This document shows positions 1 to 64,000 of a stretch of 64,000 bases of DNA, one piece after another. The notes below the pieces were generated by a model. That model saw nothing but the letters and a program-made list of their open reading frames with translations. It ran no database searches and was not told the DNA's origin. The position numbers and the translations under genes were made by a program. The stretch covers positions 310,001-374,000 of the forward strand of contig NZ_FQYO01000003.1 of NCBI RefSeq assembly GCF_900141735.1, given 5' to 3'. Source of the stretch: Wenxinia saemankumensis (GTDB lineage: Bacteria; Pseudomonadota; Alphaproteobacteria; Rhodobacterales; Rhodobacteraceae). Each line of letters begins with the position of its first letter. The first letter of the stretch is position 1.

Positions 1-718
1 TGCGGAAGTGGCGGTCGAGACCGGGCCGGAGGGCCGTATCATCACGCTGAAGGGCCAGCCGGAGCTGCGGCCGCAGACCATCGCGGTGCCGCGCGATCCC
101 TCTTCGGCCGCCTTTCCGGTCTGCGCGGCGCTGCTGGCCGAGGGGTCGGACGTGCTGGTGCCGAACATCGGGCTCAACCCGACCCGGGCGGGGCTGTTCA
201 CGACTTTGCGGGAGATGGGCGCGGACCTGACCTACGAGAACGAGCGCGAGGAGGGGGGCGAGCCGGTCGCCGACCTGCGGGCGCGCTTCTCGCCGGAGAT
301 GGAGGGGATCGAGGTGCCACCCGAGCGCGCGGCCTCGATGATCGACGAATATCCGGTCCTGTCCGTCGTCGCGGCCTTTGCCCGCGGGCGGACGGCGATG
401 CGCGGCGTCAGGGAGCTGCGCGTGAAGGAGAGCGACCGGATCGACGCGATGGCGAAGGGGCTGCGGGCCGCGGGGATCGAGGTCGAGGAGGGGCCGGACT
501 GGTGGATCGTCCACGGGCGCGGCCATGGCGACGTGCCGGGGGGCGTGACCGTCGAGAGCCGGCTCGACCACCGGATCGCGATGTCCTTCCTCGTGATGGG
601 CCTCGCCACCGAGAAGCCTATGGGCGTGGACGACGGCGGGCCGATCGCGACCTCCTTCCCGGCCTTCGAGGGGCTGATGGCGGGCCTCGGCGCGCAGATC
701 GTGCGGGCGAACCGATGA
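1..718 (+). CDS. aroA: EPSP synthase, C-terminal part (5' end outside window)
   Basis: 3-phosphoshikimate 1-carboxyvinyltransferase joins shikimate-3-phosphate and PEP in chorismate synthesis (cytoplasm). About 239 codons are visible; the reading frame is open at base 2, so the N-terminal half lies upstream. Visible family motifs are [15 protein letters not shown] and [15 protein letters not shown] followed by ATSFPAF, which resemble the class II (CP4-like) enzymes rather than the E. coli type; that class call is from memory of the family. The stop overlaps the next start (ATGA at 715–718), so it is translationally coupled to the membrane gene and cmk behind it. Confidence 0.95.
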
Positions 719-1197
719 GGGCGCTGATCCTCGCCGCCGGGCTGGCCGCGCTGGGCTGCTTCCTCGTCCTCGTCTGGGTGACGGTGACGGGGCTGATGCC
801 CGATGCGGGCGGGCTGCGGCCCTTCGACCTGCGCCCGCTCGGCTACGACCTCGCCACAGCGACCGCCTATCTGCAGGCGCTGAGCGAGGAGGGGCGCGCC
901 ACCTTCCGCACCACGCTCGCCACCTGGGACACGGCCTTTCCGGTCGCGCTGACGGCCTTCCTCGCCCTGCTCTGCCTGCGGCGGGGCGGGCGGCTGGGCT
1001 GGTTGGGGGCGCTGGTCGCGCTGGTCTATGGCGGGGTCGACCTGGCCGAGAACGCGGCGGTGCTGCGGCTGGTCGAGGGGCCGGTGCCGCCCGACCCGCT
1101 GACGGTCACCGGCGCCTCGGTCCTGACGATGGCGAAGTTCGCGGCCCTGCTGCTGGCCTGCCTGATCTACCTTCTGGCGCGGGGGACGCGGCGATGA
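715..1197 (+). CDS. Small integral membrane protein between aroA and cmk
   Basis: 160-residue protein of unknown function. It shows about four hydrophobic segments: residues about 3–24, 75–95, 97–112 and 140–158. The first segment could instead be a signal anchor. Both ends use ATGA overlaps (with aroA at 715 and with cmk at 1194), so it sits inside a tightly coupled aroA–cmk operon. I recognise no catalytic motif. The start was chosen because the overlap fixes it; longer in-frame extension would run into aroA coding sequence. Confidence 0.8.
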
Positions 1198-1799
1198 TCT
1201 TCACCGTGGCGGTGGACGGGCCCGCGGCGGCGGGCAAGGGCACGATCTCGAAGCGGCTGGCGGCGGAGCTGGGGCTCGCGCATCTCGATACCGGGCTTCT
1301 CTACCGCGCGGTCGGGGCGCGGGTCCTGGGCGGCGAGGAGGCGGCGGCGGCGGCGCGGGGGCTGGTTCCCGCCGACCTAGATCGGCCGGGCCTGCGGCAG
1401 CCCGCCATCGCCGACGCCGCCAGCCGCGTCGCGGCCCTGCCCGAGGTGCGCCGCGCGCTGCTGGAGTTCCAGCGTGCCTTCGCCCGGCGCGAGGGCGGGG
1501 CGGTCCTCGACGGGCGGGATATCGGGACGGTGATCTGCCCGGAGGCGGAGGCCAAGCTCTACGTCACCGCCAGCGCCGAGGCGCGGGCCGCGCGGCGCCA
1601 TGCCGAGCAGGTGGCGGCGGGGGAGGCCCAGCCCCTCGAGGCCGTGCTGGCCGAGGTTGTGGCGCGGGACGCGCGCGATACCGGGCGGGCCGATGCGCCG
1701 ATGCGCGCCGCCGCGGATGCCGTCGTGATCGACACGACCGATCTGGGGATCGAGGAGGCGGTGGCCCGCGCTCTGGAGATCGTGCGCGGACGTCTCTGA
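1194..1799 (+). CDS. cmk: Cytidylate kinase
   Basis: Phosphorylates CMP and dCMP with ATP in the cytoplasm. 201 residues, a little short for the family (often 210–230). The P-loop GPAAAGKGT lies at residues 9–17, and the conserved LDGRDIGT motif is present near residue 105. It follows aroA and the membrane gene with an ATGA overlap and precedes rpsA, the common aroA–cmk–rpsA order of alphaproteobacteria, here interrupted by one gene on the opposite strand. Confidence 0.95.
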
Positions 1800-1818
1800 G
1801 CGCGCCGGACCGGCCGGG

Positions 1819-2460
1819 TCAGAGCCAGGTGCGCGAGGGCTGGCGCTCCGGCGGGTCGAAATGCGGGGTCGCGTTGAACTGCGCGAGATGGGTGCCCCCC
1901 GCCCGCACCCGGAAGCGGTGGATCGAGGTGTTGTGGATCGGCAGCAGCACCCGGGCCAGCCGGTCCGCATCGAGGCCGAGCGCGAGCCGCAGCGCCATCG
2001 CGATGACCCCGCCCGAGGTCACGCAGAGCACGCGACGTCCGGGCTGCGCCGCCTCGTCCAGTACGGCCGCGACCCGCGCCTCGAAGGCGGCGAAGGGTTC
2101 GGTCCCCTCGATCTCGGCGAGGTGCCAGGCGTTGAAGGTCGCGACGACGTGGTCGGGCCATTCGTCTGGCCCCGGCGGGGCGAGACCGTGCCGCACCTGC
2201 ATGTCCCGGGCGAGGGCGAAGTAGTCGAGCTCGTTCAGGCGGTCGTCCGAGCTTCCCTCCACCCCCATCGCGGCGGCGGTCTCGAGATGGCGGCGCATCG
2301 TGCCGGTATGGACGGTGTCGAAGGGCGCGTCATGCGCGCGCAGCCACTCGCCCAGCCAGCCCGCCTGGCGGTGGCCGAGTTCGGACAGGCGGTCGTACTC
2401 CGCCTCGGACGTGGCGCCGGAATTGGCCTGGCCGTGCCGGACGAGGACGATCTCCCCCAT
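1819..2460 (-). CDS. Histidine phosphatase (RHG) family protein
   Basis: 213 residues beginning MGEIVLVRHG; the R-H-G nucleophile motif is at residues 8–10. The ATG at 2460 is preceded on the minus strand by a GGGGAG ribosome site about 6 bases upstream, so the longer upstream reading frame is not used. Where most family members have the second catalytic histidine (V-x-H-G), this protein reads V-T-S-G-G, so that His is replaced by Ser. It is inserted on the opposite strand between cmk and rpsA and converges on cmk. The substrate is unknown; SixA-like phosphoprotein or small phosphoester hydrolysis are possibilities only. Confidence 0.85.
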   Translation of the reverse strand: MGEIVLVRHGQANSGATSEAEYDRLSELGHRQAGWLGEWLRAHDAPFDTVHTGTMRRHLETAAAMGVEGSSDDRLNELDYFALARDMQVRHGLAPPGPDEWPDHVVATFNAWHLAEIEGTEPFAAFEARVAAVLDEAAQPGRRVLCVTSGGVIAMALRLALGLDADRLARVLLPIHNTSIHRFRVRAGGTHLAQFNATPHFDPPERQPSRTWL

Positions 2461-2774
2461 CGGCGTCTCCCCTGTAGCACCCGCCTTGGGGCGGCGGGCC
2501 CCCGGCCTGTCGCATGGCCGGCGCCGGGGGTAAAGGCGGCGGCCGGCCGCCCCGCGGGGGGCGGGCCTTGCCAGGCGGGGCGGGCTTGCGTATATCGCGC
2601 CCGTCGAAGCGGCGGGACAGCCGTGGACCCGGGGTGTCGCGCAGGGTCGGTCGCAAGCCGGCCCTTTGTCGTTGTCCGGGGTCCGCCAATCCGCGGATTC
2701 GTCCAATTCATTCCCAAGACCGGCGGAGACAACCGCCCGGCCCGAAAACCGTTGCAAAGGATACACCCCAGCAC
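2461..2774. other. Divergent intergenic region: phosphatase / rpsA leader
   Basis: 314 bp without a gene between two divergent starts. It holds the ribosome site of the phosphatase (minus strand), a good sigma-70-like promoter for rpsA at 2568–2596 and, after the predicted start point near 2603, a leader of about 170 nt. That leader contains a 12-bp perfect palindrome (AATCCGCGGATT, 2688–2699). A weak AAAGGA ribosome site sits at 2756–2761. Confidence 0.6.
2568..2596 (+). promoter_or_regulatory. Candidate sigma-70 promoter of rpsA
   Basis: TTGCCA at 2568–2573 and TATATC at 2591–2596 are separated by exactly 17 bp, in a region otherwise almost free of A/T. Predicted transcription starts near 2603, leaving a leader of about 170 nt before rpsA. 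Confidence 0.55.
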
Positions 2775-4457
2775 ATGGCCAAAGACGCCACCATGGAGGA
2801 TTTCGAAGCCCTCCTGAACGAAAGCTTCGATATCGACACGCCGCAGGAAGGCACTGTCGTCAAGGGAAAGGTCATCGCCATCGAGGCGGGCCAGGCCATC
2901 ATCGATGTCGGCTACAAGATGGAAGGCCGCGTCGATCTCAAGGAATTCGCGAATCCCGGCGAGACGTCCGACCTGCAGGTCGGCGACGAGGTGGAAGTCT
3001 ATCTCCGCGCCGCCGAGAACGCCCGCGGCGAGGCCGTCGTCAGCCGCGAGATGGCGCGCCGTGAAGAGGCGTGGGACCGTCTCGAGAAGGCCTATGCCGA
3101 CGAGGAGCGCGTCGAGGGCGCGATCTTCAACCGCGTCAAGGGCGGCTTCACCGTCGATCTCGGCGGCGCCGTGGCCTTCCTGCCCGGCAGCCAGGTCGAT
3201 GTGCGCCCCGTGCGCGACGCCGGCCCGCTCATGGGCCTCAAGCAGCCCTTCCAGATCCTCAAGATGGACCGCCGCCGCGGCAACATCGTGGTCTCGCGCC
3301 GCGCCATCCTGGAAGAATCCCGCGCCGAGCAGCGCGCCGAGGTGATCTCGAACCTCTCCGAGGGTCAGGTCGTCGACGGCGTGGTCAAGAACATCACCGA
3401 ATACGGCGCCTTCGTCGATCTCGGCGGTGTGGACGGCCTGCTGCACGTCACCGACATGGCCTGGCGCCGCGTCAACCACCCCTCCGAGATCCTGTCGATC
3501 GGCGAGACCATCAAGGTCCAGGTCATCAAGATCAACAAGGAGACCCACCGCATCTCCCTCGGCATGAAGCAGCTGCAGGAAGATCCGTGGGACGCGGTGG
3601 AGCGGAAGTACGATCTCGGCTCCGTCCATACCGGCCGCGTGACGAACATCACCGATTACGGTGCCTTCGTCGAGCTGGAGCCCGGCGTCGAGGGTCTGGT
3701 CCATGTCAGCGAGATGAGCTGGACCAAGAAGAACGTGCATCCCGGCAAGATCGTCTCCACCTCGCAGGAGGTGGACGTCATGGTGCTCGAGATCGACAGC
3801 GCCAAGCGCCGCGTGTCGCTCGGCCTCAAGCAGACGATGCGCAACCCGTGGGAGGTCTTTGCCGAGACCCATCCCGAGGGGACCGTGGTCGAGGGCGAGG
3901 TCAAGAACATCACCGAGTTCGGCCTGTTCGTCGGCCTGCCCGGCGATATCGACGGCATGGTGCACCTCTCCGACCTCAGCTGGGACCAGCGCGGGGAAGA
4001 GGCGATCCAGGACTACCGCAAGGGCGACATCGTCAAGGCCAAGGTGCTGGAGACCGACATCGAGAAGGAGCGCATCTCGCTCTCGATCAAGACGGTCGAC
4101 GGCGACCCCTTCGCCGACGCGATCGGCGGCGTGAAGCGCGGCTCGATCATCACCGTCGAGGTGACCAAGATCGAGGATGGCGGCATCGAGGTGGAATACG
4201 AGGGCATGAAGTCCTTCATCCGCCGCTCCGACCTGTCGCGTGACCGGGCCGAGCAGCGCCCCGAGCGCTTCGGCGTCGGCGACAAAGTCGATGTCCGGGT
4301 GACCAATGTCGACAGCAAGAGCCACAAGCTGGGCCTGTCGATCAAGGCGCGCGAGATCGCGGAAGAGAAGGAAGCGGTCGAGCAGTACGGCTCCTCCGAT
4401 TCCGGCGCCTCGCTGGGCGACATCCTCGGCGCGGCCCTGCGCGGCAACGACGACTGA
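2775..4457 (+). CDS. rpsA: 30S ribosomal protein S1
   Basis: 560 residues, the usual full length for alphaproteobacterial S1. It consists of six S1/OB-fold repeats; the repeated signatures such as VKNITEYGAFVDL, VTNITDYGAFVEL and VKNITEFGLFVGL mark repeats 3–5. It binds mRNA on the small subunit and helps unfold leaders during initiation. The start MAKDATMEDFEALL matches family N-termini; a second ATG at 2793 is less likely. It has its own promoter and leader, and a strong terminator follows at 4503. Confidence 0.98.
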   Translation: MAKDATMEDFEALLNESFDIDTPQEGTVVKGKVIAIEAGQAIIDVGYKMEGRVDLKEFANPGETSDLQVGDEVEVYLRAAENARGEAVVSREMARREEAWDRLEKAYADEERVEGAIFNRVKGGFTVDLGGAVAFLPGSQVDVRPVRDAGPLMGLKQPFQILKMDRRRGNIVVSRRAILEESRAEQRAEVISNLSEGQVVDGVVKNITEYGAFVDLGGVDGLLHVTDMAWRRVNHPSEILSIGETIKVQVIKINKETHRISLGMKQLQEDPWDAVERKYDLGSVHTGRVTNITDYGAFVELEPGVEGLVHVSEMSWTKKNVHPGKIVSTSQEVDVMVLEIDSAKRRVSLGLKQTMRNPWEVFAETHPEGTVVEGEVKNITEFGLFVGLPGDIDGMVHLSDLSWDQRGEEAIQDYRKGDIVKAKVLETDIEKERISLSIKTVDGDPFADAIGGVKRGSIITVEVTKIEDGGIEVEYEGMKSFIRRSDLSRDRAEQRPERFGVGDKVDVRVTNVDSKSHKLGLSIKAREIAEEKEAVEQYGSSDSGASLGDILGAALRGNDD

Positions 4458-4502
4458 CGACTGACGGGGGGCGGGCTTCGGCCCGCGTCTCCGGCGATCT
4501 TC

Positions 4503-4540
4503 GGCCCGCCCCGTCACCAGGACGGGGCGGGCCTTTTCTT
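4503..4540 (+). terminator. Rho-independent terminator after rpsA
   Basis: Perfect 13-bp stem (4503–4515 with 4521–4533), loop ACCAG, then a TTTTCTT run at 4534–4540. Confidence 0.9.
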
Positions 4541-4824
4541 TCGGATCGGCCGGGGCGACCGCCGGGTCGGCTTACGAGGAACCCTTTGTTGCGCAAGGGG
4601 GTGTCTCGGGCGGCGAGCCCCGGCCATCTGGGGCAGGATCCAGGACAGTGCCGGCAGCGCCCCCGCACAGCTGGACTCCCGGCCCGTCCCCTCGGGCGGC
4701 GGGTCCGGCGCTGGGCGGGGCAGGGACGGGGTGGCGCGCTCGCGCGAGCGCGCCGACCCGAGCCTGACCCGCCTGCCGGCGAGCCGGACGATCCCGGATA
4801 AGCTGCCGGGGTGAAAAACTCCTG
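4541..4824. other. Non-coding spacer between rpsA terminator and ihfB promoter
   Basis: The rpsA–ihfB gap runs from 4458 to 4895. After the terminator I see no convincing gene, RNA or repeat in this GC-rich stretch; the short reading frames here lack ribosome sites and family resemblance. Confidence 0.5.
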
Positions 4825-4853
4825 TTTCGGGTAGGGCGGCGCTCGCCTATAGT
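4825..4853 (+). promoter_or_regulatory. Possible promoter of ihfB
   Basis: A good -10 (TATAGT, 4848–4853) lies 17 bp after a poor -35 (TTTCGG, 4825–4830). It would give a leader of about 36 nt before the ihfB start at 4896. Confidence 0.35.
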
Positions 4854-4895
4854 CGGGGGCGTTGCCAGATGACCGAGAATGACGGGGGGACGCGG

Positions 4896-5186
4896 ATGAT
4901 CCGGTCGGAACTCATCCAGAAGATCGCGGACGACAATCCGCATCTCTACCAGCGCGACGTCGAGAAGATCGTGAACACCGTGTTCGACAGCATCGTCGGC
5001 GCCCTGGCCGAGGGCAAGCGGGTCGAGCTGCGCGGTTTCGGCGCCTTCTCGGTCAAGAAGCGCGACGGGCGGGTCGGACGGAACCCGCGCACCGGCGAAG
5101 CCGTAGACGTCGAAGAGAAACACGTCCCGTTCTTCAAGACCGGCAAGCTGCTGCGCGACCGGTTGAACGGCAACCAGGAAGTCTGA
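4896..5186 (+). CDS. ihfB: Integration host factor subunit beta
   Basis: 96 residues, full family length. [17 protein letters not shown] is the typical IhfB N-terminus, and RNPRTGEAV holds the conserved proline-containing DNA-intercalating arm. The heterodimer with IhfA bends DNA for transcription, replication and recombination. The start at 4896 is preferred over an in-frame ATG at 4869 because a GGGGGGA ribosome site ends 5 bases before it and the shorter protein matches family length. Its stop overlaps the start of the next gene (5184–5188). Confidence 0.96.
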
Positions 5187-5545
5187 TGCGCCTGATCCGG
5201 ATCCTGTTCTGGGGCCTCGTCGCCCTCTGCCTCATCGTCCTCGGCATCGCGAATCGCGACATCGTCACGCTGCAGGCGCTGCCGACCCCGCTGGCCGGCC
5301 TGTTCGGCGTGTCCCCCGACATCGCCATGCCGCTCTTCGTCGTGATCCTGCTGGGCGTCGCGCTCGGCCTGCTGATCGGCTTCGTCTGGGAATGGCTGCG
5401 CGAGCACAAGCACCGGTCCGAGGTGCGGGCGAGGCGCAAGGAGGTCGTCCGGCTGGAGCGCGAGGTCGGCCGCCTGAGGTCCGAGAAGCACGAGGGGCAG
5501 GACGACGTCCTGGCCCTGCTCGACGCGCAGGGCGCCCGCCGCTGA
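5186..5545 (+). CDS. LapA (DUF1049)-domain membrane protein
   Basis: 119 residues with two hydrophobic segments (about 3–23 and 45–68) followed by a basic, probably coiled-coil tail (about 72–105). This is the layout of LapA/DUF1049 proteins; E. coli LapA is linked to LPS synthesis through LapB and FtsH, but that role is not shown here. It overlaps the ihfB stop by one base, so it is co-translated with ihfB, a common pairing in Rhodobacterales. It converges on the ArsR gene. Confidence 0.85.
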   Translation: MRLIRILFWGLVALCLIVLGIANRDIVTLQALPTPLAGLFGVSPDIAMPLFVVILLGVALGLLIGFVWEWLREHKHRSEVRARRKEVVRLEREVGRLRSEKHEGQDDVLALLDAQGARR

Positions 5546-5560
5546 CGACGCGGGGCGCGG

Positions 5561-5851
5561 CTAGATCTTCAGCCGCGCGCCGCCCTCGCAATAGGTCGAG
5601 GCCCATTCTTTCAGCGGGGCGAGGCCATCCTCGGTCAGGCTGTAGAACGTCTCGCGGCCGGCGCTGCGGGCATTGACCAGCCCGGCGGCGCGCAGCCGCG
5701 CGAGGTGGCGCGAGACCGCAGGCTGCGAGATCGGCACCCGGTCTGCGAGATTGTGGACCGCGACTTCCCCCTCGTCGCGCAGCCGCTCGATCATCGACCG
5801 GCGAATCGGGTCCGAGAGAAGGCGGAACAGCGTGTCGGTCGAGGGGGTCAT
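5561..5851 (-). CDS. ArsR-family HTH transcriptional regulator
   Basis: 96-residue winged-helix protein. The recognition helix region reads ISQPAVSRHLARLRAAGLV, typical of ArsR/SmtB repressors, followed by the wing ARSAGRETFYSL. I see no Cys pair of the metal-sensing type, so it is more like the metal-independent 'SdpR/BigR-like' branch; the ligand is unknown. The start at 5851 gives the usual family length; an upstream extension to 5974 lacks family resemblance. It is divergent from trpF, and a palindrome at 5888–5911 sits between them. Confidence 0.85.
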   Translation of the reverse strand: MTPSTDTLFRLLSDPIRRSMIERLRDEGEVAVHNLADRVPISQPAVSRHLARLRAAGLVNARSAGRETFYSLTEDGLAPLKEWASTYCEGGARLKI

Positions 5852-5887
5852 GGTCCGGAATCCCGGGGTTCGGATCTCTGCCTCCCA

Positions 5888-5911
5888 AACTATCCACGTG
5901 GCGGCATAGTT
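5888..5911. promoter_or_regulatory. Candidate operator for the ArsR regulator
   Basis: Inverted repeat AACTAT (5888–5893) and ATAGTT (5906–5911), 12 bp apart, with CACGTG between them. It is an A/T island 37 bp upstream of the arsR start, in the arsR/trpF divergent gap. Autoregulation is inference. Confidence 0.4.
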
Positions 5912-6050
5912 CCGGCCCACGCGCGCGCGGGGCGCCGGGGATCGGCGTCCGCCGGACCGGGCCCCCGCTCGCATCGGGCCTCGCGGGGGGCCAGGATCCG
6001 GTCCGCCGCGGGCGCTTGAACCCGGTCCCGCGCCGGTCTAGGCGGGGTGA

Positions 6051-6731
6051 ATGGCGGCTCGGGTCAAGATCTGCGGCGTGACGACGGAAGGCGCTGTCCA
6101 AGCGGCGGCCGAGGCCGGCGCCGCCTATCTGGGATTCAACTTCTTTCCCCGCTCGCCCCGCTACGCCGCGCCGCCGCTCGCCCGCGATCTCGCGCTCGAG
6201 GCGCCGCCCGGCATCGCCAAGGTCGGGCTCGTCGTCGATGCGGAGGATGCCGTTCTTGACGGGATCGTCGAGACGGTGCCGCTCGACATCCTGCAACTGC
6301 ACGGCCGCGAGAGCCCGGCCCGCGTGCGCGAGGTGCGCGCCCGCTACGGCCTGCCGGTGATGAAGGTGATCGGCGTCGCGGGACCCGGGGATCTGGCCGC
6401 GATCGATGCGCATGCCGGGGTCGCCGACATGATCCTCGTCGATGCCAAGGCGCCGAAAGGCGCCGTCCTGCCCGGCGGGAACGGCGTGGCCTTCGACTGG
6501 CGGCTGATCGCGGGCCGGCGCTGGCCGGTGCCGTGGATGCTGGCGGGGGGCCTGAATCCGGAGAACGTGGCCGAGGCGATCCGGCTGACCGGCGCCCGGC
6601 AGGTCGACGTGTCCTCGGGCGTCGAAAGCGCGCCGGGCACCAAGGATGACGCGCTGATCCGGGCCTTCGTGACCGCTGCGGGCGAGGTCCGCGATCGGCG
6701 TCCTCCCGCCGACGTGATCGACCCGGACTGA
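6051..6731 (+). CDS. trpF: Phosphoribosylanthranilate isomerase
   Basis: 226 residues, TIM-barrel enzyme of tryptophan synthesis that converts N-(5-phosphoribosyl)anthranilate to CdRP. Catalytic Cys8 lies in KICGVT and the catalytic Asp in ILVDAKAP (near residue 126); phosphate-binding motifs [10 protein letters not shown] and VDVSSGVES are present. The C-terminal tail beyond residue 210 is longer than usual. It is normally followed directly by trpB in this group, but here the DUF7282 gene lies between. Confidence 0.96.
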
Positions 6732-6789
6732 ACCATTCCCCCGGTCACCCTCGTTGATGCGGCGAACCGCAGAAACGGAGGAAACTCTC

Positions 6790-7746
6790 ATGCGTATGCG
6801 TCACATGATGACCGCCACCGCCCTCACCGCCCTCATGGCCGGGGGCGCGATGGCGCAGGACGATGCGACCGACAACACGATGATGATGGAGGGCATGACG
6901 CCGTCCGGCACCACGGTCACCTTCCCCGCGATCAACGTCGCGCAGGACGGATACATCGTGATCCACGAGACCGATGCCGACGGCAATCCGGTCGTGCCGC
7001 AATCCATCGCCCATGCCCCGCTGATGGCCGGGCAGAACACAAACGTCGTGGTCGACGTACCCGGCGGCCTCGTCGAGGGAGAGGATTACGTCGCCATGCT
7101 CCATGTCGAGGACAACGGCAACTCGACCTACGATTTCGGCGAGGACATGACCGATGTCGACGTCCCGGTGACGGCGGGCGGCGCGCCCGTCACGCGGCTC
7201 TTCACCGCCGGGGTCGAGATGACCGGAGACATGGACGTGAACATGGATCCCGCACTGCCGGACGATAGCGATGTCGCCGACGAAGCGGGCGACGAGCCGG
7301 GCCTCGATGGCGTGATCGAAGAGAACTTCGACACCGACGCCGAGGCGATGACCGACGACGCGATGACGGAGGATGCGGGTTCGGCCATGGCGACGATGGC
7401 GCCGGGCATCACCGTGGCCGGCGGCACGATCAGCGGCTCCACCCTCACGGTGCCGTCCGTCGTGGCCGAACAGGACGGCTATCTCGTGATCCACGCGGTG
7501 CTGGACGGCGAGCCCGTCGTTCCGGCCTCGATCGGGCACACGCCCGTCATGGCCGGCCAGAATACCGACGTGGAGGTGACGATCGACTACCCGTTCGTCG
7601 CCGGCGAGAACTACGTCGCCATGCTCCACGTCGAGGATAACGGCAACTCGACCTACGATTTCGGCGAGGGCATGACCGAGGTCGACGTGCCGGTCACCTC
7701 GAACGGCGCGCCGGTCACCGCGACCTTTGCCGGCGGCGCCATGTGA
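6790..7746 (+). CDS. Exported protein with two DUF7282 repeats
   Basis: 318 residues. A signal peptide ends near AMAQDD (about residue 23). Two homologous domains follow, roughly residues 38–140 and 210–318. Each carries QDGY(I/L)VIH, then APLMAGQNTN or TPVMAGQNTD, and ends with the shared block LHVEDNGNSTYDFGE. An acidic Met/Asp/Glu-rich linker joins them. This matches DUF7282, a domain of unknown function found in exported bacterial and archaeal proteins. A GGAGG site 8 bases upstream of 6790 fixes the start; an in-frame ATG at 6754 would add a non-signal extension. A strong terminator follows, so it may be transcribed with trpF but not into trpB. Confidence 0.85.
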   Translation: MRMRHMMTATALTALMAGGAMAQDDATDNTMMMEGMTPSGTTVTFPAINVAQDGYIVIHETDADGNPVVPQSIAHAPLMAGQNTNVVVDVPGGLVEGEDYVAMLHVEDNGNSTYDFGEDMTDVDVPVTAGGAPVTRLFTAGVEMTGDMDVNMDPALPDDSDVADEAGDEPGLDGVIEENFDTDAEAMTDDAMTEDAGSAMATMAPGITVAGGTISGSTLTVPSVVAEQDGYLVIHAVLDGEPVVPASIGHTPVMAGQNTDVEVTIDYPFVAGENYVAMLHVEDNGNSTYDFGEGMTEVDVPVTSNGAPVTATFAGGAM

Positions 7747-7785
7747 TCGGAGCCTCGCGGCCCCCTGCGGGGCCGGGCAGGGATC

Positions 7786-7815
7786 GGGCCGCATCCTCCG
7801 GGATGCGGCCCTTTT
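7786..7815 (+). terminator. Rho-independent terminator after the DUF7282 gene
   Basis: 11-bp perfect stem (7786–7796 with 7801–7811), TCCG loop, then TTTT at 7812–7815. It separates the trpF side from trpB. Confidence 0.85.
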
Positions 7816-7908
7816 CGTTGGGCGGGCCGCCGCTTCCTGCCGGTGGGCATCTGGCCAAGAGCGGCGCACTGCCCTAATCCTGTGCCGCCCAGATGGGAGG
7901 AGCGCCCG

Positions 7909-9135
<1,227 letters not shown>

Positions 9136-9198
9136 GGGGCGCGCCGGGGGCGGCTCCCGCACCCCGGCATCCCATTCCCCGGCGTCCCGTCCGTGCGG

Positions 9199-10161
9199 TC
9201 AGTCCCGCGGCGCCGCCGCGCGCCGCAGCCGGTCGTTGATCGCCCGGCCGAGCCCGGTCTCGGGAATCGGCGAGACCGCGATCCGCTCTGCCCCCATCGC
9301 GTCCAGCGCATGCAGCGCGTCGAAGAGTCGCGCGGCCGCCTCGTGCAGGTCGCCCGCTTCCGAAAGGTTGATGGCGGCGCCCGCGGCGGAGCCGAAGCCG
9401 AGCAGCGTCTCGCCCGGCTCCGGCGCGGTGACGCCCAGCCGGACGCGGCCGCGCGGCGCGTAATGCGACACGAGCTGCCCCGGCGCGCTGGGGGCCGAGC
9501 CGGCATCCGGCGTCCGGTCCAGCGGGCCCAGCATCGCCTCGAGCGCCTCGGCCGGCAGGCCGCCCTCGCGCAGGAGGCGGGGGCGGTCCCCGGCGAGCGA
9601 CAGGATCGTCGATTCGACGCCCACGCCGCAGGGCCCGCCATCCAGCACCGCGTCGATCCGCCCGCCGAGGCCGTCCATCACATGCGCCGCCCGGGTCGGG
9701 CTGATCCGGCCCGAGGGGTTGGCCGAGGGCGCGGCCACTGGCACCCCCGCCGCGCGCAGCAGCGCCTGCGCCAGCGGATGCGCCGGCACGCGGATCGCCA
9801 GCGTGTCCAGCCCCGCCGTCACCAGCCGCGAGACCGGCGCCCCGCCGCGCAGCGGCAGGACGAGGGTCAGCGGCCCGGGCCAGAAGGCGGCCGCGACCTC
9901 CTCGGCCGCGCGGGGCACCTCGCAGAGCCTCCGCGCCGCGGCGAGGTCCGCGACATGCACGATCAGCGGGTTGAAGCTGGGCCGGCCCTTCGCCGCGTAG
10001 ATCCCCGCCACGGCGTCGCCGTTCCCGGCATCGGCGCCGAGGCCGTAGACCGTCTCGGTCGGGAAGGCGACGCGCCCCCCGTCCCGGATCAGGGCGGCGG
10101 CTCGGGCGAGGCCGGCCGCGTCCGCCGCGAGCAGGACGGTCTCGCGATCTGCATCGGGCAT
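9199..10161 (-). CDS. L-threonylcarbamoyladenylate synthase (Sua5 type)
   Basis: 320 residues: a YrdC domain (about 10–195) plus the C-terminal Sua5 domain (about 205–315), i.e. the long Sua5 form rather than the short TsaC. It makes the TC-AMP intermediate for t6A in ANN-decoding tRNAs. Visible motifs are FPTETVYGLGAD, AAKGRPSFNPL and APSANPSG (SxxN). The linker contains LVSHYAPRG, the His-Tyr-Ala-Pro motif typical of Sua5. It converges on trpB and diverges from the acyl-CoA dehydrogenase. Confidence 0.93.
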   Translation of the reverse strand: MPDADRETVLLAADAAGLARAAALIRDGGRVAFPTETVYGLGADAGNGDAVAGIYAAKGRPSFNPLIVHVADLAAARRLCEVPRAAEEVAAAFWPGPLTLVLPLRGGAPVSRLVTAGLDTLAIRVPAHPLAQALLRAAGVPVAAPSANPSGRISPTRAAHVMDGLGGRIDAVLDGGPCGVGVESTILSLAGDRPRLLREGGLPAEALEAMLGPLDRTPDAGSAPSAPGQLVSHYAPRGRVRLGVTAPEPGETLLGFGSAAGAAINLSEAGDLHEAAARLFDALHALDAMGAERIAVSPIPETGLGRAINDRLRRAAAPRD

Positions 10162-10295
10162 GGCGCGGCTCCGTGATTCATGACGCGGCGTTCGACGTGA
10201 CCCCCCGGGCGCCGCGCTTCTAGACTCGGTCGCAACGCCGTATCCGGCGGCGCGCCCGAACGCAAAGCCCGCCCGTCCCGCACGAGAGGTGATCC

Positions 10296-11999
10296 ATGCC
10301 CTACCGCTCTCCCACCGCCGAGATCCGCTTCGTGCTGAAGCATGTCGCGGGGTTCGACGCCGTCGCGGGGACCGGGCGCTTCGCCGAGGCGACGCCCGAG
10401 ACGGTGGAGGCGATCCTGTCCGAGGCGGCCCGGCTGGCGGACGAGGTGATCGCCCCGCTGCAGCGCGTGGGCGACACCGACCCCGCCCGGCTGGAGGACG
10501 GGATCGTGCGCACGCCGAAGGGGTTCGGCGACGCCTCCGCCGCGATCGGCGCGGGCGGCTGGCTGGGCGTCGCGGCGCCCGGGGAATTCGGCGGCATGGC
10601 CCTGCCGCAGACCATCGCCACGGCGGTGAACGACATGTTCTCGGGGGCCTGCCTCTCGCTGGCGCTGAACCCGCTGATGACCCAGGGCCAGATCGAGGCG
10701 CTGGAGGCCCATGCCTCGGACGAGATCAAGGCCACCTACCTGCCGAAGCTGATCGCGGGCGAATGGTCCGGCACGATGAACCTGACCGAGCCGCAGGCCG
10801 GCTCGGACGTGGGCGCGCTGAAGACGAAGGCCGAGCCGAAGGGCGACGGAACCTACGCGATCACCGGGCAGAAGATCTACATCACCTGGGGCGACAACGA
10901 CTTCTCCGGGAACATCTGCCACCTCGTCCTCGCCCGTCTGCCGGACGGGCCGGAGGGGACGAAGGGGATCAGCCTCTTCATGGTGCCCAAGTTCCTGCCG
11001 GACGCGGACGGCAATCCGGGCGAGCGGAACGCGCTGCGGGTCGTCAGCCTCGAGCACAAGCTGGGCCTGCACGGCTCGCCGACTGCCGTGATGGCCTACG
11101 AGGGCGCGACCGGCTGGCTGGTGGGCGAGGCGCATGCCGGGATGGCGGCGATGTTCACCATGATGAACAATGCCCGCGTCGGCGTCGGCGTGCAGGGGAT
11201 CGGCGTGGCCGAGGCGGCGACCCAGGCCGCGCTGGCCTATGCGCAGGAACGGCGTCAGGGCCGCGCCGGGGGGACCGGGACGATCATCGAGCATGCCGAC
11301 GTGCGCCGGATGCTGGCCGAGATGCGCGCCGACACCTTCGCCGCGCGTTCGATCGGCTACATGAATTCCGTCGCAATCGACATGGCGACCGCAACGGGGG
11401 AGGCGAAGTGGAAGGCGCGCGCCGCCTTCCTGACCCCGATCACCAAGGCCTTCGGCACCGAGACCGGGATCGCGGTCGCGGGGCTCGGCGTGCAGGTCCA
11501 TGGCGGCATGGGCTTCATCGAGGAGACGGGGGCCGCCCAGTTCCTGCGCGACGTGCGGGTGACGGCGATCTACGAGGGCACGAACGGCATCCAGGCGATG
11601 GACCTCGTCGGGCGCAAGCTGATGGACGGGGGCGAGGCCGCGTTCCGGCTGCTGGACGAGATCGAGGCCGGGGCCGAGGCGGCGAAGGCGGCCGGGCTCG
11701 CCGATCTCGCCGCGCCGGTCTGGAACGCCGCCGAGTCGCTGCGCGAGGCGACCGAGGCGCTGGTGGAGATGGAGCCGCAGGCCCGCATGGCGGGCGCGGT
11801 CGCCTATCTCACGGCCTTTGCCCGGGTGCTGGGGGGGCATGCCCATCTGGCCGCCGCGCGGTCGGGGGACGAGGGGCGCGCCCGTCTCGCCGCCTTCTAC
11901 ATCGCGCGGCTCCTGCCGCAGCACGCCGCCCTGCTGGCACAGGTCGCCGCCGGCGGCGAGACGGTGATGGCGCTGCGGGCGGAGGATTTCGCGGCGTGA
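10296..11999 (+). CDS. Acyl-CoA dehydrogenase, long DmdC-like subfamily
   Basis: 567 residues, longer than ordinary acyl-CoA dehydrogenases (about 380–400). It has a short extra N-terminal domain, the central FAD/acyl-CoA domains (TEPQAGSDVGAL, ITWGDND), the C-terminal motif YEGTNGIQAMDL and an extra C-terminal helical domain. This is the layout of DmdC (3-methylmercaptopropionyl-CoA dehydrogenase) relatives, which are common in Rhodobacterales. The substrate is uncertain: DMSP demethylation or another short/medium acyl-CoA. Electrons would go to ETF and then to the ETF-QO encoded at 19884. GAGAGG precedes the ATG. Confidence 0.88.
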   Translation: MPYRSPTAEIRFVLKHVAGFDAVAGTGRFAEATPETVEAILSEAARLADEVIAPLQRVGDTDPARLEDGIVRTPKGFGDASAAIGAGGWLGVAAPGEFGGMALPQTIATAVNDMFSGACLSLALNPLMTQGQIEALEAHASDEIKATYLPKLIAGEWSGTMNLTEPQAGSDVGALKTKAEPKGDGTYAITGQKIYITWGDNDFSGNICHLVLARLPDGPEGTKGISLFMVPKFLPDADGNPGERNALRVVSLEHKLGLHGSPTAVMAYEGATGWLVGEAHAGMAAMFTMMNNARVGVGVQGIGVAEAATQAALAYAQERRQGRAGGTGTIIEHADVRRMLAEMRADTFAARSIGYMNSVAIDMATATGEAKWKARAAFLTPITKAFGTETGIAVAGLGVQVHGGMGFIEETGAAQFLRDVRVTAIYEGTNGIQAMDLVGRKLMDGGEAAFRLLDEIEAGAEAAKAAGLADLAAPVWNAAESLREATEALVEMEPQARMAGAVAYLTAFARVLGGHAHLAAARSGDEGRARLAAFYIARLLPQHAALLAQVAAGGETVMALRAEDFAA

Positions 12000-12027
12000 G
12001 TTCCGGGCGGAGGTCGGGGCCGCGCGC

Positions 12028-13125
12028 ATGGCCGCTGCGGGGGACGGGGCCGCGCGCAGGGGCGCGGCGGCGGTGAACGCCCCGTTCCAGCGCGACGGTT
12101 TGCGGTTCCCCTGGGATGCGCCGCCGGAGCCGGGCCGGGCCACCGAGGTGGCCGAGGGCATCCTGTGGATGCGGCTGCCGCTGCCGATGGCGCTCGACCA
12201 CGTCAACGTCTACGCGCTGGCGGACGAGGACGGCTGGACCATCGTCGATGCCGGCCTGTCCTGGCAGACGGGGCGCGCGCTCTGGGGCGAGTTGCTGGCG
12301 GGCCCGCTGGCCGGGCGGCCGGTCGCGCGCGTGCTCGTCACCCATGCCCATCCCGACCATGTCGGCCTCACCGCCTGGCTGGCCCGGGACGGCGCCACGA
12401 TCCTGATGCCGCGCACCGCCTGGCTGATGGCGCGGATGCTGACGCTCGACGTGCAGGACCGCCCCAGCGCCGAGGCGCGGGCCTTCTGGCGGCTGAACGG
12501 GATGGATCCCGCGGAATACGCGCGGCGGCTGGACGAGCGGCCCTTCAACTTCGCCGATTGCGTGGACCTGCTGCCGCCCGGCCACACGCGGCTGGTCGAG
12601 GGCGGGATTCTGCGCCTCGCGGGGCGGAGCTGGGACATCCGCATGGGCGACGGCCACGCCCCCGAGCACGCCACCCTCTGGGCGCGGGAGGAGCCGCTGG
12701 TGATCGCGGGCGACCAGCTGCTGCCCGGGATCAGCCCCAATATCGGCGTCCATCCGACCGAGCCGGAGGCCGATCCCCTCGGCGAGTGGATCGCGTCCTG
12801 CCGGCGACTCGCGCCCCATGCGCGCGAGAACCAGCTCGTCCTGCCGGGGCACAAGCTGCCCTATCGCGGCCTGCCGACGCGGCTCGACCAGCTGGAGGCG
12901 AACCATCACGGCGCGCTCGCCCGGCTCGAGGCGCATCTCGCCGAGCCGCGCCGCGGCGGGGAGTGCTTCCCCCCGCTGTTCCGGCGCGAGATCGGGCGCG
13001 GCGTCTACGGCCTCGCCTTCGCCGAGACGGTCGCCCACCTGAACCACCTCGTCGCGACCGGCCGCGCCCGGCGCTGGCTGGCGGAGGACGGGGCCTGGCG
13101 CTGGCAGGCGAACGCCGCCGCCTGA
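12028..13125 (+). CDS. Metallo-beta-lactamase-fold hydrolase
   Basis: Up to 365 residues. The di-metal motif THAHPDHVG (H-x-H-x-D-H) is clear, with later metal ligands in MGDGHAPEHA, IAGDQLL and LPGHKLPY. The N-terminal part RFPWDAPPEPG followed by MALDHVNVYAL resembles a widespread alphaproteobacterial subfamily (glyoxalase II-like); a thioester or CoA-thioester substrate is plausible given the adjacent acyl-CoA dehydrogenase but is inference. The start is uncertain: ATG 12028 has a distant GGCGGAGG, and a GTG at 12073 would remove 15 Ala/Arg-rich residues. Confidence 0.85.
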   Translation: MAAAGDGAARRGAAAVNAPFQRDGLRFPWDAPPEPGRATEVAEGILWMRLPLPMALDHVNVYALADEDGWTIVDAGLSWQTGRALWGELLAGPLAGRPVARVLVTHAHPDHVGLTAWLARDGATILMPRTAWLMARMLTLDVQDRPSAEARAFWRLNGMDPAEYARRLDERPFNFADCVDLLPPGHTRLVEGGILRLAGRSWDIRMGDGHAPEHATLWAREEPLVIAGDQLLPGISPNIGVHPTEPEADPLGEWIASCRRLAPHARENQLVLPGHKLPYRGLPTRLDQLEANHHGALARLEAHLAEPRRGGECFPPLFRREIGRGVYGLAFAETVAHLNHLVATGRARRWLAEDGAWRWQANAAA

Positions 13126-13462
13126 GCCGGCAACGGGGGAGGGCGCGCGCGCCGGTCGCCGGCGCGCGGTCGACCCCCCTCGTCCCCCAGGCGCGGCGCA
13201 CCCGGCCCCCCGTCGCAGGGACCGAGATGCCGCGGCCGGCAGGGATGGCCCGAAGCGCGACCCACCGCCCCTCCAACCGCCGCCTGACCCGGGGCGCCGT
13301 CCGTCTCCGGCAGCCGGCCCTTCCGGAGCCGCCCCGGGGTCCGGCGCGCCCGGCCCCCTCCTTCGCAGGGACCCGGATACCTCGGCCAGCCGCCGGGGCC
13401 CGAGACCCGGCCGGGGCGACGCGCCCCCTTGCCGCGCGCGCCCGCGCCCATACCTCGCCCCC
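13126..13462. other. GC-rich spacer with an imperfect duplicated block
   Basis: 337 bp without a supported gene. Two related blocks, about 13194–13240 and about 13340–13390, share CGCAGGGACC and surrounding bases roughly 146 bp apart, suggesting an old local duplication. No terminator or promoter stands out. Confidence 0.4.
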
Positions 13463-13993
13463 ATGAGCGACATCCAGACCACCGCCGAGGCCGAGGAGAA
13501 CGCGGCTCTGCCCGCGCTCCGCGAGGTCCATGCCGATCCTGCCAGGCCCGCCACCTGCGAGGCCGACCTGCCGCCCGCGATGCGGGGCAAGGCCCCCAAG
13601 AGTCCCGCGCGCTGGGCCTACGAGCGCCTGATCCTCTACATCCGCAAGTTCGAGGAGAGGCTCGATTCCGAGCACGAGGTGGCGATGGGGTTCGTCGGCG
13701 GCGATGCGGGCGTGCTGCGGATCGAGGGGATGGGCTATTTCGACCCGGACGTGGTGACCTTCTACGGCACCGATCCCGCCGGGGGGCGCACCCAGCTGAT
13801 CCAGCATGTCACGCAACTCTCGGTGATGCTGCGCGCCCTGCCCAAACCGCAGAGCGCCGAAGCGCCGCGCCGGATCGGCTTCCGCCTCTCGCGCGAGATC
13901 GAGCCGGGCGAGGAGGACGGGACCGCGGACGAGGCCGGCGGCGGGGCAGGGGGCGGCGCCGCGCCGCAGGACGGGGGCGCCGCCGGGTCGTGA
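13463..13993 (+). CDS. DUF6173 family protein
   Basis: 176 residues, soluble, no signal peptide. The conserved core (about residues 48–135) includes SPARWAYERLILYIRKFEE, AMGFVGGDAGVLRIEGMGYF and QLSVMLRALPKP, which I recognise as the Rhodobacterales family DUF6173 of unknown function. The tail after residue 148 is acidic then Gly/Ala-rich low complexity. It is followed 54 bp later by the cytochrome oxidase subunit IV gene, on the same strand. Confidence 0.75.
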   Translation: MSDIQTTAEAEENAALPALREVHADPARPATCEADLPPAMRGKAPKSPARWAYERLILYIRKFEERLDSEHEVAMGFVGGDAGVLRIEGMGYFDPDVVTFYGTDPAGGRTQLIQHVTQLSVMLRALPKPQSAEAPRRIGFRLSREIEPGEEDGTADEAGGGAGGGAAPQDGGAAGS

Positions 13994-14047
13994 CAGGCCG
14001 CGCGCGCGCTGCTATGGGACGCACCGACCCAAGCGAGACGCAGGACC

Positions 14048-14188
14048 ATGGCAGAGCAGCACCACGAACCCGGCACGATGGACATCACCGCGCAGCAACG
14101 CGTCTTCCACGGCTTCGTGAAGATGATCACCCGCGCCTCGATCGTCATCGTCGTGCTGCTGATCCTTCTCGCCCTCGTCAACGCCTGA
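14048..14188 (+). CDS. aa3-type cytochrome c oxidase subunit IV (small)
   Basis: 46 residues: a hydrophilic N-terminus with MDITAQQRVFHGFVKM followed by one membrane helix (SIVIVVLLILLALV). This is the bacterial COX4 type 2 fold, a one-helix accessory subunit of the aa3 oxidase. CAGGA lies just before the ATG. The catalytic oxidase genes are not in this window; lone placement away from ctaDCE is usual. Confidence 0.85.
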   Translation: MAEQHHEPGTMDITAQQRVFHGFVKMITRASIVIVVLLILLALVNA

Positions 14189-14201
14189 GGCCGGTCCCGG
14201 T

Positions 14202-14819
14202 TTGACCCATCTGACCCGCCGCGCCGCCCTGCTGGGCGGCCTGTCCGCGCTCGCCGCCTGCGCCACCGCGCCCGAGACCTGGGCGCCCGACAGCGCCCTG
14301 CGGGGTGCCGCCTATACGGATCCGGGCGGTCCGCTGCTGACGCTCTACACGATGAAGAGCACGTCCTCGGGCGCCGGCAACCATACCGGGCTGATGATCT
14401 CGGCCAGCCAGCGGGTGATCTTCGACCCGGCCGGCACGTTCGGCCATCCCTCGATCCCCGAGCGGAACGAGCTGCATTACGGGATCACGCCCCGCATCGC
14501 GGCCTTCTACGAAAGCTACCACGCGCGGGCGACCTACTACGTCCTGCGGCAGGACATCCCGGTCAGCGCCGAGGTGGCGGAGCGTGCCTTCGTCCTGGCG
14601 CAATCGGCCGGTCCGGTCAGCCAGGCGCGCTGCACGACCGCGGTCAGCCGGATCCTGCGCGACGCGGGCGTGCCGCGCATCCGGTCGACCTTCTTCCCCG
14701 GATCGCTCTCGGACCAGGTGGCGCGGCTGCCGGGCGTGCGCGAGACCGAGATCCGCGAGGACGACGATCCCGACAAGGCCGTCGCGCTCGAGACCTTCGA
14801 CCAGGAGATCCGGGGCTGA
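14202..14819 (+). CDS. Lipoprotein with possible permuted NlpC/P60-like fold
   Basis: 205 residues from a TTG start at 14202; no in-frame ATG lies close, and GAGG lies about 11 bases upstream. The N-terminus has twin arginines (residues 6–7), a hydrophobic stretch and a lipobox LAAC at residues 17–20, so it looks like a Tat- or Sec-exported lipoprotein. The mature part has NHTGLMI and, further on, QARCTTAVSRIL. A His before a Cys is the order in circularly permuted NlpC/P60 or LRAT-like hydrolases; that fold assignment is inference. It converges on azlD. Confidence 0.7.
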   Translation: MTHLTRRAALLGGLSALAACATAPETWAPDSALRGAAYTDPGGPLLTLYTMKSTSSGAGNHTGLMISASQRVIFDPAGTFGHPSIPERNELHYGITPRIAAFYESYHARATYYVLRQDIPVSAEVAERAFVLAQSAGPVSQARCTTAVSRILRDAGVPRIRSTFFPGSLSDQVARLPGVRETEIREDDDPDKAVALETFDQEIRG

Positions 14820-14832
14820 GGGCCGCTGCGGA

Positions 14833-15174
14833 CTAGAGCCAGGCCTGCAGCGCCAGCACGGCGTAGAGGGTGACCGCCCCCGCGCCGACCGCCGGCAGCA
14901 TCGAGCGCCGCCAGAGGCCCACGCCCAGCGTGACAAGCGCCGCCAGCATCCGCGCGGCATCGGGCTCGCCCCCCGTGGCGTCGGGCCAGACGACATAGGG
15001 CGCGACGAGCCCCGGCAGGACGGCGACCGGCGTGTAGCGCAGCAGCCGCATCGCGAGGGGCGGCATCTCGCGGTCGCCGATCAGTCCCAGGAACGAGAAG
15101 CGGATCAGCCAGCTTCCGGCGCCGAGCGCGGCGATGACGATCCAGATTGTCGCGGCGTCGATGGGCGCGCTCAT
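14833..15174 (-). CDS. AzlD-family branched-chain amino acid export subunit
   Basis: 113 residues, about four membrane segments (residues 8–28, 40–62, 70–86, 92–112). It has the typical ARMLAALVTLGVGLW region of AzlD proteins. AzlD pairs with AzlC (next upstream on this strand) as a branched-chain amino acid or analog exporter; the substrate here is not shown. Its ATG overlaps the azlC stop (ATGA, 15171–15174). Confidence 0.88.
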   Translation of the reverse strand: MSAPIDAATIWIVIAALGAGSWLIRFSFLGLIGDREMPPLAMRLLRYTPVAVLPGLVAPYVVWPDATGGEPDAARMLAALVTLGVGLWRRSMLPAVGAGAVTLYAVLALQAWL

Positions 15175-15890
15175 GCCGCCGCCCTCCGTCCGGCGCGGCG
15201 CGCGGTCCAGGTCTCGACCGCGGCGCCGACGGCCATGGCGGCCAGCGCCGCGACCAGAAGCCCCAGCCGGAACGGCAGGACGGCCAGGGCGAGCGCCAGC
15301 ACGACCGAGGTGACCGCCGCGGCGACATGGGCCAGCGTCTTCAGCGCCGGCGCGATGATGGCGAGGAAGCAGATCGGCACCGCGAAATCGAGCGCCAGCC
15401 AGTCGGGCAGGCCCGCCCCGATCAGCGCGCCGATCACGGTGAAGACGTACCACATCGGGCAGACCGGCGTCGCCGCGCCGAGGAAATAGGCCACGCGCTG
15501 CCGGACGGTCCAGCCGGGGAAATCCTCGTAGCGGGCCGAGGCGAGCGCGTAGGTCTGGTCGACGTTGAGATAGGCGACCAGCGCCCGCTGCCAGAGCGGC
15601 GCGGTCCCGAGGAACGGCGTGAGTGCCGCGGAATACATCGCCATCCGCAGGTTCACCGCCAGCGCGGTCGCGATGACGATCAGGACCGGCACCTGGTCCT
15701 GCATCAGCGCGACGGCGGTGAACTGCGCCGCCCCCGCGATCACCACGATCGAGAAGGCGAGCGCCTGCAGGATGTCGAGCCCGGCCTCGGTCGCCACGAC
15801 GCCGAAGAGCAGGCCGACCGGCGCGATCACCAACAGGAACGGCAGGCCGTCGAGGAAGCCGAGCGTGTAGGGGGATCTTTGCCGGGACAT
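15171..15890 (-). CDS. AzlC-family permease subunit
   Basis: 239 residues with about seven hydrophobic segments. SPYTLGFLDGLPFLLVIAP and FTAVALMQDQVPVLIV match the AzlC family, the large subunit of the AzlCD exporter. The start at 15890 is the first Met that gives the family N-terminus. It is divergent from mobA (gap 15891–16001). Confidence 0.9.
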   Translation of the reverse strand: MSRQRSPYTLGFLDGLPFLLVIAPVGLLFGVVATEAGLDILQALAFSIVVIAGAAQFTAVALMQDQVPVLIVIATALAVNLRMAMYSAALTPFLGTAPLWQRALVAYLNVDQTYALASARYEDFPGWTVRQRVAYFLGAATPVCPMWYVFTVIGALIGAGLPDWLALDFAVPICFLAIIAPALKTLAHVAAAVTSVVLALALAVLPFRLGLLVAALAAMAVGAAVETWTARRAGRRAAA

Positions 15891-16001
15891 CGGAATGGGC
15901 CTAGGGTCGGGATGCCGCGCCGGTCTAGGCGCGGCGGGGGGGATGTGCAATCGCGGGGGCCGGATGGGATCGCGGAGGTGGACGATGCCGGGACGGTGCG
16001 C

Positions 16002-16574
16002 ATGAGACAGCCCCCCGGCGTGATCCTTGCCGGCGGCGCGGCCCGGCGGCTGGGCGGCGACAAGGCCGGGGCGCTGCTGCGGGGCCGGCCGCTGCTGGCG
16101 CATGTCGCGGACCGGATCGCCCCGCAGGTCGCGGCGCTGGCGGTGAACGGCGATCCCGGCGCGCTCGCCCGGTTCGGGCTGCCGGTCCTGCCCGACCCCC
16201 TGCCGGGGCGACCGGGGCCGCTGGCGGGCCTTCTCGCCGCGATGGACTGGGCGGCGGAGCGGGGCGATCGCTGGGTGCTGACCGTGCCCTGCGACACGCC
16301 CTTCCTGCCCCCCGACCTCGTGCCCCGCCTGATCCTCGCGGGGGACGAAGGGACGCGCCCCGCCGTTGCCGCCGCCGGCGGGCGGGCGCATCCGGTCATC
16401 GGGCTCTGGCCCGCCCGGCTGGCCGGGGCCCTGCGCGCGGCCCTGGGCGGGGACATGGCCCGGATGCGGGACTGGAGTGCTGAGGCGGGCGCGGTCGAGG
16501 CACCGTTCCCGGACCCCGCGTCCTTCGCCAACGTCAACACGCCCGGCGATCTCGCCGCGCTGGAGGGGGGATGA
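16002..16574 (+). CDS. mobA: Molybdenum cofactor guanylyltransferase
   Basis: 190 residues. It transfers GMP from GTP to molybdopterin to form MGD for DMSO reductase-family enzymes. The nucleotide loop GVILAGGAARRLGGDKA is at residues 6–22, and the Mg-binding VPCDTPFLP lies near residue 95. The start is not certain: no good ribosome site precedes ATG 16002, and a GTG at 15996 is in frame. It is coupled by an ATGA overlap (16571) to the next gene. Confidence 0.93.
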   Translation: MRQPPGVILAGGAARRLGGDKAGALLRGRPLLAHVADRIAPQVAALAVNGDPGALARFGLPVLPDPLPGRPGPLAGLLAAMDWAAERGDRWVLTVPCDTPFLPPDLVPRLILAGDEGTRPAVAAAGGRAHPVIGLWPARLAGALRAALGGDMARMRDWSAEAGAVEAPFPDPASFANVNTPGDLAALEGG

Positions 16575-17512
16575 GCCCCTTCGACCGGATCGTCGCGATC
16601 GACTGGTCGGCCCGCGCCGGTCCCTCGCCGCGTCGGCCGTCCCCCGACGCGATCTTCCTGTGCGAGCGCGGCCCCGGCGGGGCGGATCACCCGGTCTATC
16701 TGCGGACCAGGGACGCGGCGATGGAGGCGATCCACGACATCCTGGGCCGCTCGCTGGCGGCGGGGGAAAAGGTGCTGGTCGGCTTCGACTTCGCCTTCGG
16801 CTTCCCGCCGGGTTTCGCCCGCGCGCTGACCGGCCGGGCCGAGGCGCTGGCCGTCTGGGACTGGCTGGCCGCGCGGGTGCAGGACGGGCCGGACAACGCG
16901 AACGACAGGTTCGAGGTCGCCGCCGAGCTGAACGCATTCTTCCCGGGCGAGGGTCCGTTCTGGGGGCATCCGCCGGGGCGGTCCTGTCCCGGCCTGCCGC
17001 GCCTGCGCCCCCCGGGTCACGGCCGCGGCCTGCCGCCGCATCGCCTGACCGAGGGGCGGGCGCCCGGCGCGCAATCGGTGTGGAAGCTCTACACGACCGG
17101 CGCGGTCGGCTCGCAGACGCTGCTGGGTCTGCCGCGTCTGGCGGCGTTGCGGCGGCGCTACGGGCCCGACCTGTCCGTCTGGCCGATGGAGAGCGGCTGG
17201 CGCGTGCCCGGGGCGCCGATCACCCTCAACGAGATCTATCCCGGCCTGCTGCGGCGCCACGACCCCGCCTGGCTCGTCGAGGCCCTCCCGGAAGAGAGCT
17301 ACGCCATTCCCGATGCCCGGCAGGTCCGCGCGGTCGTCGATCACCTGGCGGACCTGCCGCCGGCCGCGCTCGCCGCGCTGTTCGGGCCTCCGGCCGGGCT
17401 GGACGGCGACGCGGAGCGCGTCGCGCGGGAGGAAGGGTGGATCCTGGGCGTCGATCCGGGCCCCGGATCGGAAACCGGTGCGGGTACCGGGGCCGGGGGC
17501 GGCGCGAGATGA
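16571..17512 (+). CDS. Unknown protein with RNase H-like (DUF429-like) motifs, coupled to mobA
   Basis: 313 residues, soluble. IVAIDWSA near the N-terminus and VLVGFDFAFGFP about 60 residues later look like the first and second acidic strands of an RNase H-like fold as in DUF429 proteins. The rest, including WKLYTTGAVGSQTLLGLP and LNEIYPGLL, is conserved in Rhodobacterales relatives that are sometimes labelled as molybdopterin-associated because they sit next to mobA; I cannot confirm a role. It overlaps mobA and the acetyltransferase gene by ATGA, so the three are co-translated. The C-terminal 15 residues are Gly/Ala-rich. Confidence 0.7.
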   Translation: MSPFDRIVAIDWSARAGPSPRRPSPDAIFLCERGPGGADHPVYLRTRDAAMEAIHDILGRSLAAGEKVLVGFDFAFGFPPGFARALTGRAEALAVWDWLAARVQDGPDNANDRFEVAAELNAFFPGEGPFWGHPPGRSCPGLPRLRPPGHGRGLPPHRLTEGRAPGAQSVWKLYTTGAVGSQTLLGLPRLAALRRRYGPDLSVWPMESGWRVPGAPITLNEIYPGLLRRHDPAWLVEALPEESYAIPDARQVRAVVDHLADLPPAALAALFGPPAGLDGDAERVAREEGWILGVDPGPGSETGAGTGAGGGAR

Positions 17513-18087
17513 GGATCGAGGCGGGCTTCGCCGCGTCGGACCGGCCGGCCCTCGCCGCGATCTACTGGGACGCGTTCGGCGACAAGCTCGGCCGCGCGCT
17601 CGGCCCGCGGCGGCGCGCCGAGGCATTCCTCGTCCGCGCGCTGGACCCGGCCCACGCGCTCGTCGCGCGGGGTGCGGGGGGGCAGGTGCTGGGCGTGGCG
17701 GGGATCCGCGACGGGGCGGGCGGTCTGGTCGCGGGCCGGCCCGGCGATTTCCTCGCCGCCTACGGCGTCGCCGCGCCGCTGCGCGCGCTCGCCCTCGTCG
17801 CGATCCCGCGCGACGTCGACAACGCGCGGTTCCTCGTCGACGGGCTCGCCGTCGCGGCGGGAGCCCGCGGGCAGGGGGTCGGCACGCGGCTCCTCGCCGC
17901 GCTGGCGGGGCTGGCGGCCGGCCGGGGCCACCGCGAGATCCGGCTCGACGTGGCCGAGGGCAACCTGCGGGCCCGCGCCCTCTACGAGCGCGAGGGATTC
18001 GTCGCGGCCGGCACGCGCCGCCCCGGGCTGGCCGGTCCGCTGCTGGGCCTGCCGCCGACGGTCACCATGGTGCGGCGGCTGGCCTGA
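17509..18087 (+). CDS. GNAT family N-acetyltransferase
   Basis: 192 residues. The acetyl-CoA binding motif A appears as GARGQGVGTRLLAAL (R/Q-x-x-G-x-G/A), and motif B as ARALYEREGFVAAG near the end. The substrate is unknown. It is third in the mobA set, starting inside the previous stop (ATGA at 17509). It converges on the gene at 18107. Confidence 0.85.
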   Translation: MRIEAGFAASDRPALAAIYWDAFGDKLGRALGPRRRAEAFLVRALDPAHALVARGAGGQVLGVAGIRDGAGGLVAGRPGDFLAAYGVAAPLRALALVAIPRDVDNARFLVDGLAVAAGARGQGVGTRLLAALAGLAAGRGHREIRLDVAEGNLRARALYEREGFVAAGTRRPGLAGPLLGLPPTVTMVRRLA

Positions 18088-18106
18088 GGCCGCGCCCGGC
18101 CCGCCC

Positions 18107-19126
18107 CTAGTCGAACGCCCCGGTGGCCCGGCCGATCAGCATGAAGGCGCGAGCGGTCCGCGTCGTGGCAAGCTGCGCCAGCTCGGCATCCTCGGCCCCG
18201 TCCTCGAACTCGACCAGCATCCGGTCGAAATGGCGCAGGAAATGGTGGGCCGTGTCGCGGAAGATCAGGTCCTCGCGCATCCGCGCCGCGACCATCGCGA
18301 TCGCGGTGCGGTCGTGGATGCCGCCCAGCTGCGCCACGGCGCGGCCCCGCTCGCCCCGCGCGAAGCGGCGCCAGATCTCGGGCCGGGCGCGGTCGGCGGC
18401 GAGATCGTCGACATAGATCCCGTCCTGGCTGAGCAGGGTGAGCACGTCCTGCGCCGACTGGATGAGCTGCCGGCCCTTGCGGTCGGACAGGGCGGTGCGC
18501 AGGGCGGCGAACCCCTCGGCATCGCCGTCATGGTCGGGGAAGTTCAGCGCCCGGACGAAGAGGGGGCGGGCCAGCGGCTCGACCTGGGCGGCGGCGGCGC
18601 CGAGGGCGAGGCTGGCCTGCGCCTCGCCCCCGCGAATGTCCGCTTCCGGCTGCGGCGCCTCGGCGGGCCGGCCGTTCTGCCGGGTCTTCTGCGGGCCGGC
18701 GGGGCGGGCGGCGCGGGGCGGCGCGGCCAGGGGCGTGCCCGACCGGCCCGAGACGAGCGCGGCCATGGCCGCCTGCGTGGTCTTGGCCGCATGCGCGATC
18801 TCGGCGAGCCGCCTCTCGACCTCGCCGGCCGCGGCGGCGGGCGCGCGCTCGCGCCGGTCCGGGACCTGCAGCGCCTCGACCGTGGCGGCCAGACGCCGCA
18901 GCTCGGCGCGGCTCTCGTCCTGCCGTCGCAGCAGCAGCGCGGCGGTGCCCAGCACCGCCCCCGGCCCGAGGATCGCGGCGAGGCCGGTCAGCAGCCCGCG
19001 CGCCGTGAGGTCGCCTCCGGCGACCAGCAGGACGAGGCCCAGAACGACCCACGCCGCGCCGAGAAGCGCGGCGATGCGGTCGATCCCGGTGGCGCCGTCC
19101 GGACCCGTCCGGCCCGGCGCCTTCAC
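18107..19126 (-). CDS. Membrane-anchored coiled-coil protein coupled to greA
   Basis: 339 residues, no recognised domain. It shows two membrane helices (about residues 17–38 and 43–66), a predicted coiled coil (about 70–118), a Pro/Ala-rich linker (about 128–165) and a conserved soluble C-terminal domain with [18 protein letters not shown] and [19 protein letters not shown] believe it is a lineage-specific Rhodobacterales protein. Its start overlaps the greA stop (19123–19126), so it is translated with greA; a function in transcription is not implied by that alone. Confidence 0.72.
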
Positions 19127-19593
19127 TTGTAGGCGACCTTGAGGATCTCGTAGGACTTCGCCCCGCCGGGGGTGCGGACCTCGACGCTGTCGCCCTCGTC
19201 CTTGCCGATCAGGGCGCGGGCGAGGGGGGATTTGACGTTGAGCTTGCCCGCCTCGATGTCGGCCTCGTACTCGCCGACGATCTGGTAGGTCTTCTCCTCG
19301 TCGGTATCCTCGTCCACGAGGTCGATCGTGGCGCCGAACTTGATCGGCCCCGACATCTTGGCCGGGTCGATCACGTCGGCGAGGCCGAGCACGCCCTCCA
19401 GCTCCTTGATGCGGCCCTCGATGAAGCTCTGCTTCTCCTTGGCCGAATGGTATTCCGCGTTCTCGCTGAGGTCGCCATGCGCGCGCGCCTCGGCGATGGC
19501 CGCGATGATCTGCGGGCGCTCGGTGGTCTTGAGCTGCTTCAGCTCGCCCTCGAGCTTGGTGTAGCCGGTGCGGGTCAGCGGGATCTTGTCCAT
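19123..19593 (-). CDS. greA: Transcription elongation factor GreA
   Basis: 156 residues, full length. It stimulates transcript cleavage by stalled RNA polymerase. The N-terminal coiled coil with the acidic tip [15 protein letters not shown] is intact, followed by the FKBP-like C-terminal domain ([18 protein letters not shown]). A good minus-strand promoter lies at 19682–19711, and a coupled membrane gene follows. Confidence 0.97.
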
Positions 19594-19681
19594 GGACTTG
19601 GGTCCTCGGGCGGTTGTGTCACGGAACGAAACCGGGACGGGCCTCGTCTCAGGCGCCGTCCCGCTGCAGATCGTCGGGCAG

Positions 19682-19711
19682 ACATAACAGAACGCGGCCG
19701 CGACAAGTCAA
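19682..19711 (-). promoter_or_regulatory. Candidate sigma-70 promoter of greA
   Basis: On the minus strand TTGACT (19711–19706) and TTATGT (19687–19682) are 18 bp apart in a rare A/T-containing patch. The implied leader before the greA start at 19593 is about 80 nt. Confidence 0.6.
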
Positions 19712-19883
19712 GGGCGGCCGGATCGTCCCGACGCCCCGCGCGACCGGGGCGGGGGCTCTCGCGATCGAGAAAGAGACCCCGCGTCGCAGGCGGTTGCGTC
19801 CGATTGCGCGGGGGCCGGGGGGATGCCAATGTCCCTCCCCGAGACCGTGATGCCGAAAAGACTGTCCGCAACTGGAGGATCCG

Positions 19884-21530
19884 ATGGCCGAGATGACCCG
19901 GGAATCGATGGAATACGACGTCGTGATCGTCGGCGCCGGCCCGGCGGGCCTGTCGGCGGCGATCCGGCTGAAGCAGCTCGATCCCGAACGCTCCGTCGTC
20001 GTGCTCGAGAAGGGGTCGGAGGTGGGCGCCCACATCCTGTCGGGCGCGGTGCTGGACCCCGTGGGCCTCGATGCGCTGATCCCCGACTGGAAGGAGAGGG
20101 GTGCGCCGCTGAACGTGCCGGTCCGGAAGGACAACTTCTACCTGCTGGGGCAGGGCGGCAAGCTGCGGATCCCGAACGGCCCGATGCCGCCGCTGATGAA
20201 GAACCACGGCAACTACATCGTCTCGATGGGCAATGTCTGCCGCTGGATGGCCGAGCAGGCCGAGGCGCTGGGCGTCGAGATCTTCCCCGGCATGGCCTGC
20301 AGCGAGATCGTATGGGACGGGGACAGGGTCGCCGGCGTCGTCGCGGGCGAGATGGGGCGGGGGGCCGACGGCGAGCCCGGCCCGAACTACGAGCCGGGGA
20401 TGGAGCTGCTGGGCAAGTACGTCTTCCTCGGCGAGGGGGTGCGCGGCTCGCTCTCCCGGCAGGTGATCGTCAAGCTCGGCCTCGATGCCGGGGCCGAGCC
20501 GCAGAAATACGGCCTCGGCATGAAGGAGATCTGGGAGATCGACCCCGAGAAGCACGCCGAGGGCACCGTCACCCACACGATGGGCTGGCCCCTGAGCGAG
20601 AGCGGCGCGGGCGGCGGGTCGTTCATCTACCATCTCGAGAACAACCAGGTCTATGTCGGCTTCGTCGTGCATCTGGGCTACGAGAACCCGCATGTCTTTC
20701 CCTACATGGAATTCCAGCGGTTCAAGCATCACCCGATGGTCGCCGAGCTGCTGAAGGGCGGCAAGCGCGTCGCCTACGGGGCGCGCGCGATCAGCGAAGG
20801 GGGCTGGCAGTCGCTGCCTCGGGTCGCCTTTGCCGGCGGCGCGCTGCTGGGCTGCGCGGCCGGAATGGTCAACGTCCCCCGGATCAAGGGCAACCACAAC
20901 GCCATGCTCTCGGGGATGCACGCCGCCGAGGCCGCGCACGAGGCGCTGGAGGCCGGCCGCGCGGGCGATGTGCTGGGGGCCTACGAGAGCGCGGTGCGGA
21001 CCGGCCCGATCGCGGCGGACCTGAAACCCGTGCGGAACGTCAAGCCGCTCTGGTCGCGCTACGGCCTCGCCGCCTCGCTCGCGCTGGGCGGGCTCGACAT
21101 GTGGACGAACACGTTGGGCTTCTCGGCCCTCGGCACGCTGGGCCACGGCAAGTCCGACGCCGACGCGACCGGCAAGGCCGGGGATTTCCGCAGGATCGAC
21201 TATCCGAAACCGGACGGCACGCTGTCCTTCGACCGGCTGACCAACGTCGCCTATTCCTTCACCAACCACGAGGAAAACCAGCCGGCGCATCTGAAGCTCA
21301 AGGATCCGGACGTTCCGGTGCAGGTCGACTGGAAGGAATATGCCGGCCCGTCCACGCGCTACTGCCCGGCCGGCGTCTACGAATTCGTGGGCGAAGGGGA
21401 CGACGTGCGGTTCCAGATCAACTTCCAGAACTGCGTCCACTGCAAGACCTGCGACATCAAGGACCCGGCGCAGAACATCGTCTGGACTGTGCCGCAGGGC
21501 GGCGACGGGCCGAACTATCCGAACATGTGA
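19884..21530 (+). CDS. Electron transfer flavoprotein-ubiquinone oxidoreductase
   Basis: 548 residues, full length. It is a membrane-associated enzyme that passes electrons from ETF to ubiquinone. The FAD-binding VIVGAGPAGLSAAIRL is at about residues 12–27; the 4Fe-4S ligands are in YCPAG and NCVHCKTCDIKDP near the C-terminus. The start MAEMTRESMEYDV is preceded by GGAGGA. It serves acyl-CoA dehydrogenases such as the one at 10296. The gap upstream (19594–19883) is shared with the greA promoter. Confidence 0.97.
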   Translation: MAEMTRESMEYDVVIVGAGPAGLSAAIRLKQLDPERSVVVLEKGSEVGAHILSGAVLDPVGLDALIPDWKERGAPLNVPVRKDNFYLLGQGGKLRIPNGPMPPLMKNHGNYIVSMGNVCRWMAEQAEALGVEIFPGMACSEIVWDGDRVAGVVAGEMGRGADGEPGPNYEPGMELLGKYVFLGEGVRGSLSRQVIVKLGLDAGAEPQKYGLGMKEIWEIDPEKHAEGTVTHTMGWPLSESGAGGGSFIYHLENNQVYVGFVVHLGYENPHVFPYMEFQRFKHHPMVAELLKGGKRVAYGARAISEGGWQSLPRVAFAGGALLGCAAGMVNVPRIKGNHNAMLSGMHAAEAAHEALEAGRAGDVLGAYESAVRTGPIAADLKPVRNVKPLWSRYGLAASLALGGLDMWTNTLGFSALGTLGHGKSDADATGKAGDFRRIDYPKPDGTLSFDRLTNVAYSFTNHEENQPAHLKLKDPDVPVQVDWKEYAGPSTRYCPAGVYEFVGEGDDVRFQINFQNCVHCKTCDIKDPAQNIVWTVPQGGDGPNYPNM

Positions 21531-21714
21531 GCGGGGCGGCGGTCGGGGCGGGGCCTTGACCCGGCCCGCCGCTTCCCGGAATGTGAGCCCCGACGGGGCG
21601 GTCCGCGAGGTGCGCGGACCCTGACACCCTGCCCGCTGCTGGCCCCCATTTCCTCGGGGGGCCGAAGGGGCCCGGCGCCAGCCGACCCCGGCGGAACCCA
21701 GAGGAGACGACCCC

Positions 21715-23097
21715 ATGGACACCCTGCGCCAGAACGACCCGGCCGAGATCATCGCCGCCGACAAGGCCCATGTCTGGCACCACATGATGCAGCACAAGCA
21801 TCTCGAGACGACCGATCCGCAGATCATCGTCGAGGGCAAGGGGCTGCGCGTCTGGGACATCACCGGCAAGGAGCATATCGACGCCGTCGCCGGCGGCGTC
21901 TGGACGGTGAACGTCGGCTACGGCCGGACCGAGATCGCCGACGCCGTGCGCGACGCGCTGGTCACGATGAACTACTTCGCCGGGTCCAAGGGATCGATCG
22001 CCGGGGCGCGCTTCTCGCAGCGGCTGGTCGAGAAGATGCCGGGTCTCGCCCGCGTCTACCTCGCCAATTCGGGGTCCGAGGCGAACGAGAAGGCGTTCAA
22101 GATGGTGCGCCAGATCGCGCACAAGCACCATGGCGGGCGCAAGCACAAGATCCTCTACCGCAACCGCGACTATCACGGCACGACCGTCGCCTGCCTCTCC
22201 GCCGGCGGCCAGCACGAGCGCAACGCGCAATACGGGCCGATGGCGCCCGGCTTCGTCGAGGTGCCGCATTGCCTGGAATACCGGGCCGCCGACCAGGGCG
22301 CCCCGACCGAGAATTACGGCGAATGGGCCGCCGACCAGATCGAGCAGGTGATCCTGCGCGAGGGGCCGGACAGTGTCGGCGCGCTCTGCCTCGAGCCGAT
22401 CACGGCCGGCGGCGGCATCATCGTCCCGCCCACGGGCTACTGGGACAAGGTCCAGGACATCTGCGCCCGCCATAACGTCCTGCTGCATATCGACGAGGTG
22501 GTCTGCGGCATGGGCCGGACCGGCACCTGGTTCGGCTACCAGCAGTTCGGCGTGAAGCCCGACATCGTCACGATGGCGAAGGGCGTCGCCTCGGGCTACG
22601 CCGCGATCTCGTGCTGCGTCACGACCGAGGACGTGTTCCAGCAATTCACCGATGCCAGCGATCCGATGGCGCTGTTCCGCGACATCTCGACCTTCGGCGG
22701 CTGCATCTCGGGCCCGGTCGCGGCGCTCGAGAACATGGACATCCTCGAACGCGAGGGGCTGCTGAAGAACTCCGAGGAGATGGGCGCCTGGTTCAAGGGC
22801 CAGCTCGAGGGGCTGATGGACAAGCACGAGGTGGCCGGCGACGTCCGGGGCATGGGCCTCTTCGCGGGGGTCGAGCTGGTCTCGGACCGCGAGACGAAGC
22901 AGCCCGCCGACGAGGCGAAGGTGCAGCAGGTCGTGGCGCATTGCCTGAAGAACGGCGTCATCATCGGCGCGACCAACCGCTCGGTCCCCGGCTACAACAA
23001 CACGCTCGTCTTCGCTCCGGCGCTGATCGCGACGAAGGACGACCTCGGCCGGGTGGTCGAGGCGGTGGATGCCGCGCTGGGCGATGTCTTCGCCTGA
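21715..23097 (+). CDS. tpa: Class III aminotransferase, probable taurine:pyruvate aminotransferase
   Basis: 460 residues. Fold-type I PLP enzyme; the PLP lysine lies in TMAKGVASGY, with SGSEANEKAFK and HIDEVVCGMGRTG as family motifs. AGGVWTVNVGYG and NYFAGSKGSI are close to taurine:pyruvate aminotransferases of Paracoccus and Rhodobacter, which turn taurine and pyruvate into sulfoacetaldehyde and alanine; another omega-amino acid is possible. No xsc or tau transporter gene is adjacent, which weakens the specific call. GAGGAGA precedes the start. Its end overlaps the next gene's start by 14 bases. Confidence 0.75.
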   Translation: MDTLRQNDPAEIIAADKAHVWHHMMQHKHLETTDPQIIVEGKGLRVWDITGKEHIDAVAGGVWTVNVGYGRTEIADAVRDALVTMNYFAGSKGSIAGARFSQRLVEKMPGLARVYLANSGSEANEKAFKMVRQIAHKHHGGRKHKILYRNRDYHGTTVACLSAGGQHERNAQYGPMAPGFVEVPHCLEYRAADQGAPTENYGEWAADQIEQVILREGPDSVGALCLEPITAGGGIIVPPTGYWDKVQDICARHNVLLHIDEVVCGMGRTGTWFGYQQFGVKPDIVTMAKGVASGYAAISCCVTTEDVFQQFTDASDPMALFRDISTFGGCISGPVAALENMDILEREGLLKNSEEMGAWFKGQLEGLMDKHEVAGDVRGMGLFAGVELVSDRETKQPADEAKVQQVVAHCLKNGVIIGATNRSVPGYNNTLVFAPALIATKDDLGRVVEAVDAALGDVFA

Positions 23098-23830
23098 GGA
23101 CCTTACCCCCGATCCCCCGGGGCCCCGCGCGGCCCGGGAGGGCGCCAGTTTCGAGACCCGCCTGAACGCGCTGGGCCAGCCTGTCGGCTGGCCCGTCGAC
23201 AGGCGGTCGCCGGTTCCCCGCCCGGCGCGCACACCCATGGTCGGTCGGTGGTGCCGGCTGGACCCGTTGGCGCGGGGCGACCTGCCGGCGCTGTTCGACG
23301 CCTTCGCCGAGGATCGGGACGGGGAGGGCTGGACCTACCTGCCGCACGGCCCCTTCGACGGCGCGGAGGATTTCGCCGCCGACATGGCGCCCCGGATCGG
23401 CGGGGACGACCCGATCTTCTTCACGATCCGGGCGGAAGGGCGGCCGGTGGGTCATGCCGCCTATCTGCGGATCGACCCGGGCAGCGCGGCGGTGGAGGTG
23501 GGGTTCATCCACTACGCCCCGGCCCTGCAGCGCCGCCCCGCCGCGACCGAGGCGATGGCGCTGATGATGGCCCGCGCCTTCGAGACCGGCTACCGCCGCT
23601 ACGAGTGGAAATGCGACGCCCTCAACGCGCCGTCCCGCCGCGCGGCGGAGCGGCTGGGCTTCACCTACGAGGGCACGTTCCGGCAGGCGACCCATTACAA
23701 GGGGCGCAATCGCGACACGGCCTGGTTCTCGATCCTCGACCGCGAATGGCCGGCGCGGCGGGTCCGCCTCGCGGCCTGGCTGGACCCGGCGAATTTCGAC
23801 GCCGAGGGACGGCAGCGGGCGCGGCTCTAG
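23084..23830 (+). CDS. RimJ/RimL-type GNAT acetyltransferase
   Basis: 248 residues. After about 60 N-terminal residues comes a RimJ/RimL-like domain with WCRLDPLARGDLPALFDAF, VEVGFIHYAPALQRRPAATE and the motif NAPSRRAAERLGFTYEG. Relatives act on small molecules or protein N-termini; the substrate is unknown. Translation begins inside the end of the aminotransferase gene (ATG 23084), so they are coupled. Its stop overlaps the stop of the convergent LuxR gene (23827–23830). Confidence 0.82.
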   Translation: MSSPEDLTPDPPGPRAAREGASFETRLNALGQPVGWPVDRRSPVPRPARTPMVGRWCRLDPLARGDLPALFDAFAEDRDGEGWTYLPHGPFDGAEDFAADMAPRIGGDDPIFFTIRAEGRPVGHAAYLRIDPGSAAVEVGFIHYAPALQRRPAATEAMALMMARAFETGYRRYEWKCDALNAPSRRAAERLGFTYEGTFRQATHYKGRNRDTAWFSILDREWPARRVRLAAWLDPANFDAEGRQRARL

Positions 23831-24339
23831 TCCGGCGCCCTGCCCGCGCCGCCGTCCAGCAGGTCCTCGACGAACCAGGCGGCGAACTGGGCGCGGCCGC
23901 TCACCCCCGCCTTGGCGTAGATCCGGGCGAGCTGCGCCCGCACGGTGCCCTGCGCCGCGCCGCGCAGCGTAGCGATCTCGGCCACGTCGAGCCCCTTGAG
24001 CGCGAAGAAGCCCACGTCGCGTTCGGCCGGGGTCAGGCCCCAGCTCTCGAACTGGCCTTCGACCAGCCGCGCGAAATCGCCCCGCGCCGCCTCCAGCGCG
24101 ACGCCCTGCCGCCGCAGCCGCTCCAGCGTCCGGCCGAGCTGGCGGGCGGCGAAGACGATCCCCGCGACGAGGGTCAGGGCAACGAGGAACTCCATCACCG
24201 TATGGGGGCCGAGCGGCTCGCCCTCGAGATCGGCGATCGCGTCGGCCACGAAGTAGAGCGCGGCGAGGGACTGGACCAGCAGGTACGAGGCGAGGGCGGT
24301 CGCCCGCCCCCGTCCTGCTTTCCCGTCCGCGCCGCTCAC
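23827..24339 (-). CDS. Membrane-bound LuxR-type HTH regulator
   Basis: 170 residues. Two membrane helices (about 15–35 and 47–65), a short helical linker (about 68–95) and a C-terminal LuxR/GerE HTH (about 100–160) with LTPAERDVGFFALKG and AQGTVRAQLARIYAKAGV. There is no receiver or PAS domain, so a signal would have to come through the membrane part. It is third in a coupled set: PepSY protein, cytochrome b, then this regulator (ATG overlaps the cytochrome stop). It probably responds to the electron-transfer state of its partners, but that is inference. Confidence 0.82.
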   Translation of the reverse strand: MSGADGKAGRGRATALASYLLVQSLAALYFVADAIADLEGEPLGPHTVMEFLVALTLVAGIVFAARQLGRTLERLRRQGVALEAARGDFARLVEGQFESWGLTPAERDVGFFALKGLDVAEIATLRGAAQGTVRAQLARIYAKAGVSGRAQFAAWFVEDLLDGGAGRAPD

Positions 24340-24992
24340 CGCGAGCGGCCCCGGATCATCGGCCGCACGAGGTTGCGCCCCAGGGCACGGCTCTCGATCA
24401 CCACGCCCGCGACATGCAGCAGGGCCAGGACGAGGATCAGGTTCGCCGCCACGTCGTGCAGCTCTCCCGCGATCCTCGCATCCGTGCGGTCACGCTCGCC
24501 CTCCTCGGCGGCGTTGTCCACCAGCACCGACCAGTCGCCCGCCGCCACGGCGGCCTTCTCCTCGGCAATGGCGATCGGGCTGCGGCCGCCGGTCATCACG
24601 AGGCCGGAGCCGACGATCGCGGCGAGCGTGATCCACAGCGCGTAAACCATCGCCGCGCCGGCGGGGTTGTGCGAGGGGTAGTCGCGCAGCCGGCCGCGGA
24701 CCAGGTCGGCCAGGTGCGACATCGTCGCCCGTGGATCCGGGGGAAAGGCGCTGAACCGCGCCTCGTGGGGGCCGACGAAGCCCCAGACCAGCCGCAGCAA
24801 GAGGAGCGCCATCAGGCCCCAGCCGATCCAGACATGCGCGGCGCTGCCCGGCCGGGTGACGAAGTGGTTGACCACGACCGCCAGCGCGACGGACCAGTGG
24901 GTGAGACGCACCACCGGGTCCCAGGGGTCGGGCGGCGCGATCGCGCCGCCCGTCTCCCCGGGGCCGGCCGTGCGGAAGGCCGGCCCGGGCAT
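24336..24992 (-). CDS. Cytochrome b561-type membrane protein
   Basis: 218 residues with about four membrane helices. Candidate heme ligands: His32 in VRLTHWS, His43 in VVNHFV, His53 in AAHVWIG and a His in LALLHVAGVV near the end. This is the cytochrome b561 / Ni-hydrogenase cytochrome b layout (cytochrome b/b6 domain). The start at 24992 overlaps the PepSY stop by ATGA. It likely moves electrons between quinone and a periplasmic partner; the partner is not known. Confidence 0.85.
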   Translation of the reverse strand: MPGPAFRTAGPGETGGAIAPPDPWDPVVRLTHWSVALAVVVNHFVTRPGSAAHVWIGWGLMALLLLRLVWGFVGPHEARFSAFPPDPRATMSHLADLVRGRLRDYPSHNPAGAAMVYALWITLAAIVGSGLVMTGGRSPIAIAEEKAAVAAGDWSVLVDNAAEEGERDRTDARIAGELHDVAANLILVLALLHVAGVVIESRALGRNLVRPMIRGRSR

Positions 24993-25255
24993 CAATCCTC
25001 GTCCTTGATCTGGGCGACGGTGCCGTCGGCGGGGTCGATGTAGACCTCCCACATCTTGCCGGTCTCGTCGGTGCACTTGGCCTCGATCATGCCGTCCTCG
25101 GCCTCGAACTCGTCGACCGTGCAGCCGAATCCGGCCAGCGCGGCAGTGGCGTCCTCGGGGTTGGTGCCGACCATGTCGCCGACCTGCGGCATGGCGGCCG
25201 CGGCCAGCGGCAGCGCGGCGAGGGCGAGGGCGGAGAGGAGAATCCTGGTGGTCAT
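24992..25255 (-). CDS. Exported PepSY-domain protein
   Basis: 87 residues: a signal peptide ending near residue 21 (LAAAAM) and one short PepSY-like domain, ending with WEVYIDPADGTVAQIKD. Two cysteines (45 and 61) could form a disulfide. AAGGA lies about 7 bases before the ATG. It is first in the PepSY–cytochrome b–LuxR set, a plausible periplasmic sensor or cytochrome accessory protein. Confidence 0.85.
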   Translation of the reverse strand: MTTRILLSALALAALPLAAAAMPQVGDMVGTNPEDATAALAGFGCTVDEFEAEDGMIEAKCTDETGKMWEVYIDPADGTVAQIKDED

Positions 25256-25379
25256 GGCGCGATCCTTTTCGCGAAGGGTTGGATGCGGCCCGCCGGCATC
25301 GTCGCCGGGCTCGCCGTGCCCTTCACCTGCCGCGCCGCCCGGCCCGGCGCCATCCGTCGGGCGCTGCTTCGGCGGCGCG

Positions 25380-25393
25380 TAAGCGGGCGCTTA
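25380..25393. promoter_or_regulatory. Short palindrome upstream of the PepSY operon
   Basis: TAAGCG GG CGCTTA, 6-bp arms, about 125 bp upstream of the PepSY start in an otherwise GC-only gap. It could be an operator; no promoter boxes were found to support it. Confidence 0.25.
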
Positions 25394-25511
25394 TGCCGTG
25401 AAGACAGGGGAATCGCGGGGGACGCGTGGCGGGGGAGGCGCGCCGCCGGACCGGAATCGTGCGCCGGGCGGCGCGGCGCGCCAGGTGCCGCATGCCGGCG
25501 GCGCGGCCGTC

Positions 25512-25955
25512 CTATTCGGTCGCCGAGCTCTCGATCGGTTCGACCGTTTCCCAGGCCAGCCAGGAATGGTGACCGTTCGCGCGCAGGACCGCCCCGTCGC
25601 CGCCGGGCGACAGGTAGAATCGCTGGCCGTAGAGACCGTCGATCACCGTGTAGTCGAGTGAGGGGAGGATGCGGCCGCGCGGGCCGTGGGCCGAACCGGC
25701 GCAGACCGTCTCGCCGCAGCGGGCGAAGGTGTAGCTGCGCAGCTCGCCTCGGGAGTCGGTGGTCAGTACCGCGACGGGGCCCGATTCGAACGGGAAATCC
25801 TGGAACACGTCCGCGTAGGTGCGGCCGATCTCGGCGCGGAGGGCGCGCCACTCCATGCTCTCCTCCTCCGGCAGCTGGACGGAGGGGGCCGCGCAGGCGG
25901 CGAGGAGGGCGAGGGCGGCAAGCGCCGGGAAGGTGGGTGTCCTCATGTCAGCCAA
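25512..25955 (-). CDS. Small lipoprotein of unknown function
   Basis: 147 residues from a TTG start at 25955, or 144 from ATG 25946. A GGAGG lies about 10 bases before the TTG but 19 before the ATG, so the TTG is favoured. The lipobox LAAC (about residues 18–21) marks it as an exported lipoprotein. The mature part has two more cysteines in FARCGETVCAG, probably a disulfide, and ends with a conserved-looking WLAWETVE. No family recognised. It precedes the PepSY operon on the same strand but 256 bp away. Confidence 0.72.
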   Translation of the reverse strand: MADMRTPTFPALAALALLAACAAPSVQLPEEESMEWRALRAEIGRTYADVFQDFPFESGPVAVLTTDSRGELRSYTFARCGETVCAGSAHGPRGRILPSLDYTVIDGLYGQRFYLSPGGDGAVLRANGHHSWLAWETVEPIESSATE

Positions 25956-26003
25956 GGTAGACGTCCCTCCCCCGGCGGCAACCCGGCCGGGGGAGGGGGC
26001 GGC

Positions 26004-26168
26004 TCAGGTGCTGAGCCGGCTGATCTCTTCCTTCAGCTGGAGCTTCTGCTTCTTGAGCTTCGCGATCTCGAGTCCGTCGGCGGCCGGGGAGCGGTGCGCC
26101 TCTTCCACCTGGGCGGACAGCGTCTGGTGCTTCTTCCTCAGTTCGGCGACATGCGACGTCAGGCTCAT
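26004..26168 (-). CDS. YdcH family (DUF465) protein
   Basis: 54 residues, almost entirely helical: LTSHVAELRKKHQTLSAQVE and LEIAKLKKQKLQLKEEISRL form the antiparallel helical hairpin of DUF465/YdcH. The function of the family is unknown. GAGGAG about 7 bases upstream fixes the ATG at 26168; the longer frame to 26234 has no ribosome site. Confidence 0.85.
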   Translation of the reverse strand: MSLTSHVAELRKKHQTLSAQVEEAHRSPAADGLEIAKLKKQKLQLKEEISRLST

Positions 26169-26285
26169 CGTGGCACTCCTCTGGTTGTCGGTCCGACCAG
26201 TGCAGCACATGACGTTGATTCTGTCACGCCGCACGGCAGAACCTTGCCGGTTTCGAGAGAGTGACGACCGAATCTTGCCGAAGTC

Positions 26286-27041
26286 TTAATCGGTCCAGGG
26301 GAAAGGGGCGCCATCCTTGAGAATCGCGTCAACCCCCGGGGCGAAGCCGTCCCGGTCCGAGCGATGTGCGGCGCCCTCGTGCAGGACGAGCGGGGGCAGC
26401 AGGCGGAAGGCGCCGCGCCCCTCGCGCATCGCCCGCAGGACGAACCGTCCCGGGGCCCGTCCCGCCCGGCCGGCCAGGGGGCGCACCGCGATGCCGCCGA
26501 GCCGCCCCTCGCAGGCCGAGAGCGCCTCCGGCAGGCACTCGATCCGCGCGATCAGGGTGAAGGTGCCGCGCGGCAGCAGGCGCCGCGCCCCGGCGGCGAC
26601 CCAGTCCCTCAGCGGGACCGGGCCGCCGAAGGCGAGGTCGCGGCCCGCATCGGGCGACGGCAGTCCGGCCCGGCGGTCGAACCAGGGCGGGTTGGCGAGG
26701 ACGTGGTGGAACCGGCGCTCCTTCAGCGCGCGCGGCATGGCGGCGACCGACCCCTCGACGATGTCGAGCCCGTTCGCCCGGGCGAGGGCGGCGTAGGCGG
26801 GCTGCACCTCCAGCCCCGTCACCGCCAGACCGGGCACACGTGCGGCGAGGCAGAGCGCGGCCACGCCGGCGCCGCAGCCCAGCTCCAGCGCCGTCTCGCC
26901 CGGCCGGGCCGTCACGGCCGCGGCCAGCAGCACCGCGTCCGGTCCCGAGCGGAAGCCGCGCGCGGGCTGCAGGGCCATCACCCGCCCGCCGAGAAAGGCG
27001 TCGCGGGTCGTCCCGCCCTCAGCGGCCGAGGTCGATGCCAT
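26286..27041 (-). CDS. TrmN6/YfiC-like SAM-dependent methyltransferase
   Basis: 251 residues. SAM motif I is LELGCGAGVAAL and the catalytic motif IV is ANPPWF (N-P-P-W), as in adenine-N6 methyltransferases of the tRNA1(Val) A37 family (TrmN6/YfiC). Exact RNA substrate not shown. The start (ATG 27041) lies inside the 3' end of the upstream DUF2007 gene, a 23-base overlap, so they form one transcription unit. Confidence 0.85.
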   Translation of the reverse strand: MASTSAAEGGTTRDAFLGGRVMALQPARGFRSGPDAVLLAAAVTARPGETALELGCGAGVAALCLAARVPGLAVTGLEVQPAYAALARANGLDIVEGSVAAMPRALKERRFHHVLANPPWFDRRAGLPSPDAGRDLAFGGPVPLRDWVAAGARRLLPRGTFTLIARIECLPEALSACEGRLGGIAVRPLAGRAGRAPGRFVLRAMREGRGAFRLLPPLVLHEGAAHRSDRDGFAPGVDAILKDGAPFPWTD

Positions 27042-27234
27042 TGTCCCGCATCACCCGCTCGGCCCGGATCAGGTCGCCGTCGCGGACCATCAGGCGGCGC
27101 GGCAATACGCCGATGGACCCCTCGAGCACGCTCATGTTTACGTCCAGCGGGAAGCAATCTATACCCTCGCCCTCCAGAAGGGCGCTCGCGAAGGGGATCA
27201 CGGTGGGGTCTGTCGTGCGCAGAAGCTCTTTCAT
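27019..27234 (-). CDS. DUF2007 (putative signal transducing) protein
   Basis: 71 residues. MKELLRTTDPTVIPFASALL and the end RRLMVRDGDLIRAERVMRD are typical of DUF2007, small alpha/beta proteins with some similarity to PII-like folds; function unknown. It is divergent from the polyprenyl synthase gene (48-bp gap) and overlaps the methyltransferase gene. Confidence 0.85.
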   Translation of the reverse strand: MKELLRTTDPTVIPFASALLEGEGIDCFPLDVNMSVLEGSIGVLPRRLMVRDGDLIRAERVMRDNGIDLGR

Positions 27235-27282
27235 ATCCAGCGACCTAGGCCCCCGCGCGGGGCGGCACAAGACGAGGGCCGC

Positions 27283-28281
27283 ATGAGCCTCGACGAGCCC
27301 GAATCCCGGCCGCATGCCCGCCTGGCGGCGCTGCTGTCGGACGACCTCGCGGCGGTGAACGCGACGATCCGCGAGCGGATGGCGTCGCGGCACGCGCCGC
27401 GCATCCCCGAGGTGACGGCCCATCTGATCGAGGCGGGGGGAAAGCGGCTGCGGCCGATGCTGACCCTGGCCAGCGCGCGGATGCTGGGCCATGACGGGCC
27501 GCATCACGTCACGCTCGCCGCGACGGTGGAGTTCATCCATACCGCGACGCTGCTGCACGACGACGTGGTGGACGAGAGCACGCAGCGCCGCGGCCGGCCG
27601 ACCGCGAACCTGCTGTGGGACAACCGCTCCAGCGTGCTGGTGGGCGACTACCTCTTCGCCCGGTCCTTCCAGCTGATGGTCGAGACGGGGTCGCTGCGGG
27701 TGCTGTCGATCCTGTCCGACGCCGCCGCCACGATCGCCGAGGGCGAGGTGCTGCAGCTGACCGCCGCCCGCAACCTCGCCACGACCGAGGAGACCTACCT
27801 GCAGGTCGCGCGCGGCAAGACCGCGGCGCTGTTCTCGGCCGCGACCGAGGTCGGGGCGGTGATCGCCGGCGCCCCGGACGACGTGACCCGCGCGATGTGG
27901 ACCTACGGCGACGCGCTGGGCATCGCTTTCCAGATCGCGGACGACCTGCTGGACTGGGGCGAGGGGGCCGAGATCGGCAAGCGGACGGGCGACGACCTGC
28001 GCGAGGGCAAGCTGACGCTGCCGGTGATCCGCGCCATCGCCGCCGCGGACGGGGACGAACGCGCCTTCTGGGCCCGCACCATCGGTCGCGGCAAGGTCGA
28101 GGACGGCGATTACGAGGTCGCGCTCGGCCTGCTGAACGCGCATGGCACGCTCGCCTCGACCCGCGACGACGCGCGGGCCTGGGCGGCCAGGGCGGTGACG
28201 GCGCTGGAGGCGGCCCCGGACCACCCGATCCGGCACCTTCTGGCGGATATCGCCGGTTACGTGGTGGCGCGTCTGAACTAG
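27283..28281 (+). CDS. Polyprenyl diphosphate synthase (trans, octa/decaprenyl type)
   Basis: 332 residues. It elongates FPP with IPP to the long side chain of ubiquinone. Both aspartate motifs are present: LLHDDVVDE (first DDxxD) and QIADDLLDW (second), plus GGKRLRP near residue 55. Chain length cannot be read from the sequence; decaprenyl (UQ-10) is usual in this order. It converges on ispE; the 52-bp gap holds a GC-rich hairpin without a T-run. Confidence 0.93.
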   Translation: MSLDEPESRPHARLAALLSDDLAAVNATIRERMASRHAPRIPEVTAHLIEAGGKRLRPMLTLASARMLGHDGPHHVTLAATVEFIHTATLLHDDVVDESTQRRGRPTANLLWDNRSSVLVGDYLFARSFQLMVETGSLRVLSILSDAAATIAEGEVLQLTAARNLATTEETYLQVARGKTAALFSAATEVGAVIAGAPDDVTRAMWTYGDALGIAFQIADDLLDWGEGAEIGKRTGDDLREGKLTLPVIRAIAAADGDERAFWARTIGRGKVEDGDYEVALGLLNAHGTLASTRDDARAWAARAVTALEAAPDHPIRHLLADIAGYVVARLN

Positions 28282-28333
28282 GGGGCCGAAGGGGGGGGCC
28301 GCCGGCGCGGCCCCGCCATCGGGTGCCTGGCGG

Positions 28334-29224
28334 TCAGGACAGCAGCGGGGCCGGCACGACCCACCAGCCCTGCTCGGCCAGCTGGATGACCCGCGCCGCC
28401 TGCCGCGCGGCGCCCGCGTCGCGGGTGAGGCCGATGCAGGTCGGCCCCGATCCCGACATCACCGCCGCGATCACCGCCGGATGTGCCCGCAGCCGGTCGA
28501 GCACCCGCCCGACCTCGGGCACCAGAGCCCGGGCGGGCGCCTCGAGATCGTTGCGCGCGCCGTCCATCCACTCGGCCAGGTCCTGCCACGACGGTGCGTC
28601 AGGCAGGGCGGGCAGGCGCGGATTGGCGCGGCTCTCCAGCGCGGCAAAGACATCGGCGGTCGGCAGCGGCAGCTTCGGATTGACCAGGATCACCCCGCAG
28701 GCGGGCAGCCGGCCCGCCGGCTCCAGCCGCTCGCCGATGCCCGACATCCACTGCGCGGCCGGGGCGGCGAGGCAGACCGGAACGTCGGCGCCGAGCTCCA
28801 GCACGGCGGGATCTTCCGGCTCCAGCGGCGGCACCTCCCACAGGCGGGACAGCAGCCGGATCGCCGCCGCCGCGTCGGACGAGGCCGAGCCGATGCCCGC
28901 AGCATGGGGCAGCGCCTTCACCAGCCGGATCCGCGCGCCGGAGGTGACGCCCCGCGCGGCGCGCAACGCCTCGGCCGCGCGCAGGACGAGGTTGCCCTCG
29001 TCCACCGGCACGCCGGGCGAGAACGGGCCCTCGACACTCAGCGACAGCTCCGGCGCGGGAACGGCCGAGAGCTGGTCGCCGACCCCGGCAAAGGCGACGA
29101 GGCTGTCGAGCTCGTGATAGCCGCCTGCCCTCTGGCCGGTCACGGCGAGGCCGAGATTGAGCTTCGCCGGGGCCAGGCCCGGCTCGAGCGTCGCGGCGGG
29201 GGCGGACTGCACCGGAAGGGTCAT
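28334..29224 (-). CDS. ispE: 4-diphosphocytidyl-2-C-methyl-D-erythritol kinase
   Basis: 296 residues, GHMP kinase of the MEP isoprenoid pathway. APAKLNLGLAVTG at the N-terminus supplies the conserved Lys, the ATP loop reads LPHAAGIGSASSDAAA (more often GGGSADAA in relatives) and MSGSGPTCIGL is motif 3. Its ATG overlaps the TPR gene stop (29221–29224). It lies next to the polyprenyl synthase, placing two isoprenoid genes side by side in convergent orientation. Confidence 0.93.
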   Translation of the reverse strand: MTLPVQSAPAATLEPGLAPAKLNLGLAVTGQRAGGYHELDSLVAFAGVGDQLSAVPAPELSLSVEGPFSPGVPVDEGNLVLRAAEALRAARGVTSGARIRLVKALPHAAGIGSASSDAAAAIRLLSRLWEVPPLEPEDPAVLELGADVPVCLAAPAAQWMSGIGERLEPAGRLPACGVILVNPKLPLPTADVFAALESRANPRLPALPDAPSWQDLAEWMDGARNDLEAPARALVPEVGRVLDRLRAHPAVIAAVMSGSGPTCIGLTRDAGAARQAARVIQLAEQGWWVVPAPLLS

Positions 29225-30924
29225 GGCGTGCCCGCCACGTCGAGCGGCGTGGCGCCCTCCTCGGCCAGCACGGCGTCGAGCCCGTCCTCCAGCTTGGCGC
29301 GGATGCGGGCGGCCTCCTCCTCCCCGGGGTCGAAGGACAGGGCGCGCTGCCACTGGAACCGCGCCTCGCGCAGGCGCCCGACCGCCCAGTAGGCGTCGCC
29401 GAGATGGTCGTTCACCACCGGGTCGACGGGCTCGAGCATCGCGGCGCGCTCCAGCGTCAGGGTCGCCTCGGCGTAGTCGCCCGCGCGGAACTGCGCCCAG
29501 CCGAGGCTGTCGACGATCGCGCCGTTCTCGGGCTGGAGCGCGACCGCGCGCTCGATCAGGTCGACCGCCTCGTCCAGGTCGCCGCCTTCCTCGAGCAGCG
29601 AATAGCCGAGGTAGTTGAGCACGCCCGGATTGTCCGGCCGCAGCTCCAGCGAGGCGCGGAAATCGGCCTCGGCGCCCGGCCAGTCGTCGGTCTGGTAGCG
29701 CACGATGCCGCGCAGGTAGTGCCGCCGCCACAGGTCGGGGTCCCCCTCCTGCCCCTCGATCCCCCTCGTATAGGCGATCTCGGCCGCGGCGGGATCGTCG
29801 GTCCGGCGCAGCAGGTCGCCCAGCGCGACCTGCACCACGTCGCTGTCCGGGGTCGCTCGCGCCAGCGCCTCCATCGCGGCGACGGCCCGGTCCTCCTCGC
29901 CCCCGGCGAAGAGCGCGTCGGCCCGCGCCATCTCGCCGGGCAGGAAGGCGGCGTCCTCCGGGTCGATCCGGCCCAGCGTCTCGACGGCGAGGTCGTGCCG
30001 CCCGATCCGGTCGAGCAGGCCGCCGGTCAGCAGCAGGACCTCGCCGTTGCCGGGGTCCAGCCGCTCGGCCAGCCGGGCATAGGTCAGCGCGACCTCGTCC
30101 GAGGCGTCGGAGGCGAGCACCGCCGCCACCCCGTAATAGGCGAGGGCCATGCCCTCGGCGGCGCCGCCGATCACGTCGAAGGGCGGCGTCTCGCCCGCGG
30201 CGAGGGTCGCCCGCAGCCGCTCGAGCTCGGGGTCGAGGGAGGCGCCGTAGGTCCCGGCGATCAGCTCGGCGCCCTCGTCCCCGCGGCCCAGCCGGCCGAG
30301 GGCCTGCGCCCGCGTGATCAGCGCCGCGCGGGTGGCCGTCAGGCCGTCCTCGGGCGCGGTCTCCAGCAACTCGACCGCCGCGGCATCGTCGCCGACGAGG
30401 GCGAGGGCCAGCGCCTTGTGGAGGCGGCCGAACGGTGCGAGGCCGCTCTCCTCGGTCAGGTCGTCGAAGGCGGCGATCCCCTCCTCGGCGCGGCCGGCGC
30501 CGACCAGCGCCCAGCCCCGGGCGAGGCCGTCGATGACCGGGCTGATCTCGTCCCCGTCCTCCAGCCTCGCCAGCACGACCTCCCAGTCGCCCTCGGCGAA
30601 GGCCTGCGCCTGCAGGACGACAGAGGTGACGACGCTGCTGCCGCCCAGCGCCTCCAGGCGGGCGGAGAGGGCGGCCGCCTCCTCGGTCCGGCCGGCCCCG
30701 ATGAGCTGCGAGAGCGTGTATTGCAGCAGGACCGGGTTCTCGGGATCGGCGTCGAGCGCGCGGCCGAACCGCTCGGCCCCGACGGCGTAGTCCTGCGCGA
30801 TGGCGGCGGTGCGCCCGGAGAGGTAGGCGCCCACGTCGACCTCCTGCGCGGCGACGGGCAGGGCCGTGGTGGCGAGCGTGCTCGTGGCGGCGAGAAGGGC
30901 CGCGAGGGGCAGGGTCCGGGTCAT
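29221..30924 (-). CDS. Exported TPR-repeat protein
   Basis: 567 residues: a signal peptide ending near LPVAAQEVD (about residue 27), then TPR-like helical repeats through most of the length. The clearest lie in the C-terminal third, e.g. DPENPVLLQYTLSQLIGAG early and NPGVLNYLGYSLLEEGGDLD later. Probably periplasmic or outer-membrane-associated scaffold; relatives are common in Rhodobacterales upstream of ispE. The start at 30924 gives a proper signal peptide; an extension to 30978 does not. Confidence 0.83.
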   Translation of the reverse strand: MTRTLPLAALLAATSTLATTALPVAAQEVDVGAYLSGRTAAIAQDYAVGAERFGRALDADPENPVLLQYTLSQLIGAGRTEEAAALSARLEALGGSSVVTSVVLQAQAFAEGDWEVVLARLEDGDEISPVIDGLARGWALVGAGRAEEGIAAFDDLTEESGLAPFGRLHKALALALVGDDAAAVELLETAPEDGLTATRAALITRAQALGRLGRGDEGAELIAGTYGASLDPELERLRATLAAGETPPFDVIGGAAEGMALAYYGVAAVLASDASDEVALTYARLAERLDPGNGEVLLLTGGLLDRIGRHDLAVETLGRIDPEDAAFLPGEMARADALFAGGEEDRAVAAMEALARATPDSDVVQVALGDLLRRTDDPAAAEIAYTRGIEGQEGDPDLWRRHYLRGIVRYQTDDWPGAEADFRASLELRPDNPGVLNYLGYSLLEEGGDLDEAVDLIERAVALQPENGAIVDSLGWAQFRAGDYAEATLTLERAAMLEPVDPVVNDHLGDAYWAVGRLREARFQWQRALSFDPGEEEAARIRAKLEDGLDAVLAEEGATPLDVAGTP

Positions 30925-31077
30925 GCTGCTCTCCCGTCTGTCGGCTGCGCCCGGCTGTCCCGGGCCTTGCTGCGGCAAGGCTATCCCCCGGGCCGGGCGC
31001 GGCGCAACGCATGCGCCCTCACGACCCCGCGGGGCAGCGGGTTCCCGCCCTGCGGGGACCGGCCTGCCACGGCGTCA

Positions 31078-31095
31078 TTTTACCAGTTGATAAAA
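31078..31095. promoter_or_regulatory. RutR-like operator candidate upstream of preT
   Basis: TTTTACCAGTTGATAAAA, an imperfect palindrome in an A/T island of the TPR/preT divergent gap. Positions 31079–31094 match the E. coli RutR consensus TTGACCAnnTGGTCAA at about 11 of 14 fixed positions. It overlaps a TAAAAT -10-like hexamer at 31091–31096, so binding there would block preT transcription. Confidence 0.4.
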
Positions 31096-31161
31096 TATCG
31101 CGATGTGGCAGGCTCGGTCCATGAAAGGCCCGCCAGAGGCCCGCATCTCCAGGGAGAGCCC

Positions 31162-32490
31162 ATGTCCAGCCCCTACGCCCCCGGCATCGTGCCGGGTCGC
31201 CTGCCGCCCGAGACGCTCGCCGAGAACTTCCTCGACCTGCACCCGCCGCTGGACCCGCACGAGGCGCATGTCGCGGCGGATCGCTGCTATTTCTGCCACG
31301 ACGCGCCCTGCGTGACGGCCTGCCCGACCGGCATCGACATCCCGCTCTTCATCCGGCAGATCGCGACCGGCACGCCCGAGGCGGCGGCGAGGACCATCTT
31401 CGAGAGCAACATCCTGGGCGGCATGTGCGCCCGCGTCTGCCCGACCGAGGAGCTCTGCGAGGAGGTCTGCGTGCGCGAGGTGGCCGAAGGCAGGCCGGTG
31501 GAGATCGGCCGCCTGCAACGCCACGCGACCGACACGATGATGGCCCGCCAGGGCCACCCGTTCGAGCGGGCGCCGGCCACCGGCAAGCGGATCGCCGTCG
31601 TCGGGGCCGGCCCGGCGGGCCTGTCCTGCGCCCACCGGCTGGCGATGAAGGGGCACGACGTCACGCTCTACGAGGCGAAACCCAAGCCCGGCGGCCTCAA
31701 CGAATACGGCATCGCCGCCTACAAGAGCACCGAGGATTTCGCCGCCCGCGAGGCGGAATGGATCATGGGGATCGGCGGCATCGAGCTCGTCACGGGCCGG
31801 GCGCTCGGGCAGGGCCTCGACCTCGAGGCGCTGCGCCACGAATACGACGCCGTCTTCCTCGGCGTCGGCCTCGGCGGGGTCAACGCGCTGACCGCCGAGG
31901 GCGGCGACAAGGGCGGTGTCGTCGATGCCGTCCGCTTCATCGAGGAGCTGCGGCAGGCGCCGGATCGCGGCACCCTGCCCGTGGGGCGGAACGTGGTGGT
32001 GATCGGCGGCGGGATGACGGCGGTCGATGCCGCCATCCAGTCCAGGCTGCTGGGCGCCGACAACGTGACGATCGCCTATCGCCGGTCGCGCGAGCGGATG
32101 GCCGCCAGCCGCTACGAACAGGATCTCGCGGCGAGCAAGGGCGTGCGCCTGATGTTCAACGTCCAGCCGAAGGCGGTGCACGGCAATGGCGCCGCGCAGG
32201 AGATCGAGCTGGAGATCACCGAGGAACGGGACGGCGCCCTGACTGGCACCGGCGAGACGATCCGGCTGCCCGCCGACCACGTCATGCGCGCCATCGGGCA
32301 GACGCTGGTCACCGATGCGGGACTCGAGCTCGCGGGCGGCAAGATCAGCGTCGACCGGTCCCTCCGCACCTCGCTGAGCAAGGTCTGGGCGGGCGGCGAT
32401 TGCGCGAGCGGCGGCGACGACCTCACCGTCACGGCCGTCGCGCAGGGGCGCGACGCGGCCGAGGACATCCACCGGATGCTGATGGGGTGA
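31162..32490 (+). CDS. preT: Dihydropyrimidine dehydrogenase subunit PreT (FAD/Fe-S)
   Basis: 442 residues, GltD-like. The N-terminal Fe-S ligands are in CYFCHDAPCVTACPTG and CARVCPTEELCEEVC, followed by FAD-binding VVGAGPAGLSCAHRLA and NAD(P)-binding VVVIGGGMTAVDAA. PreT takes electrons from NADH and hands them to PreA to reduce uracil or thymine. GGGAG lies 6 bases before the ATG. It is first of the pyd genes; preA is two genes downstream instead of directly adjacent. Confidence 0.92.
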   Translation: MSSPYAPGIVPGRLPPETLAENFLDLHPPLDPHEAHVAADRCYFCHDAPCVTACPTGIDIPLFIRQIATGTPEAAARTIFESNILGGMCARVCPTEELCEEVCVREVAEGRPVEIGRLQRHATDTMMARQGHPFERAPATGKRIAVVGAGPAGLSCAHRLAMKGHDVTLYEAKPKPGGLNEYGIAAYKSTEDFAAREAEWIMGIGGIELVTGRALGQGLDLEALRHEYDAVFLGVGLGGVNALTAEGGDKGGVVDAVRFIEELRQAPDRGTLPVGRNVVVIGGGMTAVDAAIQSRLLGADNVTIAYRRSRERMAASRYEQDLAASKGVRLMFNVQPKAVHGNGAAQEIELEITEERDGALTGTGETIRLPADHVMRAIGQTLVTDAGLELAGGKISVDRSLRTSLSKVWAGGDCASGGDDLTVTAVAQGRDAAEDIHRMLMG

Positions 32491-32521
32491 GCGGGCCCGT
32501 CGCGCGAGAGGGGCGGGCCTG

Positions 32522-33313
32522 ATGCCCGAGCTGCCGGAAGCCGAGGCGAACCGCCGCCGCGTCGCGGAAGGCGCGTGCAACCGGACGATCCGCGACTTCG
32601 CGCTGGGCGAGATCCGGCACATGGACCTGCCGTCCGAGGCGGAGCGCGCCCCGTTCCTCGGCACCCGGATCACCGAGACGCGGCGACACGGGAAATACAT
32701 CTTCCTCGGCTCGAAATCCGGGCCGTGGATGGTGGTGCATCTGGGCATGTCCGGCAGCCTGCGCGTCTGGGACGACGGCGCGGACGAGGAACCGGATCAC
32801 GCCAAGTTCACCTGGGTCTTCGAGGGGGATCGCCGTCTGTCCTTCCGCTGCCCCCGCAAGTTCGGCTGGGTGAAGGTGACCGAGGATCCCGGGAGCTTCG
32901 TCGAGGAGGCGGGCCTCGGCCCCGACGCGATGGAGATCGGGGACAACGCCTTCGCGGACCGCCTCGGCGGCTCGAAACAGGCGATCAAGTCCGCGCTGCT
33001 CGACCAGAAGAAGCTCGCCGGGATCGGCAACCTCTGGTCGGACGAGACGCTCTACCGGTCCGGGCTCATGCCGGACGTGCCCGCGAACGCGCTGAGCGCC
33101 GCGCAGCTTGCCGCCGTCCACCGCGAGGCGCGGGCGGTGCTGGAGGGCGTGCTGAAGACGAACGCCCGGTACGACGACCTGCCCGGCGACTGGCTGATCC
33201 ATCACCGCGAGGACGGCGCGGATTGCCCGAGATGCGGCGGCACCATCACGAAGAAGACAGTGGGCGGCCGCACCGCCTATCATTGCCCGGACCACCAGGA
33301 GGGCGGGGGATGA
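32522..33313 (+). CDS. Fpg/Nei-family DNA glycosylase with CCCH zinc finger
   Basis: 263 residues. The N-terminus MPELPEAE carries the catalytic Pro and Glu; RRHGKYIFL holds the conserved Lys, and KKLAGIGNLWSDETLYRSG is the helix-two-turn-helix. The C-terminal zinc finger reads CPRCGG then YHCPDHQ, so the fourth ligand is His instead of the usual Cys. Family members excise oxidised bases and nick at abasic sites. It lies between preT and preA, 31 bp after preT, and is coupled by ATGA to the next gene. It is unlikely to be the standard mutM, which normally sits elsewhere. Confidence 0.88.
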   Translation: MPELPEAEANRRRVAEGACNRTIRDFALGEIRHMDLPSEAERAPFLGTRITETRRHGKYIFLGSKSGPWMVVHLGMSGSLRVWDDGADEEPDHAKFTWVFEGDRRLSFRCPRKFGWVKVTEDPGSFVEEAGLGPDAMEIGDNAFADRLGGSKQAIKSALLDQKKLAGIGNLWSDETLYRSGLMPDVPANALSAAQLAAVHREARAVLEGVLKTNARYDDLPGDWLIHHREDGADCPRCGGTITKKTVGGRTAYHCPDHQEGGG

Positions 33314-33807
33314 GCGAGATCACGGCACAGGAACGCGCCGCGCTCGGAGTGATCGAGACGACGGAGGATCCGGATCGTCTGCGCGCCTTCATCGAGAACG
33401 CCCGGCGGCTGAAGTCGGCGGTCGTCGAGCGGGCAGCCTTCGCCCGGCTCTGCCTCGTGCAACCGGAAGCCACGCCCGGCACGGTGGAACACGACGTCTG
33501 GGCCTCGATACATGCGCTCGAAGAAATGATGCGGGATGAACGGGGCAAGACCGTCCGCCTTTCGCGCACCCGGCAAAAGATCGAGCGGGACGGCGAAGCG
33601 AAGATGGCTGCGGACCTGACGCTTAAACCGACGGCCTCGGCTGGCTTCGACGATTTGATTGCGCGCGGCCATCCCGAACTCACTTTTGAGGCGGTCGTCC
33701 TGCGCCATCCCAGGACCTTCGACGATGAGACCAAGGTCGCCGCCGCCACTCGTCTAAGTGCGGCCGGCCTCGACCCTGACCAGTTCAAACCACGCCAAGG
33801 AGCCTGA
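33310..33807 (+). CDS. Unknown soluble protein coupled to the glycosylase
   Basis: 165 residues, no signal or membrane segment. Mostly helical; RLKSAVVERAAFARLCLVQP and WASIHALEEMMRDERGKTVR are the best-ordered parts, and SRTRQKIERDGEAKM is strongly charged. I believe similar proteins occur in other alphaproteobacteria but know no function. Base composition is visibly lower in GC than its neighbours, especially 33640–33800. It overlaps the glycosylase stop by ATGA and ends 3 bases before preA, so the four genes look like one operon. Confidence 0.65.
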   Translation: MSEITAQERAALGVIETTEDPDRLRAFIENARRLKSAVVERAAFARLCLVQPEATPGTVEHDVWASIHALEEMMRDERGKTVRLSRTRQKIERDGEAKMAADLTLKPTASAGFDDLIARGHPELTFEAVVLRHPRTFDDETKVAAATRLSAAGLDPDQFKPRQGA

Positions 33808-33810
33808 CCG

Positions 33811-35115
33811 ATGGCCGACCTGACGACCGACTTCCTGGGGATCCGCAGCCCGAACCCGTTCTGGCTCGCCTCCGCGCCGCCGACGGACAAGGAATACAAC
33901 GTGCGCCGTGCCTTCGAGGCGGGCTGGGGCGGCGTCGTGTGGAAGACGCTGGGCGCCGAGGGGCCGCCCGTGGTGAACGTGAACGGCCCCCGTTACGGCG
34001 TGATCCACGGCGCCGACCGCCGCGTCCTCGGCATCAACAACATCGAGCTCATCACCGACCGCCCGCTCGAGGTGAACCTCGAGGAGATGGCGCGGGTGAA
34101 GGCCGACTACCCCGACCGCGCGCTCATCGCCTCGATCATGGTCCCCTGCGAGGAGGAGGCGTGGAAGGCGATCCTGCCCCGGGTGGCCGAGACGAACGCC
34201 GACGGGATCGAGCTGAACTTCGGCTGCCCGCACGGCATGGCCGAGCGCGGCATGGGATCGGCCGTCGGTCAGGTGCCCGAATACATCGAGATGGTCACCC
34301 GCTGGTGCAAGCAATACTACGACCGCCCGGTGATCGTGAAGCTGACGCCCAACATCACCGACATAAGGGGGCCGGCGCGCGCCGCGCGGAACGGCGGGGC
34401 GGACGCGGTCAGCCTGATCAACACGATCAATTCCATCACCTCGGTCGATCTCGACGCGATGGCGCCGCAGCCGACGATCGACGGCAAGGGCACGCATGGC
34501 GGCTATTGCGGCCCGGCGGTGAAGCCGATCGCGATGAACATGGTGGCCGAGATCGCCCGCGACGCGCAGACGCGCGGCCTGCCGATAAGCGGCATCGGCG
34601 GCATCACCACCTGGCGCGACGCGGCCGAGTTCATGGCACTGGGCTGCGGCAACGTGCAGGTCTGCACGGCGGCCATGACCTACGGCTTCCGCGTCGTGCA
34701 GGAGATGATCTCGGGCCTGTCGCAATGGATGGACGAGAAGGGCTACCGCTCCACCTCCGATTTCGTCGGCATGGCGGTGCCGAACGTCACCGACTGGCAG
34801 TATCTGAACCTCAACTACGTGACCAAGGCGAGGATCGACCAGGACAAGTGCATCTCCTGCGGGCGCTGCTACGCCGCCTGCGAGGACACCTCGCACCAGG
34901 CCATCGCCATGAGCCCCGAGCGCGTCTTCACGGTGAAGGACGACGAATGCGTCGCCTGCAACCTCTGCGTCGATGTCTGCCCGGTCGAGGATTGCATCAC
35001 GATGGAGGAGCTGGCCGCCGGCACCGTCGATCCCCGCACCGGGCGCATTGTCCCGGCGGAATACGGCAACTGGACGACCCATCCCAACAACCCGGCCGCC
35101 GTCGCGGCGGAATGA
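33811..35115 (+). CDS. preA: Dihydropyrimidine dehydrogenase subunit PreA
   Basis: 434 residues. FMN-dependent catalytic subunit with a TIM barrel (about 1–320) and a C-terminal 2x4Fe-4S ferredoxin domain: CISCGRCYAACED and CVACNLCVDVCPVEDC. The catalytic Cys is expected in LNFGCPHGMAERG. With PreT it reduces uracil/thymine to dihydropyrimidines, the first step of the reductive pathway. AAGGAG lies just before the ATG. It ends next to the convergent histidine kinase gene. Confidence 0.95.
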   Translation: MADLTTDFLGIRSPNPFWLASAPPTDKEYNVRRAFEAGWGGVVWKTLGAEGPPVVNVNGPRYGVIHGADRRVLGINNIELITDRPLEVNLEEMARVKADYPDRALIASIMVPCEEEAWKAILPRVAETNADGIELNFGCPHGMAERGMGSAVGQVPEYIEMVTRWCKQYYDRPVIVKLTPNITDIRGPARAARNGGADAVSLINTINSITSVDLDAMAPQPTIDGKGTHGGYCGPAVKPIAMNMVAEIARDAQTRGLPISGIGGITTWRDAAEFMALGCGNVQVCTAAMTYGFRVVQEMISGLSQWMDEKGYRSTSDFVGMAVPNVTDWQYLNLNYVTKARIDQDKCISCGRCYAACEDTSHQAIAMSPERVFTVKDDECVACNLCVDVCPVEDCITMEELAAGTVDPRTGRIVPAEYGNWTTHPNNPAAVAAE

Positions 35116-35157
35116 GCCGGGACGGATCGGGGGAGGGGACCCCTTCCCCGGTCCGGC

Positions 35158-36267
35158 CTATTCCGGCGTGAACACGAAGCCGAGATGGAAGCCGGGAGCG
35201 TCGCCCTCGCGCGCGACCCCCTCGGCGCCGAGTTGCGCCAGCGCCCCCTCCAGGATGGACAGGCCGAGGCCGCCATTGGCGCGGGGGGCGGGACGCTCGT
35301 TCGGCAGGCCGGCGCCGGTATCGGCGAATTCCATCCGGTAGCGCCCGTCCGGCTCGTGCCGCCCGGTCAGGGTGATCAGCCCCTCGCCGGCCTCGCCGAA
35401 GGCGTGGCGGATCGAGTTCGACACGCTCTCGCTCAGGATCGTGCCGAGGGCCGAGGCCTGGCGCGACGAGACCTGGCAGGCGGCGAGGTCGATCCGGGTC
35501 GAGATCCCCTCGCGCATGTCGGCGGTGGCGAGGCCGAAGATCCGGGCGGCATAGCCGGGCAGGTCGACCTTCTCGCCGACGGCGGAATAGCACAAAGCCT
35601 CGTGCAGCGCGGCGGCCGAGGCGATGCGCGTCTCGGTCGCGGTCAGCGCGGCCTCCGCCTCGGGCGAGGCGCCCTGCAGCACGCGGCGCTGCAGGCGGAT
35701 ATAGGCGCTGACCGATTGCAGCGAGTTCTTCACCCGGTGGTTCGTCTCCTGCACGGCGAGGTTGGCGGTCGCCACCGCGCGGCGCAGCTCGATCAGCCGC
35801 ATCGCCTGGTTGGCGAAATCGACGAGCAGCCGCTTCTGCGAGGCAGACAGCTCGCGCGGCTGGTAATCGAGCACGCAGAACGATCCGAGCGGCAGGTCGG
35901 TCGCGGGATCGACGATCGGCGCCCCGGCATAGAAGCGGAACGGCCGGTCGCCCATGCAGAGCGCGTTGGACAGCGTGCGGGGATCCTTGGCGGTGTCGGT
36001 GATCTCGAGCACGCCGTCCTGCAGGATGGTCCAGGCGCAGATCGACTGGCTGATCGGCGTCTCGTCGATGTCGAGCCCCTGCCGGGACTTGAACCATTGC
36101 CGCTGGCTCTCGACCAGGCTGACGAGCGCGACGGGGGTGCGGCAGACCTCGCTCGCGATCCGGGTCAGGGCGTCGAATTCGGGGTCGGCGCCCGAGCCGA
36201 TGATCTCCAGCTCCGACAGGCGGGCGAGGCGCTCGGTCTCGTAGGGATGGCGGTCGGCTCGAGTCAT
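35158..36267 (-). CDS. GAF-domain sensor histidine kinase (HisKA_2 type)
   Basis: 369 residues, soluble. A GAF domain spans about residues 25–165, followed by the phospho-acceptor box ETNHRVKNSLQSV (His177) and an HATPase domain with SESVSNSIRHAF (N box) and ADTGAGLP. The HRVKN box marks the HWE/HisKA_2 group that is common in alphaproteobacteria and often signals through PhyR-like or orphan regulators. No response regulator lies nearby. GGGGAG precedes the ATG at 36267. It is on the opposite strand within the pyd locus. Confidence 0.87.
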   Translation of the reverse strand: MTRADRHPYETERLARLSELEIIGSGADPEFDALTRIASEVCRTPVALVSLVESQRQWFKSRQGLDIDETPISQSICAWTILQDGVLEITDTAKDPRTLSNALCMGDRPFRFYAGAPIVDPATDLPLGSFCVLDYQPRELSASQKRLLVDFANQAMRLIELRRAVATANLAVQETNHRVKNSLQSVSAYIRLQRRVLQGASPEAEAALTATETRIASAAALHEALCYSAVGEKVDLPGYAARIFGLATADMREGISTRIDLAACQVSSRQASALGTILSESVSNSIRHAFGEAGEGLITLTGRHEPDGRYRMEFADTGAGLPNERPAPRANGGLGLSILEGALAQLGAEGVAREGDAPGFHLGFVFTPE

Positions 36268-36381
36268 GGCGTGCTCCCCTCGCCCGGTCTTCGTGGTTGC
36301 GGTCGTCCGTCGTGAAGCGGTTCCCAAAGGCCCTTCATACGCGACCATTGCCGCGCCGCTACGTCAAACGACGTCGTGACG

Positions 36382-37083
36382 TCATCGTGATCGGCCGGCG
36401 CCTGCATCGCCCGGGGGGCCGCCCGGTCGCCCGGCCGCGTGGAGGGCCCCCGGCGCCCCCGCCGCGGTCTCGGGGGCGAGCGCCCGGTCGAACATCGCGG
36501 CGAGAAAGCCCTCTGCGGCCGGGAAGGGGTCGGCCCCGCCGAGGACGGCGCGGACCTGCACGTCGAAATCCGCGTAGTGCTGGGTCAGCGCCCAGATCGA
36601 GAAGATCAGGTGATGCGGATCGACCGGCGCGATCCGCCCCGCATTCGCCCAGCCGCGGATCACGGCCGCCTTCTCGTCGACCAGCGCCCTCAGCTCGCCC
36701 GACAGGATCGGCCCGATCCGGGGCGCCCCGGCCAGGATCTCGTTCGCGAAGAGCCGGCTCTCGCGCGGGAAGAGCCGCGACATCTCGAGCTTGCGCGCGA
36801 CATAGGCGAGCAGCTCGCCGCGGGGATCGCCGCCCGGATCCAGCTCGGCCAGCGGATCCAGCCAGGTCTTGAGCAGCCGTTCGAGAAGCGCCTCGTAGAT
36901 CGCGTCCTTCGACGGGAAGTAGTAGAGCACGTTCGGCTTCGACAGGCCCGCGCCGCGCGCGATCCGGTCGAGGGTGGTGCCCCGGAACCCGGCCTCCGAG
37001 AAGCAGTCGAGCCCGGCATCGAGGATCGCCTGCCTGTTGCGCGCCTGGATGCGCGTGCGGGGGCGCTTGGCCGTCTCGGACAC
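36382..37083 (-). CDS. rutR: RutR-type TetR-family repressor of pyrimidine use
   Basis: 233 residues. The HTH (about 15–60) reads GTTLDRIARGAGLSKPNVLY, then YYFPSKDAIYEALLERLL; the C-terminal domain with PRESRLFANEILAGAPRI and FSIWALTQHYADF matches RutR, which in E. coli binds uracil/thymine and releases DNA. The start is a GTG at 37083, preceded by GGGAGGGA with good spacing. The C-terminal 25 residues are Gly/Ala/Pro-rich and atypical. It is divergent from the amidohydrolase gene, with a RutR-like operator between them. Confidence 0.88.
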   Translation of the reverse strand: MSETAKRPRTRIQARNRQAILDAGLDCFSEAGFRGTTLDRIARGAGLSKPNVLYYFPSKDAIYEALLERLLKTWLDPLAELDPGGDPRGELLAYVARKLEMSRLFPRESRLFANEILAGAPRIGPILSGELRALVDEKAAVIRGWANAGRIAPVDPHHLIFSIWALTQHYADFDVQVRAVLGGADPFPAAEGFLAAMFDRALAPETAAGAPGALHAAGRPGGPPGDAGAGRSR

Positions 37084-37122
37084 CCGGGTCCCTCCCTCGG
37101 GGCGCGCGCGGCCCCCCGCCGC

Positions 37123-37150
37123 TTGACTGACCCCCGACCTCTGGTAGCGT
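37123..37150 (+). promoter_or_regulatory. Candidate promoter of the amidohydrolase gene
   Basis: TTGACT (37123–37128) and TAGCGT (37145–37150), 16 bp apart. The predicted start point falls inside the RutR-like operator at 37154–37171. Confidence 0.45.
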
Positions 37151-37153
37151 GCC

Positions 37154-37171
37154 TTTGACCGCCCGGTCAAA
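37154..37171. promoter_or_regulatory. RutR operator in the rutR/amidohydrolase gap
   Basis: TTTGACCGCCCGGTCAAA, 8-bp inverted arms around a 2-bp centre. The inner 16 bases (37155–37170) match the E. coli RutR consensus TTGACCAnnTGGTCAA except for G/C in place of the central A/T pair. On the plus strand it covers the predicted start point; on the minus strand it overlaps the -35 region of rutR, so it could repress both. Confidence 0.7.
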
Positions 37172-37237
37172 TCGGAACCGGACCGGGGGAAAGGTCCGCG
37201 ACAGACGGGCCGCACAGGGACAGAGAGGAAGCGCGCC

Positions 37238-38488
37238 ATGGCCGCACCGGGCGAGAATCTTCGGATCAACGGCGATCGCCTCTGGGACAGCCTGATGGAG
37301 ATGGCGAGGATCGGCCCCGGCGTGGCGGGCGGCAACAACCGCCAGACCCTGACCGACGCCGATGCCGAGGGGCGCGCCCTGTTCCGGGACTGGTGCGAGG
37401 CGGCCGGCTGCACGATGGGCCTCGACTCCATGGGCAACATGTTCGCCCGGCGCGAGGGGACGGACCCGGACGCGCTGCCGGTCTATGTCGGCTCTCACCT
37501 CGATACCCAGCCGACGGGCGGGAAATACGACGGCGTGCTGGGGGTCCTGTCGGGGCTGGAAGTGGTGCGCAGCCTCAACGACCTCGGCATCCGCACGCGT
37601 CATCCGATCGTCGTGACCAACTGGACGAACGAGGAGGGCACCCGCTTCGCCCCCGCCATGCTCGCCTCCGGGGTCTTCGCCGGCCAGCACGATCAGGACT
37701 GGGCCTATGCGCGCAAGGATGCAGAAGGGAAGAGCTTCGGCGACGAGCTCAAGCGCATCGGCTGGGTCGGCGACGAGGAGGTGGGCGCGCGCAGGATGCA
37801 CGCCTTCTTCGAGTACCACATCGAGCAGGGTCCGATCCTGGAGGCCGAGGGCGTGGAGATCGGCGTGGTCACCCACGGTCAGGGCCTGTGGTGGCTCGAG
37901 GTCACGCTGACCGGCAAGGATGCGCATACCGGATCCACCCCGATGGAGATGCGGGTGAATGCCGGCCTCGGCATGGCGCGGATCACCGAGGCCGTGCACC
38001 GCATCGCCATGGACCACCAGCCGGACGCCGTGGGCGCGGTGGGGCAGGCCAACGTCTATCCCAACAGCCGCAACGTGATCCCCGGCAAGGCGGTCTTCAC
38101 CGTCGACTTCCGCTCGCCCGATCTCGGCAAGCTGACCTCGATGCGCGAACGGCTGGAGAGGGAGGCGCAGGAGATCGCAGGGGAGCTGGGCCTCGGCATC
38201 ACGATCGAGCCGACGGGCCATTTCGACCCCGTCGAGTTCGACGCGGGCTGCGTGGGCGCCGTGCGGAATGCCGCCGAGCGGCTGGGCTATTCGCATCGCG
38301 ACATCGTCTCCGGCGCCGGACACGATGCCTGCTGGATCAACCGCGTCGCCCCCACGGCGATGATCTTCTGCCCCTGCGTGGACGGGCTGTCCCACAACGA
38401 GGCCGAGGAGATCACCCCGGACTGGGCGCGCAAGGGCGCGGACGTGCTGTTCCACGCCGTGGTGGAAACCGCCGGGATCGTGGAATAG
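37238..38488 (+). CDS. Zn-dependent amidohydrolase, probable beta-ureidopropionase (N-carbamoyl-beta-alanine hydrolase)
   Basis: 416 residues, M20/hydantoinase-carbamoylase family. Metal and catalytic motifs: GSHLDTQPTGGKYDG, TNEEGTRFAP, EYHIEQGPILE and SGAGHDA. Allantoate amidohydrolase and L-carbamoylase are related alternatives; the adjacent preT/preA/hydA set favours the third step of reductive pyrimidine breakdown (beta-alanine or beta-aminoisobutyrate release). AGAGGAAG lies before the ATG. Regulation by RutR is suggested by the operator just upstream. Confidence 0.88.
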   Translation: MAAPGENLRINGDRLWDSLMEMARIGPGVAGGNNRQTLTDADAEGRALFRDWCEAAGCTMGLDSMGNMFARREGTDPDALPVYVGSHLDTQPTGGKYDGVLGVLSGLEVVRSLNDLGIRTRHPIVVTNWTNEEGTRFAPAMLASGVFAGQHDQDWAYARKDAEGKSFGDELKRIGWVGDEEVGARRMHAFFEYHIEQGPILEAEGVEIGVVTHGQGLWWLEVTLTGKDAHTGSTPMEMRVNAGLGMARITEAVHRIAMDHQPDAVGAVGQANVYPNSRNVIPGKAVFTVDFRSPDLGKLTSMRERLEREAQEIAGELGLGITIEPTGHFDPVEFDAGCVGAVRNAAERLGYSHRDIVSGAGHDACWINRVAPTAMIFCPCVDGLSHNEAEEITPDWARKGADVLFHAVVETAGIVE

Positions 38489-38519
38489 CTTCACGCGGAC
38501 CCTTCAGGAGTTTTCCGAC

Positions 38520-38888
38520 GTGACCCCCAGACCGATCCTCGCCCTCACCCTCGCCGCGCTGCTCGCCGGCTGCGGGGGCGGCACGTCCTTCGACCAGACC
38601 ATGTTCGACATCGGCCTCGCCAGCGAGCCGCCGCCCCCGCCCGAGCCCGAGCCGCTGCCGGCCCGGGTCGTCGCGGCCCTGCCGCCGGGGGCGCCCGAAT
38701 CCACGGTCTTCCGCAGCGGCGACGGCTGCTACCTGTTCTCGGTCGAGGTGACCGAGCCGCGGACCGGCTATCCCGTGCGGGATTCCGCCGGCAACCCGAT
38801 CTGCGACGGGGACGTGCCGCCCGCCGTCGCCTCCGCGCCCGAGGCGCCGGTCGTCGCGCCCGGCGCGGACCAGGTGGCGCTGCAATGA
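38520..38888 (+). CDS. Small proline-rich lipoprotein
   Basis: 122 residues from a GTG start; AGGAG lies 9 bases upstream. A signal peptide ends in the lipobox LLAGC (Cys18). A Pro/Glu stretch (about residues 37–47) follows, then a small domain with GDGCYLFSVEV and NPICDG that may be disulfide-linked. Unknown family. It overlaps the next exported-protein gene by ATGA (38885). Confidence 0.7.
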   Translation: MTPRPILALTLAALLAGCGGGTSFDQTMFDIGLASEPPPPPEPEPLPARVVAALPPGAPESTVFRSGDGCYLFSVEVTEPRTGYPVRDSAGNPICDGDVPPAVASAPEAPVVAPGADQVALQ

Positions 38889-39541
38889 TCCGCGCGCGCG
38901 CGCTTGTCGCGCTGGCCGCGCTGGTCCCCCTGGCGGCCTTCCCCGTGGCGGCCGGCGCGCAGGAGGGCGAGACCGCCGAGGCCCCCGCCTGCGACACGCT
39001 GGCGATGGGGCAGGGCCGGCAGGACTGCACCCTGCGGACCGAGGAGAGGGTGCTGGGCTTTGCCTACGACGAGGACAGCGTCGAGATCACCCAGACCGAC
39101 GGCGAGGGCGTGCCCGCCGGCGAGCCGATCCTGATCGAGACGGACGACGCCGCGAACCACCCGCTCCTGCGCGACCTCTCGGGCGACGGGCGTCCGGAAC
39201 TGCTGGTCCCCACCGGCAGCGGCATGGTCAACGTGACCTACGCGGTCCTCACGGCGACGCCGGAGGGGGCCTACGCGCCGGTCGGTCAGCTCACCTCCGT
39301 CGGGGCGAACTCGATCGAGCTGAAACCCGACGGCTCGCTCGTCACCTACGAGCGCGACACCGCCGCCGCCCATGTCGAGACGGCCCATGTCTGGACAGCC
39401 ACGGGCCTCGCGACCGCCTGGGCGCTGCATGTCGACCTGGCCGAGCGGGACTGCACCCTCCTCGAAGGGGCGCAGCCCGAACTGACCGGCACGACGGCAG
39501 AGGCGATCATCTCGGAATGCGAGGCGCAGGAATGGCCCTAG
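38885..39541 (+). CDS. Exported protein of unknown function
   Basis: 218 residues. Signal peptide ending near AAGAQEG (about residue 26). Cysteines in ACDTLAMGQGRQDCTL and later RDCTLL and SECEAQ suggest disulfides. The middle, LLRDLSGDGRPELLVPTGSG, resembles an FG-GAP/VCBS-like Asp-rich loop, so a beta-propeller-like periplasmic domain is possible. It is coupled to the lipoprotein gene before it and overlaps the aldolase gene start by 10 bases. Confidence 0.7.
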   Translation: MIRARALVALAALVPLAAFPVAAGAQEGETAEAPACDTLAMGQGRQDCTLRTEERVLGFAYDEDSVEITQTDGEGVPAGEPILIETDDAANHPLLRDLSGDGRPELLVPTGSGMVNVTYAVLTATPEGAYAPVGQLTSVGANSIELKPDGSLVTYERDTAAAHVETAHVWTATGLATAWALHVDLAERDCTLLEGAQPELTGTTAEAIISECEAQEWP

Positions 39542-40275
39542 ACACCATGCCCGGCGAGGACCAGTTGCGGATCGACCTCGCCGCCGCCTTCCGCCTTGCG
39601 GAGAGGGCCGACTGGCACGAGGGGGTGGCGAACCACTTCTCGGCCGCCGTGTCCGAGGACGGCCGCCGCTTCCTGGTCAATCCGCGCTGGATGCATTTCA
39701 GCCGGATCCGGGCCTCGGACCTGCTGCTGCTCGACGCGGACGACCCCGGCACGATGGACCGCCCCGGCGCGCCCGACCCCTCCGCCTGGTCGATCCATTC
39801 GGCGCTGCACCGGAACGTGCCGCAGGCGCGCGTCGCCCTGCACATCCACCCGCCCTACGCCACCGCGCTGGCGGGGCTGAAGGATCCGACGATCCTGCCG
39901 ATCGACCAGGTCACGGCGCGCTGGTTCAATCGCATTGCCTACGACCTGTCCTTCGGCGGCATCGCCAGCGAAGGGGCCGAGGGCGAGCGCATCGCCGCCT
40001 CGGTCGGCAATCACTCGGCGGTGATGATGGGAAATCACGGCGTCACCACCTTCGGCGCCACCGTGGCCGAGGCCTTCGACGCCCTCTACCATCTCGAACG
40101 CGCCTGCCGCACGATGGTGCTGGCCTATTCGACCGGCCAGCCGCTCGCCGTGATGGACGACGCCCTGGCCGAGGCGACGGCGGCGGAATGGGCCGCCTAC
40201 CGCGAGGCGGAAACGGCGCATTTCGAGGAGATGAAGCGCGTGCTGGACCGCGACGCACCGGATTACAGGGAGTGA
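39532..40275 (+). CDS. Class II aldolase/adducin family protein
   Basis: 247 residues, full single domain. Metal-binding histidines are seen in ALHIHPPYATAL, with a further His in MGNHGVTTFG; ANHFSAAV is the N-terminal substrate loop. Relatives include fuculose-phosphate aldolase, methylthioribulose-P dehydratase and decarboxylases; the substrate here is unknown. Its place between beta-ureidopropionase and dihydropyrimidinase genes suggests handling of a pyrimidine-derived C3 acid or aldehyde, but this is only inference. Confidence 0.8.
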   Translation: MALDTMPGEDQLRIDLAAAFRLAERADWHEGVANHFSAAVSEDGRRFLVNPRWMHFSRIRASDLLLLDADDPGTMDRPGAPDPSAWSIHSALHRNVPQARVALHIHPPYATALAGLKDPTILPIDQVTARWFNRIAYDLSFGGIASEGAEGERIAASVGNHSAVMMGNHGVTTFGATVAEAFDALYHLERACRTMVLAYSTGQPLAVMDDALAEATAAEWAAYREAETAHFEEMKRVLDRDAPDYRE

Positions 40276-40425
40276 AGCGCTGAGACGCACCTGCTCCCGC
40301 TCGCACGACCTGCCCGGCGGAACGCCGGGCCGCGCCCGACCCGCCCCCCAGGGCGGGCGCGATGCGCCCCCCCTCGGGCCGGGCGCGTCCCTCTCCAACG
40401 GGGTCCGACCGCAGGGAGCATGCCC

Positions 40426-41880
40426 ATGACCACCGTCATCAAGAACGGCACGATCGTCACCCACGACCTGACCTACAAGGCCGATGTCCTGATCGACGGC
40501 GGCAAGATCGTGGAGATCGGAGAGACCCTCTCCGGCGACGAGACGCTCGACGCCACAGGCTGCTACGTCATGCCCGGCGGGATCGACCCGCACACGCATC
40601 TGGAGATGCCCTTCATGGGCACCTATTCCACCGACGACTTCGAATCCGGCACCCGCGCCGCCCTCGCCGGCGGCACGACGATGGTGGTGGACTTCGCGCT
40701 GCCGAGCCCGGGGCAGGGGCTGCTGGACGCGATCCAGATGTGGGACAACAAGTCCACCCGCGCCAATTGCGACTATTCCTTCCACATGGCCGTGACCTGG
40801 TGGGGCGAGCAGGTTTTCGACGAGATGAAGACCGTGGTCGAGGACAAGGGCATCAACACGTTCAAGCACTTCATGGCCTACAAGGGCGCGCTGATGGTGC
40901 AGGACGACGAGATGTACGCCTCGTTCCAGCGCCTTGCCGAACTCGGCGCCATCGCGATGGTGCATGCCGAGAACGGCGACGTGGTCGCGGACCTGTCGGC
41001 AAGGCTGCTGCGCGAGGGCAATACCGGCCCCGAGGGCCACGCCTATTCCCGCCCGCCCCAGGTCGAGGGCGAGGCGACGAACCGCGCGATCATGATCGCC
41101 GACATGGCGGGCGTGCCGCTCTACGTCGTGCATACGAGCTGCGAGGAGAGCCACGAGGCGATCCGCCGCGCCCGCCAGCAGGGCAAGCGCGTCTGGGGAG
41201 AGCCGCTGATCCAGCACCTGACGCTGGACGAGAGCGAGTATTTCAACCACGACTGGGACCATGCCGCCCGCCGCGTCATGTCCCCGCCCTTCCGCAACAG
41301 GCAGCACCAGGACTCACTCTGGGCGGGGCTGCAATCGGGCTCGCTCAGCGTCGTGGCCACCGATCACTGCGCCTTCACGACCGAGCAGAAGCGCACCGGC
41401 ATCGGCGACTTCACCAAGATCCCGAACGGCACCGGGGGTCTCGAGGACCGGATGCCGATGCTCTGGACCCACGGCGTGCGGACCGGCCGCCTGACCCCGA
41501 ACGAGTTCGTCGCGGTGACGAGCACCAACATCGCCAAGATCCTGAACTGCTACCCCCGCAAGGGCGCGATCCGCGAGGGCTCGGATGCCGACATCGTCGT
41601 CTGGGACCCCGGGAAGTCCAAGACGATCAGCGCCTCCAGCCAGCAATCCGCGATCGACTACAACGTCTTCGAGGGCAAGGAGGTGACGGGCCTGCCACGC
41701 TTCACCCTCACTCGGGGCAAGGTGGCGGTCCATGACGGCGAGATCCGCACCGAGGAAGGACACGGCCAGTTCGTGAAGCGCCCGCCGAAGGGCGAGATCA
41801 ACAAGGCGCTGTCGAGCTGGAAGGAGATGACCGCCCCGCGGCCGGTCGAACGCTCCGGCATCCCGGCGAGCGGGGTCTGA
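40426..41880 (+). CDS. hydA: Dihydropyrimidinase
   Basis: 484 residues, cyclic amidohydrolase with a di-zinc centre. GGIDPHTHLEMPF gives the HxH pair, FKHFMAYKGALM the carboxylated Lys, and VVHTSCEES plus VATDHCAF later ligands. It opens dihydrouracil to N-carbamoyl-beta-alanine, the second step of the pathway. The ATG at 40426 is preferred over 40420 because the GCAGGGA site is about 8 bases before it. The tail GQFVKRPP is also typical of the family. Confidence 0.95.
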   Translation: MTTVIKNGTIVTHDLTYKADVLIDGGKIVEIGETLSGDETLDATGCYVMPGGIDPHTHLEMPFMGTYSTDDFESGTRAALAGGTTMVVDFALPSPGQGLLDAIQMWDNKSTRANCDYSFHMAVTWWGEQVFDEMKTVVEDKGINTFKHFMAYKGALMVQDDEMYASFQRLAELGAIAMVHAENGDVVADLSARLLREGNTGPEGHAYSRPPQVEGEATNRAIMIADMAGVPLYVVHTSCEESHEAIRRARQQGKRVWGEPLIQHLTLDESEYFNHDWDHAARRVMSPPFRNRQHQDSLWAGLQSGSLSVVATDHCAFTTEQKRTGIGDFTKIPNGTGGLEDRMPMLWTHGVRTGRLTPNEFVAVTSTNIAKILNCYPRKGAIREGSDADIVVWDPGKSKTISASSQQSAIDYNVFEGKEVTGLPRFTLTRGKVAVHDGEIRTEEGHGQFVKRPPKGEINKALSSWKEMTAPRPVERSGIPASGV

Positions 41881-41890
41881 GGGCAGCGCC

Positions 41891-42217
41891 ATGATGCTCG
41901 GCGGCCTCTTCGGCATGATGCTGGTCTTCATCGGCTTCGCGCTCCTCCTCATGTGGGGCGCGAAGCGGATCGGCCGGCCGGGGCTCGCCGTGTGGATCGG
42001 CTATATCGGCGCGGCCTATTTCGCGCTCACCGCGCTGGACACGCTGCGCTTCTGCGGCGCGCTCCCCTTCATCGAGATGGGCGCCCATGTCTGCGAGGGG
42101 GCGGGGCGCGAGCTGAGCCTCGTCTACGCGCTGATCGCCGCCCCGGCGGCGGCGATCTTCCTCGTCGCCTTCGCGCTGCGCCTGCGGGAATCCCGGCGCT
42201 ACGGGGGACCCCGTTAG
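41891..42217 (+). CDS. Small membrane protein between hydA and the ABC ATPase
   Basis: 108 residues, about three membrane helices (roughly 4–24, 32–50 and 78–98). Two cysteines (in LRFCGALPF and AHVCEGAG) face the same loop. No family known. It sits 10 bases after hydA and directly before the transporter genes, so it is probably co-transcribed with them. Confidence 0.7.
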   Translation: MMLGGLFGMMLVFIGFALLLMWGAKRIGRPGLAVWIGYIGAAYFALTALDTLRFCGALPFIEMGAHVCEGAGRELSLVYALIAAPAAAIFLVAFALRLRESRRYGGPR

Positions 42218-42251
42218 CATGGCGTTGCCGCATATCATGGAAAGGAGCGCC

Positions 42252-43064
42252 GTGACCGAAGCCCGGCCCGACCGATCGCCCGCCGGATCGGCTCCCGTCA
42301 TCTCCGCGACGGATCTCGACCTCACCTTCCGGACGAATGACGGGCCGGTCCACGCGCTGAAGGGCGTGAACCTCGCCATCGGCAAGGGGGAGTTCGTCAG
42401 CTTCATCGGACCCTCGGGCTGCGGCAAGACGACCTTCCTGCGCTGCGTCGCGGGGCTGGAGCATCCGACGGGCGGCACGCTCACCGTGAACGGCATGTCG
42501 CCCGACGAGGCGCGCCGCGCCCGCGCCTACGGCTATGTCTTCCAGGCGGCGGGCCTCTATCCCTGGCGGACGATCGGCGGCAACATCCGCTTGCCGCTGG
42601 AGATCATGGGATTCCCGAAGGCCGAACAGGCCGAGCGGACGCGCCGGGTCCTCGAGCTGGTCGACCTCGCCGGGTTCGAGAAGAAGTATCCCTGGCAGCT
42701 GTCGGGCGGGATGCAGCAGCGCGCCAGCATCGCCCGGGCGCTGGCCTTCGACGCCGACATCCTGCTGATGGACGAGCCCTTCGGCGCGCTGGACGAGATC
42801 GTGCGCGACCGCCTGAACGAGGAACTGCTGCGGCTCTGGGACCGGACCGGCAAGACCATCGGCTTCGTCACCCATTCGATCCCCGAGGCGGTCTACCTGT
42901 CGACGAAGATCGTCGTCATGTCCCCCCGGCCGGGGCGGATCACCGACGTGATCGACAGCCCCCTCCCGCGCGAGAGGCCGCTCGACATCCGCGACAGCCG
43001 CGCCTTCATCGAGATCGCCCACCGGGTGCGCGAGGGGCTGCGGGCGGGGATGGTCGATGACTGA
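42252..43064 (+). CDS. ABC transporter ATPase (NitT/TauT type)
   Basis: 270 residues. Walker A GPSGCGKTT, Q-loop YVFQAAGLYPW, signature LSGGMQQR, Walker B ILLMDEPFGALDE and switch His in FVTHSIPEA. It energises import by the permeases at 43296 and 44240. The start is uncertain: GTG 42252 has AAAGGAG four bases before it, while ATGs at 42219 and 42237 have no site. It overlaps the next small gene by 8 bases. Confidence 0.9.
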   Translation: MTEARPDRSPAGSAPVISATDLDLTFRTNDGPVHALKGVNLAIGKGEFVSFIGPSGCGKTTFLRCVAGLEHPTGGTLTVNGMSPDEARRARAYGYVFQAAGLYPWRTIGGNIRLPLEIMGFPKAEQAERTRRVLELVDLAGFEKKYPWQLSGGMQQRASIARALAFDADILLMDEPFGALDEIVRDRLNEELLRLWDRTGKTIGFVTHSIPEAVYLSTKIVVMSPRPGRITDVIDSPLPRERPLDIRDSRAFIEIAHRVREGLRAGMVDD

Positions 43065-43299
43065 GGACACGCCCCGCTGGCAGCGCCGCCTGCTCAAGGC
43101 CGCGATCGTGATCTGCTTCGCCGGGGGGCTCTCGCTCTTCGGCGCGGCGCTGGGCGTCTATGCCGACCAGAAATGCCTGGCCGTGCCGTTCCTCAACCAT
43201 TGCGCCGAGGCGCGCTGGGCGATGCTGTTCGGCGGCCTGCTCGCGATCGGCGCGCTGGTCGTGCTCTGGCGCCGCACCGTGCAGAGGCGCCGCGCATGA
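43057..43299 (+). CDS. Small two-helix membrane protein inside the ABC operon
   Basis: 80 residues with two hydrophobic segments (about 14–34 and 54–71) and two cysteines (in ADQKCLAV and LNHCAEA) in the loop between them. Its ends overlap the ATPase and the permease genes, so it is made with the transporter. Not a known ABC subunit; possibly an accessory or stabilising peptide. Confidence 0.75.
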   Translation: MTEDTPRWQRRLLKAAIVICFAGGLSLFGAALGVYADQKCLAVPFLNHCAEARWAMLFGGLLAIGALVVLWRRTVQRRRA

Positions 43300-44243
43300 G
43301 GGCGCTCGGCCCCGTCCTCGTCGTGCTGCTGGCGCTGCTCGCGCTCTGGTATGCCGCCGTGCCCGTGATGAACGTCCAGGAGACGCTGACCCGGGCCGAG
43401 CGCGCGGGCGCCGTCATCGAACCGGCCAGCGCGGTGGAGCGGCGGGACATGGCGTCCATCGGTCTCGCCCTGCGCAATGCCGGTCAGCTGGGCGAGGCGT
43501 GGAGCCTCGAGCGGCCGCGCCTGCCCGCCCCGCACCAGATCGCGGCCGAGATCTGGGCCTCCACCTGGGACGAGGAGGTGAACGGCCGCCGCGGCATCGT
43601 GCAGTCGGGCAGCTTCTCGAACCGCAGCCTCGTCTATCACGCCGGCATCACCCTGACCGCGACGGCTGCCGGCTTCGCCATCGGGGCGGTGCTGGGCATC
43701 CTGCTGGCGGTCGGGATCGTGCACAGCCGGGTGCTCGACCTCAGCCTGATGCCCTGGGCCATCGTAAGCCAGACCATCCCCATCGTGGCGCTCGCCCCGA
43801 TGATCATCGTCGTCCTCTACTCGGTCGGGGTGCAGGGGCTGCTGCCCAAGGCGATCATCAGCGCCTATCTCAGTTTCTTCCCGGTCGTGGTCGGCATGGT
43901 GAAGGGGCTGCGCGCGCCGGACGCGATGCAGCTCGACCAGATGCGGACCTGGAACGCCTCGAGCGCGCAGGTCTTCTGGAAGCTGCGGCTGCCCGCCTCG
44001 GTCCCCTATCTCTTCGCCTCGATGAAGATCGCGGTCGCGGCCAGCCTCGTCGGGGCCATCGTGGGCGAGCTCCCGGTGCAGCAGGGCGGCCTCGGCGCGC
44101 GGATGCTGGCGGGCAGCTATTACGGGCAGACGGCGCAGATCTGGGCCGCGCTCTTCGCCGCCGCGGCGCTGGCCGCGCTGCTGGTCTGGTTCGTCGGCTG
44201 GCTCGAGCGGCGGACGCTGCGCGCGATGGGGGGACCGGCATGA
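43296..44243 (+). CDS. ABC transporter permease 1
   Basis: 315 residues of the BPD_transp_1 family. An N-terminal helix and a periplasmic-looking stretch (about 25–110) precede five or more helices (TLTATAAGFAIGAVLG onward). The cytoplasmic EAA-like loop lies around MRTWNASSAQVFWKLRLPAS. It pairs with the permease at 44240. Overlaps both neighbours by ATGA. Confidence 0.9.
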   Translation: MRALGPVLVVLLALLALWYAAVPVMNVQETLTRAERAGAVIEPASAVERRDMASIGLALRNAGQLGEAWSLERPRLPAPHQIAAEIWASTWDEEVNGRRGIVQSGSFSNRSLVYHAGITLTATAAGFAIGAVLGILLAVGIVHSRVLDLSLMPWAIVSQTIPIVALAPMIIVVLYSVGVQGLLPKAIISAYLSFFPVVVGMVKGLRAPDAMQLDQMRTWNASSAQVFWKLRLPASVPYLFASMKIAVAASLVGAIVGELPVQQGGLGARMLAGSYYGQTAQIWAALFAAAALAALLVWFVGWLERRTLRAMGGPA

Positions 44244-45166
44244 GCGGCGCCCGCCCCGGCCCCGCCCTGGCGGTGCCGGCCTTCGCCGGGCTGGCGGCGC
44301 TGGCGCTCTGGTCCGCGACCGGCCCGGCGGCGCTGGCGCTGGCCCTCGTCGTCCTGACCGCGCTTGCCGGATGGGGGGCGGTCGCGGCGCTGTCGGCGCG
44401 GGGCACGGCCGGGACGGGGCTGATCGCGCCGCTCGCGCTCGGCCTCGTCGTGCTGGTCGCGTGGGAGGTGCTGGTGCGCGCCTTCGCCGTGCCGCAGGTC
44501 ATCCTGCCGCCGCCCTCGGTCATCGCCGCGACCTTCGCGGCGAACCTGCCGACCCTCTGGGGCGATTTCGTGCAGACGATCCTCAAGGGCGGGCTGACCG
44601 GCTACGTGATCGGATGCGGCGCGGCCTTCCTGACCGCGCTGCTGGTCGACCGCTACGACTTCCTGCGCCGGGGCCTGCTGCCGCTGGGCAGTTTCATGGC
44701 CGCCCTGCCGATCGTCGGGACGGCCCCGATCCTCGTCATGTGGTACGGGTTCGGCTGGCAGTCCAAGGCGGCGGTCGTCGTGCTGATGGTCTATTTCCCG
44801 ATGCTGGTGAACACGGTCGCCGGCCTCGCCGATACCAGCGCCATGCAGCGCGACCTGATGCGGACCTACGGCGCCTCGTGGGGATCGACGCTGGCCAAGC
44901 TGCGCCTGCCCGCCGCGCTGCCCTTCATCTTAAACGGGCTGAAGATCTGCACCACGCTGGCGCTGATCGGGGCCATCGTTGCCGAGTTCTTCGGCTCTCC
45001 CACGCTGGGCCTCGGCTTTCGCATCTCGACCTCCATCGGCGCGCTTGACCTCGGCATGGTCTGGGCGTCGATTGTGGTGGCGGCGCTGGCGGGCACGGCC
45101 TTCTACGGGGTCGTCGCCCTGATCGAGACGCGGGTGACGTTCTGGCATCCGTCGCAGCGCCGCTGA
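44240..45166 (+). CDS. ABC transporter permease 2
   Basis: 308 residues, also of the BPD_transp_1 family, with two extra N-terminal helices. The EAA-like loop reads MRTYGASWGSTLAKLRLPAA and VILPPPSVI is typical of NitT/TauT and THI5-linked permeases. It forms a heterodimer with permease 1. Ends 55 bp before the binding-protein gene. Confidence 0.92.
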   Translation: MSGARPGPALAVPAFAGLAALALWSATGPAALALALVVLTALAGWGAVAALSARGTAGTGLIAPLALGLVVLVAWEVLVRAFAVPQVILPPPSVIAATFAANLPTLWGDFVQTILKGGLTGYVIGCGAAFLTALLVDRYDFLRRGLLPLGSFMAALPIVGTAPILVMWYGFGWQSKAAVVVLMVYFPMLVNTVAGLADTSAMQRDLMRTYGASWGSTLAKLRLPAALPFILNGLKICTTLALIGAIVAEFFGSPTLGLGFRISTSIGALDLGMVWASIVVAALAGTAFYGVVALIETRVTFWHPSQRR

Positions 45167-45221
45167 ACCGGCACCGGGGCCGAACCCCGGGCCACGAGAC
45201 GGACAACATGGAGGTCCAATC

Positions 45222-46214
45222 TTGAAGAACGTACTGATCGCCGCGGGCGCGCTCGCGCTCACCCCCCTGCTGGCCGGCGCGCAGGAGATGGACGAGGTCA
45301 CGCTGCAGCTGAAATGGGTCACGCAGGCCCAGTTCGCCGGCTACTACGTCGCGCTGGAGGAAGGCTTCTACGAGGAGGAGGGGCTCGACGTCACCATCCT
45401 GCCCGGCGGCCCCGACATCGCACCGACGCAGGTGATCGCGGGCGGCGGCGCCGACGTGATCGTGGAATGGATGCCCGCCGCCCTCGCCGCGCGCGAGAAC
45501 GGGCTGCCGCTGGTCAACATCGCCCAGCCCTTCGCCGCCTCGGGCATGCAGCTGACCTGCTGGGGCGATGTCGGCATCGAGAGCCCCGAGGATCTGGACA
45601 ACCGCACGCTCGGCGTCTGGTTCTTCGGCAACGAATACCCGTTCCTCAGCTGGATGAGCACGCTCGGCATCGCGACCGACGGCGCGTCCGAAGGGTCGGT
45701 CGAGGTGCTCAAGCAGGGCTTCAACGTCGACCCGCTCCTGCAGCGGCAGGCGGACTGCATCTCGACCATGACCTACAACGAGTACTGGCAGGTCATCGAC
45801 GCGGGCGTCACGCCCGAGGAGCTGGTGAACTTCCGCTACGACGAGCAGGGCGTCGCCACGCTCGAGGACGGGCTCTACGTGATGGAGGAGGATCTGGAGG
45901 ATCCCGAATTCGTCGACGAGATGGCCCGCTTCGTCCGCGCCTCGATGCGCGGCTGGAAATGGGCCGAGGAGAACCCGGAAGAGGCGGCGATGATCGTGCT
46001 CGACTACGACGAGACCGGCGCCCAGACCGAGGAACACCAGATCCGGATGATGAACGAGGTCGCCAAGCTGACCGCCGGATCGGACGGCGCGCTGGATCCC
46101 GAGGCCTACCAGATCACGGTCGACACGCTTCTGGGCGGCGGCTCGGACCCGGTCATCACGGCCGAGCCCGAGGGGGCCTGGACCTCGGCCGTCACGGATG
46201 CCGCGCTGAACTGA
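45222..46214 (+). CDS. ABC substrate-binding protein, NMT1/THI5-like
   Basis: 330 residues from a TTG start; GGAGG lies 7 bases upstream. A signal peptide ends near LLAGAQEM (residue about 20). VTLQLKWVTQAQFAGYYVAL, EEGLDVTILPGGPDI and PLVNIAQPFAASG are features of the THI5/NMT1 group that binds pyrimidines (ThiY) or riboflavin (RibY). In this setting a uracil/thymine-type pyrimidine is the likely ligand. A strong terminator at 46256 ends the locus. Confidence 0.88.
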   Translation: MKNVLIAAGALALTPLLAGAQEMDEVTLQLKWVTQAQFAGYYVALEEGFYEEEGLDVTILPGGPDIAPTQVIAGGGADVIVEWMPAALAARENGLPLVNIAQPFAASGMQLTCWGDVGIESPEDLDNRTLGVWFFGNEYPFLSWMSTLGIATDGASEGSVEVLKQGFNVDPLLQRQADCISTMTYNEYWQVIDAGVTPEELVNFRYDEQGVATLEDGLYVMEEDLEDPEFVDEMARFVRASMRGWKWAEENPEEAAMIVLDYDETGAQTEEHQIRMMNEVAKLTAGSDGALDPEAYQITVDTLLGGGSDPVITAEPEGAWTSAVTDAALN

Positions 46215-46255
46215 TCCCGAAGCGCTGTTTCGCAGCGCCGGGACATCGCGGGACG

Positions 46256-46283
46256 GGGGCGCGGAGCGATCCGCGCCCCTTTT
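46256..46283 (+). terminator. Rho-independent terminator after the ABC importer
   Basis: 10-bp perfect stem (46256–46265 with 46270–46279), GCGA loop and a TTTT run at 46280–46283. It ends the pyrimidine uptake operon. Confidence 0.85.
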
Positions 46284-46659
46284 CCGTCCGGGCCCGGGAC
46301 GAATGGCCTCGCCCGCGATGGCCGGGCACGGAGGGGCCGCTCCCCCTTGGCCCGCGGGCAGAGGAGTCGTCGCGGGCGCCGAGGGACAGCGCTGGCCCTT
46401 CCACCGGAGCGGTAGGCGGGCGAGGGCGTCCTGATGCCCGCAGGAAGTCCGACCGGGACAGGTTGCGGCCGGAGACCCGGGCAGGTCGATGGAGGGGTCG
46501 GACCGGACGTCGCCCCGCGGCGGGCAGGGCGAGCGACGTGACAGGTCGAGGGCATGGGGGGCGGGCCGGTCGGGGGGATGACCGGGACCGGCGCCGGCAC
46601 GCGGCGGCAGGACCGGTGCCGGGGCGTTCCGGTCAGGCCCGGCGGGGCCCCGGGGCGCT
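46284..46659. other. Non-coding spacer after the pyrimidine locus
   Basis: 376 bp between the terminator and the convergent WbpM-like gene. No reading frame with a ribosome site or recognisable protein; only GC-rich sequence with Gly/Arg/Pro-type codon runs. Nothing else identified. Confidence 0.5.
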
Positions 46660-48600
46660 CTAGGACAGGGCCAGCTCGGCCTTCGGCTGAAGCAGACCGG
46701 CGCCGCCCTCCACATAGCGCGACACGACCGCGCGCAGCGCATCGTCGTCCGCCTCGGCGATGGCGGCGCGCAGCGCCTTGATCGCGGCGGCGACCTCGAT
46801 CTCGGACAGGGCGCCCTCGCGGGCCAGCATGATCTTGGGATGCGGGGTCGTGACCTGGCCGGTCCCGATCAGCAGCTCCTCGTGCAGCTTCTCGCCGGGG
46901 CGGAGCCCGGTGAAGCGGATCTCGATGTCGCCGTCCGGGTTCGACTCGTCCTTGACGGTGAGGTTCGCGCTCTCGACCAGCTGACGAGCGAGCGCGTAGA
47001 TCGAGATCGGCTCGCCCATGTCGAGGACGAAGACCTCGCCCCCCTCGGCGAAGCTGCCGGCGGCGAGGACGAGGCGCGCGGCCTCGGGGATGGTCATGAA
47101 GTAGCGCGTCACCTCGCGGTCGGTGACGGTGATCGGCCCGCCCCGCCGGATCTGCTGGGTGAAGAGCGGGATCACCGACCCGGACGAGCCGAGCACGTTG
47201 CCGAAGCGCACCATCGAGTAGACCGTCGGGGCCCCGCTGTCGCGGGCGCGCCGGGCGAGATCCTGGACCACCAGCTCGGCCAGGCGCTTGGACGCGCCCA
47301 TCAGGTTCCTGGGCCGGACCGCCTTGTCGGTGGAGACGAGGATGAACCGCGCGACCCCGGTCTCCATCGCGGCCTGCGCCAGCGTCTGGGTGCCGATCAC
47401 GTTGTTCTGGAATCCCGGGATCGGGTTGCGCTGGACGATGGGCACATGCTTGTAGGCCGCCGCGTGCAGCACGATCTCGACCGCGTTCTCGCGCAGGACC
47501 CGCCGCATCAGGGCCGCGTCGCAGACCGAGCCGAGGATCGAGACGATCTCGACCTGCGTCCCCTCGACCAGCGCCTCGAGCTCCATCGTGATCTGGTAGA
47601 GCGCGAGCTCGGAGCTCTCGACGATGACCACGCGGCGCGGCCGGCAGACGAGGAGCTGCCGGCACAGCTCGGACCCGATCGAGCCGCCGCCGCCGGAGAC
47701 GAGGACCGACCGCCCCTGATAGGCGGCCGAGCCGCCCGGCAACTCGGCGTCGAGCGGGGCGCGGCCGAGCAGCGTGCCCGGCGCCACCGGGCGCAGCTGG
47801 CTGACCAGCGGCGCGCCCGACCCGGCGAGCTGCGCGAAGGAGGGCAGGGCGAGCACGTCGATGCCCAGGTCGGAGAGCCGGCGCGAGATCAGCGTCAGCT
47901 GCGAGCGCGGCACGCTGGGCATGGCGAGCAGGACGCGATCGGCGCGCTTCTCCTCCATCAGGCGGGGCAGGACGAGCGGCGAATGGACCCGCAGCCCCTG
48001 AACGATGGTCGATTGCAAGTTCGCATTGTCGTCGACGAAGGCGATCGGCTTGATCGTCATGTCGGTGGTGAAGGCGGCGGCGAGCTGCTGGCCCGTCCGC
48101 CCCGCGCCGTAGATCACCACGCGCAGCTGGTCGTTGCCGCGCCGGTAGGCCCCGAGCACGACCTGCAGCAGCAGCAGCCGGCAGGACGCGCCGAGGATGA
48201 AGTAGATCATGGCGAAGACGATGAAGGTGCTGGGCGGCGTCGCGTAGCCCGTCACGCCGTCGAGGATCGCGGTGACCCCGGCGATGACGATCGCATGGAC
48301 CCCCGTCAGCCGCATCGCGTGGATCTCGTAGGCCTTCAGCTGGATGCGGTGCAGGCCCATCGCGTAGGACAGCAGCCCCGCGACCAGCATCAGCATCGCC
48401 AGCGCCTCGACCTCGAGCACGTAGGAGCCGAGGCGCGGCCGCTCGCCGGTCTGGATCGCCAGCGACAGCGCCAGCGCCACGGGCAGGAGGGCCACGTCCA
48501 GCGACAGCATGACCGCCTGCTTCAGCCCGCGCGGAAGCGCGATTAGCGCGCCGGAGCCCCGGGCGATCAGATCCGCAGCGGATTTGGTCAACTGGTTCAT
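46660..48600 (-). CDS. WbpM/CapD-like nucleotide-sugar 4,6-dehydratase (membrane)
   Basis: 646 residues. Four N-terminal membrane helices (about 28–150), a first Rossmann domain (VVIYGAGRTGQQLAAA) and a C-terminal SDR dehydratase domain with VLVSGGGGSIGSELCRQL, LHAAAYKHVPI, STDKAVRP and TGLRPGEKLHEEL. Family members make UDP-4-keto-6-deoxy sugars for surface polysaccharides (WbpM, FlaA1-like). It is 185 bp after the sugar transferase gene on the same strand. Confidence 0.92.
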   Translation of the reverse strand: MNQLTKSAADLIARGSGALIALPRGLKQAVMLSLDVALLPVALALSLAIQTGERPRLGSYVLEVEALAMLMLVAGLLSYAMGLHRIQLKAYEIHAMRLTGVHAIVIAGVTAILDGVTGYATPPSTFIVFAMIYFILGASCRLLLLQVVLGAYRRGNDQLRVVIYGAGRTGQQLAAAFTTDMTIKPIAFVDDNANLQSTIVQGLRVHSPLVLPRLMEEKRADRVLLAMPSVPRSQLTLISRRLSDLGIDVLALPSFAQLAGSGAPLVSQLRPVAPGTLLGRAPLDAELPGGSAAYQGRSVLVSGGGGSIGSELCRQLLVCRPRRVVIVESSELALYQITMELEALVEGTQVEIVSILGSVCDAALMRRVLRENAVEIVLHAAAYKHVPIVQRNPIPGFQNNVIGTQTLAQAAMETGVARFILVSTDKAVRPRNLMGASKRLAELVVQDLARRARDSGAPTVYSMVRFGNVLGSSGSVIPLFTQQIRRGGPITVTDREVTRYFMTIPEAARLVLAAGSFAEGGEVFVLDMGEPISIYALARQLVESANLTVKDESNPDGDIEIRFTGLRPGEKLHEELLIGTGQVTTPHPKIMLAREGALSEIEVAAAIKALRAAIAEADDDALRAVVSRYVEGGAGLLQPKAELALS

Positions 48601-48785
48601 GCCCCGTTCGATCGCCCCCGTCCGGACCGGCGCGCTGCCGGTGCGGTCGCCCCCCCGTTCCTCTTGGACCCGGGGGGCATCCTACATCAACCGTGCCCGT
48701 TCCTCCATCCTCTCCTGCCGGATCGGGGTCGGCCGGTTCCTGCCGATTTTAGCGGCATCCTGCCCGGTTCGCGCCCGCCCCGCGT

Positions 48786-49406
48786 TCAGCGCCGCCGCAG
48801 CACCGCGCCGAGCGTGCGGGCCATGATGGCGAGATCGGCGCAGACCGAGGCGTGCCGGGCATGGATCAGGTCGAGCCGTGCCTTGCGGGGCACGCAGCGG
48901 CGCCGATAGGCGGCATCCGTTTCTTCGGGGGTGCGGCAGGCGGCGAGGATGCGTTCCTCGTGCGCGTGGAAGACGAGGCTGGCGAGCCCGGTGATGCCCG
49001 GCCGGCCCTTCAGCACCTCGGCGTAGAGCTCCGGAAAGGCCTCGACATAGACCCGCAGCGGCGGGCGCGGGCCGACGAAGCTCATCTCGCCGCGCAGCAC
49101 GTTCCACAGCTGCGGGATCTCGTCCATCCGGGTCCTGCGCAGCGCGCGGTGCAGCCCCGACATCCGGTCCGACTTGTCGCCGCCGGTGACGCCGGTCGCC
49201 GCCGCCCCCTCGGGCGCGGGGCGCATCGTCCGCAGCTTGACGAGGCCGAAGGGGCGGCCCGGGGCCGCCATCCGCTCGGCCACGTAGAAGACCGGCCGTC
49301 CCTCGCGCACCAGCAGCACGATCACGAGGATCAGCAGGAGCGGCGCCAGCAGCGCCGCCAGCACCGCCGCGAGGACGAGGTCGAAGAGCCGCTTGCCGGG
49401 GGTCAC
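48786..49406 (-). CDS. Bacterial sugar transferase (initiating glycosyl-1-phosphate transferase)
   Basis: 206 residues, single-domain WbaP/PglC type: an N-terminal membrane helix (LFDLVLAAVLAALLAPLLLI), then FGLVKLRTM, DEIPQLWNVLRGEMSFVGPR and GRPGITGLASLVF. It would load the first sugar phosphate on undecaprenyl phosphate. The start is a GTG (49406) overlapping the stop of the epimerase-like gene. The C-terminus is extended by about 40 Arg/Cys/Ala-rich residues after the usual end. Confidence 0.9.
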   Translation of the reverse strand: MTPGKRLFDLVLAAVLAALLAPLLLILVIVLLVREGRPVFYVAERMAAPGRPFGLVKLRTMRPAPEGAAATGVTGGDKSDRMSGLHRALRRTRMDEIPQLWNVLRGEMSFVGPRPPLRVYVEAFPELYAEVLKGRPGITGLASLVFHAHEERILAACRTPEETDAAYRRRCVPRKARLDLIHARHASVCADLAIMARTLGAVLRRR

Positions 49407-50206
49407 CGGGACGGCCCCGCGCGCCAGCCGGCCAGCCGCGCCTCGGCCACCAGCCCTTCGGCCGTGGCGGGGGGCAGGGCGACCAGCCCCGCGAGCCGGT
49501 CCGTCGCCAGCGCCATGCGCGCCAGCGCGCCGGGCGGCGCGTCGCGCCAGGTCCAGCCCAGGCCCGCCGCCCGCAGCACGGCGTCCATCGCAAGGGCGCC
49601 GGGCTGGGCGACGTTCAGCACGCGCGGCTCGGCCCCGGCGGCGGCCCGGTCGGCCAGCGCGACGAGGACGCGGGCGAGGGTCAGCGGGCCGATCCAGCAC
49701 CGCTCCGGCGCGCGCCCGTCCGGCAGGCGGTCGAGCACGACCCCCCCTTCCGCCATCGCGCCGAAGAGCGAATCGCAGCCCGCGACATTGGCGAGCCGCA
49801 GGTGCCAGGCCGCGTCCCCCAGCGCCGCCTCTGCCGCCAGCCGCGCCGCGCCGTAGCCACCAGGCGGGGCGGAGCCCTCGTCCTCGTCATGCGGCTGGGG
49901 GGAGGGGGCGTAGACCGCCGCGGTCGAGACGTGCAGCAGCGGCGCCCCCAGCCCCTGCGCGAGGTCCAGCGCCGCCCGCGCCAGCGCCACGGTCGCCGCG
50001 GTATCGGCGCTGCCCGCCGGGCCCGCCATGTGGACCACGGCGCGGGCCCCCTCGACCGGCGCCTCTCCCGGCTGCCAGCGCAGGTCCCCGCCGCTCCGGC
50101 CGGCCAGGACCGGAGCGGGGCCCGGCCAGTGCCCCCGGGCGCGCAGCGCGGCGAAGGCCCGGCCGATCCGGCCGCTCCCCCCGAGGATCAGGAGCGGCGC
50201 GCTCAC
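49403..50206 (-). CDS. NAD(P)-dependent epimerase/dehydratase-like protein
   Basis: 267 residues from a GTG start that overlaps the upstream gene. The nucleotide motif LILGGSGRIGRAFAAL and the active-site region HVSTAAVYAPS ... GGYGAARLAAE (S/T, Y, and a lone R where Lys is usual) indicate an extended SDR with a possibly altered Y-x3-K (here YGAAR). Probable nucleotide-sugar or lipid-linked sugar modifying enzyme in the polysaccharide cluster. Confidence 0.82.
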   Translation of the reverse strand: MSAPLLILGGSGRIGRAFAALRARGHWPGPAPVLAGRSGGDLRWQPGEAPVEGARAVVHMAGPAGSADTAATVALARAALDLAQGLGAPLLHVSTAAVYAPSPQPHDEDEGSAPPGGYGAARLAAEAALGDAAWHLRLANVAGCDSLFGAMAEGGVVLDRLPDGRAPERCWIGPLTLARVLVALADRAAAGAEPRVLNVAQPGALAMDAVLRAAGLGWTWRDAPPGALARMALATDRLAGLVALPPATAEGLVAEARLAGWRAGPSR

Positions 50207-50808
50207 CGGAACACGGCCCGCGCGCCCCAGAGCCGCAAAGCCCCGGACAGGAAGCAGAGCGCGCCGAAGATCCAGGCCAGCGCCGGGAACTGGCCCGGCA
50301 GCAGGCAGATCGCGACGAAGAGGAGGATCGTCTCGGTCCCCTCGAGCAGGCCGTCCGAGAAGTAGAGCGACTTCACGCCCTGGGCCGCCGTCTCCATCCG
50401 GCGCTTCTCGGCGAGGATCGCGTAGCCGAGGAAGGTGGCCCCGTTGAAGTAGAACGAGGCGAGCAGGAACGCCCCGGCCGCCCCGTTCGTCGCCGGATCG
50501 TGCAGGACGAAGGCCAGCGGCACGGCCCCGTAGAAGAGGAAGTCGGTCGCGATGTCGAGATAGCCGCCGTAATCGGTCCGCGCGCTCGCCCGCGCGACCG
50601 CCCCGTCCAGCCCGTCGGCGAGGCGCGAGGCCGCGATCGGAAGCAGCGCAGGGAGGAACCATCCGAAGGCGATCAGCAGCGCGGCCAGCAGGCCGCAGCC
50701 GAGCCCGGCCAGCGTGACGTGGTCGGCCTCCACCCCCCGCGCCGCGAGGGCGCGGCCCCAGCGGTTCAGGACCGGGTCGATCAGGCGGCGGGCGGCGGCG
50801 TCGAACAT
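50203..50808 (-). CDS. CDP-alcohol phosphatidyltransferase family protein
   Basis: 201 residues with about six membrane helices. The catalytic signature D-G-x2-A-R-x8-G-x3-D-x3-D is complete (begins DGAVARASARTDYGGYLD, ends DIATD). It transfers a phosphoalcohol from a CDP-linked donor to another alcohol; in this setting either a phospholipid or a CDP-linked polyol or glycan may be involved. It is first of a four-gene minus-strand set with GTGA-type overlaps. Confidence 0.9.
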   Translation of the reverse strand: MFDAAARRLIDPVLNRWGRALAARGVEADHVTLAGLGCGLLAALLIAFGWFLPALLPIAASRLADGLDGAVARASARTDYGGYLDIATDFLFYGAVPLAFVLHDPATNGAAGAFLLASFYFNGATFLGYAILAEKRRMETAAQGVKSLYFSDGLLEGTETILLFVAICLLPGQFPALAWIFGALCFLSGALRLWGARAVFR

Positions 50809-51020
50809 GGCGCCTCATGCCCCGCCCGGCCCCGCCGCGTAAAGCGGGCGCGGCGCCCCTGACGGCGAAGTGAGGCCGGCGCACCACCGCGGCGCGCCGC
50901 GTCGGCCCCCGATCGATGGCGGGGGGAAGGGGACCGGGGCCGGCAGCACGCGCCGGACGGTCGGGGACGGGCCGCGGAAGCCGGATCGGCGGCGAAGGCG
51001 GGTGGGGCCCGCCCCGGCCG

Positions 51021-51752
51021 TCAGCGCGCGGGCACCGCGACGATCGGGCCCATCCGCGCCCCCGGATCCGACCGGCCGAGCGCGGGAGCGTGCAGGCGCG
51101 AGATCGACCCGTCGAGATAGAGCGCGTTCGGCAGGCCCAGCCCGTCGCGGAACAGCCGCGCGAAGGCGTGGAAGCTGACCGGCCGGGCGGAGATGGCGAA
51201 GACCGCGCGGCGGCCGTCCGCGCTGGTGCCCACCCCGTTGCGGACGTGGCGCGAGGGGCTGTCCGGGATGAACCGGGGATGCAGCGCGCCGTCGATCACC
51301 AGCATCGGCCCCGATTGCGTGGCGAACCGGCATTCCGGAGGGTCCGCTTCATAGGCGCGCGTCTCGATCACCCGGGCCCGGTCATCGGACAGGCAGAGCA
51401 CCCCGTTCGGCAGCAGCCCGAAATTGCCCGGCCCGGCCGAGGTCACCAGCGGCGCCAGCTCTACCCCGTCCTCGATGTAGAGCCCCACGGGACGGCGGTC
51501 GGCATGGTACATGCCCGCGTTCATCGCGAAGGCCATCGGCCCCCGCGCCGCCTCCAGCGCGCCGAACTGGCCGTAGGGCCGGCCAGACGGGGCCGAGAGG
51601 TAGAGGCGCAGCGCCTCTTCCGCGGGGGCGATGTCGCAGATCGTGTAGCGGGCACCCTCGAAGGCGATCTCGCGGCAGAGAGCGGCCGAGGCGGGGGGGG
51701 CGGCGAGGAGGCCCGTCAGGGCGAGGGCGCCGGCGAGGACGCGGCGGATCAC
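51021..51752 (-). CDS. Exported phosphodiester glycosidase-like (DUF2233) protein
   Basis: 243 residues. Signal peptide ending near PASAAL (about residue 23). The domain carries [34 protein letters not shown] and [14 protein letters not shown], matching the NAGPA/DUF2233 family of periplasmic phosphodiester glycosidases. The substrate is unknown. Its ATG overlaps the rbfA stop (51749–51752). Confidence 0.87.
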
Positions 51753-52162
51753 GCCTCGTCCGCGGGATCCCCGTCCGCATCCTCGTCCCGGGCCTCCACG
51801 TCGCGGCGGACGCGCGGGTCGGACAGCATGCGGCGGGTGTCGTCCATCCGGTCGAAGGTGCCGTCGATCCGGAACCGCAGGTCGGGCGCGTGCTTCAGCG
51901 CCATCGAGCGGGCGACGTGGTGGCGCAGCTCGCCCTTCGCCCGCTTGAGGCCCGAGATCGCCGCCTCGCGGTCGCCGCCGCCGAGCGGCATGACGAAGAC
52001 GGTCGCGATCCGCAGGTCCGCCGTCACCTCGACCTCGGTCACGGTGATCGACAGGCCCGCCAGCGCGGGGTCATGGACGTCGCCGCGCATCAGCGCGTCC
52101 GACAGGGTGCGGCGGATCTCTTCGCCGACGCGAAGCTGTCTCTGGGAAGGGGCTTTGGCCAT
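51749..52162 (-). CDS. rbfA: 30S ribosome-binding factor A
   Basis: 137 residues, KH-like fold. [38 protein letters not shown] and [14 protein letters not shown] are family motifs. It assists 16S rRNA maturation in cold and normal growth. The acidic C-terminal tail is typical for alphaproteobacterial RbfA. The start at 52162 follows a minus-strand GGAAGG-like site; longer frames upstream belong to dapB antisense. It is divergent from dapB. Confidence 0.95.
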
Positions 52163-52385
52163 GGGCGGCAGATAGACGGCCGCGCCGCCCCGGACAAGAT
52201 GCGCGGCCGCCTCCCCGCCTCGCCCCGGCGGAGGGGCGGGTGCCCCGGGGACCCTCGCGCCGGCCGGTCGCGGGCCGGGGCCGGGTGGATGCCGGGGCCG
52301 GGGCCGGTGGGCGCCGCGCGTTTGGACAAGCGCCCCTCCGCGCGCTAAGCCTGCGCCCGAAGCCGCCACGAGGGGAGAGCCTGCC

Positions 52386-53213
52386 ATGACCGACATCCCG
52401 GGGATCCTCGTCACCGGCGGCGCCGGCCGCATGGGCCGGATGCTGATCCGCGCCGTGGCCGAGAGCCGCGAGGCCCGGCTCTGCGGCGTGCTCGTCCGGC
52501 CCGGCCACGACTGGGTCGGCCGCGACGTGGGCGAGGCGATGGGCGGCCCGGCGCTGGGCGTCGTCGCGGGCGACGACGCGGTCGCCGCCTTCGCCGGGGC
52601 GCAGGGCGTGATCGACTTCACCACGCCCGAGGCGACGCTCGCCCATGCCGAACTGGCCGCGCAGGCCCGGGCGGTCCACGTCATCGGCACGACCGGGATC
52701 GACGAAGGCGGGATCGCCGCGATCCGCCGCGCCGCGCGGCACGCCCCCGTCGTGATGGCCGGGAACATGAGCCTCGGCGTCAACCTGCTGGTGGGGCTGA
52801 CCCGCCGGGTGGCCGCCGCCCTGGGCGAGGACTTCGACATCGAGGTGGTCGAGGCGCATCACCGGGCCAAGGTCGACGCCCCCTCCGGCACCGCCCTCAT
52901 GCTGGGACGGGCCGCCGCCGAGGGGCGGGGCGTGCCGCTCGCCTCGGTCGAGGAGAGGGGGCGCGACGGCATGACCGGGCCGCGCCGCGCCGGGGCCATC
53001 GGTTTCTCCGCGATCCGCGGCGGCGACATCGTGGGCGAGCACGACGTGCTCTTCGCCGGGCCGGGCGAACGGGTGGTGCTGCGCCACGTGGCGACAGACC
53101 GGGCGATCTTCGCCCGGGGCGCGCTGCGGGCCGCGCTCTGGGGACAGGGGCGGGCCGAAGGGCTCTACGACATGATGGACGTGCTCGGCCTGGGCGAGGC
53201 GACGCGGGGCTGA
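52386..53213 (+). CDS. dapB: 4-hydroxy-tetrahydrodipicolinate reductase
   Basis: 275 residues, full length. NAD(P)H-dependent step of lysine and diaminopimelate synthesis. The cofactor motif is [12 protein letters not shown]; the catalytic motif is [16 protein letters not shown] (His-His and Lys). GGGGAG lies about 8 bases before the ATG. It is divergent from rbfA across a 223-bp GC-rich gap in which I found no clear boxes. Confidence 0.97.
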
Positions 53214-53809
53214 GGATCGCCCGCGCCGTCCGCGATGTCGGCGCGTGCCGGAGCCCCTGCCTCGCGCGGGTTCGCTGCCGTCCGGCCCGGGCCCGGGCGG
53301 ACCCGCCCCGTTCCGGCCGGTGCCGGTATCCGCCCGGCCGGTTACGCGGTCGTGCCGTCCGGCCCGGGCCCGGGCGGACCCGTCCCGTTCCAGCCGGTGC
53401 CGGTATCCGCCCGGCCGGTTCGGTGGGCGTACAGTCCGGCCGCCGGCGCCCCGGTCCCGGTCCCGTCTATCGGCCCCCCGCCGCGTGCCGGGGGCGGCCA
53501 TCGCCGCGGGATCGTGCCCCCGCGCGCCCTGTCACCCCCAGCGCCGTGCCCTCGCGCCTTGCGCCCCCGCCGGCCCCGGCGGCCGGCTACGCCACCGCGC
53601 CGGGAGAGTAGATGGCCGGGAAACGGGGCGATGGACCGGGGTGATGAGCCGGGACCGGGGCTGCCGGGCCGCGCCCGGGGGGCGCTGCACCCCGGCGGCC
53701 GCCGCCCCTTGCCGGCGCGGCCGGGCGCTGACGCTTTCGGTACCAGCCCGGAGGAAACCGGCACTGCCTGCCGGGCGTAGTAGGAGCGACCCTATCAGGA
53801 TGTCCCACC
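53214..53809. other. 596-bp gap with a duplicated 68-bp block
   Basis: No supported gene. It contains a direct repeat (see the repeat entry at 53276–53420). The rest is Pro/Arg/Gly-coding-like GC-rich sequence on every frame, without ribosome sites. The last 60 bases before 53810 contain some A/T and may hold the promoter of the exported-protein gene, but I could not define its boxes. Confidence 0.5.
53276..53420. repeat. Two copies of a 68-bp direct repeat, 77-bp period
   Basis: Copy 1 at 53276–53343 and copy 2 at 53353–53420 differ at only two positions by eye. The unit is very GC-rich and includes GGCCCGGGCCCGGGC. It looks like a recent local duplication. Confidence 0.8.
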
Positions 53810-54214
53810 ATGTCCGCCCTGCAGCGCCACCGCCCCGGTCGGCGCCGGTTCGCCTTCGTCCTCGCGCTGTGCGGGTGGTCCGGCCTCCTGGCAGTCCCGG
53901 CGAAGGCCGAGGATTACCGGCCGGTGACCGAGCGCACCGCGTTCCTCGCGCTGGTCGAGGGCCGCACCCTCTCGATCTGGCTGATGGGGGTGACCATACG
54001 GGTCGGCTCGGACGGCAGCCTGACCGGCGAATCCCGGGGCCGCCCCATGATCGGCCGGTGGACGTGGCAGAACGGCACCTTCTGCCACGAGATCGAGATC
54101 GACGGCATCACCGGACCGGCGGATTGCCAGCGGGTCGAGGCGCTGGGAGAGACGCGGCTGCGCCTGACCTCGCGCGGGGGCAGGGGCGAGAGCACGGTCT
54201 ACCTGGTCCTCTGA
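53810..54214 (+). CDS. Small exported protein of unknown function
   Basis: 134 residues. A signal peptide with basic N-region ends near VPAKAED (about residue 33). The mature part is about 100 residues and holds two cysteines, in TFCHEIEIDG and ADCQRVEA, likely a disulfide; GRTLSIWLMGVTIRV and GRWTWQNGTFCHE look like a beta-barrel (lipocalin-like or DUF995-like) repeat. No specific family confirmed. It lies 13 bases before the DUF1643 gene. Confidence 0.72.
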   Translation: MSALQRHRPGRRRFAFVLALCGWSGLLAVPAKAEDYRPVTERTAFLALVEGRTLSIWLMGVTIRVGSDGSLTGESRGRPMIGRWTWQNGTFCHEIEIDGITGPADCQRVEALGETRLRLTSRGGRGESTVYLVL

Positions 54215-54227
54215 TCGGCCGGGCCGG

Positions 54228-54737
54228 ATGCTGATCCTCCGCCGTCACCGGGGTCCGGGCCATCGCTCGCATGCCGTGTCGTCGTCCTGCGGCGCCTATC
54301 GCTACCTGCTCTCGCGACGGTTCGGGCCGGGGCCCCGCATCCTGTGGGTCATGCTCAACCCCTCCACCGCGGACGAGCGCACCAACGACCGGACCATCGC
54401 GCGCTGCGAGGCGTTCAGCCGCAGATGGGGATACGGTCGGATGGAGATCGCGAACCTCTTCGCCTTCCGCGCGACGCGGCCGGCCGACCTGCGCCGCGCG
54501 GCGGACCCCGTGGGTCCGCAGGCCGACCGGCTGATCGACCGGGCGGCGGTCCGGGCGGACATGGTGATGGCGGGCTGGGGCGTGCATGGCGCGCTGGCGG
54601 GCCGGAACGCGGAGGTCCTGGCGCGATTGCCGCGGGAGAGGCTGCACGCGCTGGCCGTCACCCGCGACGGTCATCCGGGCCATCCCCTGTACATCCGCGG
54701 CGATGCGAGGCCGGTGCCGTTCGGACCGGACATCTGA
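54228..54737 (+). CDS. DUF1643 domain protein
   Basis: 169 residues. The family core is clear: RILWVMLNPSTADERTNDRT, GYGRMEIANLFAFRATRP and RRAADPVGPQADR, features of DUF1643, whose function is unknown. The last 19 codons (GHPLYIRGDARPVPFGPDI) are repeated, in slightly changed form, in the tandem repeats that follow. It is preceded closely by the small exported-protein gene and probably shares a promoter with it. Confidence 0.82.
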   Translation: MLILRRHRGPGHRSHAVSSSCGAYRYLLSRRFGPGPRILWVMLNPSTADERTNDRTIARCEAFSRRWGYGRMEIANLFAFRATRPADLRRAADPVGPQADRLIDRAAVRADMVMAGWGVHGALAGRNAEVLARLPRERLHALAVTRDGHPGHPLYIRGDARPVPFGPDI

Positions 54738-55336
54738 AGGCGGCATGGCGGCGCGGTCGCGCATCGGGGCGCCGCGCCCCGGCGGGGCCTCCGTCCGCTT
54801 GCCCGGCGCCGCCGCCCCGGTCCTGGCGCGGGCGCGGCGCCGTCGGGCGCAGGCGGCGGGGTCCCGGCGGTTGCCCGCAGCGACTACGAGGGCATCCCCT
54901 CTCCATAGGCAACGATGCGAGGCCGGTGCCGTTCGGACCGGACATCTGAAGGCGGCATGGCGGCAAGGTCGCGCATCGGGGCGCCGCGCCCCGGCGGGGC
55001 CTCCGTCCGCTTGCCCGGCGCCGCCGCCCCGGTCCTGGCGCGGGCGTGGCGCCGTCGGGCGCAGGCGGCGGGGTCCCGGCGGTTGCCCGCAGCGATTACG
55101 GGGGCATCCCCTCTCCATAGGCAACGATGCGAGGCCGGTGCCGTTCGGACCGGACATCTGAAGGCGGCATGGCGGCAAGGTCGCGCATCGGGGCGCCGCG
55201 CCCCGGCGGGGCCTCTGGCAGATCTCTCGGCCCCGCCGCCCCGGCCTCGGGCCCGGGCAGGGCGCCCGCTGACTCAGACGGCGAGAGTCCGGCGGTCACC
55301 CCGGACAGTCACGAGGGCAACCCCACTCCATCGGCA
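54701..55336 (+). repeat. Tandem 212-bp repeats carrying the DUF1643 gene tail
   Basis: Units begin at 54701, 54913 and 55125, exactly 212 bp apart. Units 1 and 2 differ at about five positions by eye; unit 3 is near-identical for its first 90 bases and then diverges. A degenerate fourth unit starts near 55337. Each unit opens with the codons for DARPVPFGPDI and a TGA, i.e. the 3' end of the DUF1643 gene, followed by about 175 bp of non-coding sequence. Confidence 0.9.
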
Positions 55337-55470
55337 GTGACGCAGGGCCGGTGCCGTTCGCGCAGGAGCCCGGAGGGCAGATGCCGGCACGGCCGCGCAC
55401 CCGGGGGACCGCTCCCAGGCAGGGCCTTCCGCCGCTTTCCGGTCGCAGCACACCGGGCGGTCCGGGCCCC
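55337..55470. other. Degenerate repeat remnant before the SDHAF4-like gene
   Basis: The rest of the 54738–55470 gap. GGCCGGTGCCGTTCG near 55347 and GCACGG...CGCGCACC later align loosely with the 212-bp unit, so this is a decayed fourth copy. No gene or terminator seen. Confidence 0.5.
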
Positions 55471-55674
55471 TCAGAAGTCGACGGCGATGCCCTTGCGTTC
55501 CCAGTCGCCGTAGCGCACCGGCTCGGGCCCGTCGCGGCCGCCGAGTTCGGGGGGCAGGTCGGGGCCGGTGGCGGCCCTGCGGCGGGCCTCCGCCTCCTGC
55601 AGCGCGCGGCGGGCGGCCTCCGGCAGGTCGGCGCGGGGGGCGGCGGGGCCGGGTGCCCGGGTCTCGTCGGTCAT
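55471..55674 (-). CDS. DUF1674 protein (SDHAF4-like succinate dehydrogenase assembly factor)
   Basis: 67 residues. The C-terminal motif GGRDGPEPVRYGDWERKGIA followed by VDF at the very end is the DUF1674 signature, shared with mitochondrial SDHAF4, which protects flavinylated SdhA before complex II assembly. The N-terminal half is Ala/Arg-rich and probably disordered. The sdh genes are not in this window. It is divergent from rsmB. Confidence 0.9.
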   Translation of the reverse strand: MTDETRAPGPAAPRADLPEAARRALQEAEARRRAATGPDLPPELGGRDGPEPVRYGDWERKGIAVDF

Positions 55675-55806
55675 GGTCTGGGCCTCCTGTCTGGCAATCG
55701 GCGGGCGGCTTCAAGGCGGGGCGCGTCGTTGCTATAGGGCGATATAGGTCCGGCGGGACCGCCGCTCAAACCCCCGCCGCCAGACTCTCCCGACGAAGGA
55801 TCGCCC

Positions 55807-57099
55807 ATGGCCCGCCCGAGCCGCCCCGCCCCGCCCGCCGCCCCCGCGGGGATCGCGCCGCGCCGTGCGGCGCTGGCGCTGCTGTCGGCGGTCATCGGCG
55901 AGGGGCGCACGCTGGCCGAGGCGATGCCCGCGGCGCTCTCGGCGCTCGACCCGGCGGACCGGGCGCGGGCGCAGCGGCTGGCGACGCAGACGCTGCGCGA
56001 TCTCGGCCGGGCCGACCGGCTGCTCGCCCCGTCGCTGACCCGGATGCCGCCGCTGGCGGTGCGCAACATCCTGCGTCTCGGGGCGGTCGAGCTGGCCCAT
56101 GGCGCGGCCTCGCACGGGGTGGTGAACGACCTCGTCGAGATCGCGGGGCGGGGCAAGCGGACGCGGCCGCTCAAGGGCCTCGTCAACGCGGTCCTGCGCA
56201 AGATCGCGCCCGAGGCGGAGGCGGCCTGGATCGACCTGCCGCCGCAGCGCCTGCCGAAATGGCTGCGCGGCCCGCTGGTCGAGGCCTGGGGCCGGGCCGA
56301 GATCGCGCGGATCGAGGCGGTGCACGGGGCGGTGCCGCCGCTCGACCTGACGCTGCGCGAGCCCGGCGGGCCGCTCGCCGCCAGCCTCGGGGGGGAGGAA
56401 CTGCCGACCGGCTCGCTCCGTCTCGTCGATGCCGGTCAGGTGAGCGCCCTGCCGGGATACGGGACCGGCGGGTTCTGGGTGCAGGACGCGGCCGCCGCGC
56501 TGCCGGCGCGGCTCCTGGCGCCGCGCGCGGGCGAGCGGGTGATCGACCTCTGCGCCGCGCCGGGCGGCAAGACGCTGCAGCTCGCCGCGGCCGGGGCACG
56601 GGTCACCGCGCTCGACCTGTCGGAGGCACGGCTGGGCCGCCTGCGCGAGAACCTCGCCCGGACCGGGCTGGAGGCGGAGGTGATCGCCGGCGACGCGCTG
56701 ATCCACGAGGGGCGCTACGACGCGGTGCTGCTCGACGCGCCCTGCTCGGCCACGGGCACGATCCGCCGCCACCCCGACCTGCCCTTCGCCCGCGACGGGG
56801 CCGGCATCTCGGAGCTGATCGCCCTGCAGGCGCGGATGATCGACCACGCGCTGACGCTGCTCCCGCCCGGCGGGCGCATGGTGTTCTGCACCTGCTCGCT
56901 CATCCCCGATGAGGGAGAGGTCCAGGTCGAGGAGGCGCTGGCCCGACACCCGGGACTGGAGGTCGTCCCGCCCGGGGCGGACTGGGTCGACCCGGCCTGG
57001 CGCTCGTCCGAGGGCGGGCTGCGGATCCTGCCGTCGCACTGGGCGGACCGGGGCGGCATCGACGGGTTCTACATGGCGCTCCTGCGCAAGCCCGGCTAG
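55807..57099 (+). CDS. rsmB: 16S rRNA cytosine-C5 methyltransferase (RsmB type)
   Basis: 430 residues: an N-terminal NusB-like domain (about 15–140; ARRAALALLSAV... region and HGVVNDLVEIAGRGKR) and a C-terminal SAM methyltransferase. Motif I is VIDLCAAPGGKTLQLA, motif IV is LLDAPCSATGTIRRHPD (catalytic region PC) and motif VI is FCTCSLIPDEGE (second Cys). It methylates C967 of 16S rRNA in E. coli numbering. Followed by a coupled-distance heparinase-like gene 44 bases on. Confidence 0.93.
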   Translation: MARPSRPAPPAAPAGIAPRRAALALLSAVIGEGRTLAEAMPAALSALDPADRARAQRLATQTLRDLGRADRLLAPSLTRMPPLAVRNILRLGAVELAHGAASHGVVNDLVEIAGRGKRTRPLKGLVNAVLRKIAPEAEAAWIDLPPQRLPKWLRGPLVEAWGRAEIARIEAVHGAVPPLDLTLREPGGPLAASLGGEELPTGSLRLVDAGQVSALPGYGTGGFWVQDAAAALPARLLAPRAGERVIDLCAAPGGKTLQLAAAGARVTALDLSEARLGRLRENLARTGLEAEVIAGDALIHEGRYDAVLLDAPCSATGTIRRHPDLPFARDGAGISELIALQARMIDHALTLLPPGGRMVFCTCSLIPDEGEVQVEEALARHPGLEVVPPGADWVDPAWRSSEGGLRILPSHWADRGGIDGFYMALLRKPG

Positions 57100-57142
57100 G
57101 GTCCGCAGGTTTCCCGGACTTTTGCGGGCAGGAAGGGCAGGC

Positions 57143-58891
57143 GTGGCGAGAGGCGAGAGATGGGCGGCCCACTGGGCGCGGTTCCTCGACCGCCGCGCGG
57201 CGCGCCGGGCGGTCCGGCGGGGCCGGCCCGCCCCCCTGGTCGGCATCCCCGAGCCGCGCCTCCTGGGCCGGGTCGATCAGGGACGGCGGATGCTGGAGGG
57301 GCGTTTCCTGCTGGGGGGCGCGGCGATCGAGGCGCCGGGCGCCGCGATCTGGGACGTCGCGGCGGAGGAGGGGCCGGCCCGCGACGCGGCGCAGGGCTTC
57401 CTCTGGCTGGACGATCTCGCCGCGCTGGGAGGCGAGGCCGCCCGCGGGCGCGCGCAGGACTGGACCTTCCGCTGGATCGACGCGGCGGGGCGGGGCAGGG
57501 GGCCCGGCTGGACCGTGCCGCTGACCGCGCGGCGGGTGATCCGCTGGATCGACCACGCGCCCTTCCTGCTGCAGGGCCGGGGGGCGGAGGACGAGGCCCG
57601 CTTCTTCCGCTTGCTGGTCGCGCAGGTCCATTTCCTCGCCCAGCGCTGGCCCGCCGGCCCGGCCGGGCTGCCCCGGATCGAGGCGCTGGCCGCCATCGTC
57701 TATGCCGGCCTGGCGCTGCAGGGGCAGGACGGGATGGCCGGCCCCGCCCTGGCGGCGCTGGCACAGGAGAGCATGCGCCAGGTCGATGCGGGCGGGGGGC
57801 TCGCCAGCCGCAATCCCGAGGACCTGCTGCAGGTGCTGACGCTGCTCAACCGCGCCGTCCTCGCCGCCGCCGAGGCGGACCGCGCGGTGCCCGAGCCCGT
57901 GACCGCCGCCATCCACCGCATCGTCCCGGCCCTGCGCACCCTGCGCCATTCCGACGGCGCCCTCGCCCGGTTCCATGGCGGGGGGCGGGGAAACGAGGGG
58001 CGGCTCGACCACGCCCTCGCCGCGGCCGGGCGGCGCGGCGCCCGGGCCGAGGCGGCCGCGATGGGGTTTCGCCGCCTGTCGGGCGGCCGCACGACGCTGA
58101 TCGTCGACGCCGCGCCCCCGCCCATCGGCCTCGCCTCGGCCGAGGGCCATGCCTCGACCCTCGCCTTCGAGCTGACCTCGGCCCGGCGGCCGCTGATCGT
58201 CAATTGCGGCTCGGGCCGGACCTTCGGCCGCGACTGGCGCCGGGCGGGGCGGGCGACCCCCTCCCATTCCACCCTGGGGATCGACGGCGTCTCCTCGGCG
58301 CGGCTGGCGCCCGAGGGGACGGGCAACGCCGCCGGCTGGCTGGCGGAGGGCCCCGGCCGGGTTCAGGCGGTGTCGTCCGATCTGGGCGACGGAACGCGGC
58401 TGGAGCTGAGCCATGACGGCTGGCGCGGCAGCCACGGGCTGACCCATGCCCGCACGCTGGACCTCGGCTCCGACGGGCGCGCGCTGGTGGGCGAGGACAT
58501 CCTCACCACGCTGTCGGACGCCGACGCGCAGCGCTTCGACCGGGTGATGCAGAAGACCGGGATGCAGGGCATCGCCTTCTCGATCCGGTTCCACCTGCAT
58601 CCCGATGTCGAGGCCGAGCTCGATACCGGCGGCGCCGCGGTGCTGCTGCACCTCGTCTCGGGCGAGGACTGGCTGTTCCAGGGGGAACCCGGCGCGCGGC
58701 TGACGCTGGAGCGGTCGGTCTACCTCGAATCCGGGCGGCCGCGGCCCCGTGCCACGCAGCAGGTGGTTTTATCCGGCCGCACCTTGGCCTATGCGACGCG
58801 CATGCGCTGGTCGCTGGCCAAGACGCACGACACGCCGGACGCGGTGCGCGACACCGCCCCGATGACAACATGGGACGAGGACGACGCCTGA
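57143..58891 (+). CDS. Heparinase II/III-like protein
   Basis: 582 residues from a GTG start preceded by GGAAGGG. An alpha/alpha-barrel-like region (about 1–330) is followed by the beta-sheet Heparinase II/III domain with FRRLSGGRTTLIVDAAPPP, NCGSGRTFGRDW and PSHSTLGIDGVSSARL. Family lyases degrade acidic polysaccharides; this subgroup between rsmB and purH is widespread in Rhodobacterales, where its substrate is not known. No signal peptide visible. The longer frame into rsmB is rejected because that sequence is rsmB coding. Confidence 0.88.
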   Translation: MARGERWAAHWARFLDRRAARRAVRRGRPAPLVGIPEPRLLGRVDQGRRMLEGRFLLGGAAIEAPGAAIWDVAAEEGPARDAAQGFLWLDDLAALGGEAARGRAQDWTFRWIDAAGRGRGPGWTVPLTARRVIRWIDHAPFLLQGRGAEDEARFFRLLVAQVHFLAQRWPAGPAGLPRIEALAAIVYAGLALQGQDGMAGPALAALAQESMRQVDAGGGLASRNPEDLLQVLTLLNRAVLAAAEADRAVPEPVTAAIHRIVPALRTLRHSDGALARFHGGGRGNEGRLDHALAAAGRRGARAEAAAMGFRRLSGGRTTLIVDAAPPPIGLASAEGHASTLAFELTSARRPLIVNCGSGRTFGRDWRRAGRATPSHSTLGIDGVSSARLAPEGTGNAAGWLAEGPGRVQAVSSDLGDGTRLELSHDGWRGSHGLTHARTLDLGSDGRALVGEDILTTLSDADAQRFDRVMQKTGMQGIAFSIRFHLHPDVEAELDTGGAAVLLHLVSGEDWLFQGEPGARLTLERSVYLESGRPRPRATQQVVLSGRTLAYATRMRWSLAKTHDTPDAVRDTAPMTTWDEDDA

Positions 58892-58942
58892 CCGCCGCCC
58901 GCCCGAGGCCCCGGGCCGACGCCCGCTTCCGAGGATCCGCCG

Positions 58943-60568
58943 ATGACCGTCACCGCCATCTCCGCCACCAGGACAGAGGCCGCCCCGGTGCGGCGGGCCC
59001 TGATCTCCGTCTCCGACAAGACCGGGCTGACCGACCTGGCCGCCGCCCTCGCCGCGCGCGGGGTCGAGATCCTGTCGACCGGCGGCTCGGCCGGGGCGCT
59101 GCGGCAGGCGGGCATCGCGGTGCGGGACGTGGCCGAGGTGACGGGCTTTCCCGAGGTGATGGACGGCCGCGTCAAGACGCTGCACCCGAACGTGCATGGC
59201 GGGCTGCTGGCCGCCCGGTCGAACGACGAGCACCGCGCCGCGATGGCGGCGCACGGCATTCCCGAGATCGACCTGCTCGTCGTGAACCTCTACCCGTTCG
59301 AGGACACGCTGGCCGGGGGCGCCGATGCCGCCACGATCGTCGAGAACATCGACATCGGCGGCCCCGCCATGATCCGCGCGGCGGCCAAGAACCACAACGA
59401 CGTCACCGTCATCGTGGACCCGCAGGATTACGAGGGCCTGCTGGCCGAGCTCGAGGCGCAGGACGGCGCCACGTCGCGCGCCTTCCGCGAGCGGATGGCG
59501 CTCACCGCCTTCTCGCGCACCGCCGCCTACGACGCCGCCGTGTCGGGCTGGATGGCCGGCGCCTTCGCGCAGGGGCAGCCGCGCCGCCGCGCCTTCGCCG
59601 GCACGCTGCGGCAGGGGCTGCGCTACGGCGAGAATCCGCACCAGTCGGCCGCCTTCTACGCGGACGGCTCGGCCCGCCCCGGCGTCGCCACGGCGACGCA
59701 GCTGCAGGGCAAGGAGCTGTCCTACAACAACATCAACGATACCGACGCCGCCTACGAGCTGGTGGCCGAGTTCGGCGGGGAAGGGCCGGGGGACCGTCCC
59801 GCCTGCGTCATCGTCAAGCATGCCAATCCCTGCGGCGTCGCGCTGGGCGACACTCCGCGCGAGGCCTGGTCCCGCGCCTTCGACTGCGACCGCACCTCGG
59901 CCTTCGGCGGGATCGTCGCGCTCAACCGTCCGCTCGACGGCGAGACGGCCGAGGAGATCGCCCGGATCTTCACCGAGGTCGTGATCGCCCCCGGCGCCGA
60001 CGAGGAGGCCCGCCGCATCCTGTCGGCCAAGAAGAACGTGCGCCTGCTGGTCACCGACGGCCTGCCCGACCCGCGCGCCGGCGGCCCGGCCTGGCGGCAG
60101 GTCTCGGGCGGGATGCTGGTGCAGGACCGCGATACCGGCTTCGTGGCGCGCGATGCGCTGAAGCTGGCGACGAAGGCCGCCCCGACCGAGGCGCAGCTCG
60201 ACGACCTGATGTTCGCCTGGACCGTGGCCAAGCACGTGAAGTCCAACGCCATCGTCTATGCGCGGGACGGACAGACCGTCGGCATCGGCGCGGGCCAGAT
60301 GAGCCGGCTCGACAGCGCGATGATCGCCGCGGCGAAGGCCGGCCGCATGGCCGAGGCGCTGGGCCTTTCCGAGAGCCCGGTGAAGGGCGCGGCCGTCGCC
60401 TCCGACGCGTTCTTCCCCTTCGCCGACGGTCTGCTGGAGGCGGTGGAGGCCGGCGCGACCTGCGTCATCCAGCCGGGCGGGTCGATGCGCGACGACGAGG
60501 TGATCGCCGCCGCCGACGCCCACGGCATCGCGATGGTGCTGACCGGCATGCGCCACTTCCGGCACTAG
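58943..60568 (+). CDS. purH: Bifunctional AICAR transformylase/IMP cyclohydrolase
   Basis: 541 residues; last two steps of IMP synthesis. The N-terminal MGS-like IMP cyclohydrolase domain shows [15 protein letters not shown] and [17 protein letters not shown]; the transformylase domain shows [29 protein letters not shown] and [11 protein letters not shown]. Start preceded by GAGGA. lspA follows 10 bases later, so they are co-transcribed. Confidence 0.97.
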
Positions 60569-60578
60569 GGGTCCGTCG

Positions 60579-61115
60579 ATGCGTCTCACCCTCTGGACGG
60601 CGCTGGTCGTCTTCGTCGTCGACCAGCTCACGAAATACGTCGTGGTCCACCTGCTGAACCTCGCCCAGCGGCAGGCGATCGACGTCTTTCCGCCCTTTCT
60701 CAACTTCCGCATGGCATGGAACCGGGGGGTCAATTTCGGCCTTCTCTCGGGCGCCGACATGCGCTGGGTGCTGATCGCCATCGCGGTCGGCGTCTCGGCG
60801 CTGGTGCTCGTCTGGGTCTGGCGCGGCCAGGGCAGCCGCTGGATGCACCTCTCGGCCGGGCTGCTGGTCGGCGGGGCGCTGGGCAACGTGCTGGACCGGC
60901 TGCTCTACGGCGCGGTCGCCGACTTCCTGAACATGAGCTGCTGCGGCATCGACAATCCCTTCGCCTTCAACGTCGCGGACATCGCCGTCTTCGCCGGGGC
61001 GCTGGGGCTCGTCTTCTTCACCGGGGACGGGCCGGACGGGCGGGGCCGGGAGGGGCGGGACGGGGAGGGCAAGCGGACGCGCGCGGCGAAGCCCGCCCCG
61101 CGCGGCAGGACGTGA
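60579..61115 (+). CDS. lspA: Lipoprotein signal peptidase (signal peptidase II)
   Basis: 178 residues, four membrane helices. Aspartyl protease motifs: AWNRGVNFGLLSG, the region LGNVLDRLLYGAVADFLNM (first Asp) and FNVADIAVFAG (second Asp). It cleaves lipoprotein signal peptides at the lipobox, including those of the lipoproteins in this window. The tail from residue 150 on is highly charged Gly/Arg-rich, longer than usual. Very close downstream of purH. Confidence 0.95.
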   Translation: MRLTLWTALVVFVVDQLTKYVVVHLLNLAQRQAIDVFPPFLNFRMAWNRGVNFGLLSGADMRWVLIAIAVGVSALVLVWVWRGQGSRWMHLSAGLLVGGALGNVLDRLLYGAVADFLNMSCCGIDNPFAFNVADIAVFAGALGLVFFTGDGPDGRGREGRDGEGKRTRAAKPAPRGRT

Positions 61116-61168
61116 CCCGGGCGCCGAGGACGGCTATGACCGGGGGCGAGGACGAGACGGGGGACGGC

Positions 61169-61669
61169 ATGAGACGGACGGGACGAGCGATCGGAGCGGC
61201 GCTGGCACTCGGCGCGCTGACGGCCTGCGCCGGCGGGACCGACGGGTTGCGCGTGCTGGAGAGCCCCAGCGCGGGGCCCGACGAGTTCTCGGTCGTGCCG
61301 CAGCGGCCCCTCCAGATGCCCCCCGGCACCGCGCTTCCGCCGCCCGACCCGGCCGCCGGCAACCGCGCCGATCCCGCCCCGCTGGTCGAGGCGCAGATCG
61401 TGCTGGGCGGCGATCCGCAGGCGGCCGGCGGCGGGATCCCGGCCCGCGACGCGGCGCTGCTCGCCGCGACCGGCGGCGCCGATCCGGCGATCCGGCGGAG
61501 CCTTGCGCAGGAGGACGCGGCCTTCCGGTCCCGCGCGGCGGCCTTCGCCCTGTTCGGAGGCGACCGCTACTACCAGGCCTATGCCGGCCAGGCGCTCGAC
61601 GCCTATGCCGAGCTCGAGCGATTCCGCGCCGCCGGGATCGCCGTGCCGAGCGCGCCGCCCCGCGAATAG
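61169..61669 (+). CDS. DUF3035 lipoprotein
   Basis: 166 residues. Signal peptide with lipobox LTAC (Cys about 20). The mature part starts with RVLESPSAGPDEFSVVPQRP followed by LQMPPGTALPPP, the hallmark of DUF3035, a Rhodobacterales lipoprotein family of unknown function that regularly follows lspA. ATG 61169 gives a normal signal peptide; an in-frame ATG at 61136 has a GAGGA site but adds an acidic stretch before it. Ends with a helical FGGDRYYQAYAGQALDAYAE region. Confidence 0.82.
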   Translation: MRRTGRAIGAALALGALTACAGGTDGLRVLESPSAGPDEFSVVPQRPLQMPPGTALPPPDPAAGNRADPAPLVEAQIVLGGDPQAAGGGIPARDAALLAATGGADPAIRRSLAQEDAAFRSRAAAFALFGGDRYYQAYAGQALDAYAELERFRAAGIAVPSAPPRE

Positions 61670-62078
61670 GCCGCGCCGCAATCCGGCCGGCGCCTCCACC
61701 CGGGGGCGATCGCCAGACGCGAGCCGGCGACCCGAGGATCGGTGGCGAAGCGCCGGGGGCGGGGGCCATGCCGCCCACTCCGCCGGTCCATCGGGCGGGG
61801 GTGGGCGACCCGTTCGCCGCGCGGTCGGGTGGTCAGGCTGGGGTGGGTTCAACCCACCCTACGCGCGGCCGTGGGGCTGGGGTGGGTTCAACCCACCCTA
61901 CGGGCGGCCGTGGGGCTGGGGTGGGTGCAACCCACCCTATGCACGGTCGTGGGGCCGGGGTGGGTGCAACCCACCCTACGCCTTGCCTTGTAGGGTGGGT
62001 TGCACCCACCCCGGTCCCGCAAATCCATGTTGTTCCGCGTAGGGTGGGTCGCACCCCCCCACTTGCGCTCCCGCCGCG
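61670..62078. other. Repeat-filled gap between DUF3035 and the zinc-ribbon gene
   Basis: 409 bp with no supported gene. The middle holds the palindromic repeat cluster (see next entry); bases 61670–61840 show nothing recognisable. The two flanking genes converge here, so the hairpins may also serve as transcript ends. Confidence 0.5.
61841..62062. repeat. Cluster of GGGTGGGT...ACCCACCCTAC palindromic repeats
   Basis: Four direct units GGGTGGGTTCAACCCACCCT or GGGTGGGTGCAACCCACCCT begin at 61841, 61880, 61919 and 61958, exactly 39 bp apart, each a hairpin of 7-bp arms. Two inverted units follow at 61990–62012 and 62039–62062 (the second degenerate). GTGGGGC/CGGTCGTGGGGC spacers separate the direct units. 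This resembles extragenic palindromic (REP-like) elements found in many GC-rich genomes. Confidence 0.9.
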
Positions 62079-63203
62079 TCAGGCCGCGTCCGGTCCCTCG
62101 TCGATCAGCCCCTGCAGCGACAGGTCGACCCAGAGTCGCAGGCGGTCCACCGCGTCGGAATAATCGGCCAGGGCGGGTGCGAGGGCGGGGAGGCGCTCGG
62201 CGATCTGCGGCGCGTAGAGGTAGATCAGCGCCAGCACCGCCGCGATCAGCAGCACGAGGCCGAAGCCGAGGCGGAAGCCGTGGCGCCAGGTACGCTCGGA
62301 GGTCTCGGCCGGGGTCTCGTGATCCTCGGCGGCGCGGGCCTGGCGCTGCGCGGCGCGGCGCGCCTCGGGTTCGAGCGTCGAGTTGATCTCGTCGATATCG
62401 GGCAGGCGGCCGCCGCGCCCGGTGGGGGCCGGGCCGCCCGGCACGGCGGCGGCGATCGGCGGGACCGGCTCGCCCTTCATCCGCGCCATGCGGCGGCGCG
62501 CCTCCTCGGAATGCTGGCCCTCGGCCTCGGCCGCGCTGGGGGCGGTCGCGGCCTGCGGCGCGTCCTGTCCCTCTGCCTCCGGCGCCGGACTCGGGGCCGG
62601 GGCCGGGGCCGGCGCCGGGGCGGGGGCCGGGGGATCGGTCAGGCCGAGATCGGGCTGCGATTCGATCGGCGCGGCACCGGCGCGGCGGCGGCGTTCCAGC
62701 TCCGCCTCCTCGCGCAGGATGCGCTGCACCTCGGGCGAGAGCGCCCGGCCGGACGGGCCCGCGGCTGCCGGGGACGTGCCGCTCGTCCCTGCCTCGGCAG
62801 GCGCGTCGTCGGTCGCGTCCCCTGCGGCGCCGGCGGGGGCGTCCCCCTCCCGCGCGGATGGCTGGGCGGCGCCCTCCGCCGGATGGGCGCGCGGCGCGCT
62901 CGCCGGGCGCTTCTCCGCCGGGGCGCTCTCGTCGTCCTCGTCGTCCTGCGTCCGTTCGTCGCCCCAGCCGTCCTCGGGGCCTGGCGGGACCGTGTCGGGC
63001 ACGGGCCGCGGATCGGGTTCGGCGGCGGGCGGGGCGGGCGGCGGCTCGGGCGCGGCATCCGGGGCCGGCGCGGCCGCGCCGCCATCGGCCGGGACGAACC
63101 AGATCTGCCCGCAATTGGAGCATTGCACGTCGCGCCCCGCCTGCGGGATCGCGTCGTCGGGCACCTCGTATTGCGCCGCGCAATTGGGACAGCTCAGTCG
63201 CAT
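62079..63203 (-). CDS. Zinc-ribbon (MJ0042-type) membrane protein
   Basis: 374 residues. An N-terminal zinc ribbon: LSCPNCAAQYEVPDD and VQCSNCGQIWFVP (four Cys), a long disordered Pro/Ala/Glu linker (about 40–290), one membrane helix near residue 315 (LGFGLVLLIAAVLALIYLY) and a short C-terminal domain LADYSDAVDRLRLWVDL. Family members have the cytosolic zinc ribbon and a membrane anchor; function unknown. It is divergent from ftsE, with which such genes often neighbour in Rhodobacterales. Confidence 0.85.
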   Translation of the reverse strand: MRLSCPNCAAQYEVPDDAIPQAGRDVQCSNCGQIWFVPADGGAAAPAPDAAPEPPPAPPAAEPDPRPVPDTVPPGPEDGWGDERTQDDEDDESAPAEKRPASAPRAHPAEGAAQPSAREGDAPAGAAGDATDDAPAEAGTSGTSPAAAGPSGRALSPEVQRILREEAELERRRRAGAAPIESQPDLGLTDPPAPAPAPAPAPAPSPAPEAEGQDAPQAATAPSAAEAEGQHSEEARRRMARMKGEPVPPIAAAVPGGPAPTGRGGRLPDIDEINSTLEPEARRAAQRQARAAEDHETPAETSERTWRHGFRLGFGLVLLIAAVLALIYLYAPQIAERLPALAPALADYSDAVDRLRLWVDLSLQGLIDEGPDAA

Positions 63204-63255
63204 CTGGTCCTTCGGCCTTCGGTCCCCGGGCCGGGGCGTCCGGCATCCTGCTCAC

Positions 63256-63278
63256 ATCGTTGGCGAAACGCTAACGAT
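63256..63278. promoter_or_regulatory. Inverted repeat upstream of ftsE and the zinc-ribbon gene
   Basis: ATCGTTGGCG (63256–63265) and CGCTAACGAT (63269–63278), 10-bp arms with one mismatch and a 3-bp centre, in the 224-bp divergent gap. It is one of the few A/T-containing palindromes of the region and lies 53 bp from the zinc-ribbon start and 150 bp from ftsE. Confidence 0.4.
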
Positions 63279-63427
63279 CCCTCGCTCCCGTTCCAAGCGC
63301 TTCCCCGGCCCGCGCAGGGACAGATTGCGCCCGCGCGACCTTTTCGGCACAAGGCGCGCAGGACGGCTTCGGCGCCCGGGGCACCGCGCGCGCCGGCCGC
63401 ACGATGTCCGTTGCCGGGGGACCAGGG

Positions 63428-64000
63428 GTGATCGAGCTCGAGGACGTGTCGTACAGCTACGGCGGCGGAGAGCTGTTCTCGAACCTGTCGCTGACCCTCG
63501 CGCCCGGCTCGTTCCAGTTCCTCACCGGCCCGTCGGGCGTGGGCAAGACGACGCTGCTCAAGCTCTGCTACGGCGACCTGATCGCGACCTCCGGCCGGGT
63601 GAAGCTGTTCGGCACCGACGCCCGCAAGGTCGACCGCGACGGCATCGCCCTGGCGCGGCGCCGGATCGGCGTGGTGCACCAGGACTGCCAGTTCCTCGAC
63701 CACCTGCCGCTGGCCGAGAACATCGCCCTGCCGCTCACCGTCGCCGGGCGGCAGGCCGAGGCCGAGCAGAACCTCGGCGAGCTGCTGACCTGGGTCGGGC
63801 TGTCGCATCAGGTGGACCAGCTGCCGCCGCAGCTCTCGGGCGGGGAACGGCAGCGCGCCGCCCTGGCCCGTGCCGTCATCGTCTCGCCCGACGTGATCAT
63901 CGCCGACGAGCCCACGGGCAACATCGACTGGGAGATGTCGCAGCGGCTGCTGCGCCTGCTGGTCGAGCTGAACCGCATGGGCAAGGCGGTGCTGGTCGCG
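63428..64000 (+). CDS. ftsE: Cell division ATP-binding protein FtsE (3' end outside window)
   Basis: First 191 residues. VIELEDVSYSYGGGELFS at the start, Walker A GPSGVGKTT, signature LSGGERQRAALAR, Walker B VIIADEPTGN. With FtsX it activates cell-wall hydrolases at the septum. The start is a GTG at 63428, which matches the family N-terminus; an in-frame ATG at 63404 would add 8 residues (MSVAGGPG). ftsX is expected just after the window. Confidence 0.93.
   Translation, partial: MIELEDVSYSYGGGELFSNLSLTLAPGSFQFLTGPSGVGKTTLLKLCYGDLIATSGRVKLFGTDARKVDRDGIALARRRIGVVHQDCQFLDHLPLAENIALPLTVAGRQAEAEQNLGELLTWVGLSHQVDQLPPQLSGGERQRAALARAVIVSPDVIIADEPTGNIDWEMSQRLLRLLVELNRMGKAVLVA

Follow-up and report, generated by a model that had tools for sequence, protein, structure and literature searches.

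A 212-bp tandem array at the 3′ end of a DUF1643 gene in Wenxinia saemankumensis, probably a local duplication homogenised by recombination

The window, a stretch of 64,000 nucleotides of Wenxinia saemankumensis DNA, contains a DUF1643 gene whose last codons recur several times in the DNA behind it, and the question raised by this locus is whether the copies are the residue of a duplication or a device that acts on the protein. A sequence-only reading of the locus had entertained both, i.e., replication slippage on the one hand and the swapping or extension of the C-terminus by recombination on the other.

Layout of the array

The parent of the repeats is a gene of 169 codons on the plus strand (54228..54737), and its product belongs to Pfam PF07799 (E 1.6e-40; 138.7 bits against a curated cut-off of 22.5). 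From 54671 to 55470 the DNA is a direct head-to-tail repeat with a period of 212, and the region is bounded on the right by the convergent DUF1674 gene (55471..55674, minus strand; Pfam PF07896, E 1.4e-16), which is syntenic in the genus mate. That a 212-bp tandem repeat copies the tail of the DUF1643 gene was confirmed by TRF, by a repeat search and by self-blastn. The best of the 18 TRF rows in the window, with a score of 1006, spans 54701–55360 as 3.1 copies of period 212 at 90% matches, the repeat search returned a 68-nt core in four copies at 54674, 54886, 55098 and 55311, with identities to the reference copy of 85, 100, 99 and 76%, respectively, and the self-blastn E-values at the three lags (0.0, 6.7e-77 and 1e-17) far exceed chance. 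The sequence-only reading had described three units at exact 212-bp spacing and a decayed fourth; this held for the first two intervals, the third being 213 bp, and unit 1 is the DUF1643 gene's own end, not an extra copy.

At lag 212, 298 of the 303 positions in 54701–55003 are identical, with mismatches just at 54753, 54754, 54835, 54884 and 54889, and 54701–55215 therefore consists of about 2.4 near-identical copies. The edges of this identity are abrupt, the mismatches ending at 54700 and restarting at 55004. On the 3′ side of the near-identical copies, self-blastn finds an older copy of about 72% identity that ends near 55450.

Cores (T) of 91 bp and spacers (S) of 121 bp, all on the plus strand, alternate as T1-S1-T2-S2-T3-S3-T4. 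T1 (54701..54791) contains the last 11 codons and the stop of DUF1643 (54702–54737), followed by 54 bp of downstream DNA, and is identical to T2 and to T3 at 89 of 91 bases; T2 (54913..55003), a copy of the gene tail with its stop, and T3 (55125..55215), whose right edge is the end of recent identity, agree at all 91. The spacers S1 (54792..54912) and S2 (55004..55124) are identical at 118 of 121 positions, and the right-hand part of S1 can be aligned to gene sequence 5′ of 54701, of which it seems to be a decayed copy. The diverged spacer S3 (55216..55336) matches S1 at 53 of 121 positions without gaps, although its right end resembles S1, and the decayed fourth copy T4 (55311..55450), which overlaps the end of S3 as drawn, has no stop and is 72% identical to the gene end over 161 columns and 76% over the 68-nt core. 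Judged by these identities, S3 and T4 are the old parts of the array.

The gene and the coding content of its copies

The translated end of the gene reads GHPLYIRGDARPVPFGPDI before its stop, that of copies 2 and 3 reads GHPLSIGNDARPVPFGPDI before a stop, and that of copy 4 reads GQPHSIGSDAGPVPFAQEPG and runs on with no stop. The statement that each copy keeps the reading frame was borne out across some 15 codons in each of the three copies downstream of the gene, but the stop is kept in just two of the three; since the period of the array is 2 mod 3, the copies sit in frames other than that of the gene. Copies 2 and 3 carry the gene's exact last 11 codons and stop, so an exchange with them would alter nothing; copy 4 differs but is stopless. 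Across 19 aligned DUF1643 proteins an HPLY motif is complete in 17 and never varies in its H, P and L, and its counterparts in copies 2, 3 and 4 are HPLS, HPLS and QPHS, the tyrosine being absent from all three. The copies are therefore no stock of alternative endings. None of the open frames of at least 60 codons within the array passed the codon-position filter as gene-like (the DUF1643 gene itself has a codon-position GC of 0.72/0.58/0.89), and this, with the altered HPLY, makes the copies look like gene-end debris. Differences at the three codon positions number 2/2/3 between gene and copy 2, 3/5/7 between copies 2 and 4, and 5/5/8 between gene and copy 4, counts that are too few to decide on selection for the frame; the copies gave no hint of selection for variety.

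The DUF1643 protein was also followed at the level of structure. Its predicted model is a confident one, with a mean pLDDT of 92.7, and gave no Foldseek match at E 0.001, and a second structure comparison reached a best Z of 5.7. The uracil-DNA glycosylase 5gn2 appeared there with a Z of 5.3 (rmsd 4.0, 139 residues aligned), which is not above unrelated rows. The NPS, WGxHG and HPLY motifs, which presumably resemble those of such enzymes, are taken together with this weak match as a lead to the uracil-DNA glycosylase fold. A phmmer search of the sequence against PDB sequences found no match at E up to 1, and neither PADLOC nor NCBIfam matched DUF1643 or two neighbouring proteins at E 0.001.

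Neighbours, relatives and other arrays

The gene order in the window, with names based on Pfam, is dapB, a small protein without a Pfam match, DUF1643, DUF1674, rsmB, a heparinase-like gene, purH and an lspA-like gene. Pfam scans of 15 window proteins brought up no recombinase, transposase or reverse transcriptase; for one of the 15 (53810-54211) they gave no match. The same order is present in a genome of the same genus, G001, from dapB through the small-protein homologue (36%), DUF1643 (59%), DUF1674, rsmB and the heparinase-like gene to purH. The stop-to-stop gap between DUF1643 and DUF1674 is 31 bp in G001 versus 733 bp in the window, the G001 junction contains no tandem repeat, and the G001 protein ends in ADARPVPYQ, that of the window in FGPDI. 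The short gap without a repeat, together with the non-coding arrays described below in both genomes, supports the origin by duplication or slippage that the sequence-only reading had put forward; against this, the array-free state is known from one genome, G001, the sole other genome of the genus compared, and the array may have been lost there. Between its DUF1643 and small-protein genes G001 has a 267-aa open frame (stretch L059, 5511-6314) that looks by eye like a membrane protein; in the window these two genes are 13 bp apart.

A search with the DUF1643 protein gave a match in 32 of 61 genomes, the own genome included; beyond the 29 loci of relatives fetched from it, two further matches yielded no locus. 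Altogether 48 other DUF1643 loci were compared, from 29 relatives, 6 named genomes and 13 viral contigs, one of them (L109) matching over 24 residues only. Tail copies like those of the window were found at none of the 48, in a count that excluded matches starting beyond the stop and in which five loci had less than 1,400 bp of downstream DNA; 44 had no match at all and four had one tail match each of 18–21 bp with E 0.01, versus E 2e-48 to 3e-16 for the copies in the window. In four plus-strand relatives (L012, L019, L020 and L031), downstream self-matches lie more than 200 bp past the stop and do not copy the DUF1643 tail. Among the 29 other loci of the relatives, DUF1643 lies next to DUF1674 within the 1.5-kb flank in the genus mate only. 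Three of the six named genomes (L055, L056 and L057) have rsmB, DUF1674 and dapB together, with DUF1643 at 2.1-2.3 kb beyond the dapB start, and the other three have no such neighbour within 6 kb. When the array DNA was searched against 394 family genomes drawn from a larger group, with two candidates scored per genome, 95 gave a match, the own genome included; elsewhere the matches are weak (best 53.6 bits versus 1517 for the array itself), hit different parts of the array and are mostly G+C-rich.

Tandem repeats were then compared across 464 kb of the own genome, composed of 20 stretches of 20 kb and the window, the latter having been chosen for the finding. TRF reported 104 rows in this sample, some of them overlapping, of which 18 have a period of at least 30 and 6 a period of at least 60. 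The DUF1643 array is the highest-scoring of them, which puts it at the large end for the genome. Further arrays outside gene-like frames are found in the window at 53276-53441 and 61836-61981, and elsewhere in stretches L074 (19196-19503) and L068 (5872-6107); an array in L073 lies inside a long frame. In 334 kb of the genus mate, TRF gave 72 rows, 5 with a period of at least 60, and of its arrays the one in L086 starts 16 bp past a gene-like frame and that in L089 shares part of its length with a doubtful frame. In neither genome, therefore, is it rare for non-coding stretches to be tandemly duplicated. Among the eight arrays examined, only the DUF1643 array has an edge among the final codons of a gene-like frame. 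The array at 53276-53441 is a second tandem repeat one gene away from the DUF1643 array, non-coding and 3′ of dapB (77 bp x 2.2, 91% matches), and the one at 61836-61981, between the lspA-like gene and a zinc-ribbon gene, is built of 3.7 copies of 39 bp with a palindrome, GGGTGCAACCC, inside.

The 212-bp unit also has weak matches in four other places of the own genome, 32-118 bp long with E 4.4e-6 to 3.4e-4. In a 400-kb sample, at E up to 1e-3, the unit had three matches and the reversed unit none; 51 of 60 random window segments had none and 9 had one. This excess speaks against pure chance and is left unexplained by a purely local duplication. The matches involve different parts of the unit, that in L007 lying in a long gene-like frame and those in L005, L006 and L008 outside such frames or at their edges, and they are probably shared G+C-rich stretches, not an interspersed repeat family. 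The array in L074 is a non-coding one of 142 bp x 2.2 and starts with a 42-bp G+C-rich stretch that resembles the DUF1643 unit at 83%, in opposite orientation; a separate comparison gave seven short rows of E 2e-4 to 7e-4 for it.

Origin, alternatives and known systems

The array is very probably a local tandem duplication of the gene's 3′ end that was later re-expanded and homogenised by recombination, the gene tail included. In an ancestor of the species, the 3′ end of DUF1643 would have been duplicated together with the short gap before DUF1674, as a segment of about 212 bp, by slippage or illegitimate recombination, and the extra copy, not being a gene, would have drifted, leaving S3 and T4 as its remains. 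Later pairing of 91-bp core blocks, one of them within the gene's 3′ end, may then have led to unequal crossover and/or gene conversion, as the edges of identity suggest, and this would have produced the present T-S-T-S-T array and, to go by the edges at 54700/54701 and 55003/55004, made the gene's 11 terminal codons and its stop identical to the copies. The sharpness of the first edge, with diverged DNA to its left and near-identical DNA to its right, indicates that the gene tail has recombined with the copies, in one direction or the other, and toward uniformity, not variety. The end of S3 shares with S1 changes relative to the gene, in GAGGGCA and CTCCAT stretches, so the decay of the spacer began before the recent expansion.

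How much of the unit was derived from the gene can be estimated from the gap. Subtracting the three units (212+212+213 = 637 bp) from 733 bp leaves 96 bp, and on the assumption that each of the three extra units is a tandem duplication, the gene must have contributed no less than about 116 bp to a 212-bp unit. Just upstream of the core, the comparison of the gene with unit 2 gave an anchored extension score of 47, and 1 of 393 random places in the window scored as high, which supports a gene-derived part of the unit. Farther upstream, the spacer resembles the gene no more than chance would allow (37 of 392 and 109 of 386 random places scored at least as high, as did 274 of 1457 and 584 of 1953 in a separate test), and the same holds for the older spacer (51 of 392; 102 of 1466). 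The possibility that the spacer is wholly gene-derived was consequently set aside, being supported near the core only, and the chance-level stretches count against the duplication account where the extent of the first duplication is concerned.

The recombination at the gene tail admits a stronger reading, in which the array is a live recombination partner and conversion replaced the gene's 11 final codons and its stop (FGPDI versus the YQ of the genus mate), so that short non-coding copies could rewrite and lengthen a protein's C-terminus; this is considered unlikely. Conversion from decayed copies into the gene, if true, would be a simple route for changing the tail of a protein; otherwise the array would be no more than a curiosity of this locus that might serve in strain typing. 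That the array is instead a functional non-coding element, a tandem RNA or bidirectional terminator kept in multiple copies, is quite improbable. Its position between convergent genes, its G+C-rich inverted repeats and the recurrence of short array stretches in the genome, one of them in another non-coding array, would fit such an element, but its fold energies are ordinary for its composition (z -0.85 and -0.34), Rfam at E up to 1 gave no match in the array and one sub-threshold match (E 0.43) outside it, a simple scan limited to sigma-70 and T-run types found no promoter- or terminator-like site, and the genus mate lives without the array. A tandem small RNA cluster, for which a known RNA family or an unusually stable fold was sought, is disfavoured by the same Rfam result and z-scores. 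There is very little chance that the copy number was distorted by the assembly of repeats, for although the genome is in 17 contigs and 212-bp units would be near the length of short reads, fixed differences distinguish the units, the oldest copy has no more than about 72-76% identity and the contig extends more than 360 kb to either side. Least credible is a tail-swapping device in which downstream copies, as silent cassettes, donate alternative C-termini by recombination, for although the identity edge inside the gene and its ending, which differs from that of the genus mate, would favour it, copies 2 and 3 have the gene's exact tail, copy 4 lacks a stop, HPLY is changed in all three, a recombinase or reverse transcriptase is absent from the 15 window proteins scanned, and the 48 other loci lack such copies apart from the four matches of 18–21 bp.

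The array is thus probably an ordinary tandem duplication, in which homogenisation nevertheless extended into coding sequence; the protein probably keeps a single ending, and the array is probably neutral. It offers a clean example of a gene 3′ end that was tandemly duplicated, decays and would then have been homogenised with its own debris.

Among known systems, the nearest are minisatellites. PMC2884548 names them, along with slippage or RecA-dependent recombination, as giving rise to small variable segments in the genomes of bacteria, and uses as criteria tandem direct copies of a unit of at least 20 bp with at least two copies of 90% identity. By these criteria the array, with its 298 of 303 identical positions at lag 212, is a minisatellite, known here from one genome of the species. 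Like an intergenic minisatellite or VNTR, it consists of head-to-tail direct copies beside genes, with recent units more than 90% alike; unlike one, its first unit holds the last 11 codons and the stop of a gene. Its 212-bp unit is long for the bacterial minisatellite class. Diversity-generating retroelements and shufflons act on the C-terminal end of a gene, but the repeats here are direct and head-to-tail, not inverted units, and the 15 scanned window proteins include no reverse transcriptase or invertase. In silent-cassette antigenic variation, e.g., pilS/pilE, partial copies of a gene's end lie beside the gene and recombine with it, and in this the array is alike, since its copies adjoin the DUF1643 gene and have recombined with it. 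Such a system would have differing coding versions in the copies and tail copies beside related genes; here two of the three copies show no difference in the exchanged coding part and the third, which differs, has no stop, a conserved residue adjoining that part is lost in all of them, and tail copies like these are lacking at the 48 loci.
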